From contig NC_053037.3 in assembly GCF_002575655.3 (NCBI RefSeq), positions 327,759,294-327,823,293 on the forward strand: a stretch of 64,000 nucleotides of DNA. The letters run 5' to 3'. Positions 1-64,000 of the stretch are shown here, in pieces. The stretch comes from Aegilops tauschii subsp. strangulata (Eukaryota > Streptophyta > Magnoliopsida > Poales > Poaceae). The position numbers were made by a program, and so were the translations under genes. The number at the start of each line of letters is the position of its first letter. Positions within the stretch are counted from its first letter, which is position 1. The notes under the pieces are model-generated. The model was not told where the DNA came from. It did no database searches and saw only the letters and a program-made list of their open reading frames with translations.

Positions 1-775
1 TGGTACTGTGAAAGACAAGGGTCATAATTTTTCTCGCACAATGCCTACTGTGCCATACCATTTCTACAATTTATATTGAGAAATATAGGCCATAGAAACT
101 AGAAAACAAGCCAACTATGCAATGAAAACAGAATCTGTCAGAAACAGAACAGTCTGTAATGATCTGAACAGAAACCATACTTATGCTACTCCAAAAATTA
201 TGAAATAAATTGGTGGATGTGAGGAATTTGTCTATTAATCTTCTGAAAAAAGAATCAACTCAAAATCACTCTTCTATAAAAAAAATGACAGCTAATCTCG
301 TGAGCGCAGAGTTTGTGTTTTTTACAGCAAGATCACATTAACTTTCACCCAAGTCTTCCCAAAGGTCTTACTTGGCACTTTATTGAAACAAAAGCTATAA
401 AGCATAATGACTACAGTATCTTAATCATGTAAACACACAAAAATAGTAAGGATAAATATTGGGTTGTCTCCCAACAAGCGCTTTTCTTTAATGCCTTTTA
501 GCTAGGCATGATGATTTCAATTACGCTCACATAAAAGAAAAGAATTGAAACATAAAGAGAGCATCATGAAGAATATGACTAGCACATTTGAATCTAATCC
601 ACTTCCTATGCCTAGGGATTTTCTGAGCACATAATTTATAGGAACAAGAATCAACTAGCATAGGAAGGCAAAACAAGTATAACTTCAAAACTTTAAGCAT
701 ATAGAGAGGAAACTTGATATTATTGCAACTCCTACAAGCATGTATTCCTCCCTCATAATAATTCCCAGGTCTTTG
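1..775 (-). mobile_element. 3' internal fragment of an Athila-type Gypsy element
   Basis: This AT-rich stretch has no convincing gene. Read on the minus strand it matches, with substitutions, the noncoding 3' internal domain of the Athila-type element at 44,963-50,287. For example, the reverse complement of about 361-480 corresponds to about 45,390-45,500, and that of about 1-170 to about 45,710-45,870. These non-coding tracts between pol and the 3' LTR are typical of the Sabrina/WHAM-like Gypsy elements of Triticeae; the family name is from memory. No LTR is present, and the right boundary near 775 is approximate, set where GC-rich coding-like sequence begins. Confidence 0.7.
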
Positions 776-1556
776 TATTTTGCCGCTGCCCATCTTCTTG
801 TTTGTCCCGATGCGACGAGGAAGGTGCTGCTAAACGTCATCCGGCATCAGTATGACCAGGCGCCGATGCAGGTGGAGCGGGCCGGCTCGGACGAGGTGGG
901 GGTCCCGGGCAAGGACCCAGAGGAGACCGATGCCGAATCCGGCAAGGTGCGCCGCACGGGTAAGCTTTCGTGTTTGATTTCTCGAGACGCCAGTCGATGC
1001 CGGAGGTGTTGATGTAAGTTGATAACGCAGCGGCACCGAGTGGAGGAGGCGGCGACGCGGCAGCGGCCGGGTCGTCTCGCGTGGCGGTGGCTAGCCGGCC
1101 GCATGGGAAGGGGGACATGGCGCCCCGGAATCCGGCCATGAAGCGCACGGCGGACCCGGCGGCCAGCACGAAGGCGCCTGCCAAGAGGAGGCGCCGCAGT
1201 CCGCCGGCGGCACCGGCGAGGCCGACAATTCCGCTGGTGCCTGGGTGAGTTCTCTTCTATTTAATTCTGGCGAGTCGCCAAGTGGCTTCTCTTGGTTCTT
1301 GCTTTTTACTCCGTTGTGCTTCAGGTCGCCGATATCGCTGGCGTTGGCGGCGTTGGAGGCCGCGTCCATTGGTGGCGCCGTGTTCCGGAAAACACGGACC
1401 AGCGTCATCGACTGGGACGAGGAGATGGCCGATCCGGACCTTGGCCTGGACCAAGCCGACACCGAGGGCCTGGCCTGGCGGGACCGGAACAGGGCCGTGG
1501 CGGACATGGAGGAGGCATCAGCCCAGGCTTGAGCCAGGGCCGCGGTAGCGGGCCGG
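776..1556 (+). pseudogene. Unidentified coding fragment with an intact GT-AG intron
   Basis: I do not recognise the product. An open frame with an ATG at 1,117 runs to 1,244, meets a good donor (GTGAGT at 1,245), and resumes in the same frame after a TTCAG acceptor ending at 1,324. It stops with TGA at 1,530-1,532. The 80-bp intron leaves a 111-residue product with a basic stretch of four arginines (KRRRR) near residue 20 and an acidic, Asp/Glu-rich second half. The frame is open upstream of the ATG to about 1,018, so the true start may be earlier. A further donor-like GTAAG at about 960 suggests another exon at 776-959. The segment runs directly into chromovirus integrase at about 1,571, so it is either a captured host gene fragment or part of another element. 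Confidence 0.4.
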
Positions 1557-1570
1557 TGAGGAGCCGGCGT

Positions 1571-1921
1571 GACCCGAGATACGTGGGTCCTTTCAAGATC
1601 ATTGGGAAAAGAGGCGACCTAGCCTATCAACTTGAACTTCCTTCCAACTTTGCGAACGTGCACGATGTGTTCCACGTGTCACAGCTCCGCAAGTGCTTCA
1701 AGACGCCTGAGCGCACTATCAATTTCGAAGAGATTGACCTTCAAGAAGATTTGTCTTATCATGAGCACCCCGTTGCTATTCTTGAAGAAACTGAGCGCAA
1801 GACTCGCAACAAGTCTATCAAATTCCTGAAAGTGAAGTGGTCGCACCATTCCGACCGGGAAGCCACCTGGGAACGCGAGGACCATCTCCGGTCCGAATAT
1901 CCGGAGTTCTTTCAGTCCTAG
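1571..1921 (+). pseudogene. Chromovirus (Ty3/Gypsy) integrase C-terminus with chromodomain, 5'-truncated
   Basis: The frame encodes the conserved end of a Gypsy integrase. It has the RYVGPFKII motif near 1,575, the VHDVFHVSQLRK motif near 1,655-1,690, and a terminal chromodomain with KVKW and the EATWE core. It ends with TAG at 1,919-1,921. The chromodomain directs integration by binding chromatin marks and defines the chromovirus clade (Tekay-like). Everything upstream (gag, protease, RT, RNase H and most of the integrase) is missing: the homology begins abruptly at about 1,571, joined to unrelated coding-like sequence. The 3' LTR of the same element starts 36 bp after the stop, which confirms that this is the terminal part of that element. 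Confidence 0.85.
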
Positions 1922-2493
1922 ATCTCGGGACGAGATCCTCTCGTAGTGGTGGAGTGTTGTAACACCCCGCATGTAACTTGCCATATTTGTAACTCCGACT
2001 CTTGCCATTTCCGGCTATGTGTTTTGTTTTTCCCTCCGTTGTCGGGTTTTTGTCTTTCGTTTTGTATTTTTTCATGTCATGCATTTTCTTATCATGTCAT
2101 CATGGGCATTGCATTCGCATACGTGTTTGTCTCATGCATCCGAGCATTTTTCCCGTTGTCCGTTTTCCAATCCGGCGCTCCTATCTCCTCCGGTGCACCC
2201 CTCTAGTTTTCTTTCGTGTGCGTGTGTCAAACTTTCTCGGAATGGACCGAGGCTTGTCAAGTGGTCTTATTATACCACCCGGAGACTACCGGTCAAGTTT
2301 CGTTCCATTCGGAGGTCGTTTGGTACTCCAACGGTTAACCGGGCCTCCGCTATGTCCATTTGAGTATCCAGCAAAAACCCCCTCCAAAACCAGCCCAAAG
2401 CCCACCAAACTCTCTTCCATGCTCTAGGTCGTTCGATCACGATCGTGTGGGCGAAAACCGCACCTCATTTGGAGTCTCCTAGCTCCCTCTACC

Positions 2494-2502
2494 TATTTAT
2501 AT
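2494..2502 (+). promoter_or_regulatory. TATA-like box of the chromovirus LTR promoter
   Basis: TATTTATAT lies about 40 bp upstream of the GC-rich block of the LTR. The corresponding place in the solo LTR (about 14,525-14,545, minus strand) has a very similar CTACCTATTTAAATG context. This fits the LTR core promoter. It is an inference from motif and position only. Confidence 0.5.
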
Positions 2503-4530
2503 GTGGGCATCCCGAAAACGAAATCGCAGTCTCCCGTAACCCTAAATCGCCTCTCCGCGGGCGGACGTGTCCAGCCGCCGCCGGACGAAACGCGCCGCCG
2601 CTCCCGGCCAGTGGCATCGCGCCACGTCACCCCGCCGCCGTCTCCACCGCGCCAGGCCCGCTGGGCCCGGATCGGGCCCGCGGGGCCCATCTCCGCCGCC
2701 GCGCGCCCGCGCCTCCCCGCGCGCCCGCTGCCGCCGGCCATCGCCCGTCCCCGCCGCCGCGCACCTGCCCCGCCGCCGGGCGCCGCCTCCGCCGCCGCTT
2801 CCCCACCGCCGGCCATCGCCGCCGCCGCGGCGCCCGTCCCCGCCGCCGCGCGCCCGCCACCGGCGCTCGCCGCCCCGCCGGCGACCCCCCTCCTCCGGCG
2901 CCGCCTCTCCTCCCTCGGCCCTCCCCTCCTCCGGCCAGGCCTCGCCGGCCACTGCCTCGCCGCCGGAGCCGAGCCCGACCTCCGGCCCAGATCCGATCGA
3001 GCGGTAGCCTCCCCGTTGACTTCCCTCGCCCTAATATTTTCTAAGTCCCAGATTTTTCTCAGCATATGCTCCTGTTCCCGATGCCGTAACTTTGTGCATG
3101 TAGCTCCGATTCGCGCATATAATATGTCAAATTGTTCGCCGCGTGATGCTCTTTATTTTGTTCAATTGCACCATTTTCATTAGAGGTCATCTTGATACCC
3201 AAATCTTCGTTGGAAGAGGGCTAGTTGCTGTTAATCTCTGGTACTTATCAGAACTTGGAGATTTGTCATTTTTGTATCTTTTATTCTGTGCATTTTTGAG
3301 CATGAGATCTACATGTGTTTTGAAGTATGCCATGCCATCTTTCCAGTGGTATAGTCCATGTATTTTGGTGATCTATGTGGTGACTAGCACAAGCATGCAA
3401 AGTAGGTCCCGTAATATTTCTGATTTCAGGGACTTAGTGATTTCTCTAAGTCTTTGTCTGCTGTAATTTTGTTGCCATGTAAACTTGATGCTACAGAGAG
3501 ATCCATGCATATTTTGGAGATGTTCAGTAAGGATGTTTTGTAGATATAGTTGTAATTGATCCATTCCTGCAATTGTTTGCAATTTTAGAGTACCATAGCA
3601 TGACTCAATCTTGCTCTACTTTTGCTATAAAATATTTCTGGCAGATTCTTAACATGACATGCATTTTTGCCAAGCTTATTGTAGTTGATCCACACATGCT
3701 ATGTAATTGTACTTGCCATGGATAGCTTCTTAAACATGCCATCTTGCTGTAGGTATGCTTGGTTTTTCATGCATTGCTCTGTAGTGAGTGCATCAAGCTC
3801 ACCAAGAGGCCTACATATTAATATTTTTGCCATGCTCTGTTTTCTGCTAAGTCTGAAATCTGATAACGAAACTTGCTATGTTTACATGCTTGCCATCATA
3901 TCCTCTGGTCCTTTTTGGCTTATGGTCAGTAAGGGACTTTTGTCATGTGCATCTAGAAGAACACTACCATGCCTTGTTTTGCTATGTTAAGTTCCTGTAG
4001 CATGTTGATTTCGTGCTCTGAACATTGCTACCTGATGCTGATTTCTGCCATGTCCAGTTTTTCACCAAGTCTGTGAACCTGTAATCTTTTGCACTATTGC
4101 CATGCTTGTTTGAGCTTGATATGTTCTGAACTAGCAGTAGCTCAGTGTTCATCTTTTGTCAAGCATTTCCTGTAGATTACTACCATGTGCTTTGTTGCCA
4201 TGTTGGGGTGCTGTAGCATTGTTACTTGTTGCATTTTAAGTGCTATCTTGCTGTTTATCGCAGATTATTGTCATTCTTGTTTTGCTTGCCATTTGCAAAC
4301 CGTGCATCCGATTCCGGTGATCTTTATATCGATTTCGACCGAAATCATCTCATCTTTCCAGTGGCATGCTTGGTTTGTCAATTTACTGCCATGTTCATCA
4401 TTTTCCTTCCGGAGCACGCATATGCCTCACATATCATAACTTGCATATCATACATGTCTTGCATCATGTTGCTTGCGCATTTCTCGTTGTTGATTGTGGT
4501 TCCATTTGTTTGTATTCTTGTCTTGGGTAG

Positions 4531-5953
4531 AGCCGGGAGACGAGTTCGTGAACGAGGAACCTGTCGAGTACACTTACGAGGATCAAGCTTTCGACAACTC
4601 TGAGAATCTTGCAGGCAAGATGACCACCCCTCGAAATCACTTCTATCTTTGCTATGCTAGTTGTTCGCTCTATTGCCATGCTCCGCTACCTATCACTTTC
4701 TATATCATGTCTCCTATTTTAGCCATGTCAGCCCCTAACCATCCTTTCCTAGCAAACCATTGTTTGGCTATGTTACCGCTTTTGCTCAGCCCCTCTTATA
4801 GCGTTGCTAGTTGCAGGTGAAGTTGAAGTTTGTTCCATGTCGGAACATGGATATGTTGGGATATCACAATATCTCTTATTTAATTAATGCATCTATATAT
4901 TTTGGTAAAGGGTGGAAGGCTCGGCCTTATGCCTGGTGTTTTGTTCCACTCTTGCCGCCCTAGTTACTGTTATACCGGGATTATGTTCCTTGAGTTTGCG
5001 TTCCTTACACGGTCGGGTGATTTATGGGACCCCCTTGACAGTTCGCCTTGAATAAAACTCCTCCAGCATGGCCCAACCTTGGTTTTACCAGTTGCTACCT
5101 AAGCCTTTTCCCCCGGGTTTTCGCGAGCCCGAGGGTCATCTTATTTTAACCCCCCCGGGCCAGTGCTCCTTCGAGTGTTGGTCCAAACTGAGCAGACTGC
5201 GGGGCCACCTCCTGGAAACTCGAGGTCTGGTTTTACTCGTAGGATGTCTCATCCGGTGTGCCCTGAGAACGAGATATGTGCAGCTCCTATCGGGATTTGT
5301 CGGCACATTCGGGTGGCTTTGCTGGTCTTGTTTTACCATTGTCGAGATGTCTTGTAAACCGGGATTCCGAGACTGATCGGGTCGTTCCGGGAGAAGGTTT
5401 ATCCTTCGTTGACCGTGAGAGCTTATGATGGGCTAAGTTGGGACACCCCTGCAGGGTAATATCTTTCGAAAGCCGTGCCCGCGGTTATGAGGCAGATGGG
5501 AATTTGTTAATGTCCGGTTTTAGACAACTTGTTACTTGACCCAATTAAAATACACCAAGTGCGTGTGTAGCCGTGATGGTCTCTTCTCGGCAGTATCCGT
5601 GAAGTGAACACGGTCTGTGTTATGTTTGACGTAAGTAGGTGTTCAGGACCTCTTCTTGGTCATCGCTAGATGACGCTCGTTCCATTGCTTCTCTTCTCGC
5701 TCTCATTTGCGCAAGTTAGCCACCATATATGCTTTTGCCGCTGCAGCTCCACCTCTTTGCACCTCTTTGTCCTATAAGCTTAAATAGTCTTGATCTCGCG
5801 GGTGTGAGATTGCTGAGTCCCCGTGACTCACAGATACTTCCAACACCAGTTGCAGGTGCCGACGATGCCAGTGCAGATGATGGCGTCGATCTCAAGTGGG
5901 AGTTCGACGAGGAACGTGGTCGTTACTATGTGTCTTTTCCTGATGATCAGTAG
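4531..5953 (+). CDS. LTR-borne spliced acidic reading frame, last two exons (copy 1)
   Basis: I do not recognise the product. Exon A (4,531-4,614, 84 bp) follows a GGGTAG acceptor and reads [10 protein letters not shown] onward. It ends CTTGCAG before a GC donor (GCAAGA at 4,615). Exon B (5,856-5,953, 98 bp) follows TTGCAG and reads ADDASADDG onward through YYVSFPDDQ to a TAG. The 1,241-bp intron splits a glycine codon after its first base, and the joined frame is open. The product tail is strongly acidic. The same exons, phases and GC-AG intron recur in the other two long LTRs of this window (11,185-12,607 and 59,137-60,554). Upstream exon(s) were not resolved; the GC-rich block at 2,540-3,000 is the likely place. 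It could instead be an LTR exon spliced to gag, but the stop inside the LTR argues against that. Confidence 0.5.
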
Positions 5954-6234
5954 TGGTGCCCAGTTGGGACGATCGGGGATCTAGCATTTGGGGTTGTCTT
6001 ATTTTCATCTGGATTTTGACCGTACTCGGTCTATATGATTGTAATTTGGATGATGTATGAATGATATTTATGTATTGTGTGAAGTGGCGATTGTAAGCCA
6101 ACTCTTTATCCCATTCTTGTTCATTACATGGGATTGTGTGAAGATGACCCTTCTTGCGACAAAACCACTATGCGGTTATGCCTCTAAGTCGTGCCTCGAC
6201 ACGTGGGAGATATAGCCGCATCGTGGGCGTTACA

Positions 6235-6925
6235 GGTACTTAGGCTCTTCAAACGTTGAGCGCGAGCGAAACACCCACTAGGCTGGTTGGCGAGCAGCCG
6301 GTCGTGCGGCAAGTTAAGGAGGCGGGGCCGGGTTCGCCAACCCGGCGGACCCAACTTAGTAATCGTAGCGTACTGGTGCTTTGGCCCATGTTTCTTGCCG
6401 GCCAATAGCCGAAGCCAGTTCTGTGGCGTAGGGCGAAGTGGAGGGACGCGGCAACCTGAACACGCCAAGATTTTCTAAGGAAGGCGGCGGGTGATGGCCA
6501 AGCCGGCCAGCCCCCGAGCCCCCAGGTTGAGCGAGTCAACCCGGCGGTGGGGTTTTTGAAGAAAAATTGCACAAGCATGTGAGACAAAATAACTTGTCAG
6601 AAAGGGCAGCCCCCGAGCATCGTTCGGGGACCCCCATAGTTTTCATACGGTTACAAAAAGGCAATGATACATACATGCACACAGCTAACTGTAAAACGGG
6701 CGGAGGAGTTCTGCATTCCACGGCCGGATTGTCACTTCGCTGGCGGTGTCTCTCTTGCGCTTGTTCGAATTGCGAGCGTCGATGAGATAGTATGCGTTGC
6801 GGTCACACAGGGCTTTGCTGACGATGAAGGGGCCTTCCCATGGGGAGGACAACTTGTGCTGGCTGGCTTGCTGCTGGACGAGCCGGAGGACGAGGTCTCC
6901 CTCGCGAAATGCGAGGGGCTTGATC
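6235..6925 (-). pseudogene. G1 (Tat-like Gypsy) integrase C-terminus and 3' untranslated region
   Basis: On the minus strand, 6,925-6,685 encodes the end of a Gypsy integrase: the GDLVLR motif, then SSPWEGPFIV, then a C-terminal LLRPFY before TAG at 6,685-6,687. It continues in frame from the piece at 28,893 once the Copia insertion and one copy of its TGATC target duplication are removed. The rest, 6,684 to 6,235, is the noncoding 3' region of G1 and contains CTGGGGGCTCGGGGGCTGG-like polypurine tracts at about 6,505-6,525. It is cut at 6,234/6,235 by the chromovirus LTR, so the G1 3' LTR is not seen. Confidence 0.85.
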
Positions 6926-9900
6926 TGTTGGGGAACGCAGTAATTTCAAAATTTTCTTACGCACACGCAAGATCCATCTAGGTGATGCATAGCAACGAGA
7001 GGGGAGAGTGTTGTCCACGTAACCTCGTAGACCGAAAGCGGAAGCGTTATGACAACTCGGTTGATGTAGTCGTACGTCTTCACGATCCGACCGATCCTAG
7101 TACCGAAAGTACGGCACCTCTGCGATCTGCACACGTTCAGCTCGGTGACGTCCCACGAACTCTAGATCCAACTGAGTGTCGAGGGAGAGCTTCGTCAGCA
7201 CGATGGCGTGATGACGGTGATGACGAAGTTATGGACGCAGGGCTTCGCCTAAGCACTACAACGATATGACCGAGGTGGAAATCTGTGGAGGGGGGCACCG
7301 CACATGGCTAAACAACAAACTTGTGTGCCTATGGGGTGCCCCCCTCCCTATATAAAGGAGTGGAGGAGGGGAGGGCCGGCCCTCTCTATGGCGCGCCCTA
7401 GGGGGAGTCCTACTCCCACCGGGAGTAGGATTCCCCCTTCCCTTGTTGGAGTAGGAGAGGAAGGAAGGGAGAGAGGGAGAAGGAAAGGGGGGGTGATACG
7501 TCTCCAACGTATCTATAGTTTTTGATTGTTCCATGCTATTATATTATCCATCTTGGATGTTTTATGGGCTTTACTATGCACTTTTATATTATTTTTGGGA
7601 CTAACCTATTGACCCAGAGCCCAGTGCCAGTTCCTGTTTTTTCCCTTGTTTCAGTGTTTCGAAGAAAAGGAATATGAAACGGAGTCGAAACAGAATGAAA
7701 TCTTCTGGAGAAGTTATTTTCGGAAGGAAAGCAACCCGGGAGACTTGGACTCCACGTCAAGAAAGCAACGAGGGAGGCACGAGGCAGGGGGGCGCGCCCA
7801 CCCCCCTGGGCGCGCCCTCCACCCTCGTGGCTCCCCTCACGTACTTCTTTCACCTATATATACCCATATACCCTAAAACGATCGGGGACCAGAATAGATC
7901 GGGAGTTCCGCCGCCGTAAGCCTCTGTAGCCACCAAAACCCAATCGGGACCCTGTTCCGGCACCCTGCCGGAGGGGGGAACCCTCACCGGTGGCTATCTT
8001 CATCATCCCGGCGCTCTCCATGACGAGGAGGGAGTAGTTCACCCTCGGGGCTGAGGGTATGTACCAGTAGCTATGTGTTTGATCTCTCTCTCTCGTGTTC
8101 TTGATTTGGCACGATCTTGATGTATCGCGAGCTTTGCTATTATAGTTGGATCTTATGTTGCTTCTCCCCCTCTACTCTCTTGTAATGGATTGAGTTTTTC
8201 CTTTGAAGTAATTTTATCGGATTGAGTCTTTAATGATTTGAGAACACCTGATGTATGTCTTGCCGTGCGTATCTGTGGTGACAATGGGATATCACGTGAT
8301 TCACTTGATGTATGCTTTGGTGATCAACTTGCGGGTTCCGCCCATGAACCTATGCGTAGGGGTTGGCACACGTTTTCGTCTTGATTCTCCGGTAAAACTT
8401 TGGGGCACTCTTTGAGGTTCTATGTGTTGGTTGAATAGATGAATCCGAGATTGGGTGATGCATATCGTATAATCATACCCACGGATACTTGAGGTGACAT
8501 TTGAGTATCTAGGTGACATTAGGGTTTTGGTTGATTTGTGTCTTAAGGTGTTATTCTAGTACGAACTCTAGGGCTGTTTGTGACACTTATAGGAATAGCC
8601 CAACGGATTGATTGGAAAGAATAACTTTGAGGTGGTTTCGTACCTTACCATAATCTCTTCGTTTGTTCTCCGCTATTAGTGACTTGTGAGTGACTCTTTG
8701 TTGCATGTTGAGGGATAGTTATATGATCCAATTATGTTATTATTGTTGAGAGAACTTGCACTAGTGAAAGTATGAACCCTAGGCCTTGTTTCCTAGCATT
8801 GCAATACCGTTTGTGCTCACTTTTATCTTTAGTTACCTTGTTGTTTTTTATATTTTCAGATTACAAAAACCTATATCTACCATTCATATTGCACTTGTAT
8901 CACGATCTCTTCGCCGAACTAGTGCACCTATACAATTTACCATTGTATTGGGTGTGTTGGGGACACAAGAGACTCTTTGTTATTTGGTTGCAGGGTTGCT
9001 TGAGAGAGACCATCTTCATCCTACGCCTCCCACGGATTGATAAACCTTAGGTCATCCACTTGAGGGAAATTTGCTACTGTCCTACAAACCTCTGCACTTG
9101 GAGGCCCAACAACGTCTACAAGAAGGTTGCGTAGTAGACATCAGGGGGCGGCCCCCTTCCCAATTCGGATTGGTCTTGGGGGGTGCACCCCCACCTTGGC
9201 CGCCCCCTCCTATCTCCCACTAAGGCCCATTAAGGCCCATGTACTCCCCGGGGGGTTCCGGTAACCCCCCGGTACTCCGGTAAATGCCCGAACTCACCCG
9301 GAACCATTCCGATGTCCAAACATAGGCTTCCAATATATTGATCTTTATGTCTCAACCATTTTGAGACTCCTCGTCATGCCTGTGATCATATCCGGTACTC
9401 CGAACAACCTTGGGTACATCAAAACACATAAACTCATAATACCGATCGTCACCGAATATTAAGCGTGCGGACCCTACGGGTTTGAGAACTATGTAGACAT
9501 GACCGAGACACATCTACGGTCAATAACCAATAGCGGAACCTGGATGCTCATATTGGTTCCTACATATTCTACGAAGATCTTTATCGGTCAAACCGCATAA
9601 CAACATACGTTGTTCCCTTGGTCATCGGTATGTTACTTGCCCGAGATTCGATCGTCGGTATCTCAATACCTAGTTCAATCTCGTTACCGCAACTCTCTTT
9701 ACTCGTTCCGTAATGCATCGTCCCGCAACTAACTCATTAGTCACATTGCTTGCAAGGCTTATAGTGATGTCTATTACCAAGAGGGCCCAGAGATACCTCT
9801 CCGATAATCGGAGTGACAAATCCTAATCTCGATCTATGCCAACTCAACAAACACCATCGGAGACACCTGTAGAGCATCTTTATAATCACCCAGTTATGTT

Positions 9901-10299
9901 GTGACGTTTGATAGCACACTAAGTGTTCCTCCGGTATTCGGGAGTTACATAATGTCATAGTCGTAGGAACATGTATAAGTCATGAAGAAAGCAATAGCAA
10001 CAAACTAAACGATCATCGTGCTAAGCTAACGGATGGGTCAAGTCAATCACATCATTCTCTAATGATGTGACCCCGTTAATCAAATGACAACTCATGTCTA
10101 TGGCTATGAAACTTAACCATCTTTGATTCAATGAGCTAGTCAAGTAGAGGCATACTAGTGACACTCTGTTTGTCTATGTATTCACAAATGTACTAAGTTT
10201 TCGGTTAATACAATTCTAGCATGAATAATAAACATTTATCATGATATAAGGAAATATAAATAACAACTTTATTATTGCCTCTAGGGCATATTTCCTTCA
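6926..10299 (-). repeat. 3' LTR of the Copia element, interrupted by a solo LTR
   Basis: The LTR is 1,719 bp once the 1,650-bp solo LTR (7,494-9,143) and one copy of its 5-bp duplication are removed. This matches the 1,721-bp 5' LTR at 27,172-28,892. On the plus strand it starts TGTTGGGGAACG and ends CATATTTCCTTCA. A TATA-like ATATA stretch lies at about 7,350-7,358. Confidence 0.93.
7494..9143 (+). mobile_element. Solo LTR of an Athila-type Gypsy element
   Basis: This 1,650-bp LTR starts TGATACGTCTCCAACG and ends GTAGACATCA. It is flanked by GGGGG on both sides (7,489-7,493 and 9,144-9,148). It interrupts the Copia LTR, whose other copy (near 27,736) is continuous at this point. No internal sequence remains, so it was left by recombination between two LTRs. 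It resembles the 3' LTR at 48,613-50,287 over long blocks, for example the segment around CCACCCTCGGGGCTGAGGG, so it is a divergent relative in the same Sabrina/WHAM-like group. A TATA-like TATATATAC occurs at about 7,855. Confidence 0.92.
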
Positions 10300-10312
10300 G
10301 TCTCCCACTTGC
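10300..10312 (-). other. Polypurine tract of the Copia element
   Basis: On the minus strand the purine-rich AAGTGGGAGAC directly precedes the 3' LTR start TGAAGG. This is where plus-strand DNA synthesis is primed in reverse transcription. Confidence 0.8.
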
Positions 10313-10332
10313 ACTAGAGTCAATAATCTAGA

Positions 10333-10903
10333 TTACACAGTAATGATTCTAACACGCATGGAGTCTTGGTGTTGATCATGTTTTGCACGTGAGAGAGGCT
10401 TAGTTAACGGGTCTGCAACATTCAGATCCATGTGTATCTTGCAAATCTCTATGTCTCCCTCCTTGACTTGATCGCGGGTGGAATTGAAGCGTCTCTTGAT
10501 GTGCTTGGTTATCTTGTGAAATCTGGATTCCTTTGCCAAGGCAATTGCACCAGTATTGTCACAAAAGATTTTCATTGGACCCGATGCACTAGGTATGACA
10601 CCTAGATCGGATATGAACTCCTTTATCTAGACTCCTTCATTTGCTGCTTCTGAAGCAGCTATGTACTCCGCTTCACACGTAGATCCCGCCACGACGCTTT
10701 GCTTAGAACTGCATCAACTTACAGCTCCACCGTTCAATATAAATACGTATCCGGTTTGTGACTTAGAGTCATCCGGATTAGTGTCAAAGCTTGCACCGAC
10801 GTAACCATTTACAACGAGCTCTTTGTCACCTCCATAAACGAGAAACATATCCTTAGTCCTTTTCAGGAATTTCAGGATGTTCTTGACCGTTGTCCAGTGA
10901 TCC
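10333..10903 (-). pseudogene. Copia RNase H domain (3' part of pol), broken
   Basis: On the minus strand this carries the end of the Copia RT and RNase H. Visible are the SKSQTGYVF motif, the CEAEYIAASEA active-site block, and the tail with IHMDLNVADPLTKPL, ending at 10,333. At least two in-frame stops interrupt it, one just after GGAVS (about 10,712) and one about 90 bp downstream (about 10,628). It joins directly with the RT segment at 15,069 once the solo LTR and one GATCC copy are removed. Confidence 0.88.
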
Positions 10904-13900
10904 TGTAACGCCCACGATGCGGCTATATCTCCCACGTGTCGAGGCACGACTTAGAGGCATAACCGCATAGTGGTTTTGTCGCAAGAAGGGTCATCTTCAC
11001 ACAATCCCATGTAATGAATAAGAATGGGATAAAGAGTTGGCTTACAATCGCCACTTCACACAATACATAAATATTATTCATACATAATCCAAAATACAAA
11101 CATATAGACCGACTACGGTCAAAATCCAGATGAAAATAAGACAACCCCAAATGCTAGATCCCCGATCGTCCCAACTGGGCTCCACTACTGATCATCAGGA
11201 AAAGACACATAGTAACGACCACGTTCCTCGTCAAACTCCCACTTGAGATCGACCCCATCATCTGCACTGGCATCGTCGGCACCTGCAACTGTTTTGGTAG
11301 AATCTGTGAGTCACGAGGACTCAGCAATCTCACACCCGCGAGATCAAGACTATTTAATCTTAAAGGAAAGGAAGGTGTAATGAGGTGGAGCTGCAGCGGC
11401 AAAAGCATATATGGTGGCTAACATACGCACAAGAGAGCGAGAAGAGAAGCAACGGAACGGTCGTCATCTAGCAATGACCAAGAAGTGATCCTGAACTCCT
11501 ACTTACGTCATACATAACACAGACCGTGTTCACTTCCCGGACTCCGCCGAGAAGAGACCATCACGGCTACACTCGCGGTTGATGTATTTTAATTGGGTCA
11601 AGTGACAAGTTCTCTACAACCGGACATTAACAAATTCCCATCTGCCTCATAACCGCGGGCACGGCTTTCGAAAGATAATACCCTGCAGGGGTGTCCCAAC
11701 TTAGCCCATCATAAGCTCTCACGGTCAACGAAGGACAAACCTTGTCCCGGAAAGACCCGATCAGTCTCGGAATCCCGGTTTACAAGACATTTCGACAATG
11801 GTAAAACAAGACCAGCAAAGCCACCCGAATGTGCCGACAAATCCCGATAGGAGCTGCACATATCTCGTTCTCACGGCACACCGGATAAGACAAGCTACGA
11901 GTAAAACCAGACCTCGAGTTTCCCCGAGGTGGCCCCGCAGGCTGCTCGGTTCAGACCAACACTCGAAGGAGCACTGGCCCGGGGGGGTTAAAATAAAGAT
12001 GACCCTCGGGCTCGCGAAAACCCGGGGGAAAAGGCTTAGGCGGCAAATGGTAAAACCAAAGTTGGGCCTTGCTGGAGGAGTTTTATTCAAGGCGAACTGT
12101 CAAGGGGGTCCCATAAATCACCCGACCGCGTAAGGAACGCAAACTCAAGGAACATAATACCGGTATAACAGTAACTAGGGCTGCAAGAGTGGAACAAAAC
12201 ACCAGGCATAAGGCCGAGCCTTCCACCCTTTACCAAATATATATAGATGCATTAATTAAATAAGAGATATTGTGATATCCAAACATATCCATGTTCCGAC
12301 ATGGAACAAACTTCAACTTCACCTGCAACTAGCAACGCTATAAGAGGAGCTGAGCAAAAGCGGTAACTTAGCCAAACAACGGTTTGCTAGGAAAGGATGG
12401 TTAGAGGCTGACATGGAAAAATGAGAGACATGATATAGCAAGTGATAGGTAGCGTAGCATGGCAATAGAGCGAACAACTAGCAAAGCAAAGATAGAAGTG
12501 ATTTCGAGGGGTGGTCATCTTGCCTGCAAGGTTCTCAGAGTTGTCGAAAGCTTGATCCTCGTAAGCGTACTCAATAGGTTCCTCGTTCACGAACTCGTCT
12601 CCCGGCTCTACCCAAAACAAGAACACAAGCAACGGAACCACAATCAATCACGAGGAATGCACAAGCAACATGATGCAAAACATGTATGATATGCAAGACA
12701 TGATGCGCGATGCATATGCGTGCTCCGGAAGGAAAATGATGAACAATGCAGTAACTTGGCAAACCAAGCATGCCACTGGAAAGATGAGATGATTTCGGTC
12801 GAAATCGATATAAAGTTCACCGGAAACGGATGCACGGTTTGCAAATGGCAAGCAAAACAAGAATGACATGAATCTGCGATAAACAGCATGATAGCACTTA
12901 AAATGCAATAAGTAACAATGCTACAGCACTCCAACATAGCAACAAAGCATATGACAGTAATCTACAGGGGATGCTTGACAAAAGATGAACACTGAGCTAC
13001 GGCTAGTTCACAACATGTCAAGCTCAAACAAGCATGGCAAAAGTGCAAAAGATAACAGGTTCACAGACTTGGTGAAAAACTGGACATGGCAGAAAACATC
13101 ATCAGGTAGCAATGTTCAGAGCACGAAATCAACATGCTACAGGAACTTAACATAGCAAAACAAAGCATGGAAATGTTCTACTAAATGCATATGACAAAAT
13201 CCCTTACTGACCATAAGCCAAAAAGGACTAGAAGATATGATGGCAAGCATGTAAACATTGCAAGTTTCGTTATCAGGTTTCAGACTTAGCAGAAAACAGA
13301 GCATGGCAGAAATAATAATATGAAGGCCTCTTTGTGGGCTTTATGCACTCACTACAGAGCAATGCATGACAAAACAATCATACCTATAGTAAGATGGCAT
13401 ATTTATGAAGCTATCCATAGTAAGAACAATTGCATAGCATGTATGGATCAACTACAATAAGCTTGGCAAAAATGAATATCATGTTAAGACTCTGCCAGAA
13501 ATATTTTATAGCAAAGGTAGAGCAAGATTGAGTTATGCTATGGCACCCCATAATTGCAAACAAGGGCAGGATTGGATCAATTACAATAATAGCTACAAAA
13601 CATCCTTACTGAATATCTCCAAAATATGCATGGAACTCTCTGTAGCATCAAGTTTACATGGCAACGAAATAACAGCAGACAAGGGCAGGATTGGATCAAT
13701 TACGGAGCCTACTTTGCATGCTTGTGCTAGTTACCACAGAGATCACAAAAATACATGACATACACCACTGTAAAGATGGCATGGCATACTTCAAAACACA
13801 TGTAGAGCTCATGCCCATAAGATGCACATATTTAATGATACAAAAATGACAATTCTCCAAGTTTTGATAAGAACCAGCAGATAACAGCAACTAGCCCTCT

Positions 13901-15068
13901 TACAACAGAGATTTGGGCATCAAGATGACCTCTAACGAACATGGTGCAATTGAACAAAATGCAGAGCATCACGAGACGAACAATTTGACATATTACACAC
14001 GCGAAACGGAGCTATGCACAAAGAGTTATGCAATGAGGAACATGGCAATATGCTGTAACAGGGAAAAAAACTTGGAGAAATATGGGGGGTCGGGGAAAGT
14101 CAACGCTACAGTGGCGGATCGAGATCTGGGAAGAGATCGACCGAAGCTCGGGCTCGGGCTCGGCCTCGCCGGCGACGGAGGAGGAGAGGGAGGCCGCGGC
14201 CGGAGGGAGGCGCGCCGGTGGAGGGAGGCGCGGTGGTCGGTGCGGGCGGCGCCGGCGCCGGCGGCCAGGGCGCGCGGCGGCGGCCGACGAACAGGCGGCG
14301 ACGCGGGTCGGCGTGCGGAGCCGGGAGGCGGCGGCGGATCGGGCCGGGCGGGCCCCGCCTGGGCCCGGCGGGCCGGCGGCGCGGGGAGGAGAGAGAGGGA
14401 CAGGTGGCGGCGCGGGATTCGTCCGGGACGGCGGCGCAGACACGTCCGGCGGCGGGGAATTTCGTCCGGGCGCGAGGTGGAAGAAGGTAGGGTTTGGACG
14501 GCGATTCGTTTTTCGGGAGGGATGCATTTAAATAGGTAGAGGGAGCTAGGAGAGTCCAAATGAGGTGCGGTTTTCGCCCACACGATCGTGATCGAACGAC
14601 CTAGAGCATGGAAGAGAGTTTGGTGGGTTTTGGGCTGGTTTTGAGGGGGTTTTTTGCTGGACACTCAAATGGACATTGCGGATGCCCGGTTAACCGTTGG
14701 AGTACCAAACGACCTTCAAATGGAACGAAACTTGACCGGTAGTTTCCGGGTGGTATAATAAGGCCACTTGACAAGCATCGGTCCATTCCGAGAAAGTTTG
14801 ACACCCGCACACGAAATAGAACAAGAGGGGTGCACCGGAGGAGATAGGAGCGCCGGATTGCAAAACGGACAACGGGGAAAATGCTCGGATGCATGAGACG
14901 AACACGTATGCAAATGCAATGCACATGATGACATGATATGAAATGCATGACATGAACAAAAGCAAAACGAAAGACAAAACCCGACCACGGAGGGAATATC
15001 ATAACACATAGCCGAAAATGGCAAGAGTCGGAGTTACAAATATGGAAAGTTACATGCGGGGTGTTACA
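10904..15068 (-). mobile_element. Solo chromovirus LTR, same family as 1,958-6,234
   Basis: This 4,165-bp LTR reads TGTAACGCCCACG to GGGGTGTTACA on the plus strand and is flanked by GATCC on both sides (10,899-10,903 and 15,069-15,073). It splits the Copia RT/RNase H. It is the inverted counterpart of the LTR at 1,958-6,234, with long near-identical blocks: about 4% difference in the 190 bp after the exon-B stop, by eye. It has the same gene-like layout, read on the minus strand: TATA-like box near 14,530, GC-rich block 14,500-14,090, AT-rich middle, exon A at 12,607-12,524 and exon B at 11,282-11,185. Confidence 0.94.
11185..12607 (-). CDS. LTR-borne spliced acidic reading frame, last two exons (copy 2)
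   Basis: This has the same structure as at 4,531-5,953. Exon A is 12,607-12,524 (84 bp) and exon B is 11,282-11,185 (98 bp), joined across a 1,241-bp intron with a GC donor (GCAAGA) and an AG acceptor. Compared with copy 1, exon A has four base changes giving two conservative replacements (V to I, T to A). Exon B has two base changes, both silent, so the last 32 codons encode the same peptide ending FPDDQ. No frameshift or stop has entered either exon, although this solo LTR is dead as a mobile element. The overall exon divergence (6 of 182) is close to that of neighbouring LTR sequence, so selection is not proven by this pair alone. Confidence 0.5.
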
Positions 15069-15927
15069 GATCCACTCCTGGATTACTTTGGTACCTCCCT
15101 GCTAAACTAATAGCAAGGCACACATCAGGTCTGGTACACAGCATTGCATACATGATAGAACCTATGGCTGAAGCATAGGGAATGGCTTTCATTTTCTCTC
15201 TATCTTCTGGAGTGGTCGGGCATTGCGTCTGACTCAACTTCACACCTTGTAACACAGGCAAGAACCCTTTCTTTGCTTGATCCATTTTGAACTTCTTCAA
15301 AACTTTATCAAGGTATGTGCTTTGTGAAAGCCCAATTAAGCATCTTGATCTATCTCTATAGATCTTGATGCCCAATATATAAGCAGCTTCACCGAGGTCT
15401 TTCATTAAAAAACTCTTGTTCAAGTATCCTTTTATGATATCCAATTCTATATCATTTCCAATCAACAATATGTCATCCACATATAATATTAGAAATGCTA
15501 CAGAGCTCCCACTCACTTTCTCGTAAATACAGGCTTCTCCAAAAGTCTGTATAAAACCATATGCTTTGATCACACTATCAAAACGTTTATTCCAACTCCG
15601 AGATGCTTGCACCAGTCCATAAATGGATCGCTGGAGCTTGCACACTTTGTTAGCATCCTTTGGATTGATAAAACCTTCGGGTTGCATCATATACAACTCT
15701 TCTTCCAGAAATCCATTCAGGAATGCAGTCTTTACAGCCATTTGCCAAATTTCATAATCATAAAATGCAGCAATTGCTAACATGATTCGAACGGACTTAA
15801 GCATCGCTACGGGTGAGAAAGTCTCATCGTAGTCAACTCCTTGAACTTGTCGAAAACCTTTCGCAACAAGTCGAGCTTTGTAGACAGTAACATTACCATC
15901 AGCGTCAGTCTCTTCTTGAAGATCCAC
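15069..15927 (-). pseudogene. Copia reverse transcriptase
   Basis: An 859-bp open frame on the minus strand encodes most of the Copia RT. Motifs include ARLVAKGFRQ, YDETFSPVA, the active-site FLILYVDDILLIGND (near 15,480), KDLGEAAYILGI and QSTYLDKVLKKF. It is truncated at 15,069 by the solo LTR insertion and continues at 10,903. At the upstream end a frameshift near 15,900 separates it from the integrase tail. RT copies element RNA into DNA in virus-like particles. This copy is non-functional as part of a broken pol. Confidence 0.92.
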
Positions 15928-17130
15928 TTATTCTCGATGGCTTGCCGATCATCGGGCAAGTCAACCAAAGTCCACACTTTGTTCTCATACATGGATCCCA
16001 TCTCAGATTTCATGGCCTCAAGCCATTTCAGCGGAATCTGGCTCATCATCGGTTCCTCATAGTTCATAGGTTCGTCATGGTCAAGTAACATGACCTCCAG
16101 AACCAGATTACCGTACCACTCTGGTGCGGATCTTACTCTGGTTGACCTACGAGGTTCAGTAGTAACTTGATCTAAAGTTACATGATCATCATCATTAGCT
16201 TCCTCACTAATTGGTGTAGTAGTCACAGGAACTGATTTTTGTGATGAACTACATTCCAATAAGGGAGCAGGTACAATTACCTCATCAAGTTCTCCTTTCC
16301 TCCCACTCACTTCTTTCGAGAGAAACTCCTTCTCTAGAAAGGATCCATTTTTAGCAACAAATGTCTTGCCTTCGGATCTGTGATAGAAGGTGTACCCAAC
16401 AGTCTCCTTTGGGTATCCTATGAAGACACATTTCTTCGATTTGGGTTCGAGCTTATCATGTTGAAGCTTTTTCACATAAGCATCACAGCCCCAAACTTTA
16501 AGAAACGACAACTGGGTTTCTTGCCAAACCACAGTTCATAAGGTGTCATCTCAACGAATTTAGATGGTGCCCTATTTAACGTGAATGCAGCCGTCTCTAA
16601 AGCATAACCCCGAAATAATAGCGGTAAATGAGACACACCATTACGCTATGGTGTTCCGGGTGGCGTGAGTTGCGAAACTATTCCGCATTGTTTCAAATGA
16701 AGACCAAACTCGTAACTCAAATATTCTCCTCCACGATCAGATCGCAGAAACTTTATTTTCTTGTTACGATGATTTTCCACTTCTCTCTGAAATTCTTTGA
16801 ACTTTCCAAATGTTTCAGACTTATGTTTCATCAAGTATATATACCCATATCTGCTCAAATCATCTGTGAAGGTCAGAAAATAATGATACCCGCCGCAAGC
16901 CTCAATATTCATCGGACCGCATACATCAGTATGTATTATTTCCAATAAATCTGTTGCTCGCTCCATTGTTCCGGAGAACGGAGTTTTAGTCATCTTGCCC
17001 ATGATGCATGGTTCGCAAGTACCAAGTGATTCCAAAAGTCGATCAGTATGGAGTTTCTTCATGCGATTTACACCAATATGACCCAAACGGCAATGCCACA
17101 AATAAGTTGCACTATCATTATCAACTCTGC
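15928..17130 (-). pseudogene. Copia integrase, broken
   Basis: On the minus strand the zinc-binding WHCRLGHIG and CEPCIMGK motifs are followed by the catalytic-core Asp motifs HTDVCGPM and RSDRGGEY. The frame stops after QLTPPGTP at 16,646. It resumes in another frame at about 16,530 with FLKVWGCDAYVK and the variable RRSTRVRSAPEWYG linker before the RT. The first residues are separated from gag-protease by the hAT insertion at 17,139-24,658; removing that insertion restores continuity at a lysine/arginine pair (17,131 with 24,667). Confidence 0.9.
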
Positions 17131-17576
17131 ATCTTTTGTAAGGATGGCAATGGGTAGGGTATGCGGCGGGTAGAGCAATACCATACCCATACCCGTGTAA
17201 TCAATGGGTACAAAATTCTACCCATACCCATACCCATGGGTATGAACCTTTACCTGTAGCCATACCCGATGGGTAGCCAACCCATTGGCTACCCAACGGG
17301 TACATCAAATAATACACAAGTTATTCGCAATTTTACATTCATCTATAGCACATTTGACAAAAAAAATATTGATCTCAACTCAATAACAGTTAGATGAGTA
17401 CATGATAATTATCTATAGGTACACTTGTGAATCACGGGTAAAACTCACATGTTAGTATAAATGGGTAGGGTATGGGTATATCCATGGGTAAGAGGCCATA
17501 CCCATACCTTACCCATGACTTAACGGGTAGGGTATGGGTACTACCCATGGGTATAAAATTGTGCCCATACCCTACC

Positions 17577-18237
17577 TGTCGGGGATATACCCCACGGTAT
17601 GACCCGGCCGGAAGTATGACCCGGCCGGACTTGGCATTTCGCTGATGACCCGGCGGAGGACTAGCGACTCATGGGTCTGGCGGCTCATTGGTCAGACAGC
17701 TCATGAACCAGACGACTCATGGATGGCCCCGACGACGGGTCAGATAGAGGACAAGGCCCAAGGCCCAGAAGGCCGGCTCACGTTTATGATGGGCTGGCTT
17801 AAGAAGAAAGGGATGACGAATATTTCCTTTACAGGGAAGCAAGACCCGGACTTGTAATTAACTTGTAAGAGAAGATAGACTAGTCCTAGTCCTACTAGGA
17901 CTCCACATGTAACCCGCCCCTCTAACTTATATAAGGAGGGGCAGGGCTCCCCAAAGAGAGAGGGGGCAACAAGAAATAATCTCTAGGGCTAAACACCGAG
18001 AGCCGGCTTATGCGGCGACTCTCCCGTGATCATAATGAGACCTAGCCACAAACAGCATGTAGGGTTGTTACCGGATGATGTTTCCCGGGGCCCGAAGCTG
18101 TCTAAACCCTTGTCTTGTGCGTTGATCCGCCCTGCGTCTCTCATCCCAATCAACTCCTCTCAAGCTACTACATAGATGCGCTGGCCTCACGACTAAGTCC
18201 TCACGCTAAGGACATCTGCCGTGACAATTCCACGACA
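17577..18237 (+). repeat. 5' LTR of the non-autonomous LTR element
   Basis: The LTR starts TGTCGGGGATATACCCC and ends ATTCCACGACA. A TATA box (TTATATAAGG, 17,927-17,936) sits in its middle. Five substitutions separate it from the 3' LTR. Confidence 0.95.
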
Positions 18238-18239
18238 GT

Positions 18240-18256
18240 TGGCGCCCACCGTGGGG
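18240..18256 (+). other. Primer-binding site of the non-autonomous LTR element
   Basis: TGGCGCCCACCGTGGGG begins two bases after the 5' LTR. This is the PBS form used by many grass Gypsy elements, so the helper is probably a Gypsy rather than a Copia. The tRNA identity is not asserted. Confidence 0.75.
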
Positions 18257-21200
18257 CCTGCGCACAGTGGTGTTGTTCTTGGAGGGAGCTCTCCAGGGAT
18301 CGAGGAGCTCGCGATTGTCAAGTGAAGAAAAGTCATCCATGAAAGATTAAAGTTGGAAAAGTTAGGGTTTCGTGCGTGCTGCCGCACATAAACTCGAAAG
18401 GCAGATGGATTTTTTGGCGTGCCGTTGTTAAGTCACGCATTTGTAAGCCATCCAAGAACAGCAAGATTTTCCAAATGCGGCTATAGATGTTTGTCCGCCG
18501 AAACCATCAAAGTTGCAGATGTTTTCTGTCTAAGTTGCCGAGTTGTTGCCTCTGATCAAGTCAAAAAGTGCAGACAAGCGCATCAGCTCGATTGGTTGGT
18601 TTGGACTTGCCGACCGGGATGTCGCAGTACGCCACTAGGAGGCAAGGAGAGTACGCTTTTGATTAGTACGTCATTAGCCAAGGTAGCTTTCTCTTTGTCA
18701 GCTCTTATTATTACTACAAGGAAGCTACGAGGAGGAGTTAAGGAAGGGAAAAGAACAAGCCAAGTACGTCCACTCAACGTGGAAATCAAAAAGAAGGAAA
18801 AGAAAAGGACAGCTACTGTACCGTTTTGGACACTTGATCGGATGAGAGTTGGAAAGCCAAGTCGACTACGACCCAGACTCTGCTACCGCGACTGCACATC
18901 GCTAGCCTGCTTTCCGCCTGAGCCGGACTCCGTTGGCGAGCGGCCGCTCCGTCCTCAAGCCGGCCTCTGCTAGTGCCTCGCTTGTAGGTTGCGTTAGCAC
19001 GCTTTGCCAACAGTCGCGCTGACCCAACTCTGCCTCGGGTTCTACCACCAAATCACCAGTCTCCATGATAACTCGCATCTGTCGCTGCGACTCACACACC
19101 GGGACGCCTCCGCGGTCTCGGTCTCTGTTGTAGCTGCGGCTATGCCTCGACCCGTCCAGTTGGCTTTGGCCGTCGACCCACCGCTTCACCTATCCGCGGA
19201 GCCACTGCACCGTTCTAAGCCGCCGGTGTGTTTTTTGGCCTCGGCCCACGGCCTTGCCTCCACAAGCCGCCGCAGCGTTGTTTCACGACCGGCATTGTTC
19301 TGAGTCGCCGCGTGTCCGTTGCAAGCCGGCCCATCGTCATCGCACGATACTACAAGGTGCTACCCTTCCTATATATTTTACTAGCACAAATAATGTTTTT
19401 TTCCAAAGAACAATTACTTTGGCATGTAATATTTTTATGCAGGACGGCTATTAAAGGAAAAAGGGGTGGCATTACACCGCGGAGGCATGTCCGGTTGTGC
19501 CGCACAGCTTCACAGACACGCGTATCGCGGTCCGACTTATATCAACGCGCCGGTCGACTTGCCCGTCCGTACCACCTTACAACGCCACCGACGACTCGCC
19601 CGTCCGCCCTCGCCGCCGGTTCATGCGTCCGCGCCGGCTTACAACGCCGCGGCCGGCTCATCTATCTGCTCCCGCGGCCGACTCGTCTGTCTGCGCGACT
19701 TACAATGCTGCGGCCGACTCACGCGTCCGCTCTGTCCTTTAAATATCGCGGTAAACGGATCATACGCCGTCCAAACAAATCAGGTGATATCCATCCAAGT
19801 TTATTTTATTAGCACATATTTTTGTTAAAGAGCAAGTTTATCTTTGCCTTGGTCGGCCGTATCGTTTATGCAGGGCAATGGTTCACTGCAAGAGCGATGG
19901 TCGTGTCATGTGCCTTGACGAACACGCGTGCCAGCCGCCTCCTCTTTGGCCCAATTTACATCAACACGTCGGCTGACTTGCCGGTTCACGCGTCCGCACC
20001 AGTTTACAACGCGGAGGACAATTTGCTCGTCCGCACCGGTTTACAAAGCCTCAACCGACTCATTTGTCTATATCCGTAGCCGACTCGCTCGTGATTGGTT
20101 TTAACCTCGCCACGGTGATCATCAACTCCGCGGTGGATAACTACTGGCCTGACGTATCAGGTGAAATCCATCCAATATGTTTTTATATTACATATTGCTT
20201 TCTTTAAAAACAACAAGTACTTTGGCTTGCAATACTTTTTGATGCAGGACAATTGTTCGTTGTGAATGAGGTGTTATATTGTGGGTATGGAGCAAGCGAT
20301 GGCAATGTTCTGCACCGGGGTTTCGTCCGTGTCATACTGCCCGGAGAATGAACGTGTGCAAGGTCACCATCCTCTGTGGCCCGGTTTACATTAACTCGCC
20401 CGTCCGCGCCGGCTTACAGCGCCGCGGCTGACTCATCTGTTGCCCGGGCGAATCAGGACATTTGTTCACTACGTCAAAACAAACATGGTTGACTCGCTCG
20501 CGCCGGTTTACAGCGCCGCAGCCGGTTCATCTGTTTGAGCTGCCTCTGATGTGGCGGTCGTCTTTTCCATCCGTCTATTGCGGCCTGGTCTACATCGACA
20601 CACCAGAACTGCATCTGTCTGCATGAACGAATTATTGAATATGAGCAAGTCACTACTTGGGAAGCCCGGTTTTCTTCCAACAGTTTGGAGGAAAATTGTC
20701 ATGTGTTATCAGCCGCCGTCGGCACTGGACGGCTCAATGGGCAGGCGCACAAGTCGTCGCCACTACAGTTTGGTTAACTTCAAAACATCCAGTTGGAAGG
20801 AACCATTGGCCGAGTTGCTGACACGGCTCATACGGGATCATTTATAACCCGCCGCAGTCACCTCAACCTTCTGTGGATACACATCGTGCTATCAACACCA
20901 ATGATATACAAGTTATGCCGGTTTATATCACGGTTAAATATGGAGAATCTCAAGCCAACTCCTCGAGTCATCTTGAGACTCGGGGGCTACAGTGACATGA
21001 CTCGGGAACCCCGGGTCGTTGGAGGGAATGATAACTCGGTTCCAGAGGCTGCTACCATATTGATGAAAATTTAAGGCCGTCAGAAAATTGCCGGTTCAAA
21101 ATAAAAATTCCGGTTTAAAATCCGGTTCAAGAGATATCTCTCTCCCGCAAAGTTTTGAAGCTTTCAATCCGGTTCAAACATCCGGCTCAAGGTAAATTTA

Positions 21201-23936
21201 TATCTTATAAAGCTTTGAAGCTCTCAATATCCGGTTTACAAATTTCCGGTTCAAAAAGAGGTTGTCTCTCGCAAAGTTCGAGTTCTCAGGAAAAGTTAAA
21301 GGGACCAAAGAGAGTCTGTTACAAAGCACAACTCAAATATAGGTACCCTGCTTTAATGACCATTGGGAGCTGATCGTATTCGAATTTAGCTTAACCCTTT
21401 TGGTGTGACCCTGATCGTATTCGAATCAGAGTCGTTAAATATTTTCATGATCACTAGGGGGCTTCCTGTTCAAACATAGGTCGTATTCGAACCAAAGAGA
21501 ACATAGCTGTCGATACCCTTTTGATCGACACACTGCCGAGCTCATTGGGGAGTTTCTTGGTCATATTTGAACCATAAGTCAACCCCCTTTGGGAACCGAC
21601 GTGGATCGTATTCGAATCAGCGTCGTTAAACAACTCTCAAGGTCATTTGGGGGCTTCCTGTTCAAACATAGGTCGTATTCGAACCAAAGAGAACATAGCT
21701 GTCGGTACCCTCTTGATCAGCAACGCCAAAGCCACTAGGGGCTATATGATCGTATTCGAATCTTAGCTTAACCCCTTTGGGACGGTTTTCTGATCGTATT
21801 CGAATCAGAAGCCTCAAAAATTTTGAAGTCTCTTTTTGCAAATAATTTTTGGGATTTTATTTGAAAGCTCTTTTGAACACATCTAAAGTGTATATGAGTG
21901 GTTTCTATTTAAACCCGGCTTGATTTTCGATGATAAGTCGCCGGCTTATGACAATCATCATCTATGTGGAAGCATTGGCTTCTAAGGATTGGGTTATCAC
22001 ACTTACTGCACAGGTATCATAAGCCGGCAGTACAATTCCATATCACAGGTATGATATTGTTTATACATGATTATGTTTAAACTGGCCCTGGCTATGGACT
22101 TTAAGCCGCCGGTATGTTTTGAATTGCGCCATTGGAATCATGCGTGTATCAAAGATTGGGTTGTCACCCTTATCGTGCAGGTCATATAAACCGACAAATG
22201 CAAATTCAATATCACAAGTATGATATTATAGTTATGTTTCAAAGTTATGATTCATAACAGGCTTATCTGTGACTCCTTTTTTACACATCAGTGGTCATAT
22301 GTAAGATATTATGACCCGCCCTGCGGTAAACCGCCAAGGGTTCTTGTGATCTACTTGCGTGCAGGATAAGACTACATTTGGGTGGTTACCCGCCCTGGTT
22401 TTGACGTTAAGTCGCCAGGGCATATGTTGTTTAAACTTTGCAGGATTTACAGAGCTATGACTTACATAAATGATTAAATTCAAGCCCATCATCATAGATG
22501 GAAATTGGTGTCTCAAAAGGGTTATCAATTCTTGATTTTCTCAAAGGCTATAAGCCGCCGGGTTGTACAAATTCCAGCTTACAATGGAGACATATTAAGT
22601 CGCCATCGGCCAAGAGCCGCCGGGTATTTAAACTCCGGATTGACCTATCAGCAGATGAGGTATTCAAAGTCGCTTTGGCGCAATGGCTATTATTTTATCA
22701 ATGGATATGATTTATTCTACAATGGAAAGAATAGTCCCGAGTCGCTGCAGGCTTACGACCTGACACTTGGGGGCTACATTATTCAAATTGATATTACATC
22801 AAATATGCAAGTCCCATGTCACTGCCAGCATGCACCATGGCACTTTGGGGCTAATGCAAAGTCATTTTTTGCTCAAATTATTGAAGACCCGACTCATCAC
22901 ATTCTAAATGAGCCGGCCCTTAGGGGCTACCAATTGCTCCTGTCGAAAATTCAAGGTACACAAGCCTTAATCCATTATATTGAAAGATCCACTATTCAGT
23001 TGGTAGAGTACAAAGCTCTTAACCTTGTGGACGTGGGTTCAAGCCCCATGGTGGAGATTACATCATATACTGTTATTATCAATCAATCATATACAAAGTC
23101 CCAGCTCGGTAATATCTTACTGACCCGGCCCTTGGGGGCTACACGTTGCTGGTCAAGATTACATGATCATATTTACAAAGTCCCTGCTCATTATTGCATA
23201 ATGACCCGGCCCTTGGGGGCTACGCTGGTTGAAGTTTATATGAGCATGAGGCAATTACAAGTCCCAGGTTGCTGCAAGCATGACAACCCAGCACTTGGGG
23301 GCTACATAATATGGAGTATTCAGTTTTTACTAGTGACTGAGATGAACAATATGGATTTCTTCAAAGTGGCAGCATTTATATTGAAGCAAGTCTTAAGCCA
23401 TCACTTTGTTCTACTCAAGACTTGGGGGCTACAGGTATTATATTATTATCGAAGAAATATTTTCAAATTCTTTGTTTTGAGCAAACCAGATTGACCTGGC
23501 GTCACCAATCATTATGACCCTGTGTCTACAACCCGGCGTCATCAATAATCATGAACCGGCGTTGGCAACAATCATGACCCGGAATTATCAGCTTTTATAA
23601 CCCGACAATGGTGGTAATCATAAACCGGCAAGTTTTACATCTTCAAGCCGGCTGGATATCAGTTGAATATTTCAGAGACTAATATTTTTGTCAATTCGGA
23701 GCATTGAAAGCCAATTCAAATGGATTCTTTATTTACAAGAGCCAATATCAGCAAATGGATTATGAAGCTGGCGTATTGACCCGGATATTCCAGGAGAAAA
23801 TGTCAAGGACTCAAGGATGATCAGGTGCCGGTTTACAAGAATATTTAACCCGAAGCACAACCTGTCAAATTTGTTCTTGTGTTTATGTTGCAGGATCAGT
23901 TTAACATGGATAAATCCAAATTAAACTGGGGGCTAA

Positions 23937-24597
23937 TGTCGGGGATATACCCCACGGTATGACCCGGCCGGAAGTATGACCCGGCCGAACTTGGCATTTC
24001 GCTGATGACCCGGCGGAGGACTAGCGACTCATGGGTCTGGCGGCTCATTGGTCAGACAGCTCATGAACCAGACGACTCATGGATGGCCCCGACGACGGGT
24101 CAGATAGAGGACAAGGCCCAAGGCCCAGAAGGCCGGCTCACGTTTATGATGGGCTGGCTTAAGAAGAAAGGGATGACGAATATTTCCTTTACAAGGAAGC
24201 AAGACCCGGACTTGTAATTAACTTGTAAGAGAAGATAGACTAGTCCTAGTCCTACTAGGACTCCACATGTAACCCGCCCCTCTAACTTATATAAGGAGGG
24301 GCAGGGCTCCCCAAAGAGAGAGGGGGCAACAAGAAATAATCTCTAGGGCTAAACACCGAGAGCCGGCTTATGCGGCGACTCTCCCGTGATCATAATGAGA
24401 CCTAGCCACAAACAGCACGTAGGGTTGTTACCGGATGATGTTTCCCGGGGCCCGAAGCTGTCTAAACCCTTGTCTTGTGCGTTGATCCGCCCTGCGTCTC
24501 TCATCCCAATCAACCCCTCTCAAGCTACTACATAGATGCGCTGGCCTCACGACTAAGTCCTCAGGCTAAGGACATCTGCCGTGACAATTCCACGACA
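23937..24597 (+). repeat. 3' LTR of the non-autonomous LTR element
   Basis: This is the same length as the 5' LTR and 99.2% identical to it by direct comparison. It is preceded by the polypurine tract CTGGGGGCTAA at 23,926-23,936. Confidence 0.95.
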
Positions 24598-24666
24598 CTA
24601 CCCATGCGGCTACGGTATCCGCGGGTACCCATACCCATGGGTAAAATTGCCATCCTTAATATTTTG

Positions 24667-25939
24667 GTTTCAATATTATGAATGTGTGTGTTACTACTAT
24701 CGAGTTTCGACAAAAATAGACCACTCTTCAAGGGTGGATGAACATAAAAGATATTACTCATATAAATAGAACAACTATTATTCTCGAACTTAAATGAATA
24801 ACTGTCTCGCATCAAACTAGATCCAGATATAATGTTCATGCTTAACGCTGGCACCAAATAACAATTATTCATGTCTAAAACTAATCCCGAAGGTAGATGT
24901 AGAGTTAGCGTGCCGACGGCGATCACATCGACTTTGGAACCATATCCCACGCGCATGGTCACCTCGTCCTTAGCCAATCTTTGCTTAATCTGTAGTCCCT
25001 GTTTCGAGTTGCAAATATTAGCTACAGAACCAGTATCAAATACCCAGGTACTACTGCGAGCATTAGTAAGGTACACATAAATAACATGTATATAACATAT
25101 ACCTTTGTTCACCTTGCCATCCTTCTTATCCGCCAAATACTTGGGGCAGTTCCGCTTCCAATGACCAGTCCCTTTGCAGTAGAAGCACTCAGTCTCAGGC
25201 TTAGGTCCAGACTTGGGCTTCTTCACTTGAGCAGCAACTTGCTTGCCGTTCTTCTTGAAGTTCCCCTTCTTCCCTTTACCCTTATTCTTGAAACTGGTGG
25301 TCTTGTTGACCATCAACACTTGATGCTCCGTCTTGATTTCTACCTCAGCAGCCTTTAGCATTGCGAAGGGCTCGGGAATCGTCTTATCCATCCCTTGCAT
25401 GTTATAGTTCATCACGAAGCTTTTGTAGCTTGGTGGCAGTGACTGAAGAACTCTGTCAATGACACTATCAACCGTAAGATTAACTCCCAGCTGAGTCAAG
25501 TGATTATGATACCTAGACATTTTGAGTATATGCTCACTGACAGAACTATTCTCCTCCATTTTGCAGCTATAGAACTTATTGGAGACTTCATATCTCTCAA
25601 TCCGGGCATTTGCTTGAAATATTAACTTCAACTCCTAGAACATCTCATATGCTCCATGACGTTCAAAACGTAGTTGAAGTTCCGGTTCTAAGCCGTAAAG
25701 CATGGCACACTGAACTATCTCGTAGTGATCAGCTTTGCTTTGCCAGGCGTTCACAACGTCTGGTGTTGCTCCTGCAGCGGGTCTTGCACCTAGCGGTGCT
25801 TCCAGGACGTAATTCTTCTGTGCAGCAATGAGGATAATCCTCAAGTTACAGACCCAGTCCGTGTAGTTGCTACCATCATCTTTCAACTTAGCTTTATCTA
25901 GAATGCATTAAAATTCAAAGGAACAGTAGCACGGGCCAT
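24667..25939 (-). pseudogene. Copia gag and protease, broken
   Basis: On the minus strand an ATG at 25,939 starts MARATVPLNF, the usual start I recall for this Copia group. A frameshift follows within about 15 codons, and then a TAG at 25,635-25,637. The long open part (25,631 down to 24,667) carries the capsid region, a basic linker, the zinc knuckle CFYCKGTGHWKRNC (about 25,160) and the aspartic protease motif VFDTGS (about 25,045). It ends at the hAT insertion. Gag would form the virus-like particle and the protease would cleave the polyprotein; this copy can do neither intact. Confidence 0.9.
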
Positions 25940-27154
25940 TGATATACAACAACATAGACCTGCAAAATACTATCAGGTACTAAGTTCATGATAAATTAAA
26001 GTTTAATTTAATCATATTACTTAAGAACTCCTACTTAGATAGACATCCCTCTAATCATCTAAGTGATCACGTGATCCAAATCAACTAAACCATGTCCGAT
26101 CATCACGTGAGATGGAGTAGTTTTCGTTTGTGAACATCACTATGTTGATCATATCTACTATATGATTCACACTCGACCTTTCGGTCTCAGTGTTCCGAGG
26201 CCATATCTTCATATGCTAGGCTCGTCAAGTTTAACCCGAGTATTCTGCGTGTGCAAAACTGGCTTGCACCCGCTGTATGTGAACATAGAGCTTATCACAC
26301 CCGATCATCACGTGGTGTCTCTGCACGACGAACTTTCGCAGCGGTGCATACTCAGGGAGAACACTTGTACCTTGAAATTAAGTGAGAGATCATCTTATAA
26401 TGCTACCGTCGAACTAAGCAAAATAATATGCATAAAGGATAAAATCGCATGCAATCAATATAAGTGATATGATATGGCCATCATCATCTTGTGCCTTTGA
26501 TCTCCATCTCCAAAGCACCGTCATGATCACCATCGTCACCGACGCGACACCTTGATCTCCAACCTAGCATCGTTGTCGTCTCGCCAACTATTGCTTCTAC
26601 GACTATCGCTACCACTTAGTGATAAAGTAAAAACAATTACAGGGCAGTTGCATTGCATACAATAAAGCGACAACCATATGGCTCCTGCCAGTTGCCGATA
26701 ACTCAGTTACAAAACATGATCATCTCATACAATAAAGTTTAGCATCATGTCTTGACCATATCACATCACAACATGCCCTGCAAAAACAAGTTAGACGTCC
26801 TCTACTTTGTTGTTGCAAGTTTTACGTGGCTGCTACGGGCTGAGCAAGAACCGTTCTTACCTACGCATCAAAACCAGAACGATTTTTCGATAAGTGTGTT
26901 GTTTTAACCTTCAACAAGGACCAGGCGTAGTCACACTCGATTCAACTAAAGTTGGAGAAACTGACACCCGCCAGCCACCTGTGTGCAAAGCACGTCGGTA
27001 GAACCAGTCTTGGGTAAGCGTACGCGTAATGTCGGTCGGGCCGCTTCATCGAACAATACCGCCGAATCAAAGTATGACATGCTGGTAAGCAGTATGACTA
27101 TTATCGCCCACAACTCTTTGTGTTCTACTCGTGCATATAACATCTACGCATGAA
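25940..27154 (-). other. Noncoding 5' leader of the Copia element
   Basis: This is the stretch between PBS and gag, about 1.2 kb, with no supported coding frame. Long leaders carrying packaging and dimerisation signals are known in BARE1-type elements. I see no individual motif I can name. Confidence 0.75.
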
Positions 27155-27170
27155 CCTGGCTCTGATGCCA
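27155..27170 (-). other. Copia primer-binding site (initiator Met tRNA type)
   Basis: On the minus strand TGGCATCAGAGCCAGG starts one base after the LTR end CCCCAACA. It matches the plant initiator-Met-tRNA PBS form TGGTATCAGAGC with one change. Confidence 0.9.
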
Positions 27171-27171
27171 C

Positions 27172-28892
27172 TGTTGGGGAACGCAGTAATTTCAAAATTT
27201 TCCTACGCACACGCAAGATCCATCTAGGTGATGCATAGCAACGAGAGGGGAGAGTGTTGTCCAAGTACCCTCGTAGAACAAAAGCGGAAGCGTTATGACA
27301 ACGCGGTTGATGTAGTCGTACGTCTTCATGATCAGACCGATCCTAGTACTGAAAGTACGGCACCTCCGCGATCTGCACATGTTTAGCTCGGTGACGTCCC
27401 ACGAACTCTAGATCCAGCTGAGTGTCGAGGGAGAGCTTCGTCAGCACCACGGCGTGATGACGGTGATGATGAAGTTACCGACGCAGGGCTTCGCCTAAGC
27501 ACTACAACGATATGACCGAGGTGGAAATCTGTGGAGGGGGGCACCGCACACGGCTAAACAATCAACTTGTGTGTCTATGGGGTGCCCCCTCCATATATAA
27601 AGGACTAGAGGAGGGGAGGGCCGGCCCTCTCTACGGCGTGCCCTAGGGGAAGTCCTACTCCCACCGGGAGTAGGATTCCCCCCTTCCCTAGTTGGAGTAG
27701 GAGAGGAAGGAAGGAGGAGAGAGGGAGAAGGAAAGGGGGGCCGACCCCCTTCCCTATTCGGATTGGGCTTGGGGGGGCGCCCCCACCTTGGCCGCCTCCT
27801 CGTCTCTCCCACTAAGGCCCATTAAGGCCCATGTACTCCCCGGGGGGTTCCGGTAACCCCCCGGTACTCCGGTAAATGCCCGAACTCACTCGGAACCATT
27901 CTAATGTCCAAACATAGGCTTCCAATATATCGATCTATATGTCTCGACCATTTTGAGACTCCTTGTCATGCCTGTGATCATATCTGGGACTCCGAACAAC
28001 CTTCGGTACATCAAAACACATAAACTCATAATATCGATCGTCACCGAACGTTAAGCGTGCGGACCCTACGGGTTCGAGAACTATGTAGACATGACCGAGA
28101 CTCATCTCCGCTCAATAACAAATAGCGGAACTTGGATGCTCATATTGGTTCCTACATATTCTACGAGGATCTTTATCGGTCAAACCGCATAACAACATAT
28201 GTTGTTCCCTTTGTCATCGGTATGTTACTTGCCCGAGATTCGATCATCGGTATCTCAATACCTAGTTCAATCTCGTTACCGGCAAGTCTCTTTACTCATT
28301 ACGTAATGCATCATCCCGTAACTAACTCATTTGTCACATTGCTTGCAAGGCTTATAGTGATGTGTATTACCGAGAGGGCCCAGAGATACTTCTCTGACAA
28401 TCGGAGTGACAAATCCTAATCTCGATCTATGCCAACTCAACAAACACCATCGGAGACACCTGTAGAGCATCTTTGTAATCACCCAGTTATGTTGTCACGT
28501 TTGATAGCACACTAAGTGTTCCTCCGGTATTCGGGAGTTGCATAATCTCATAGTCATAGGAACATGTATAAGTCATGAAGAAAGCAATAGCAACAAACTA
28601 AACAATCATCGTGCTAAGCTAACGGATGGGTCAAGTCAATCACACCATTCTCTAATGATATGATACTGTTAATCAAATGACAACTCATGTTTATGGCTAG
28701 GAAACTTAACCATCTTTGATTCAACGAGCTAGTCAAGTAGAGGCATACTAGTGACACTTTGTTTGTCTATGTATTCACACATGTACTAAGTTTCCGATTA
28801 ATACAATTCTAGCATGAATAATAAACATTTATCATGATATAAGGAAATATAAATACCAACTTTATTATTGCCTCTAGGGCATATTTCCTTCA
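27172..28892 (-). repeat. 5' LTR of the Copia element
   Basis: This 1,721-bp LTR is uninterrupted and is the clean reference for the interrupted copy at 6,926-10,299. A TATATATAAAGG stretch (about 27,591) marks the promoter area. It is followed on the right by TGATC, the target duplication. Confidence 0.94.
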
Positions 28893-31800
28893 TGATCTTC
28901 TTGCTGTGGTAGTGCCTCAGGCCATGTTGATAGATGGCTGACCTGCTGAGCACCAAGAGACGTGCTTCTTCGAGTAGGTCAACGCGGTCTTGACGGGCTT
29001 CCTTGGCTTCGGCTTTGGTGTACATCACGACCCGCGGTGAGTCGAACTCGATGTCGGTTGGGATGACGGCTTTTTCTCCATAGACGAGGAAGAATGGGGT
29101 GAACCCGGTCCACCGGTTTGGCGTTGTGCGGAGACTCCAGAGGATGGCCGGCAACTCGTCGAGCTAGCTCTCGGGTGAACGGACAAGCGGCTCCAGGAGT
29201 CGCGGCTTGATGCCAGATAGATTGAGGCCATTGGCCCGCTCGACCTGGCCATTGGACTACGGGTGTGCCACGGAAGCCAAGTCGAGGCGGATGCCGGAGA
29301 TGGAGCAATACTGTGCGAGCGCGCCCTTGGCAGAGTTGGTGCCGTTGTCCGTGATGATGTTGTTTGGGACGCCGTATCGCACCACGATATCCTTGATGAA
29401 CCGGACGACTGTCGGCCCGTCCAGCTTTTTGATTGGTCGTGTTTCGATCCACTTGGTGAACTTGTCCACCGCCACTAGCAAGTGCGTCATGCCACCTCGG
29501 GCGGTCTTGAAAAGTCCCACCATATCGAGTCCCCAGACCGCAAAGGGCCATGTGATCGGGATGGTGCGTAGTGCTGAGGCCGGCTGGTGGCTGCGCTTGC
29601 TAAAGCGCTGGCATCCCTCACACTTGAGGACAAGCGACTCGATGTCTTGGAGGGCCGTGGGCCAGTAGAAACCGTGGCGAAAAGCATTAGCCACCAGGGA
29701 CCTCTAGGCGGCGTGGTGCCCGGACTCGCCCTGGTGTATGTCGAGGAGGATCTCAAAGCCCTTGTACTATTCGATGCAGCGTTGGAAACCGCCCGTCGAA
29801 CTGCGCTTGACGAGCTCGTTGTTGATGATGTTGTAGGTGGACACCCGACGCTGCACTTGCCGGGCTTCGGTCTCGTCCATGGGGAGAACCCCGTTCTCCA
29901 GGAACTTTGAGATGGGCAGGGCCCACGATGGGGCCGCCACCGTGGCGAAGACGGCCACCATGGTGGGTTCTGGGGCGGCAGCCCTCGGGTTGGGGACGTC
30001 GGCGGCCGGGTTGAGCGTGGGAGCCCTCGGGTTGGGTTCACCAGCCCCGGGTTGGGTACGGCAGTCCCCAGGCCGGGTTCGGCGGCCCCTGGGCCGGGTT
30101 TAGCGGTCCCCGGGCCGGGAAGAGATGCGGCCGGGTCGTCCGGGACGAAGATGGATTCGGAGTTCGGGGACGGCTTGACGGATGGCTTGTGCAGGTGCTC
30201 GAGGGAGACGCCGGACGGAATGGATTGCCGGGATGAGCCAATCTTGGCTAGCGCGTCGGTGGCCTTGTTTTCTGTGCGTGGGACATGGAGGAACTCGCGA
30301 CCGTCGAAGAAGACGGATAGTTGCTGGACGAGGAAGCAATAGCTGGCCATGTTTGCGTCGCAAGCGTCCCACTCGCCGGAGCTTTGCTACACCACCAGGT
30401 CCGAGTCGCCGTAGCATAGGATGCGCCGGATGCCGAGTTCCTTGGCAATCCGGAGGCCATGCACAAGGGCCTCATACTCGGCGACGTTGTTGGAGGCAGC
30501 AAAGTGCCGGTCGCCCTTCGGGGAAGACAGCACGATGTCGGCTCCCAAGCTGGAGCGCATCTTGGAGCCGTCGAAGTGCATGCGCCAGTGCGTTGAATCC
30601 GGCGGCGGCGGCAGGTACTAGGTCTCGGTCTAGTCGACGAGGAAGTCGGCCAGAGCTTAGGACTTGATCGTGGTGCGGGTCTCGTAGAGGATGATGTGGC
30701 CGGCTAGCTTGATCGCCCACTTGGCAACCCGGCCAGAGGCATCCCGGCAACCTATGATCTCGCCGATGGGGGCCGTGCTGACCACGGTAACAACATGCTC
30801 TTGGAAATACTGCTGCAACTTCTTGGCGGTAAAATACACACTATAACACATCTTCTGGTAGTGCGGGTAGTTTTGCTTGGAGGCGGAAAGCACCTCGCTC
30901 AGGTAGTAGACTGGGCGCTGGACAGACTGGATCTTGCCCTTCTCTGGTCACTCGACCACCATCACCATGCTGACCGACCGCGAGGTGGCGGCAATGTAGA
31001 GCAACAGCGGCTCCATCTCGGCTGGTGCAGCCAGGACGGGTGCGGTGGAGAGCATGCGCTTGAGATCCTAGAAGGCTTCGTCCGCCTGGTCATTCCACTC
31101 GAACGGTGCCGTCTTCCTAATCAGCTGGTATAGGGACAAGGCCCTCTCGCCCAGCCGGCTGAGAAACCGGCTGACCAAGGCCAAGCAGCCGGTGAATTTC
31201 TGGACAACGCGCAGCCGAAGCGGCTTGTGCATGCACTCGATGGCCTTGATCTTCTCCAGATCACCTCAATACCGCGCTCCGAGACGAGGAAGCCGAGTAG
31301 CTTTCTGGCCGGGACGCCGAAAAGGCACTTCTCCGGGTTGAGCTTGAACCGGCACTCGCGCAGGTTGGCAAAGGTTTCCTTCAGGTCGTCGAGGAGCGTG
31401 AGGTGCTGCTTGGTCTTCACCACGATGTCGTCCACATAAATGTGGATGTTGTGGCCGAGTTGCAGCAGCAGGCATTTCTGCATGTAGCGTTGGAAAGTGG
31501 TGCCGGCGTTCTTCAAGCCGAACGACATGGTGATGTAGCAATATGCCCCGAAGGGCGTGATGAAGGACGTCTTCAGGGCGTCGGCCGGGTCCAGCTTTAT
31601 CTGGTGAGAGCCGGAGTAAGCATCAAGGAAGGACAGGAGCTCACAGCCGGCGGTGGAGTCGATGACTTGATCGATCCGCGGGAGAGCGAATGGATCCTTG
31701 GGGCAAGCCTTGTTCAGGCTGGTGTAGTCGATGCACATGCGCCAGGTCTTGTTTTTCTTCAGGACGAGGACTGGGTTGGCCAGCCACTCGGGGTGGAACA

Positions 31801-32925
31801 CTTCCATGATGAAGCCGGCCACCAAGAGCTTGGCGACCTCTTCACCAATGGTTCTTCTCTTCTCTTCAGAAAAGCGACGTAGGGGTTGACGGACAGGCTT
31901 GGCGCCCTTGCGGACGTGGAGTTTGTGCTCGGCGTACTTCCTCAGAATACCCGGCATGTCCTTTGGGGTCCATGCGAAGATATCCGGATTCTCATGGAGG
32001 AAGTCGACGAGCTCGCCTTCCTATTTGTTGTCGAGGCGGGTGCCAACGACAACGTACTTGCTGCAGCTGGGGTCTTCTGGGTTCAGCTTGACCTTCTTGG
32101 TCTCCTTGGAGGGATGGAACGAGGCCTCATCGACCAGGTCCTTAGCCCAAACCGGCACGGACGGTGTCTCGTTGGCCAAAGCAACGATCCGGTCGAGCTG
32201 GCACCGCTCCTCGGCTATGACCAGCGACTCGGCCAGTTTGGCACCGGCTTGGGCGCATTCCAGGGACTTGCGGTAGTCGCTGGTGATGGTGATGAGGCCC
32301 TTCGGACCCGGCAGCTTCATCTTCAGGTAGGCATAGTGGGGGACCGCCATGAACTTGGCGAGTGCCGACCAGCCCAGCAGCGCGTGATACGCGCTGGATA
32401 GGTCCACCACCTCGAACCAGAGCGGCTCGCGTCGGAAGTGGTCACTGGTGCCGAACAGGACGTCGAGCCGGATCCGGCCGATGGGAGAGGCCGGGCACGA
32501 TGCCGTGGAAGATCGTCCGGGTCGGCTCCAAGTCTTTGGGCTCGAGGCCAAGCTTGGTATGGTGTCGTGGTAGAGGATGTTGATGCTGCTGCCGCCATCG
32601 ATGAGGACACGGGAGAACTTGCATGTGCGCCGGGGCGCGACAATGGTGGGGTCGAGGATGAGGGCGTAGCCACCCGGGTTCGGCATGACGGTCGGGTGGT
32701 CTTCTTTGGTCCAGGTGACCGGGCGCTCCGACCAATGCATGTACTCCGGCTTGCTCGGGATGACGGTGTTCACCTCCTGCCGGAGCAGGCACTCGCTATG
32801 TTTGTCATCACCAAGGCTGGTGAAGACGACGTAGGTCGCATTCTGGTCTGGGTAAACATCATCGTGCATCGTGCCGTTGGCCGGGGGCGGAGGCGGCTGC
32901 CCCGCACCCGGAGCCGGAGCCGAAC
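28893..32925 (-). pseudogene. G1: Tat-like Gypsy protease, RT, RNase H and integrase, broken
   Basis: Read from right to left on the minus strand: the end of gag (proline run), the protease motif VLIDGGSSINILY (about 32,583-32,608), RT with MCIDYTSLNKACPKDPF and the active-site YVDDIVVKT (about 31,419-31,445), RNase H blocks, a second RNase H-like domain (DGSKMRSSLGA, then CYGDSDLVV), the integrase zinc motif CEGCQRF, VAVDKFTKW, TDNGT, and the integrase tail to 28,893. It continues at 6,925 beyond the Copia. Domain order and the KACPKDPF signature fit the Tat branch of non-chromodomain Gypsy elements. At least eight stops or frameshifts break it, including TAG near 32,021, a frameshift near 31,260 and stops near 30,625-30,665. 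Gag, 5' leader and 5' LTR are missing because G2 abuts it. Confidence 0.9.
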
Positions 32926-35900
32926 TGAACCACAGGACGGAGAGGATTGTCTTTGATGTTTCCAAGATCCCCTTGCCTTACAACGGGATCATTGGCCGCC
33001 CAGTGCTGGCCAAGTTCATGGCGGCGTCGCACTATGCCTACAACACGCTAAAAATGCCAGGGCCGATGACCATCATCACCGTCCCCTCCGACAAGAAGGA
33101 TGCACTGATCTCCACTGACCAACTCTACCGGGAGGCGGTTGCAGCAACTGCCGCCAAGGCGCTTGCTCCTGCCGCTGAAGCCCCGGGGGGGGGAGAAGAC
33201 CGGCAAGACCTCTCACACCCACTCCGGCAAGCGCACCTCTTCGGAGTGTAGTGCTCCCGTCGAGGACGTGCTGGAGAGCTCCACCGGCAAGAGCAAGAAA
33301 TCCAGAGCTGCACCGCCAGAGACCAAGATGGTGGCCGTCAAGGGGGATGGCACGGGAGGGGCTTTCACCATAAGCTCCACCCTCGACAGCAAATAGGAAA
33401 GCGCACTCGTCACTTTCCTGCGGGCGAATGTCGATGTGTTTGCGTGGCAAGCATCCGACATCCCCGGCGTTCCCAGGGAAGTGATTGAGCACCATCTTGT
33501 TGTCTGTCCCCATGCGCGACCCGTCAAGCAGAAGGTCAGGAAGCAAGCTTTGGAATGACAAGAGTTCATCACAGAGGAGATCAGGAAATTAGAAGCAGCA
33601 GGCTTGGTGAGAGGAGTACTCCATCCGACGTGGTTGGCCAATCCGGTGGTGGTGCGCAAGGTAAACGGGGAGTGGAGGTTGTGTATTGACTACACAGATA
33701 TCAATAAGGCTTGTCCTAAGGACCCCTTCCCGTTGCCGCGTATCGACCAGATTGTTGACTCCACGGTCGGGTGTGACCTGTTGTCATTCCTTGACGCCTA
33801 CTCGGGCTACCACCAGATCTTCATGACAAGAGAAGACAACATTCATCACCCCATGTGGTATGTATTGCTTTTTACGGATGCCTTTCGGGTTGAAGAGTGC
33901 TGGCTCAACGTTTGCAAGGGCAGTCCAAATTGGTTTTGAGCCCCAGCTACGTAGAAATATGGAAGCTTATATGGATGACATAGTTGTCAAAACCAAGGAC
34001 AGGGCAACACTCATACCACATTTAGAAGAGACGTTTGCGAACCTGCGCAAGATCAACCTCAAGCTGAACCCGAAGAAGTGTGTCTTTGGCATCCCGTCCG
34101 GCAAGCTTCTCGGGTTCTTTGTATCCCGGCATGGGATCGAGGCGAATTCGGACAAGATCAGGGCCATTGAGCAGATTGAGGCGCCCGGGCGGATCAAAGA
34201 TGTGCGTCGGCTTGCTGGCTGCGTTGCCGCCATGAGCAGATTCATCTCCAAGCCTGCCGAGCACGCCCTTCCCCTTTTCAAGATTTTGAAAAAGGCGGGC
34301 CCAATGGAATGGACCCCAGAGGCCAAAGCAGCGCTGCAAGATCTGAAGAAATAACTCTCCTCTACGCCAATACTAGTTGCGCCTAAACCACAAGAGCCGT
34401 TGTTGCTGTACTTAGCGGCGACGAATCAAGTGGTCAGTGTTGCGCTAGTGGCACTGAGAGAGGTCGACACAGAAGTGATAGCAACAACAGAGCCTGACGC
34501 CACTGGGGCAAAAGCGATGCAACCAAGTGGAGTGGTGCAGAAGAAGAAGATGATGCAGCACCCAGTCTACTTTGTTAGCTCCCTCCTGCAGGGGGCTAGA
34601 TCAAGGTACTCCGGCATGCAGAAATTGCTCTTCGGCCTCCTTATGGCCTCGAGGAAGCTGCGTCATTACTTCCAAGCACACAAAATCACCGTCGTCACTC
34701 GCCTCCCGTTACAACGGATATTGCATAACCCAGACGCGACCGGGAGGATTGTGGAGTGGGCCTTGGAGCTATCAAGTTTTGGTTTGAAGTTTGAGAGCAC
34801 CTCAACAATCCAGAGTAGAGTCCTGGCGGAGTTCATTGCAGAATGGACCTCAACGCCTGATGAAGAGATCCAGGAGACCACTCTCCCCGGCAAGGAAACA
34901 GCTCGCGACTGGATTATGTACTTTGACAGGGCTTTCTCGCTGCAAGGCGCCGGTGCTGGTGTGCTGCTCATCGCACCCACCGGAGAGCACCTCAAGTATG
35001 TGGTCCAGATGCACTTCCCCAGGGAGATGTCGACGAACAACACTGCCGAGTATGAGGGACTGCTTGCCGGTCTCAGGATCGCGGCAGACCTCGGAATCAA
35101 GAAACTCATCGTTAGGGGTGATTCACAGCTTGTCGTCAAGCAAGTTAATAAGGATTATCAAAGTCCGTTGATGGAGGCCTACGTAGATGAAGTGAGGAAG
35201 CTGGAGGAGCGTTTTGACGGTATACAAGTAGAGCATGTCCCCCGAGCGGAGAACGGCATCGCCGATTACTTCTCGAAACACGCTACCCTCAAACTACCTG
35301 TGGAACCAGGTACTTTTGTGCTTCGTTTAACTCAGCCATCCGTTGAACCGTCAACGGAGCAGAACAAGCGGAGGAAATCAGGACCCGGCAAGTACTTTCC
35401 AGCCGAGTTCCCCGGAGCCACCGACAAAGATGTTGCTGAGGACACTGAGCCTGCCGTGGGACGACAGACTCCGGCAGAGCGTCAAGCCCTTGCCGTAGAG
35501 GCAACCGCTCCCATAGCAGAAGAGATGCCTTCAGTCCTTGCCGTCGAGCCTCAGGCTCCGGCATGGGCGCAGCATACCGTCCGATTTCTCCAAACAGGGG
35601 AGCTTCCTGAGGAGCAGGAAGAAGCAGAGAGAGTAGCCCGTCGGTCTGCCATGTATCAGTTCGTCGATGACGTTCTATACAGAAAAAGGCCGAACGGTGT
35701 GAAATTGAAGTGCATTCCCCGGGTGGAAGGACTAGAGCTGTTGGCAGAGATACACGGAGGCATATGTGGCTCCCACATAGGGTCGAGGGCCCTTGCCGGC
35801 AAGGCGTTCTGGCAAGATTTCTTCTGGCCCACTGCCCTCCAGGATGCGACGGCGCTAGTAACCAGGTGTGAAGCGTGCCAGTTCCATTCGAAGAAGCTTC

Positions 35901-36895
35901 ATCAACCAACTCAAGCCCTTCAAACAATTCCTCTCTCCTGGCCATTTTTGGTCTGGGGGCTCGACATACTGGTCCCTTTCCCCCGCGCTGTCGGGGACTT
36001 TGAGTACTTGTACGTTGCAATCGACAAGTTCACAAAGTGGCCGGAGGTGGAAGCAGTGAGGAAGGTGACCGCACAGTCTGCCGTTAAGTTTTTCAAGGGG
36101 CTAGTCTGCTGTTTTGGTGTGCCAAACCGAGTCATCACCGACAACGGCACGCAGTTCACAAGCCACACCTTCATGCAATACATCCAAGACCTTGGCAGCA
36201 AGGTCTGTTTCGCTTCCGTGGCACACCCACGGAGCAACGGCCAGGCGGAGAGGGCAAATGCTGAAGTACTGCGAGGCCTGGGGACCAAGACTTTTGACAG
36301 GCTGCACAAGTGCAGAAGGCGCTGGATCGATGAATTGCCAGCGGTTCTTTGGTCAATCTGAACGACACCAAATCGAGCCACCGGCCAGACACCCTTCTCC
36401 CTCGTTTGCGGGGCAGAAGCAGTTCTCCCCACGGAACTCACATACGAGTCACCACGAGTGCTCGCTTATGATGAGCTTGAGCAAGAGCAATTGCGGCAAG
36501 ATGACGCAACGCTCCTCGAGGAAGATCGTCTTTGGGAGGCTGTGCGAGCAGCGCGCTACCAGCAAGCCTTGCGCCGCTATCATAGCCGCAAGGTTCATGC
36601 CCGAAGCTTTGAGGAAGGCGACCTTGTTCTTCGGCGCGTTCAGTCGGCCAAGAATTCCAACAAGTTGACGCCGAAGTGGGAAGGCCCTTATCGGGTAATA
36701 CGAGTCACCAGGCCTAGCGTAGTCCGCCTGGAGACCGAAGATGGTATTCCAGTGAGCAACTCCTGGAACATCAAACATCTTCGCAAGTTTTACCCACAAG
36801 GTGCGGTTGCCGGGCCTCCCGGGAAGCCACCCTTTTGTACAAGCCTTGCCGACAAGGCATGTAACCCTTTATACAAAGCCAGGCGCAGACCCTGA
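32926..36895 (+). pseudogene. G2: second Tat-like Gypsy pol (protease end to integrase), broken
   Basis: The frame starts inside the protease-RT linker (IVFDVSKIPLPYNGIIGRP near 32,945) and passes a Lys/Ser-rich spacer. It then gives RT (LCIDYTDINKACPKDPF near 33,680; YMDDIVVKT near 33,970), RNase H, a second RNase H-like domain (NNTAEYEGLLAGLRIA near 35,040; RGDSQLVV near 35,115), the integrase zinc motif CEACQFHS (about 35,870), VAIDKFTKWPE (about 36,015), TDNGTQF (about 36,138), NGQAERANA, and the tail GDLVLRRVQ to a TGA at 36,893-36,895. Breaks are a TAG at about 33,394, TGA at about 33,556, frameshifts around 33,835-33,860, TAA at 34,352 and TGA at 36,359-36,361. One 653-codon stretch (34,400-36,361) is still open. 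It is the same lineage as G1 but opposite in strand and clearly diverged. Confidence 0.92.
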
Positions 36896-39872
36896 GCATA
36901 AATAAATGAAGCGCTGGCGCCCTAAGTTTTAGCATGCATGCTGGGTTGAGTCCCTCCCTCGGTTAGGGTTGATAGTGCTTAGCGGCGACTAACCCCTAGC
37001 ATATGAGGTCGAGTATGCATCTTTATGTTCTTTCCCGTCCTTTTTAGGTTCACAGGATGCATGAACATCTCTGCTGGGCTGTTTGGAGGAAAGAGGACAG
37101 GCCGACGTCCCGACCCCGGCAAGCCAAGGTTGCCGGGGGCTGCAGACCCAAAGGTCCGACCGCAACAAGCCAAGGTCGCCGGGGGCTGCTGAACCAGATA
37201 AGTCTTTTATCCCCTAGTATGCATTCTAGTACATAATTGGGACATATGAAACCTCGTTTATTCCTAGACCACCGTGCTCCCCTTTTCCTGTACCCAAGAA
37301 TTATTCCCTGGGCCAGAACTTGGTTGTAGTGTGGTAGCGAGGAAGTAAACGAGAGGCCTAGACCTATTTCACTCCTGCCTCCGCCGAAAGCGTGAGTATG
37401 GTCATGATTGAAGTAGGGAAACGACAAGGCCTGTTGCCGGGCGTCGATGTTTATCTTAAAAATAACAAGGATTCACTCCTTGGCGCGGGTCTCACTCACG
37501 CACAAAGAACCCGACAAGCCCCCTTTTTCATTAATATGTTCCAAACAGCTACAGTTCATACAGAACGCAGGCGTGAGCCAGGGGATTACAAGATCTAAAT
37601 TTTACAAAGGCCCATAGGCTTAAAGACTAAAAAGAGATAAGGTGCATGTAATCCCTTTCTTGTCCCTCTCCTCAGGAAACAGAACAAGATAACGGGAGGG
37701 CAAAAAGAACGCCTAGGCGAGGCACGAGCACCAGAAGGCGCCAGGAGAGCATCCCGGCGGCCGCCCCAAAGAGAGGCTGGTGATGATAATGAAGGGAGAA
37801 GAGCTGGAAGACGAGGCAGTGGGCCGGCAATACGTGATGAAGGCGTCGGTCCCTGCGTACTCCGACTTGACGGCCCGCCACCCGCCTTCTTCGTCTTCTC
37901 CGGCCTCCCAAACCAGCCGCCCAAGGAGGCGACCCCGAGAAGTTCAAGGAGCTGGCAATGCAGATGGAGATGCTGCCGGCGGCGCCTTGGACGGCGCGTC
38001 CGACACCTAGTCGGCCCCGTCATCCTCCCGCCTGCTACCCTCGTCGTCGCTGTCGCTGTCCTCCTCATCACTCTCGCTCGAGGAAGAATCTTCATGATCG
38101 GAGGAGCTCTTTGGTCAATCTGAACGACACCAAATCGAGCCACCGGCCAGACACCCTTCTCCCTCGTTTGCGGGGCAGAAGCAGTTCTCCCCACGGAACT
38201 CACATACGAGTCACCACGAGTGCTCGCTTATGATGAGCTTGAGCAAGAGCAATTGCGGCAAGATGACGCAACGCTCCTCGAGGAAGATCGTCTTTGGGAG
38301 GCTGTGCGAGCAGCGCGCTACCAGCAAGCCTTGCGCCGCTATCATAGCCGCAAGGTTCATGCCCGAAGCTTTGAGGAAGGCGACCTTGTTCTTCGGCGCG
38401 TTCAGTCGGCCAAGAATTCCAACAAGTTGACGCCGAAGTGGGAAGGCCCTTATCGGGTAATACGAGTCACCAGGCCTAGCGTAGTCTGCCTGGAGACCGA
38501 AGATGGTATTCCAGTGAGCAACTCCTGGAACATCAAACATCTTCGCAAGTTTTACCCACAAGGTGCGGTTGCCGGGCCTCCCGGGAAGCCACCCTTTTGT
38601 ACAAGCCTTGCCGACAAGGCATGTAACCCTTTATACAAAGCCAGGCGCAGACCCTGAGCATAAATAAATGAAGCGCTGGCGCCCTAAGTTTTAGCATGCA
38701 TGCTGGGTTGAGTCCCTCCCTCGGTTAGGGTTGATAGTGCTTAGCGGCGACTAACCCCTAGCATATGAGGTCGAGTATGCATCTTTATGTTCTTTCCCGT
38801 CCTTTTTAGGTTCACAGGATGCATGAACATCTCTGCTGGGCTGTTTGGAGGAAAGAGGACAGGCCGACGTCCCGACCCCGGCAAGCCAAGGTTGCCGGGG
38901 GCTGCAGACCCAAAGGTCCGACCGCAACAAGCCAAGGTCGCCGGGGGCTGCTGAACCAGATAAGTCTTTTATCCCCTAGTATGCATTCTAGTACATAATT
39001 GGGACATATGAAACCTCGTTTATTCCTAGACCACCGTGCTCCCCTTTTCCTGTACCCAAGAATTATTCCCTGGGCCAGAACTTGGTTGTAGTGTGGTAGC
39101 GAGGAAGTAAACGAGAGGCCTAGACCTATTTCACTCCTGCCTCCGCCGAAAGCGTGAGTATGGTCATGATTGAAGTAGGGAAACGACAAGGCCTGTTGCC
39201 GGGCGTCGATGTTTATCTTAAAAATAACAAGGATTCACTCCTTGGCGCGGGTCTCACTCACGCACAAAGAACCCGACAAGCCCCCTTTTTCATTAATATG
39301 TTCCAAACAGCTACAGTTCATACAGAACGCAGGCGTGAGCCAGGGGATTACAAGATCTAAATTTTACAAAGGCCCATAGGCTTAAAGACTAAAAAGAGAT
39401 AAGGTGCATGTAATCCCTTTCTTGTCCCTCTCCTCAGGAAACAGAACAAGATAACGGGAGGGCAAAAAGAACGCCTAGGCGAGGCACGAGCACCAGAAGG
39501 CGCCAGGAGAGCATCCCGGCGGCCGCCCCAAAGAGAGGCTGGTGATGATAATGAAGGGAGAAGAGCTGGAAGACGAGGCAGTGGGCCGGCAATACGTGAT
39601 GAAGGCGTCGGTCCCTGCGTACTCCGACTTGACGGCCCGCCACCCGCCTTCTTCGTCTTCTCCGGCCTCCCAAACCAGCCGCCCAAGGAGGCGACCCCGA
39701 GAAGTTCAAGGAGCTGGCAATGCAGATGGAGGTGCTGCCGGCGGCGCCTTGGACGGCGCGTCCGACACCTAGTCGGCCCCGTCATCCTCCCGCCTGCTAC
39801 CCTCGTCGTCGCTGTCGCTGTCCTCCTCATCACTCTCGCTCGAGGAAGAATCTTCATGATCGGAGGAGCTCT
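36346..39872. repeat. Direct tandem duplication, 1,762-bp unit
   Basis: Copy 1 (36,346-38,107) and copy 2 (38,108-39,869) are in direct repeat with an offset of 1,762 bp. I found two differences: C/T at 36,726/38,488 and A/G at about 37,969/39,731. Each unit holds the last about 180 codons of the G2 integrase, the G2 3' noncoding region and the 3' end of the antisense B3-like gene. At the junction, the three bases TCT (38,108-38,110) are shared by both breakpoints. The duplication leaves a second, headless integrase tail (38,108-38,657) and a headless B3-gene tail. Confidence 0.93.
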
Positions 39873-40416
39873 CCACGCAACACTTTAGGCGAGTTCCCAT
39901 GTCCCCAAAAACCTTGACGGAGAGCACACCGTTCTCCATTAATTTGAAGTAGAGAACAAGCCCCTCCATCAGGCTATGGACGCGAGCGAAGGTCTTCCAT
40001 CCACGACGAAGGTACATGACGTGAGGGGCGGGAAAGTCGACGTCGACCCGCGTGCCGCCGTTTCTGCAGCCCCTCATGTGCAACCTCAGGGTCTGCGGCG
40101 GGTCGAACTCCATCTCCCGAGCAAATGGAGTGGGAAGACGAAGACGGCGGCGCACCGGCCGGTGCAGCCTGATGAAGAACTCACGAGGCTGATCCCCGAC
40201 GTGGCCCTCCATCGGAGGAGGGGCTGCTGGTGGAGGCGAGGCCGATGCGCCGCCCCGTCCTCCTCTTCCCCGAGCACCACGACGACCTCGCCCTCACCCC
40301 CTCCCCCTTCCTCTCGTGGCCGGCTCCGCCACCACGAGCTCTTGAGGAGGAGGGGCGCGCTGTCGAGCGGAAACCCTCGACGCTACCGTGGAAGCACCAC
40401 CGCGCCCTCCCGCCAT
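39769..40416 (-). CDS. Antisense B3-domain-like gene inside the G2 retrotransposon
   Basis: On the minus strand an ATG at 40,416 opens a Gly/Arg-rich N-terminus that meets one TGA (40,294-40,296). The same frame then stays open, with another ATG at 40,212, to TAG at 39,769-39,771 (147 codons from the second ATG). The region after 40,200 resembles a plant B3 DNA-binding domain: EFFIRLHRPV, then LRLPTPFAREM, then LRRGWKTFARVHSLMEG, then VLSVKVFG, the usual order of B3 strands and the GWK...F...H.L..G core. A Ser/Asp/Glu-rich tail (SSSSESDEEDSDSDDEG) follows. A TATA box lies about 75 bp upstream of the first ATG. The duplication breakpoint (39,869) falls within the tail. Extra antisense ORFs between pol and the 3' LTR are documented in Tat-type elements; B3 identity here is my inference from motifs. 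Confidence 0.6.
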
Positions 40417-40487
40417 AGCAGAGGAAAGAAAGGAGCCAAGATGGGAAGAGATGGATGATGAAGGATTGAGGGATACCCCCCTCCCTT

Positions 40488-40496
40488 CTTATAAAG
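40488..40496 (-). promoter_or_regulatory. TATA box of the antisense B3-like gene
   Basis: On the minus strand CCTTTATAAGAAG stands about 75 bp before the ATG at 40,416. This is a normal plant TATA-to-start distance and supports transcription opposite to the retrotransposon. Confidence 0.55.
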
Positions 40497-41016
40497 GGGC
40501 GGGGTCGGGACTCAGCCGCCCCGCTCAACCAGCCATCCGGGGGCGCAAGGAATCCGGACCGACCTGCGGCCCCAATCAGCGATGCTCGGCCCCCCGCCCC
40601 GGCGTAGAAACCCGCGTGTCCTGCATCCGCCGCCTGCCCTTCCGACACATGGGGGACACATGGCGAACAGGTCAGGGCTCGAATGGCGAGTGGAGCGGTC
40701 GTTTCGCGCCCCATGATCAGGAGGGCGTGGGAATCATAATGACCGCGCCCCAGGTCCACTTAGTAAATGAGCCACGCCTCTGCGTCTTCCTCTATTTTAG
40801 GAGGAAAACGCGGACCGCCTCTTTACTGTTTGGCCCGTGGGATGACGCGAGCAGGCCACGATCGCCCTACGCACGACCCCCACGTCACGCATTCAACATG
40901 GGTCGTGGGGAAGAACAGCGAGGGAAAAAGCTACTGCAGTAAGAAGGATTCGGCCCCACCTACCCGCGCACCGTTCTGGGCCCAGCCCAACAACGTGTTG
41001 CGCTTATGTGTGGCCT

Positions 41017-41031
41017 GGGCCCGGGGGCTCC
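41017..41031 (+). other. G2 polypurine tract
   Basis: GGGCCCGGGGGCTCC directly precedes the 3' LTR. It has the GGGGGCT core seen in other Tat-like polypurine tracts in this window. Confidence 0.7.
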
Positions 41032-42166
41032 TGTTGGTGTACAAAGATAGGGGCTCTCCTTTGTACCCCTTACTTGTGCACAGGCAGTCAGAGCCGCGCC
41101 TGCGGCCACACCTAACATGGCAAGGGAGGGAAACCGAAGCACAAGGCAACAAAAACAACGCCAAGACCAAGAACACAAAGAGCACAGGGACGAAGCAGGT
41201 TCCCCCGGCAAGACCCTTGCCGGGGCAGCTCGCCCAACACCAGTGGGGCGCGCCACCCTTGAGCCCACGGCTTCCAACATAACCAACCACGAGGGGACGA
41301 AGGCTCGGGAGGCGCCTCCATGGTGGCATGCAGATCTTTGTCAAGATCATAGATACACAAGTTCAGATGAGGACTAGAAGACGACGATCCTCGGCAAGAT
41401 CCTTGCCGAGGAGATCCACAAGACCCCCGGCGAGATCCTTGCCGGGGACAACCATGCTACCGCGGCAAGACCCTTGCTGGGGCCCGGCAAGACCCTTGCC
41501 GAGGATGCCTGCGGGTCCACAGCCAGGCCCGCATCAACCAAGACTCCGCCACCGTTCGCATGCAGCTGCCAGCCCAACCAGCTGGGCAGGCACCTGCGTG
41601 GCAACATGCGGCTTTCAGGCCAACTCAGCAAGCACCTGCGTGGTGGCATGCAGATCTTTGTGAAGGCCCTGCCACCGCGCCACCTCAGCAGCCTGCCTGC
41701 CTGCATGGCACTGCACACATCGCTGGCCTGGGCGCGTGTCGAAGCGAGGCAAAGCGGCGACGGACGGGACGGGCCTCGTTCCCGTCCCCGATAAAGCTAA
41801 TGGACACCTAAGTAGCGCATTTAATGCGCTTTGTCCCGTAATGCCGGGCGATAAGCTCGCGCACTGTACACCTTTCCACCTCCTGTGTGCCACTGTGGCA
41901 ACCCCTTTTCAACTATAAAAGGAGGCCCGGAGCATACCGGAGAGGGATTCGGCTCTTTGGAACTACGCAGCCACCGTAGCTAGTTCGAGAGCTCAACAAC
42001 ACTCTAAAATACACAACAAAGCAGGACTAGGGTATTATGCATCCTCGCGGCCCGAACCTGGGTAAATGATCTTTGTGCTAGCTCCTAAACCTGCTCTTCT
42101 CACAACCCCGCGCCCGCCAACCGTAGAAGGGATTCCAGTGATCCCATAGGTGTCGTTTCCCCGACA
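41032..42166 (+). mobile_element. 3' LTR of G2
   Basis: This 1,135-bp LTR starts TGTTGGTGTACAAAG and ends TTTCCCCGACA. A TATA box ACTATAAAAGG (41,912-41,922) lies about 250 bp before its end, and the first half contains the palindrome series at 41,203-41,504. The 5' LTR of G2 is absent because the element is cut at about 32,925, so the GTGAT after it cannot be tested as a target duplication. Confidence 0.85.
41203..41504. repeat. Five near-identical GC-rich palindromes in the G2 LTR
   Basis: CCCCGGCAAG-ACC-CTTGCCGGGG (41,203-41,225), CCTCGGCAAG-ATC-CTTGCCGAGG (41,389-41,411) and three imperfect relatives (41,425-41,447, 41,460-41,482, 41,483-41,504) each form a 10-bp stem with a 3-base loop. 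The first two are perfect. They lie in the U3 part of the LTR, upstream of the TATA box. Confidence 0.85.
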
Positions 42167-43942
42167 GTGATTGATGAAATCATCACCGATGGGTTGCGTA
42201 GTTTAGTCCATGTGCGATGTGATTTGCTCAGTTGGGCACACGCGTCGTGCTAGCTCTGTTACCCACCACTTCCCTATCGGATTCCCGCCACCGGCGATTG
42301 CCCATTAGCCTTGGCGGCACGCGGCAAATGGTGGCACAAGCTCTACCTATAGCCCTTCTACTTTTCCAAGCATGCCAACCCACCGAAGCGCTCTGCCAGC
42401 AACCTCCTCGACGAGGAAAACAAGCCGGCCGGTACAGGCGCCATGGCTCGTCGAGGCCGACGGCATCCACGGCAACGCGATGGACGATGTCGTGTTGCGC
42501 CTCATCACCAGGGTTATGTTAATGTGTTTAATTAAGTCTAGAGGATCACTATTAAAGGCTAATGATTAATATTTAAGGTTAAAAGATTATGATTAAGGTT
42601 AATTGCCCTATGTCAAAATGAATGCTTAATGTCTAGGGCTAAGTGATTTCAGTTAAGGTCTATTTTGCTACGGGATCAGTGCTAGTCAGAATTTTATGAT
42701 GATTAACATGTTCTATTACCTATAGCAATGCCACATTTTTGCATCAAGTTTGGTCAATTAGCACTATTTTGGTTTGTGTTAAGCAAATAGAAAGAGGGGA
42801 ATCAAATGAATCGCTCGAATTTTCCCCAAATTAGCAGAAAACCTAACCTAGAACTTTTTCCCCATTTTGAAAATCCGCAAGTTAGAGCCTAAATGTATGA
42901 TTTTTTAAGAAAAGATGATGTTTTGGTGCTCACCTAGATGACGTCGGCCTCTGGGGTCTGCACGGCCGTTGTTGTTTCGTGCACACCATGGTCGGGATGC
43001 AGCCGTCCTTCGGGATGTCACACAGGATGATGAAGCAGCAGCTGTCGGGGCTGCGCACTAATGGACGCATGCATGTCGTGGCTAGGGTGCCATGCACCTT
43101 GTCGTCACCCCAAACGGTTGCGCCGGCAGCCTCCGGCGAAATGTCTCCCCAACGGTGCTGCCTAACGGGCCATGTGCATGTCGCCAGTAGCTACTCTCGA
43201 TAGAGGAGCGTGCTGGACTTGTCCACTGCACCCTCTTCCGGCGAGGGCAGCCACATCACCACCGTGGCCGGCGAGCATCAGATCGCCGCGCGGCCACCAC
43301 TCATTTGGACAAAGCAGGAAAATTGGGAGGAATAGGGAAATGGGGGCTAGTGTTTGACCCTTCAGTGGTTTTGCTCCTCTACATGGCGATTGGAGTTGTC
43401 GACTCGATCTGATCTAACGAACGAGACCAACACGGCTCTTCATGGGCCGTCAGCCCCTTGATGGGCTGCTTTCGCAGCCGGGCCTCGGCCTAGGTTTTCC
43501 TAGGCTAACATGAAGGTTTTATGAGATTCTTTGTTGTTGGGCCGACTAAATAATGTGTAGCCGTCGGCTATTGGGCAAACTAAAGTTTTGTAAGTTCTTT
43601 TTCTTTTTTATTCAGTGCATTTTTGGTATAATGATTATCCTCCAAATGTTTTGCACTGTTAAAATTGAAAATAGCTAGAAAAATCATGTTGTAAGTTATG
43701 TTTTAGTTTTCTGAATGAAATGGAACCCATGGTGTATTAATGTGATCATTCTTCTTAATACAGACCAGCGTAGTTTTTCAATTTTGAATCACTCCGTCAA
43801 TTCCTTATTATTATTTTCCCAACCGTCATATAATTCAGAGATAAATTTTGCATGAAAATTGATCAAACCAACTTAGGTTAATTATTATGCAGTTTAATTT
43901 AATCATGATGTTCTTTTCCTTTACTTATGATATTTTGAAATT
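42167..43942. other. Unassigned sequence with a possible F-box remnant
   Basis: No element boundary or complete gene is visible. Around 42,480 the plus strand reads MDDVVLRLITRV, preceded by a short hydrophilic N-terminus. This is reminiscent of the start of an F-box (DDLL.EIL.RLP-type) protein, but it breaks off after a dozen residues. 42,960-43,330 is GC-rich with no recognisable product. 43,560-43,942 is AT-rich and leads into the C2 gag without an LTR, so the 5' LTR of C2 is missing or decayed. Confidence 0.4.
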
Positions 43943-44962
43943 ATGACAGCTTCCAGTCCTCGTGGTTTCGAGATCGTGCCACTTACTCGAAACAACTTCC
44001 AAACATGGAAGGACTCGTTGTTGTTGCACCTCGGCTAGCATGAGGTTGACCTTGCATTGAGGGAAAGTAAACCAGTGGAACCTAAAAAGGATGCCACTCG
44101 GGATGTTGAGCTTAAGAAAGCCTATGATGCTAAAGTTGAGAAGTGGGAGAGGTCAAACAGAATGACACTCCTAATTATGAACTTATCTATCTCGACTGAG
44201 ATTGAAGGCGCTATCCCCGCAAAAGAGAATGCCGACGAATATTTAAAATCGGTGGGCATGGACGTGTGAGGGAATACATTTTAAGTATTAGCAATGCTGA
44301 GGCAAAGCTCAAAACCATGAAGTGTGACATGAATGAAGAGATGCTTGTGCTCTTAGTTTTTAAGTCACTACCCTCACAATTCAATAAATTCAAGATAAAC
44401 TATAATTCTTTTCAAACTAAATGGACACTACCTGAACTCATTGCATATTGCGTTCAGGAGGAAGAGAGAATAAAGAGTGAATAGAAAGATCAAGCTTTTC
44501 ATGTTAACTCTGCAAAGAGGAAGCATGATATCAATGCTCATAGCAATAATGTGCCCAACAAAAAGCAGTTTTTCAAAAAGAAACCTCCAAAGCCTAAGCA
44601 ATGCAATGAGGCAAGTTGTTCACGATCCTCTCCTCCAGTGGCTACTCCAGTCAATCTTACAAATGTCATTGGAGAATGAATTTGCAGCCTCTGCAAACAA
44701 CCAAATCATATCAACGCGGACTGTCCAAGTTTTCTTAAGTGGCTGGATAAAAATGGTAAGGACGAGATCACTCTTGTGAATCTTTGTATGTTGATTTTTC
44801 TGAATCTACATGGTGGATTGACTCAGGTGTGAATGTTCATGTCGCGAATTCTTTGCAAGGATTCCATATAAGCTATACCCTAAGAAGGGGTAAAAGAAGG
44901 CTTAATATCGCGAATGGGGAGGAGGCTGAAGTTGAAGTCATGGGCTCCCTCACCTTGAAGCT
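43943..44962 (+). pseudogene. C2 gag and protease start, broken
   Basis: ATG at 43,943 starts MTASSPRGFEIVPLTRNNF, followed by TWKDSLLLHL, a Copia gag start. A TAG follows at 44,039-44,041, and frameshifts lie near 44,265 and 44,480. The zinc knuckle CSLCKQPNHINADC is at about 44,683, and the protease motif WWIDSG is at 44,811-44,828. The frame is cut at 44,962 by the Gypsy insertion and continues at 50,293 (LTLKL then HTAFLLQLKDVLYVPTLSRN). Confidence 0.85.
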
Positions 44963-47900
44963 TGATACGTGTCCAATGTATCTATAATTTATGAAGTATT
45001 CATGCCATGTTTACAAAAAAAATTATCTGGTTTTGGTATGATTAGCATGGAACTAACCAGGACTGACCCTGTTTTCAGCAAAACTACCATGATGTTTTTT
45101 TGTGTGCAGAAATGAAAGTTCTCGAAATGAGATGAAACTTTTTGACAATTTTTTTTGGAACAAAAGAGACCCCCGAAGCTTCGTGGGAGGGCCAGAAGAG
45201 CCACAAGGAGGGCACAACCCACCACGGCATGCCAGAGGGGCCCGGCTTGTACCGGTGGGTTGTGCTCACCTCGAGGCCCATCTTACCGTGAAACCAATGC
45301 CAAAAATTCCTATAAATATAGAAACCCCTAGAAATAACCCTAGATCAGAAGTTCCACCGCCGCAAGCCTCTGTAGCTAAAAAGGCATTAAAGAAAAATGC
45401 TTGTTGGAGACAACCCAACACTTTTACCTACTATTTTTGTGTGTTCACATGATTAATCTACTGTAGTAATCATGTTTTATAGCATTTGTTTCAATAAAGT
45501 GCCAAGTAAAGCCTTTGGGATAGTATGGATGCTAGTTGACTTGATTCTGTGCAAAAACATAAACTTTTGCACTCAGTGCAGGTATTTTAAAAATTCACTG
45601 GAACGTGATTTTGATCTTAATGTTTTGTAGATGTTTATAAACAAATTTCCTACGTTGTCCTAATTTTTCAGAATTTTTGGAGTAGCAGAAGTATGGTTAG
45701 ACTACAGATTACTACACACTGTTCTGTTTTTGACAGATTCTGTTTTCAATGCATAGTTTGCTTGTTTCCTAGTTTCTATGGCTTATATTGCTCAATATAA
45801 ATTGTGGAAATGATAAGCTACAGTAAGCATTGTGTGAGAACAATTATGCATCTTGTCTTTGACAGTACCAAAGTGAATGGTTTGCTCTTTATCATACTAA
45901 CCTATCTCACAAAGTTCCGTTAAGTTTCGTGTGATTGAAGATTTAAAGTTTTGGGTGAGATATCGATATGAGGAGAATAAGGAGTGACAAGAACCTAAGA
46001 TTGGGGATGCCCAAGGCACCCCCAAGGTAATATTCAAGGGAGATCCAAGCAACTAAGCTTGGGGATGCCCCGGAAGACATCCCCACTTTCGTCTCCAACA
46101 TTATCGGTAACCTCACTTGGAGCTATATTTTCATTCGTCACATGATATTAGTTTTACTTGGAGTATCATTTTATTTTGTTAGGATTTTCTTTATGTTATT
46201 TACAATAATTTTTGCATCTTTAATTTCAATAAAAGTGGCAAGGATAGCCTTCACCATGCTTATTTTGCAAGTATATGAGTTGCTGCTTCAAAATAAAAAG
46301 TTTATTGCTGTTGAAAAAATTCCCGAGAAAAGTAAGAATGTGAGAAAATTTTGAAACGTTATGCACAATAAGCTATGATAAATTTTCTATAGTTTCGTAA
46401 ATTTTCAGAATTTTTTCAGTTACATAAGTATTTATATTCTTGCATCCTTTACACACTATACTGTTTTGACAGATTGCTGTTATGTTTGTATATGTTTGCT
46501 TGTTTAATGATTTTATTTGAGGATAGGACTATTAAATATGCAGAGGCATTTAGTATGCAATGTTAAATAATAATTTTAGTGATTTTCTACAGTAGAGAAT
46601 GATAAGGTTATCGCATTGATTTATACTAACATATCTCACGAGTTCTTGTTGAGTTTTGTGTGGATGAAGTTTTTAAGATTTAGGGAAACCGTGAGATAAA
46701 AGGAATTAAGGAAACACATGAGCTCAAGCTTGGGGATGCCCAGGGCATCCCGAGATAATATTTCAAAAAGTCTCAAGCATCTAAGCTTGGGGATGCCCCG
46801 ATAGGCATCCCACCTTTCTTCATCAACAATTATCGGTTAGCCTTGGTTGAGCCTAAGTTTTTGCTTCTTCACATGATCTGAAAGTTTTTAAATAAAAGAG
46901 AGTCCTCAAATAACTACCCATTTACTTAACTACTCGCTTGAACTTCACTTATATCTTTTTTGGAGTAGTTTCTCATTTGCTCTAGTGCTGCACTTATATC
47001 TTTTTGAGCATGATGTGCTTTAATTTTTTTTGAAGAAAAACTCCCATACTTCACTTAGATTTATTTAAGAGTTAATAAATTTTTGAAGAAATTCTCTCAT
47101 GTTTCACTTATATTATTTTGAGAGAAGAAAATTTTAGCTCATGTTCTTCACTTAAATTTGCTTGAGCTTGTCAAAAGCAATTGCAACTTATGAAATTAGT
47201 CCCAAAGTGATAGATATTCAAGAGGGATATAATAAGTACTTTCATGAAGATCATTGGACCAAATAAACTTGATTCTTTTAATAGTTTTGAGATATGATGA
47301 TAGTAGTATGTGAGTCATGTTGGTGAGTAATTATGCTTAAGTAAGAATATTGGTGTTAAGGTTTGTGATTCCCTATGCAAGCACGAAAGTCAATATTTAT
47401 GCAATGAAATTACATCCTACTTGTGGTGCATTATTCGGTGTTAGTTATGTTCAATGCTCGTTTATGTGAATTTTCGTTTCTTGGTTGGTTGCTTCTCAAT
47501 CTATTTGCTAGCCTCCGTTTGTACTAAGTGGGAATACTACTTGTGCATCCAAACTCCATAAACCAAGTTGTGCCATATGATTCCACCATACCTACCTATA
47601 TGCGGTATTTCCGTGCCGTTCCAAGTAAATTTGTATGTGCCAACTCTAATTTTCAAAATTAATTTCCCTTTTGTGTGCCCATACCGCTCATGAAGCGGCA
47701 GGGGGTGGCCGATATTTTCCATGCTAGATGTGTTATTCTCAAGATGAGTGTTTATTCACTTGTTATTGCACGAGAGTACGACGGTAATAGGGATGCCCAG
47801 TCCCGAAATGAAAAGGAAATTTACTTTATGTTGTCAAATAATAAATTCCTTGGAAAGTGTTGTTATGGACGGCACCCGTGGATACGGCTAGTCGTGGAGT

Positions 47901-50287
47901 GTGAAAGTATGGTGGAAAAAGGAATAAACTTTATTTTATGTTTGGGAACCGCCTATGATATATCTAGCATGGAATGTGTTGGGAATTACTCGGTCGTTTT
48001 TGTTGACGGGAAAAGTATGCCTCCCAAAATATTTTTATCTCTCAATTTAAGCTTTGAGCTCTCGCACCTCTACAAATCACTGCTTCCCTCTGTGAAGGGC
48101 CTACCTATTTACTTTATGCAATTTTTATTTGAGTCTCCATCTTCTCTTATAAAGCACCAACTAGGGAGGACTATTGTCATACTTGTGCATTGGATGTAGC
48201 TAATATTTGAGTGTGTTTCATGAATAGATCAATGATTAAGCATAATGGGCTAGGGATAGCTTTCTTTAGCGTTGATATTTTGAAAGACATGGTTGCTTGT
48301 TAGTATGCTTGAGTATTGATGTCTTCATGTCAAATTATAGACTATTGCTTTGAATCATTCAAGTCCAAATGTCCATGCTACAAAAGAAAGAGTATATGAT
48401 GAGTATGATAGGTAGCATTCCACAACAAAACTTCCGCTTTCAATTGCTACTTTAGCATCATAAGTTTTATGAGAAAGAGTTGTTGTTATGATGCTAGGAA
48501 AAGTGATTGAAATTATCATTGATCAAACTTATGCACTTTAATTACACTTCATAAATTATTTCTTTTATCATTTACCTACTCGAGGACGAGTAGGAATTAA
48601 GCTTGGGGATGCTGATACCTCTCCAACGTATCTATAATTTATGAAGTATTCATGCCATGTTTACAACAATTTTATATGGTTTTGGTATGATTTGCATGGG
48701 ACTAATCCGGACTGACGTTGTTTTCAGCAGAACTACCGTGGTGTTGTTTTTTGTGCAGAAATGAAAGTTCTCGAAATGAGCTGAAACTTTTTGATAATTT
48801 TTTTGGAACAAAAGAGACCCTCGAAGCTTGATGGGAGGGCCAGAAGAGCCACGAGGATGGCACAACCCACCACGGCGCGCCATAGGGGGCCGGCTTGCCC
48901 TGGTGGGTTGTGCTCACCTCGAGGCCCATCTTAGCGTGGAACCAACGCCAACCATTCCTATAAATACAGAAACCCCCAGTAATAACACTAGATCAGAAGA
49001 TTCGCCGCCGCAAGCCTCTGTAGCCACGAAAAACCAATCTAGAGCCCATTCTGGCACCCTGGCGGATGGGGAAATCATCACTGGTGGCCATCTTCATCAT
49101 CCCGGCGGCCACCATGATGAGGAGGGAGCAGTCCACCCTCGGGGCTGAGGGTTTGTACCAATAGCTATTTGTTTAGTTTCTCTCTCTCTCTCTCTCTCTC
49201 GTGTTCTTGATGGCACGATCTTGACGTATCGCGGGCTTTGTTAATATAGTTGGATCATATGGTATTTCTCCCTCTCTATCTTGTTGTGATGAATTGAGTT
49301 TTCCCTTTGAGATTTTGTTTTATCGGATTGAATACTTTTATAGATTTGAGAGCACTTGATATATGTCTTGCATATGAATACCCATGGTGATAATGGGGTA
49401 TTATATTGATTCACTTGATATATGTTGTGGCACTCAACTCGCGGATTCCTGAGGTGACATTGGGGTAATCTATGCATAGGGGTTGATGCACGTTTTTGTC
49501 CTTGTTTCACCGGTAGAAATCTTGGGGCACTCTTTGAGGTTCTTTGTGTTGGAACGAGTATTATGAATCTGAAATGGTTTGGTGCATATCATATAATTAA
49601 CTCATCGATACTTGTGATGACATTGGAGTATTTAGGTGACATTAGAGTTGGTTGATGTGTATCATATGGTGTTATTTTAGTACGAACTTTTGGATAGGTC
49701 GAACGGAAAGAATAACTTTGTCTTATTTTAGTACGAACTCTTGAATAGATCGAATGGAAAGAATAATTGTAAGGTGGTTTCGTACCCTACAAATAATTTC
49801 TTCTTATGTTCTCTGCTAGATAAGAACTTTGGAGTGATTCTTCATTACACGTTGAGGGATGGTTATATGATCCAATTAGATTAGCATTTTTTGAGAGATT
49901 GCACTAGCGAAAGTATGGACCCTAGGCCTCATTTTCAAGCATAGCAATACCGTTTATGCTCCGTTTTATCAATTGCTACCTTGTTGTTTATATTGTTCTT
50001 AACACAGAAATCAATATCTACTATCATTACTACACTTGTACCACCATCTCTTTGTCGAACTAGTGCACCTATAGAATTTACCATTGTATTTTGTGTGTTG
50101 GGGACACGAGAGACTCTTTGTTATTTGGTTGCAGGGTTATCTGAGAGAGACCATCTTCATCCTATGCCTCCCATGGATTGATAAACCTTAGGTCATCCAC
50201 TTGAGGGAAATTTGCTACTGTCCTACAAAACTCTGCGCTTGGAGGCCCAACATGAGTCTACAAGAACAAGTTGTATAGTAGACACCA
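44963..50287 (+). mobile_element. Internally deleted Athila-type Gypsy element
   Basis: The element is flanked by AAGCT on both sides (44,958-44,962 and 50,288-50,292), so it inserted as a unit. It has the first 414 bp of the 5' LTR (44,963-45,376, starting TGATACGTGTCC), joined directly to the 3' noncoding domain (45,377-48,612). A purine tract AAGCTTGGGGATGC and a full 1,675-bp 3' LTR (48,613-50,287, TGATACC to GACACCA) follow. The rest of the 5' LTR, gag and pol are gone. At the junction, TAGC is shared between the LTR (TCTGTAGCC) and the internal domain (compare GCCTAGCTAAAAG, reverse strand of about 490-502). The 3' domain has typical repeats of AGCTTGGGGATGCCC (about 46,060, 46,730, 46,780). 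No coding capacity remains. Confidence 0.9.
48613..50287 (+). repeat. 3' LTR of the Athila-type element
   Basis: The first 400 bp match the truncated 5' LTR at 44,963-45,376 with moderate divergence, and the rest resembles the solo LTR at 7,494-9,143. A (TC)11 run occupies about 49,179-49,200. CCTATAAATACAG (about 48,956) is a good TATA box. Confidence 0.92.
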
Positions 50288-50292
50288 AAGCT

Positions 50293-53200
50293 GCACACCG
50301 CCTTCCTACTTCAGCTCAAGGACGTTCTTTATGTGCCTACATTGAGTAGGAACTTGATTTCAGTTTCATGTTTAGATGATTTTGATTTTCATTTTACCTT
50401 AGGGGAGAAACAATGTTTTTTAAAGTATTGTAATAAGGATGTTGGCCTCACCGTCTGAAGAGGCAAGCTTTATATGTTAAATCTTTCCAATTGTCCTATG
50501 TGTGTGAATCTCTGCGAGATGAATATGAATGAACACAATCATGAAAAAAATGGGAGAAGTAGCAATCCTTCTTCAAAATTATGGCATCGTCGCTTGGGCC
50601 ACATTTCGAGGGGGGTGGAATGATTGATTAAAGTAGACATACATCATCCGCTAGATTTCTCTGATGCAGGCAATTGTATAGACTGTATTAAGGGAAATAT
50701 GTGGAAACAATTAAGAAAGGAGTAGTAAGAGCCACAAGGGTCCTTGAACTTAATCATACTGACATATGCAGAGCTTTTAACGTAAAGTCTATGGATGGTT
50801 TTGATTTATTCATTACCTTCACAGATGAGTTCTCTCGCTATGGCTACATTTACCCTATACATGATTGATCAGAACCTTTTGACAAATTTAAGATTTATAA
50901 AGCTCAGGTTCAAAATCAACTCAACCTAAAGATCAAAGTAGTATGGTCTGATCGTGCGGAGAATATTATGGCAGACATGCTCATTATGGGCAAATTCCAG
51001 GACCATTCGCAAAATATCTTGCTGAAAATGGAATTATTTGTCAATATTCAATTCCCAGTGAACCTCGGCAAAATGGCTTAGCTAAGCATCGCAACCGTAC
51101 TCTTATGGATATGGTATGTATCATGCTTAGTCATGTAAGCTTACCCGTAAGTCTTTGGATGGATGCATTGAAAACTGTTGCACACATCCTGAATCTTGCT
51201 CCAACTAAGTTAGCACCGAGCACACCTTATGAGATGTGGGCGAGAAAGAAACCGAGCTTGAATTACTTGTGTGTGGGGGGTGGGGGGCTTCCCGGCTGAA
51301 GCTAAAGTATTCAATCCACATATTAAGAAGTTGGACCAAAAGACAATTAGTTTTTTTTCATTGGGTACCCTCACAGAGGAAAAGGATACCGCTTTTATTG
51401 CCCGGGTCATACCACCAAGTTTGTGGGAACCAGGCAAGCAATGTTTTTGAGGATAATGAAGTCGCTGAGGTTAGGACAATTGATCTTGAGGAGAAGCGGG
51501 TGTATGTTCCATCCGAGACCATCCAAGAGAACTCTATCCCTATGCATAATGTGTATGAGACACCTGGTGATCCCGAACCTAAATTGGATCCTCGGTCCAA
51601 CGAGGAGCCTCAGCATAATGAAGATCCTCAGAATGATGAGGATCGTCAGTCTAATGATGATCCTCAACCCAATGTTAATCCTCGCCTTTCCCGCGTAAGA
51701 AGAAATGTACAAACTGATGAGCCTGTGAGAAGATCACAACAGGAAAGGAAAAGGGCCATCTCGAGCAATTTTATCACTTTCATGTGTGAGGATGAAAATG
51801 ACATAGGGAAGGTACAAGATCTGACATCATATAAGGAAGCCACTAAAAGTGAAGAGTCGTCCAAATGGTTGGTCGCCATAGAAGACGAATTGAAATCTAT
51901 GAGCTTGGATGATATTTGGGACTTAGTAGAAGTTCCTGATGGAGCCAAAAGGGTTTGCTGCAAGTGGGTCTACGAAACCAAATATGATCCAAAGGGAGCA
52001 TCGAAAGGTTGAAAGTGAGACTTGTAGCAAAAGGTTTTACACAGAGAGAAGGGATCGATTATAAGGAGACCTTCTCACCTGTGTCAGCCAAAGATTCTTT
52101 CAGAATTGTCATGGCACTTGTAGCTCATTACGGTTTAGAGCTCCATCAAATGGATGCCAAGACAACATTTTTGAATGGTGACTTAAACGAAGAAGTTTAC
52201 ATGACTCCCTGAAGGTTTTGTCGTGGAAGGTAAAGAACATATGGCATGTCGTTTAAAGAAATCCATATATGGCTTGAGGCAAGCTTCAAGGCAGTGGTAC
52301 CTCAAGTTCGACAAGATTATTAGAACTTTTGGTTTTAAAGAAAATGAAGTGGACAACTGCGTATATGTTAAATTTAAAGACAGTAGGTTCACAATTTTAG
52401 TCCTATATGTGGATGATATTCTTTTGGCTTGCAGCGATAAAGATATGTTGCATGAGACCAGGAGATTTCTGTCCTCGAATTTTGACATGAAGGATCTCGG
52501 TGAAGCCTCGTGTGTCCTTGGCATTGGGATTCATCGAGATAGGTCCAAAGGCACATTAGGACTGTCGCAAAAGGCATACTTTGTGAGTACGCTAAAGAAA
52601 TACAATATGCATAAGTGCTCTTCCTCGCATGCCCTCATAGTCAAGGGTGATAAGTTTGGGACATTCCAATGTCCAAGGAACCAAAATGAATTTGATCAGA
52701 TGAAGTCGGTTCCTTATGCTTCAGCTGTCAGAAGCATCATGGATGCTCAAGTATGTACACGCCCTGACTTAACTTTCGTAACCGGGATGCTTGGCAGATG
52801 TCAATCTAATCCTGGACCGGACTACTGGAAGGCCGCAAAGAAAGTCTTGTGTTATATGCAGGTACTAAAAATTTCATGCTTACATATAGAAAGTTTGATA
52901 ACCTGGAAGTTATTGGTTACTCTGACTATGATCTTGCCAGGTGTGTGGATAGTAAGAAATCCATGTCAGGTTATACATTCACACTCGAGCCATCTCGTGG
53001 AAAAGCTCCAAGCAAACAGTAGTTGCCTCATCTACGATGCAAGCAGGATATATAGCATATTTTGAGGCCAGTGGGCATGTATGGCAAAAGAATTTCCTTC
53101 CCGGACTTAAAGTGGTAGACAACATTTCCAAACCACTGACATTGTACTGTGATAATGAACCCACTATTTTCTATGTGAATAACAAGTCAAGTACTATTGC

Positions 53201-53399
53201 CAAGCACATGGACCTAAAGTATCGTGTTGTTCAACATAGAATCCAACATCACACTATTAATGTTAAGCATATCAATACGACATGTATGCTTGCGGATCCG
53301 CTCACTAAAGGCTTACCACCCAATATTTTTCGTGAGCACGTAGTCGGCATGGGTTTACGGAAACCTTTTGATCTTGGAATTATGGGACCGCTAATATAA
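50293..53399 (+). pseudogene. C2 integrase, RT and RNase H, broken
   Basis: Integrase starts with LWHRRLGHIS (about 50,577) and CIDCIKGK, then HTDICRAF (about 50,757) and a decayed second Asp block. [15 protein letters not shown] follows (about 51,153). A linker rich in ED/PQ repeats (51,530-51,700) precedes RT: ARLVAKGF-like RLVAKGFTQRE (52,018), QMDAKTTFLNGDL, YGLRQASRQWY, the active-site VLYVDDILLACSD (52,398-52,435) and MKDLGEASCVLGI. RNase H ends with MLADPLTKGLPPN and a TAA at 53,397-53,399. Breaks include a stop at 52,010-52,012, a frameshift near 52,210 and another near 52,860. Confidence 0.88.
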
Positions 53400-53561
53400 A
53401 CTACTCCCATTAAGTAAAACGTTTTCAATTTCAAAATAAGATGTGTGCTATGATTATTGAGGTCCAATGGCCTTCCATCGGTTGTTGTAACACCTTACTC
53501 TAGTATATCATTCCTATGGAGATGGGCAAAAGTTACTGAGCCTAACGATCAAGCAGGAGAT

Positions 53562-54082
53562 TGTTGGTATTGATCTAAGGCCCAATGGGCCAAAGGGATA
53601 AGTTAGAAATAAGTTATATTAAGGGGAGAAGGTCACGAAGCAATGTTCGTACCCCCTTGACACCAACAAACGCACCCTGATCGGGGGCAACCCAAACCAA
53701 CGTGGTTTAGGTCCTCTGATCGCCAACGCCACATATAAAGAGGGGGGCAGCAAACCACGCACGATCTGACTTGTTCACGTGCGTCTACTTTGCCCTCCTA
53801 AATCCCAAAACCCTAATCCGATCTAGGGGAGCGGAAGACCTTCTTCTACCTCTGCTCCGATGCCAGGGCAGTGCCGCAGGCACCCGGAGGGACGCCGCTA
53901 CCCGCTGTGAGCATCTACACCGAGCCTGCATCAAGCAGGCATGGGACTTCACATCGCCTACACCAATGGCTGCTTCATTGGTGGTAAGATCTTGTTCCAT
54001 CTCTTTGTTCATCGTGATTAGGTGATCTAAAGTCTAGACTAATGTACCTGTTAAGTACATCCCACGGGATTGAACCCTAACA
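53562..54082 (+). repeat. 3' LTR of C2
   Basis: This 521-bp LTR starts TGTTGGTATTGATC, after a purine-rich AGCAGGAGA, and ends TTGAACCCTAACA. A TATA box (CACATATAAAGAGG, about 53,731-53,744) is present. The sequence right after it is PBS-like, which is unexpected for a 3' LTR. Confidence 0.8.
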
Positions 54083-54097
54083 TGTATCAAAGCAGAG
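54083..54097 (+). other. PBS-like sequence directly after the C2 LTR
   Basis: TGTATCAAAGCAGAG resembles the initiator-Met PBS TGGTATCAGAGCAGAG with one deletion and one G-to-A change, and it is placed exactly at the LTR end. It implies that this LTR once stood 5' of an internal region. Confidence 0.45.
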
Positions 54098-54625
54098 TAG
54101 AAGGAATTTGAGGTTGATGATTTCAAATTTTGACCCCTCAACCATGTTCATGGTGTCATTTGCATATTGGAGAATGGAGATGAGTATTCCAACCTCCAGG
54201 GTAATTTCAGAATGAAAATTCAAAACGAAACTCGCCCATATCCTCGGGCGTGAATAATAAAATTGAATGATAAAAGAAGTAAAAAAGTCTACAATGAACA
54301 TATCTGTGTATTCTAGCTGTGAGCAAATTTTCATGAACTTGTGGTGGTCTAGGAAAATTTGGTTGCATAAAAATCAAGCTTTTTAGAGCACCGATTTCAT
54401 GAAGCTCAACGTTGACACATACTGGAAAGTAGTATTGCTAGAGTCGTTGCGAACATTACCCGAACACCTCGAGGGCAATGCAAATGCAATCCCCGTGAAC
54501 CAAATCAATCAACGTGCAGACGGTACAGCTGGAGAATCAAGCCACGCAAACTAGCATAATTGAGTTCGGGAGTTAACAGCAAGAGAAACGCAGCAGGAAG
54601 ACGAGGAGCAGGAGAGGCAGAGCCA
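54098..54625. other. Spacer between the C2 LTR and the bL31c gene
   Basis: The left part may be a decayed Copia 5' leader following the PBS-like site; no coding frame is supported. The right part is the 3' untranslated and downstream region of the bL31c gene (minus strand). I see no clear element boundary. Confidence 0.5.
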
Positions 54626-55129
54626 TCATTTGCGGGTCTCGTCGTCCTCCGGCTCAAACTCCGGGTCGCCGTCAGGGTGCATCTCCAGCCACTGCTCCTT
54701 GGTCCAGTACTCCTTGACGTGCCCCCACTTCTTGCGGAACTTCTCGATCTGGCTGTCCATGACGACCAGCGCCGAGGAGTCGCCGACGTAGTAGGGGTGG
54801 TTCCCCGACCAGACGTCCACCGAGTACTCCGGCTTCGTGCCCCCCGTCACCAGCACCAGCTCACCATTGCAGTACACCTTCGCGTCCTCAAAGATCTCCG
54901 GGTGCAGCCCCTTCTTCCGCATCGAGCACCTCATCCTCTGCACACGCGCACAGCGCACACGTTAAGGATTCGCAACTGTCTCCTCCAGTTCAGAGCCTTA
55001 TGAAGTTTAAGTATGGAGTGAGTTCGGTACCTGGGAGGGGACGACGGAGCGGAGGGTGCGGTTTGCGGTTCTCGCGACGGCGGCGGCGCCCGGGGTCGGG
55101 AGGAAGGAGGTGGAGAGGGAGAGCGCCAT
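54626..55129 (-). CDS. RPL31: Plastid ribosomal protein bL31 (nuclear gene, two exons)
   Basis: Exon 1 (55,129-55,031) encodes 33 residues starting MALSLSTSFLPTPGAAAVAR. It is rich in Ser/Ala/Arg and lacks acidic residues, as expected of a chloroplast transit peptide. A 93-bp intron (55,030-54,938, GTACCG to GTGCAG) precedes exon 2 (54,937-54,626), which stops with TGA. The 136-residue product carries the bL31 core: KKGLHPEIFEDAKVYCNG, YSVDVWSGNHPYYVGD and IEKFRKKWG, followed by a plant-specific acidic tail. bL31 is a protein of the large ribosomal subunit that helps bridge the two subunits. The form here lacks the bacterial zinc-binding cysteine set. Start, splice sites and stop are all intact, so it is probably functional. 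It stands alone among transposons, with a repeat element 150 bp upstream of its start. Confidence 0.93.
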
Positions 55130-55276
55130 GGCTGACGACTTGTTGCCTTCCTTGCCTGTTTCTTCCTATCTTATCCTCTTGTGCTGCTGATGATTTCTGA
55201 ATGTTGAGGCCAGTCCGGGATTTCCGGTGGCCGCTGGCTCGGCCTGGTTTTTTTGGGGGGTTTGCTGTGGGAGCTC

Positions 55277-55732
55277 CTATTCGGCGCTTCAGGCGCCAGG
55301 GCTCCCTGCCGCCCACATGCCAACGCTGGTAGGCCGGCCCATGTAGATTCTGAACTCGCTCTGGTTCGCCTGGTTTGCTCGATCGTATTTAGAAAAAAAC
55401 GAAAACAATCATGAATTTGAATTTGAAAAAATTTCATTGTTTTTAAATAAATCATCATATTTAAAAAATTGTGGATTTAAAAAATTTCATAAAAAGATGA
55501 GCAGAACTGTTCCAAGAAAAAATAAGAAAGGAAAGAAGACGGTGTAATTGAGCTTATCAGGTGAGGATGGTGGGGTGGTTAGTGCAGCTAACAAAGGATC
55601 ATGAGGTTGCCGGTTTGAGACATACGAAGAGCGCAGTTTTTTTGGCCTTAAAAGGGGGGGAAGGGAAAATGGGCTGACCTAGCGCGGAGGAGTGTGCGCC
55701 TGTTTGCAAAGGATGCCTAAAGCGCCGAATAG
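55277..55732. mobile_element. Short terminal-inverted-repeat element in the bL31c 5' flank
   Basis: CTATTCGGCGCTTCAGGC (55,277-55,294) and the inverted copy at 55,715-55,732 match at 17 of 18 positions and enclose 456 bp without a transposase. I could not find a convincing target duplication, so the superfamily (Mutator-like or CACTA-like MITE) is open. It contains a TGGGCC site II-type motif on the gene's strand (55,336-55,341) and a pol III-like box pair at 55,576-55,621. Confidence 0.6.
55576..55621 (+). promoter_or_regulatory. Pol III-like A and B boxes (possible SINE remnant)
   Basis: TGGTTAGTGCA (55,576) resembles a tRNA A box and GGTTTGAGAC (55,612) a B box, followed 20 bp later by a T run (55,637-55,643). 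Their spacing is shorter than in tRNAs. This may be a tRNA-derived SINE head or chance. Confidence 0.3.
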
Positions 55733-56771
55733 TAAATGTCGTTTGTTGTTTAGTCTGTGTCTTTAGGCAATGTTGTTTACTTTCATTGGGCTGATGGATA
55801 GGGCTTTGTCAATTTTGACGGACCAGGTAATTCGAAGCATGTTTAAGCAAAGAGTTAAATACATTTTTCGTACATGAACCTGCACTCAATGTATTGATTC
55901 ATACATAAACTTAAAACATAATATAAACAAGTCCGACAACTTTTGTTTCAGATACGTTTGCGTATATTTTCGTTAATTCTCCATTAAAATCTGCAGCCCA
56001 CGCCCCATACCTATGTGTGAGTACCACTTGACAAGGATAGAAATAGAAAATAGAATATAGAAATGTGAACGCAGTCCGCCGCCACGCACGCATCAAGCGA
56101 TAGCCACTACACTACCTTGTAATTTGTGTTAATGACAGAGATATACTTTATCTATACTGTTTAAAAGAATAATTGACCTAAAGCCAAAATACACACTGCC
56201 CCGTGGTTTGGTCAAGTTTCTTTTTCTCAATTTCAATATTATTTTTGTTCGATTCGGACAAAAATTAGTGACACTTTTTAGAATTTCAACTCAAGACGCT
56301 GCGTCACATGAGTTAGGTACGCCTCATGCAAAAAGTTACAGTCCATATATGAAAGGTTTCAGGAAGTTTGTAGAATATATTAGAAACTTCAAGAGAACTC
56401 CGGAATATATAGAAGTCCCTCTTGGCTTGGCCCACAGGGGACAGCCCCTAGTGCCAAAAAGCCTAAAAGTGGGGCGCCACCCATATAAGCAAAGGGCCAA
56501 ACAAAATAAGGAAGAGGAGTCCTCGTCGAGTTGGTTCGGAAAAACCAAGGAAGGACTCTTCTCCCTCCCCAATCCGGCCATCCATGGCCCTTGCCTCCAC
56601 CAATATATGTGGGAAGAGATCCCCCCATCCAATTCTAAGGGGATCTGTCCCACATAACCACGCTCTAATCCCGATCTAATTGGTCTAACGGTTAGACTCC
56701 TAACTAGACATGCTCTAATCCCGGTCTAATTGGTCTAATAAGATTGGACTCCTGATCAGACAGAAACGTTG

Positions 56772-56829
<58 letters not shown>

Positions 56830-57124
56830 GTTTCCTTAGGGCTCTTCTTCCGGGATGCCGAAGTGAAGTCGGGTTACTACTTAGAAACGTATGGATACCT
56901 TGGAGGGGTCGTCTACTTCGACTCTTGATCGATGGATCACCTTGAAGAAATTCTCGCGACTTTGAGGTATAACCTAGTGGTGGGAATCATCTGCTTCAAC
57001 GACAGACTACACTGCTTCTGCTACTCTGCTAGTTAGTGAGATCATCATTACCCACCATCTTCATAGTGTTCCTAGATGTGATCTTGTAGCATAATTTTCT
57101 TGTTGCGCAACACGTTTCCCTACA
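55733..57124 (+). other. AT-rich spacer and unclassified LTR-like sequence
   Basis: 55,733-56,200 shows nothing I can name. From about 56,330 to 57,124 the sequence looks like the 3' part of an LTR: TATA-like CATATAAGC (about 56,482) and CCAATATATGTG (about 56,599), transcript-like pyrimidine tracts, and an end in CACGTTTCCCTACA. No matching start, internal region or target duplication was found. A degenerate tandem pair (about 56,659-56,765; GCTCTAATCCCGATCTAATT and GCTCTAATCCCGGTCTAATT) and a long CT run lie within it. Confidence 0.4.
56775..56828 (+). repeat. (CT)27 microsatellite
   Basis: An uninterrupted run of 27 CT units lies about 1.6 kb upstream of the bL31c start. It is long enough to be highly variable between accessions. 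Confidence 0.97.
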
Positions 57125-58010
57125 CTGATTGCATGTAGCGCAAACATGGCACCGCTTAGTCAATTGAGGCCCACCGCCCACTTAAACATCCCAAAGGGAT
57201 ACCCTGCGAGATAACCACAGTTGTGGGATCTCCCCAATCCAACGGTCTAGCACAACCCCACACCTCTCTCTCTCTGTCTGTGTGTGTGTGTGTGACACTG
57301 ACACATGGGACCCACTCACATCATCGTCTACCTCGCGCCCACACCGCGACGCACACGTCACGCACGACCTCACCTGTTCAGCCACCTCCTGCATGATCTC
57401 GGCCAGGCCTCCATGTCCCCTGAAAGTTCATGCCGCCATCTACATTTCTCCTCTAGAACCCTACCTCGAGCGCCACTGGGCTGCTCGAATAGAACCCATC
57501 ATCGCTGCCATTGATGTCGTCACCTTCGGCGAAATTCCGATGAGATAGTGCAAACGACACTACCGTTTGCCCCCCCCCCTATTTTGCATTGTCTTGACAC
57601 CGAGTGCGCGTCCGAAGACGCCTCGGCGCACGTCCATGATGACATGAACCGTGCTGCCACAACTCCAATGATTCTAGCGAGGTGAGCACCAATTCGATCC
57701 AGTCACCATGTCCATTAGATTCGTTATGACCTAGTGCATGTCCAGTACCGCCCGAAATCGACGCACGCAACATCACCTGAAGCCCGCATCTGGAACGAAG
57801 TCCAGATTATGAGGGTGGTAGATTTGGAGGCGGAGGGGTGGCAGCTGAGGGAAGAGGTGGTTGTTAGGGAATTAGGGTTAGGAAACCCTAATTTGGAATG
57901 GGCTTGTGTCTAAAAATGACAATGAGGAGCCGCCATTTATAAGGGTTAGGTGGCTGGTTTAGTAGAGAGGCAAGTGGGTAGGCATGTTTAGATAATTTTA
58001 ACTAGAGAGG
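57125..58010. other. Unassigned sequence with short simple repeats
   Basis: There is no gene or element that I can support. It includes a (TG)8 run at 57,279-57,294, a run of ten C at 57,570-57,579, and a moderately GC-rich middle with short open frames of unknown meaning. Confidence 0.5.
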
Positions 58011-58838
58011 TAAGAGCAAGTCCTACCGTTCCTGTAAACCTCATCAAATAGCTAACGCTACGGGCAGTTGAGGCAAAAAAGTCTATCCAACAGATCGCGT
58101 AAGCCCGGAATTTTTTACGGGGTCCCATAAAAACACTCCCACCATCCCACAAATATACGGAAATATAGTCATTCCGTAATTTTTTGGCGAAACTTCGGCA
58201 ACCGCCACGCCACACCTATCTTCGCCACCCTGTAGCCGCGCCTCCGATGGGCCGCTACGTCGCCGCTGCAGGCCGCCTCGTCTCGGCGTCCTCCACTTCT
58301 GCACCTCCGTCACACCGTTGGGAAGCCGCGCCGCTGCTGAAGGCCGCCCCGCCCCGGCGTCCTCTACTCCCGCACATCCGTCATGTCATCGGGTAGCCGC
58401 GCCGCCGCCGATGATGGTATCGCCCCGTTGTCCTCTATCATGTGCCTCGTCCCTTCTCCGCTCCGACGACCTCCCCTGCCACAACACCTCCTCCCTGGCC
58501 CGGTCCGCCTATGGTGTCGACGCCATGCGTCACCTCCTCCCCATCGCTGCTGATTGGCCGCGCCACCATAGTTGATTGGTCGCATCCTCCTGCTACCTCC
58601 CCTACGGCGCCGCGCTCCAACCCTCGAACAATAGGAATTGGGCGGAGGCGCGCGTCGTCATTCTTCTGTCGTTGGGTCACCGGCGGGTGGGCCCCGATGA
58701 ACAATCATTAGATTATGGGCCTAAAAAACTTTAGAGAAAGAAGTTAACGCGAAGTGAGAAAAGTTGCTTCGAGATAACTTCCCCTAAATTTACAATCGTC
58801 CATCAAACATGTTTTACAGAAAAGATTTGGAGGATTTG

Positions 58839-61800
58839 TGTGACGCCCCCGATTTGACCGTACACTACTCATGCACGCAAATGTGTACGATCAAGATCAG
58901 GGACTCACGGGAAGATATCACAAGACAACTCTAAAACATAAATAAGTCATACAAGCATCATAATACAAGCCAGGGGCCTCGAGGGCTCGAATACAATTGC
59001 TCGATCACAGACGAGTCAGCGGAAGCAACAATATCTGAGTACAGACATAAGTTAAACAAGTTTGCCTTAAGAAGGCTAGCACAAACTGGGATACAGATCG
59101 AACGAGGCGCAGGCCTCCTGCCTGGGATCCTCCTAACTACTCCTGGTCGTCGTCAGCGGCCTGCACGTAGTAGTAGGCACCTCCAGTGTCGTAGGTGTCG
59201 TCGTCGACGGTGGCGTCTGGCTCCTGGACTCCAACATCTGGTTGCGACAACCAGAAAGATAGGAAAGGGGAAAAAGGGAGAGAAGCAACCGTGAGTACTC
59301 ATCCAAAGTACTCGCAAGCAAGGAGCTACACTACATATGCATGGGTATATGTGTAAAGGGGCATATCAGTGGACTGAACTGCAGAATGCCAGAATAAAAG
59401 GGGGATAGCTAGTCCTGTCGAAGACTACGCTTCTGGTCATCTCCATCTTGCAGCAGGTAGAAGAGAGTAGATTGAAGTCCTCCAAGTAGCATCGCATAGC
59501 ATAATCCTACCCGGCGATCCCCTCCTCGTCGCCCTGTTAGAGAGCGATCACCGGGTTGTATCTGGCACTTGGAAGGGTGTATTTTATTCAGTATCCAGTT
59601 CTAGTTGTCATAAGGTCAAGGTACAACTCCGGGTCGTCCTTTTACCGAGGGACACGGCTATTCGAATAGATAAACTTCCCTGCAGGGGTGCACCACATAA
59701 CCCAACACGCTCGATCCCATTTGGCCGGACACACTTTCCTGGGTCATGCCCGGCCTCGTAAGATCAACGCGTCGCAGCCCCACCTAAGCACAACAGAGCG
59801 GTCAGCACGCCGGTCTAACCCTATGCGCGCAGGGGTCTGGGCCCATCGCCCTATGCACACCTGCACGTTGCGTACGCGGCCGGAAGCAGACCTAGCCTAG
59901 TGGCGTTCCAGTCCAATCCGGCGCGCGCCACTCAGTCGCTGACGTCAAGAAGGCTTCGGCTGATACCACGACGCCGGGATACCCATAACTACTCCCGCGT
60001 AGATGGTTAGTGCGTATAGACCAAATGGCCAGACTCAGATCAAATACCAAGATCTCGTTAAGCGTGTTAAGTATCCGCGAACGCCGACCAGGGCCAGGCC
60101 CACCTCTCACCTAGGTGGTCTCAACCTGCCCTGTCGCTCCGCCACAAAGATCCACTTGCGGGTACTCCTACGAGCCGACCCGACTTTAGTCATCACATGT
60201 GTCATGTATGTAGTATATAAGTATATACCCGTGATCACCGCCCAGGCGATCACGGCCCGATAGTATAGCACAGCAGACGGACAAGAATGTAGGGCCACTG
60301 ATGGAAATCTAGCATCCTATACTAAGCATGTAGGATTGCAGGTAAAGGTAACAACAGTGGTAGCAAGGATAGGCTATGCATCAGGATAGGATATCGGAAA
60401 ACAGTAACATGCTACACTACTCTAATGCAAGCAGTATAGAGAAGAATAGGCGATATCTGGTGATCAAGGGGGGGCTTGCCTGGTTGCTCTGGCAAGTAGG
60501 AGGGGTCGTCGACTCCGTAGTCGAACAGGGCAGCAGCAGTGTCGGTCTCGTAGTCTACCGGAGAGAAGAGGGGGAAGAAACAGTAAATACAATGCAAACA
60601 TAAGCATGACGATGTGTGACATGACAATGAACGGTGCTAGGTGTGTCCTAACGCGACAGTAGGTGGTACCGGCGAAGGGGGGGAACATCCGGGAGGTATT
60701 CCCGATGTTTCGCGTTTTCGGACAGACGGACCGGAGGGGGAAAGTTGCTAGTTCGATAGGTTAGGGAGGTGTGGTGGACGAACGGACTGCGTATTCGGAT
60801 TCGTCTCGTCGTTCTGAGCAACTTTCATATAGAAAACATTTTCATCCGAGTTACGGTTTAAAAGATATGAATTTTCAAAGATTATTTGAATTTCTGGAAT
60901 TGTTTAATTAACAGAAAAGGGATATGACGTCAGCATGACATATGAGTGACGTCAGCGGTCAACAGTCCGGTTGACTGGTCAAAACTGACACGGGGGACCC
61001 ACCTGTCATAGACAGTGGGTTAACAGAAGATTAAACTAATTAATTTTTAGTTAATTAACTACTGGGCCCACCTGTCAGTGAGTGATTAGATTAATTAATT
61101 ATTTTTATTTATAAAACATTTTCCTTTTCTTTTCTTTTTTTTATTTTTGCGGCGGGGCCCGCATGTCAGTGGCTGGGCCTGCCCAGTCAGCACGTTGACT
61201 GGGTGGACCCAGTCAACGGGGCCCACGGGGCCCACTGGCAGTGGCCCTGGGGTGGCCCCAGGCCGGCCACGTCGGCGGCCGGCGCCGGAGCAACTCCGGC
61301 GACCAAAACGGCGGCGGCCCCTCGCCGGAGTTGGCCGGAATCGCGCTACGGGGCTCGGGGAGGAGCGGGGCTAGGCCCATTCGAAAGGGCTCGCAGCGCC
61401 GCATCCAGGGGTGGCCGGGGCTTCGCCGGACTTGGCCGGAATCGGCGCCGGCGAGCGGCGGAGGCGGCGGCGCGCACGGGTGCCCGACGGAAACGAGGCT
61501 ACGGCGGGTTATCGAGCAAGCGGAGGGGCTGGGGGCATCTACGCGAGGTGGGGAGTGCAACGGGCTTGAGCCCGTGACCATAAGGTCACCGGAGACCCGC
61601 CGGCGGCGAGCTCCGCGGCGCGGCGTTCGGGCGCGCGCGGGGAAGAAGCTAGGGGGCGCGCGAGAGAGAAAGGACAGGGGAGGAGGGGGGAAGAGGCTCA
61701 CCGCGCGGCACACGGAGGCCGGTGAGAGCTTAGGAGCAGCAGGTCGGCGCCGGGGAAGAAGGGGGTCGCCGGCGTCCGAAGTTGAAGACGAGCTCGGGGA

Positions 61801-62537
61801 GGCCGTTGCAGTGGCTCCGAGCTTCAACGGAGAGGCGGAGGTGGTGTAGTCGAGGGCGGCGACGGCGTATGACACGGCGAGGTGGCGATTGGGGCACGGT
61901 GGCCGTGTGAACGACGGGAACGGCGGCGAGCGCGTCGGGCGTGGGGAAGAAGAGAGCGGCGCGGATCTGGGGGAAAGAAGGAGGCGCAGGGGCCGAGAGG
62001 AGAGCGGGGCGAGTGGGAGAGAGGCCCGAGGAGGCGGGGGGGAGCTGGCGCCCTTATCCTCCCCGTCGCCGGCGAGGGGGTGCGGCGGGGACGGCCCCTG
62101 TTCCGACCCCGGTCGGGGGAACAGGGAAGGGGGCGAGGGGGAGTGGGAGATGGGCTAGGCCGGCTGGGCCGGGGGTCGGCCCAGTTGGGCCAGCGGTCCA
62201 GTGGGGGGAGGGCCTTCTCTCTTTTTTTTTGCCTGCTGTGTTCTTTTGCTTTTTCTTTTATTTGTTTATTTTCTTTTCTGTTTTATTTTATTTAAAAGTA
62301 TTTAGGTATTTTATAAAAATGTGTTTTCTTCACAATAATTATCAGTGCAATTTCTGGCAGGGCCCGAACATTTTTGTTTAAATTTTTAAAAACTTTTATT
62401 TTCCACTTTTAAATTTAATTGAAGTTTGAATTAGGAGTTTGAAAAGGAATGTGATTCAAATGTGATCAAGCCCTGTTTAGCAACATGATTAGCTTAATCA
62501 CAGAGGGTTATTGTAGCATGATCCTCACGGTGTTACA
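58839..62537 (-). mobile_element. 3.7-kb solo LTR, second long-LTR Gypsy family
   Basis: On the plus strand it runs TGTGACGCCCCCG to CACGGTGTTACA, flanked by ATTTG on both sides (58,834-58,838 and 62,538-62,542). In sense orientation (minus) it starts TGTAACACCGTGAGG. It shares the plan but little overall sequence with the LTRs at 1,958 and 10,904: a very GC-rich block in the first third (about 62,160-61,160), an AT-rich middle, and two short acidic exon-like segments near the 3' end. It is probably a related chromovirus family; with no internal region this is inference from LTR form. Confidence 0.92.
59137..60554 (-). CDS. LTR-borne spliced acidic reading frame, last two exons (second LTR family)
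   Basis: Exon A (60,554-60,480, 75 bp) follows CCGGTAG and reads YETDTAAALFDYGVDDPSYL onward. It ends ACCAG before a GC donor (GCAAGC). Exon B (59,237-59,137, 101 bp) follows CAACCAG and reads VGVQEPDATVDDDTYDTG onward through YYYVQAADDDQE to TAG. The 1,242-bp intron interrupts a codon after its first base, exactly as in the other family (1,241 bp). The two families' peptides differ greatly in sequence. Both are acidic and end in a YYV...DDQ pattern just before the stop. The function is unknown. Confidence 0.5.
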
Positions 62538-62557
62538 ATTTGTTGGAGTTGCTCTAA

Positions 62558-63798
62558 TGGCATCTTCAAGGTGGACCCGCAAACCTCCCGCAACCATTCG
62601 GACTGTGATGTTCGGACCGGGAAGCCATCCAACACCGACCTGTATCGGTCCGCGGGGCGGCCCGAACGCGATTTCTTCCGCAAATTGGAGACAAGGTGAG
62701 GGAGGTTTGTGGGAGTCCGGACACGCGAAACGTAGGACTCCGACACCCCCACCCCATCAACCCCCCTCCCGGTCCCATTTCCTTCCACTCCGCCCCTTCT
62801 TCCCCTTACTTTGCATCCGCACCCTCCACCTTCGCCGCCGCAGCTGTTCTTCTCCGACCGCCACAGAGGCATTGCCAGACGTCCACAACCAGCACCGACG
62901 CGCCCGCTCGCCATTCCGACGGAGTTTTCCACCCTGGAGCCGTTTGTACCCAGGTACACTCCGCCCCCTGTCGGCGACCTCCATGGCGGACACCACGCCC
63001 GACGGGTATTTGGTCAAATGCCATTGAGCTTATTTTTAAATGTTATGTCATTTTTTAGAGTACGAAGGATGGTGAGCTACTCGACCATGGAGGATGAGTT
63101 GTTGTGCTATGCGTGGCTGGCCGTATCCGCAGATTTCATAGGCAGGAGCAGAGGGGAGCCCTTCCGGGAGCAAGTGCATGAAAAGTTCCATGCACGAAAG
63201 TACATTGCGCCCTACGACATGTACATCATTCAACCACGCAACGTGAGGTCGTTGTCGTATCGCTGGCACGCTATCCAGGTCAGCGTCATCAAGTTTTGCA
63301 ACTTGATTAGTCAGTTCGAGGCAAGGTGGCCATTGCACGCGAACATGGAGATGATAAGTTTTGCTTCCTTTTGCTCAACTTGTTGATTGATTTATTCACT
63401 CAATGTTGGTCTATACATTATATGTAGCTCACACGCGCCACCGTGGTGTACCACAGGACAGAGAGACGGTCATTTACGTGCACACACTGTTGGATGAAGT
63501 TAAACGGAGAGTATGTGTGGAACGACATGATCCGTTCCTGAAAAACTTGTTGGACATCCGGGATCTAGTCGAATTAGAGACATTTTTGTGCTAGACTTAA
63601 TTTGCATGCTATGTAGGAATGATTTATGCTATTTTCTATCTGAATTTTGATGAATATCGGCCGTTTTCATGAATTTTGTCCGATTAATTTAAATGCGGTT
63701 TAAAATGTATGTGACTAGTGTTGGATGGCATCCTCCACATCTGTGTCCGCGAATTGAATTGATGCCAGGGGATTTTTGTGGGTTGCCACTAGAGATGC
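62558..63798 (+). mobile_element. Second PIF/Harbinger-type element, abutting the first
   Basis: The left end (GGCATCTTCAAGGTGGACCC) and the complement of the right end (GCATCTCTAGTGGCAACCC) are similar. TAA lies outside each (62,555-62,557 and 63,799-63,801). The left TAA is also the right duplication of the neighbouring element. The interior holds an ORF1-like SANT/Myb fragment (63,069-63,386), which fits PIF/Harbinger, whose elements encode a transposase plus such a Myb-like protein. No DDE transposase is seen. The terminal match is imperfect, so the exact ends are uncertain. Confidence 0.55.
63069..63386 (+). pseudogene. SANT/Myb-like ORF1 remnant of a PIF/Harbinger element
   Basis: From an ATG at 63,069, just after an acceptor-like TTTTTAG, the frame reads YSTMEDELLCYAWLAVSADF, then FREQVHEKFHAR, then RSLSYRWHAIQVSVIKFCN. 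This matches the pattern ED.LL..AW...S.D....F...I...F...R...SL..RW..IQ..V.KFC of the SANT-domain proteins often misannotated in grasses as glutathione S-transferase T3-like and encoded by PIF/Harbinger ORF1. It stops at 63,386. A further possible exon at 63,403-63,594 reads VIYVHTLLDEVKRRVCVERH. The family protein is longer, so this is a truncated copy. Confidence 0.6.
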
Positions 63799-63801
63799 TA
63801 A

Positions 63802-64000
63802 GTTGGTTCGGTAGGGGGAAGTGTGATAACATGGGAGACACTATTTCGTAAACAAAAACCAAAAAATAGGTAGGCTACACCTTCAGAAAATAAAGAAAAC
63901 TAAATGCTTGGATTTGTATCACTCACTGATAGAGTACTACAGTCACTGATTCGTGTACTCATTTGCTGCAAGAAAGCAAAAGCGAGACGAATCCAAATGC
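63802..64000. other. Unassigned right flank
   Basis: This is AT-rich sequence after the Harbinger element. I see no gene or repeat boundary in it. Confidence 0.5.

Follow-up and report, generated by a model that had tools for sequence, protein, structure and literature searches.

Long LTRs of Triticeae chromoviruses probably hold a spliced mini-gene with an acidic-aromatic C-terminal module

The window analysed here is a stretch of 64,000 nucleotides from Aegilops tauschii subsp. strangulata (contig NC_053037.3, positions 327,759,294 to 327,823,293). Three long LTRs lie within it (Table 1). LTR1 belongs to an element that extends past the left edge of the window. LTR1 and LTR2 are 88% identical over 4.3 kb and constitute one family (family 1). 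LTR3 represents a separate family (family 2). Upstream of LTR1 (window 1292-1918) Pfam identifies an SH3_Tf2-1 match (E 7e-17) and, at the integrase C-terminus, a chromodomain (Chromo PF00385, E 1.3e-5, 25.4 bits with a cut-off of 25.1). Family 1 is provisionally assigned to Tekay/Del from its LTR features. Family 2, seen in the window as a solo LTR, is provisionally tied to the Tekay/Del type by two features only, a shared intron block and the exon layout. A first look at the genome (4.10 Gb, 692 contigs) gave 5,229 family-1 candidates, solo or otherwise.

The window contains other repeats. Two head-to-tail copies of 1,765 bp (36346-38110 and 38108-39872) are 99.9% identical and reflect a recent tandem duplication. 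Direct repeats of 661 bp (17577-18237 and 23937-24597), which are 99.2% identical and 6.36 kb apart, are likely a young LTR pair. An Rfam tRNA match of 35 bits lies between this pair of repeats (22988-23056) and has no ARAGORN call.

Table 1. Features of the three long LTRs, with positions counted from the first letter of the window.
Feature	Positions	Strand	Remarks
LTR1, 3' LTR of a chromovirus (family 1)	1958..6234	+	TG...CA ends; Tf2-1-like SH3 and chromodomain just upstream
TATA-like word TATTTATA of LTR1	2494..2501	+	putative role; TATA-like words found by pattern in other family-1 copies
Exon 1 of LTR1	2524..3003	+	GC-rich, AUG-free leader; putative start and donor (GT at 3004)
Intron 1 of LTR1	3004..4530	+	45 ATG; acceptor before AGCCGG from joined proteins
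Exon 2 of LTR1	4531..4614	+	84 nt, phase 1, donor CAG/GCAAG
Intron 2 of LTR1	4615..5849	+	GC-AG, 1,235 nt; joined proteins hold the two extra residues of the upstream AG
Intron-2 block common to both families, LTR1	5426..5485	+	
Exon 3 of LTR1	5850..5953	+	104 nt, ends in stop
LTR2, family-1 solo LTR within a Copia reading frame	10904..15068	-	TSD GGATC (5 bp), read directly
Exon 3 of LTR2	11185..11288	-	upstream acceptor; genomic copy L029
Exon 2 of LTR2	12524..12607	-	genomic copy L029
LTR3, family-2 solo LTR	58839..62537	-	TSD ATTTG (5 bp), read directly
Exon 3 of LTR3	59137..59237	-	101 nt, ends ...GGAYYYVQAADDDQE stop
Intron block common to both families, LTR3	59644..59707	-	
Exon 2 of LTR3	60480..60554	-	75 nt, donor CAG/GCAAG

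The first-pass annotation had described two short exons around a GC-AG intron, in frame, with the same donor and a stop inside the LTR, and had reported that two LTR families share them. Both descriptions are borne out. The arrangement is present in all three LTRs of the window, with exons 2 and 3 and the stop inside the LTR, and is carried by LTR1 and LTR2 as well as by LTR3. Both exons are in phase 1 in both families. The donor CAGGCAAGA is kept in 57 of 58 family-1 copies, and CAGGCAAGC is kept in all ten family-2 copies picked by intron sequence.

The acceptor of family 1 lies 6 nt upstream of the one first proposed. The acceptor region of LTR1 reads CCAG/TTGCAG/GTGCC and offers two in-frame AGs. 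The first AG is used by all six joined family-1 proteins found in public databases (P0001-P0004, P0246 and P0248). Because all six hold the two extra residues that it supplies, exon 3 of LTR1 is taken to start there. The family-1 intron is thereby 1,235 nt rather than 1,241 nt and exon 3 is 104 nt rather than 98 nt, while the 84 nt given for exon 2 of LTR1 is correct. In family 2 the joined proteins mostly read ...LPEQP-DxG..., which matches the acceptor first proposed and an intron of 1,242 nt.

Evidence for splicing comes from public proteins. With an E limit of 1, three protein searches gave 853, 230 and 3,023 matches, and the best 120 of each were pooled into 303 distinct proteins. Exon 2 is joined to exon 3 in 37 of these best matches: 31 of family 2, counted by pattern, and six of family 1, which the script pattern missed and which were counted by eye. 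Seventeen of the 37 are ENA sequences whose longest contigs, at 503-840 nt, are shorter than the 1.2-kb intron, and they therefore derive from spliced RNA or from copies of such RNA. The other 20 are named entries from T. urartu, Ae. tauschii, T. aestivum and Ae. geniculata, annotated as uncharacterized or hypothetical, and some of them may be predicted models. Judged from these database sequences, the joining of exons 2 and 3 across the GC-AG intron is well supported.

Most other family-1 matches reach exon 3 by reading through the intron. They do so in three frames, so the end of the intron shifts frame freely; the counts (68, 22 and 21 proteins, the class of 68 including the joined P0248) are descriptive only, as any match needs exon 3 in frame. 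Two single proteins differ from the common arrangement. P0286 of T. aestivum has the family-2 exon 2 twice in tandem. The ENA protein P0231 seemingly carries another N-terminal part on family-2 exon 3 without exon 2, possibly through exon skipping.

The module encoded by the two exons abounds in D/E and F/W/Y residues and, for the most part, lacks predicted structure. The AlphaFold model is of low confidence, with a mean pLDDT of 62.5; its one hairpin spans residues 50-63, and pLDDT is 86 over residues 51-60. No likeness of the hairpin to WW or OCRE hairpins is claimed. The acidic-aromatic tail may resemble activation domains or histone-binding tails. No relative of the module was found by sequence in Pfam (E up to 10) or PDB, and a degenerate pattern of the C-terminus gave no match in viral contigs.

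The two families are probably homologous, as is suggested by a shared intron block, the same phase and donor, and aligned protein residues including YYV and D. A stretch of about 64 nt in the LTR3 intron aligns both with LTR1 (E 9e-5) and with LTR2 (E 2e-6), and its spacing from the donor is similar in the three LTRs. This block, CACCCCTGCAGGG...TTCGAA..AGCCGTG, is conserved across LTR families that are not alignable elsewhere.

Constraint on the family-1 frame was measured with all-pairs Nei-Gojobori counts, in which a codon was left out of a pair if it contained a gap or N in one copy or both. Among 66 genomic copies, part of which were ranked with exon-containing queries (exons are about 13% of the length) and so bring a mild bias, pN is 0.0221 and pS is 0.1002 (pN/pS 0.22). 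Without CpG transitions the values are 0.0165 and 0.0547 (ratio 0.30). The first-pass annotation had proposed a comparison with shifted frames, and in family 1 the difference is clear: the shifted frames give 0.98 and 2.07 (1.18 and 1.31 without CpG transitions). None of 54 intron pseudo-exons of equal length is as low as the exons, the minimum being 0.46 (0.42 without CpG transitions).

The result is similar in a set of 59 copies from which seven copies, taken from their position alone to be putative LTR pair-mates, were removed and which may retain other pairs, such as L055/L066 and L035/L039. Here pN/pS is 0.23 (codon bootstrap 0.14-0.42), or 0.35 (0.18-0.87) without CpG transitions, and none of 210 overlapping intron pseudo-exons is as low. 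Taken separately, exons 2 and 3 of these 59 copies each give 0.22 (0.42 and 0.28 without CpG transitions). The earlier caveat that the exons are not clearly more conserved than nearby LTR sequence is accurate for total divergence, but the differences gather at synonymous sites.

The frame also stays open more often than the average intron window. It is intact in 57 of the 66 family-1 copies. The comparison set, 55 overlapping windows of the intron with an open frame in LTR1, stays open in a mean of 31.6 of the 66 copies (57 in the best window). The statement that no copy has a stop or frameshift is true of the three copies in the window; in the wider sample, nine of 66 genomic family-1 copies and one of ten fetched family-2 copies are broken.

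Tests based on variant frequency and on a tree are less uniform. Variants found in at least five of 58 copies are six synonymous to two replacement, and rarer ones are 24 to 53 (one-sided Fisher p 0.02), a count in which recurrent CpG changes may imitate or inflate shared variants. With 29 copies, the exons have three shared and 24 rare variants and the intron 51 and 118; with 58 copies this contrast of exon and intron is not significant (p 0.08-0.16). Parsimony on a tree made from non-exon sequence gives 12 synonymous to 10 replacement changes on internal branches and 49 to 60 on terminal branches, which is not significant (p 0.28). None of 138 intron pseudo-exons reaches the internal synonymous fraction of the exons (0.55), and the Fisher p is as small as that of the exons in 22 of the 138. 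Purifying selection on the amino acids of the joined family-1 frame is supported by the pairwise counts, though not by every test.

Family 2 was sampled through ten copies, each fetched from the plus strand, out of 40 places that a search with only the intron had listed. These copies are young (99% identical in the intron), and nine of the ten keep the frame. With 11 copies pN/pS is 0.57, against 1.16 and 0.58 in the shifted frames, which is no clear sign of selection. Variants present in at least two copies, counted by eye, are one synonymous to four replacement. The family-2 data do not support selection, and the sample is too small to exclude it.

Downstream of the TATA-like box lies a block of high GC content that varies strongly among copies. 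In 21 family-1 leaders the GC fraction is 0.79-0.86 and the length 279-590, in agreement with the variable CpG-rich 5' block of Tekay/Del LTRs. Divergence between LTR1 and LTR2 peaks at this block, where 129 of 365 aligned sites differ, compared with 33 of 541 in the start of the LTR. In LTR1 the ATG count is 0 in the leader, 45 in intron 1, 0 in exon 2, 26 in intron 2, 5 in exon 3 and 10 in the tail. Across 22 leaders (LTR3 added with a putative start and donor, L024 left out for a 5' part unlike the others) there is one ATG where dinucleotide shuffles predict 11.2, and all 300 shuffle sets lie above the observed count, a statistic that is indicative in view of related copies and block ends set by a motif. 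As an observation on its own, the similarity of genomic copy L024 to LTR1 begins at nt 1510 of the LTR, and its promoter half is unlike that of LTR1.

The GC-rich block thus behaves, on these indicative counts, as a leader that avoids AUG. The GC-rich first exon that had been proposed fares well in this respect, the block being leader-like and AUG-poor; its start and donor, and the role of the TATA-like word, are putative. The larger claim, that the LTR is a complete small gene, is not supported. AUG is absent from 21 of the 22 leaders and from exon 2 of LTR1, so that the acidic frame of LTR1 has no AUG start within exons 1-2, and the N-termini of the joined proteins are mostly unrelated.

Most of these N-termini have no similarity to each other, and none has a match in the window or in the fetched loci. 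In P0002, P0246 and P0248 differing N-termini are joined exactly at EPGDE. Some family-2 N-termini are related (P0251/P0254, E 3e-7; P0253/P0258, E 9e-7; P0122/P0263, nearly identical), and an AUG-bearing exon may therefore exist in some subfamilies.

Two other candidates for the start were rejected. A start codon directly 5' of exon 2 is suggested by P0001, where MFLPWVEPGDE reads unspliced sequence, and this type of start is not general because LTR1 has GTA and LTR2 has GTG at that codon. A fusion of exon 2 to the start of Gag was considered as well. A stretch of copy L067 gave a Gag-like N-terminus, and no such start was seen by eye among the 37 joined proteins.

We consider it probable, while leaving real room for doubt, that long LTRs of Tekay/Del-type chromoviruses hold a three-exon mini-gene with an acidic-aromatic C-terminal module. 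Transcription would start at the TATA-like box of the LTR, and exon 1, GC-rich and free of AUG, would serve as the leader. Exon 2 is joined to exon 3 over the GC-AG intron, as the public sequences show, and the transcript would end within the LTR, 3' of exon 3. The product would carry a short, acidic, aromatic and mostly disordered C-terminal module ending in YYV..DDQ. Least certain is its use as an accessory protein of the element, which would require non-AUG initiation in the leader or, in some subfamilies, an upstream exon that supplies the AUG. Host transcripts could also take up the exons as a portable terminal exon. The place of the module in the LTR gives each element two copies of it and lets it survive in solo LTRs.

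A different reading, which we regard as unlikely, is that the exons chiefly form an untranslated leader made by splicing. The AUG-rich introns would be removed so that Gag, or an RNA related to replication, is processed correctly, and the acidic frame would be a by-product of purine-rich exonic splicing signals (GAA/GAG/GAC). The distribution of AUG in LTR1, which is missing from the leader and exon 2 and plentiful in both introns, suits this reading. The first AUG of the Gag-like frame in one copy lies about 1.1-1.2 kb past the end of the LTR, and BARE offers a precedent in a spliced RNA class for Gag, where splicing favours Gag-only RNA (Chang et al. 2013, PMC3735527). However, the constraint is confined to one reading frame, and YYV and D residues are kept at the protein level in two families. 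A Gag leader would also have to avoid the AUGs that remain in exon 3 of LTR1 and in the LTR tail.

It is less likely still that the LTR is only a gene trap, supplying a strong acceptor together with cassette and terminal exons, into which upstream host or other exons splice, and with no role for the element. This would account for the unrelated N-termini that P0242, P0246 and P0248 join at the junction. The N-terminus of P0242 resembles a host secreted protein, and those of P0242 and P0246, both from Ae. tauschii, look like host exons, by eye only; a Pfam search of P0242, P0246 and P0248 gave no match. Seven T. urartu models (P0123, P0124, P0244, P0245, P0247, P0250 and P0259) lack an initiator Met, which also points to trapping. 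Trapping after insertion cannot, however, yield frame-specific constraint in a mobile lineage, and the interrelated N-termini of some family-2 proteins are expected of an exon that belongs to the element. Chance, in the form of open LTR frames with coincidental splice sites, is very improbable: sixty open codons are not rare by themselves and the window holds just two independent families, but the 37 joined proteins among the best matches, the family-1 constraint and the donor kept in ten of ten family-2 copies already disfavour it.

The mini-gene reading can be taken further, in a form that we offer tentatively and hold with less conviction than the mini-gene itself. Grass chromovirus LTRs, solo LTRs included, might be small spliced genes for an acidic-aromatic accessory protein, with a non-AUG start in a GC-rich leader that changes rapidly. 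These exons might also have spread through the genome as C-terminal exons for host genes.

No description of a spliced frame inside a plant LTR was found among titles and the beginnings of abstracts, subscription journals being mostly outside the search. A comparable layout is known from retroviruses, where the MMTV superantigen and other LTR-encoded accessory proteins have a frame in the LTR and are expressed from spliced RNA. The likeness concerns the layout; host, size and start-codon arrangement differ. Among plant elements, Del LTRs have a 5' CpG island that varies and, in some groups, a 3' part that is better conserved (Cruz et al. 2014, PMC4029996). The LTRs presented here share the great length and the variable GC-rich 5' block. 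In that paper the block is treated as a CpG island, and its main text contains none of the terms ORF, open reading, intron or splic.

For plant LTR retrotransposons, extra ORFs have been counted when they reach at least 250 codons (Neumann et al. 2019, PMC6317226). The frame described here resembles them in being additional to the polyprotein. It differs in that it has about 62 codons, fewer than the at least 250 of an eORF, and in that it is split by an intron over two exons and lies within the LTR. As in Ogre, a plant Ty3/gypsy element with a regulated intron (cited in PMC6317226), an intron is present in a plant Ty3/gypsy element. As in BARE, a retrotransposon has spliced RNA; unlike in BARE, the junction and the stop are inside the LTR.

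In plant retrotransposons, LTRs are commonly regarded as promoters and terminators. If the reading favoured here is true, solo LTRs need not be inert relics, and some "uncharacterized proteins" of Triticum and Aegilops would be LTR products or fusions to LTR products. The elements would own an accessory protein with a testable target in chromatin, transcription or RNA. This could explain why part of the LTR is conserved alongside the turnover of the GC-rich block.
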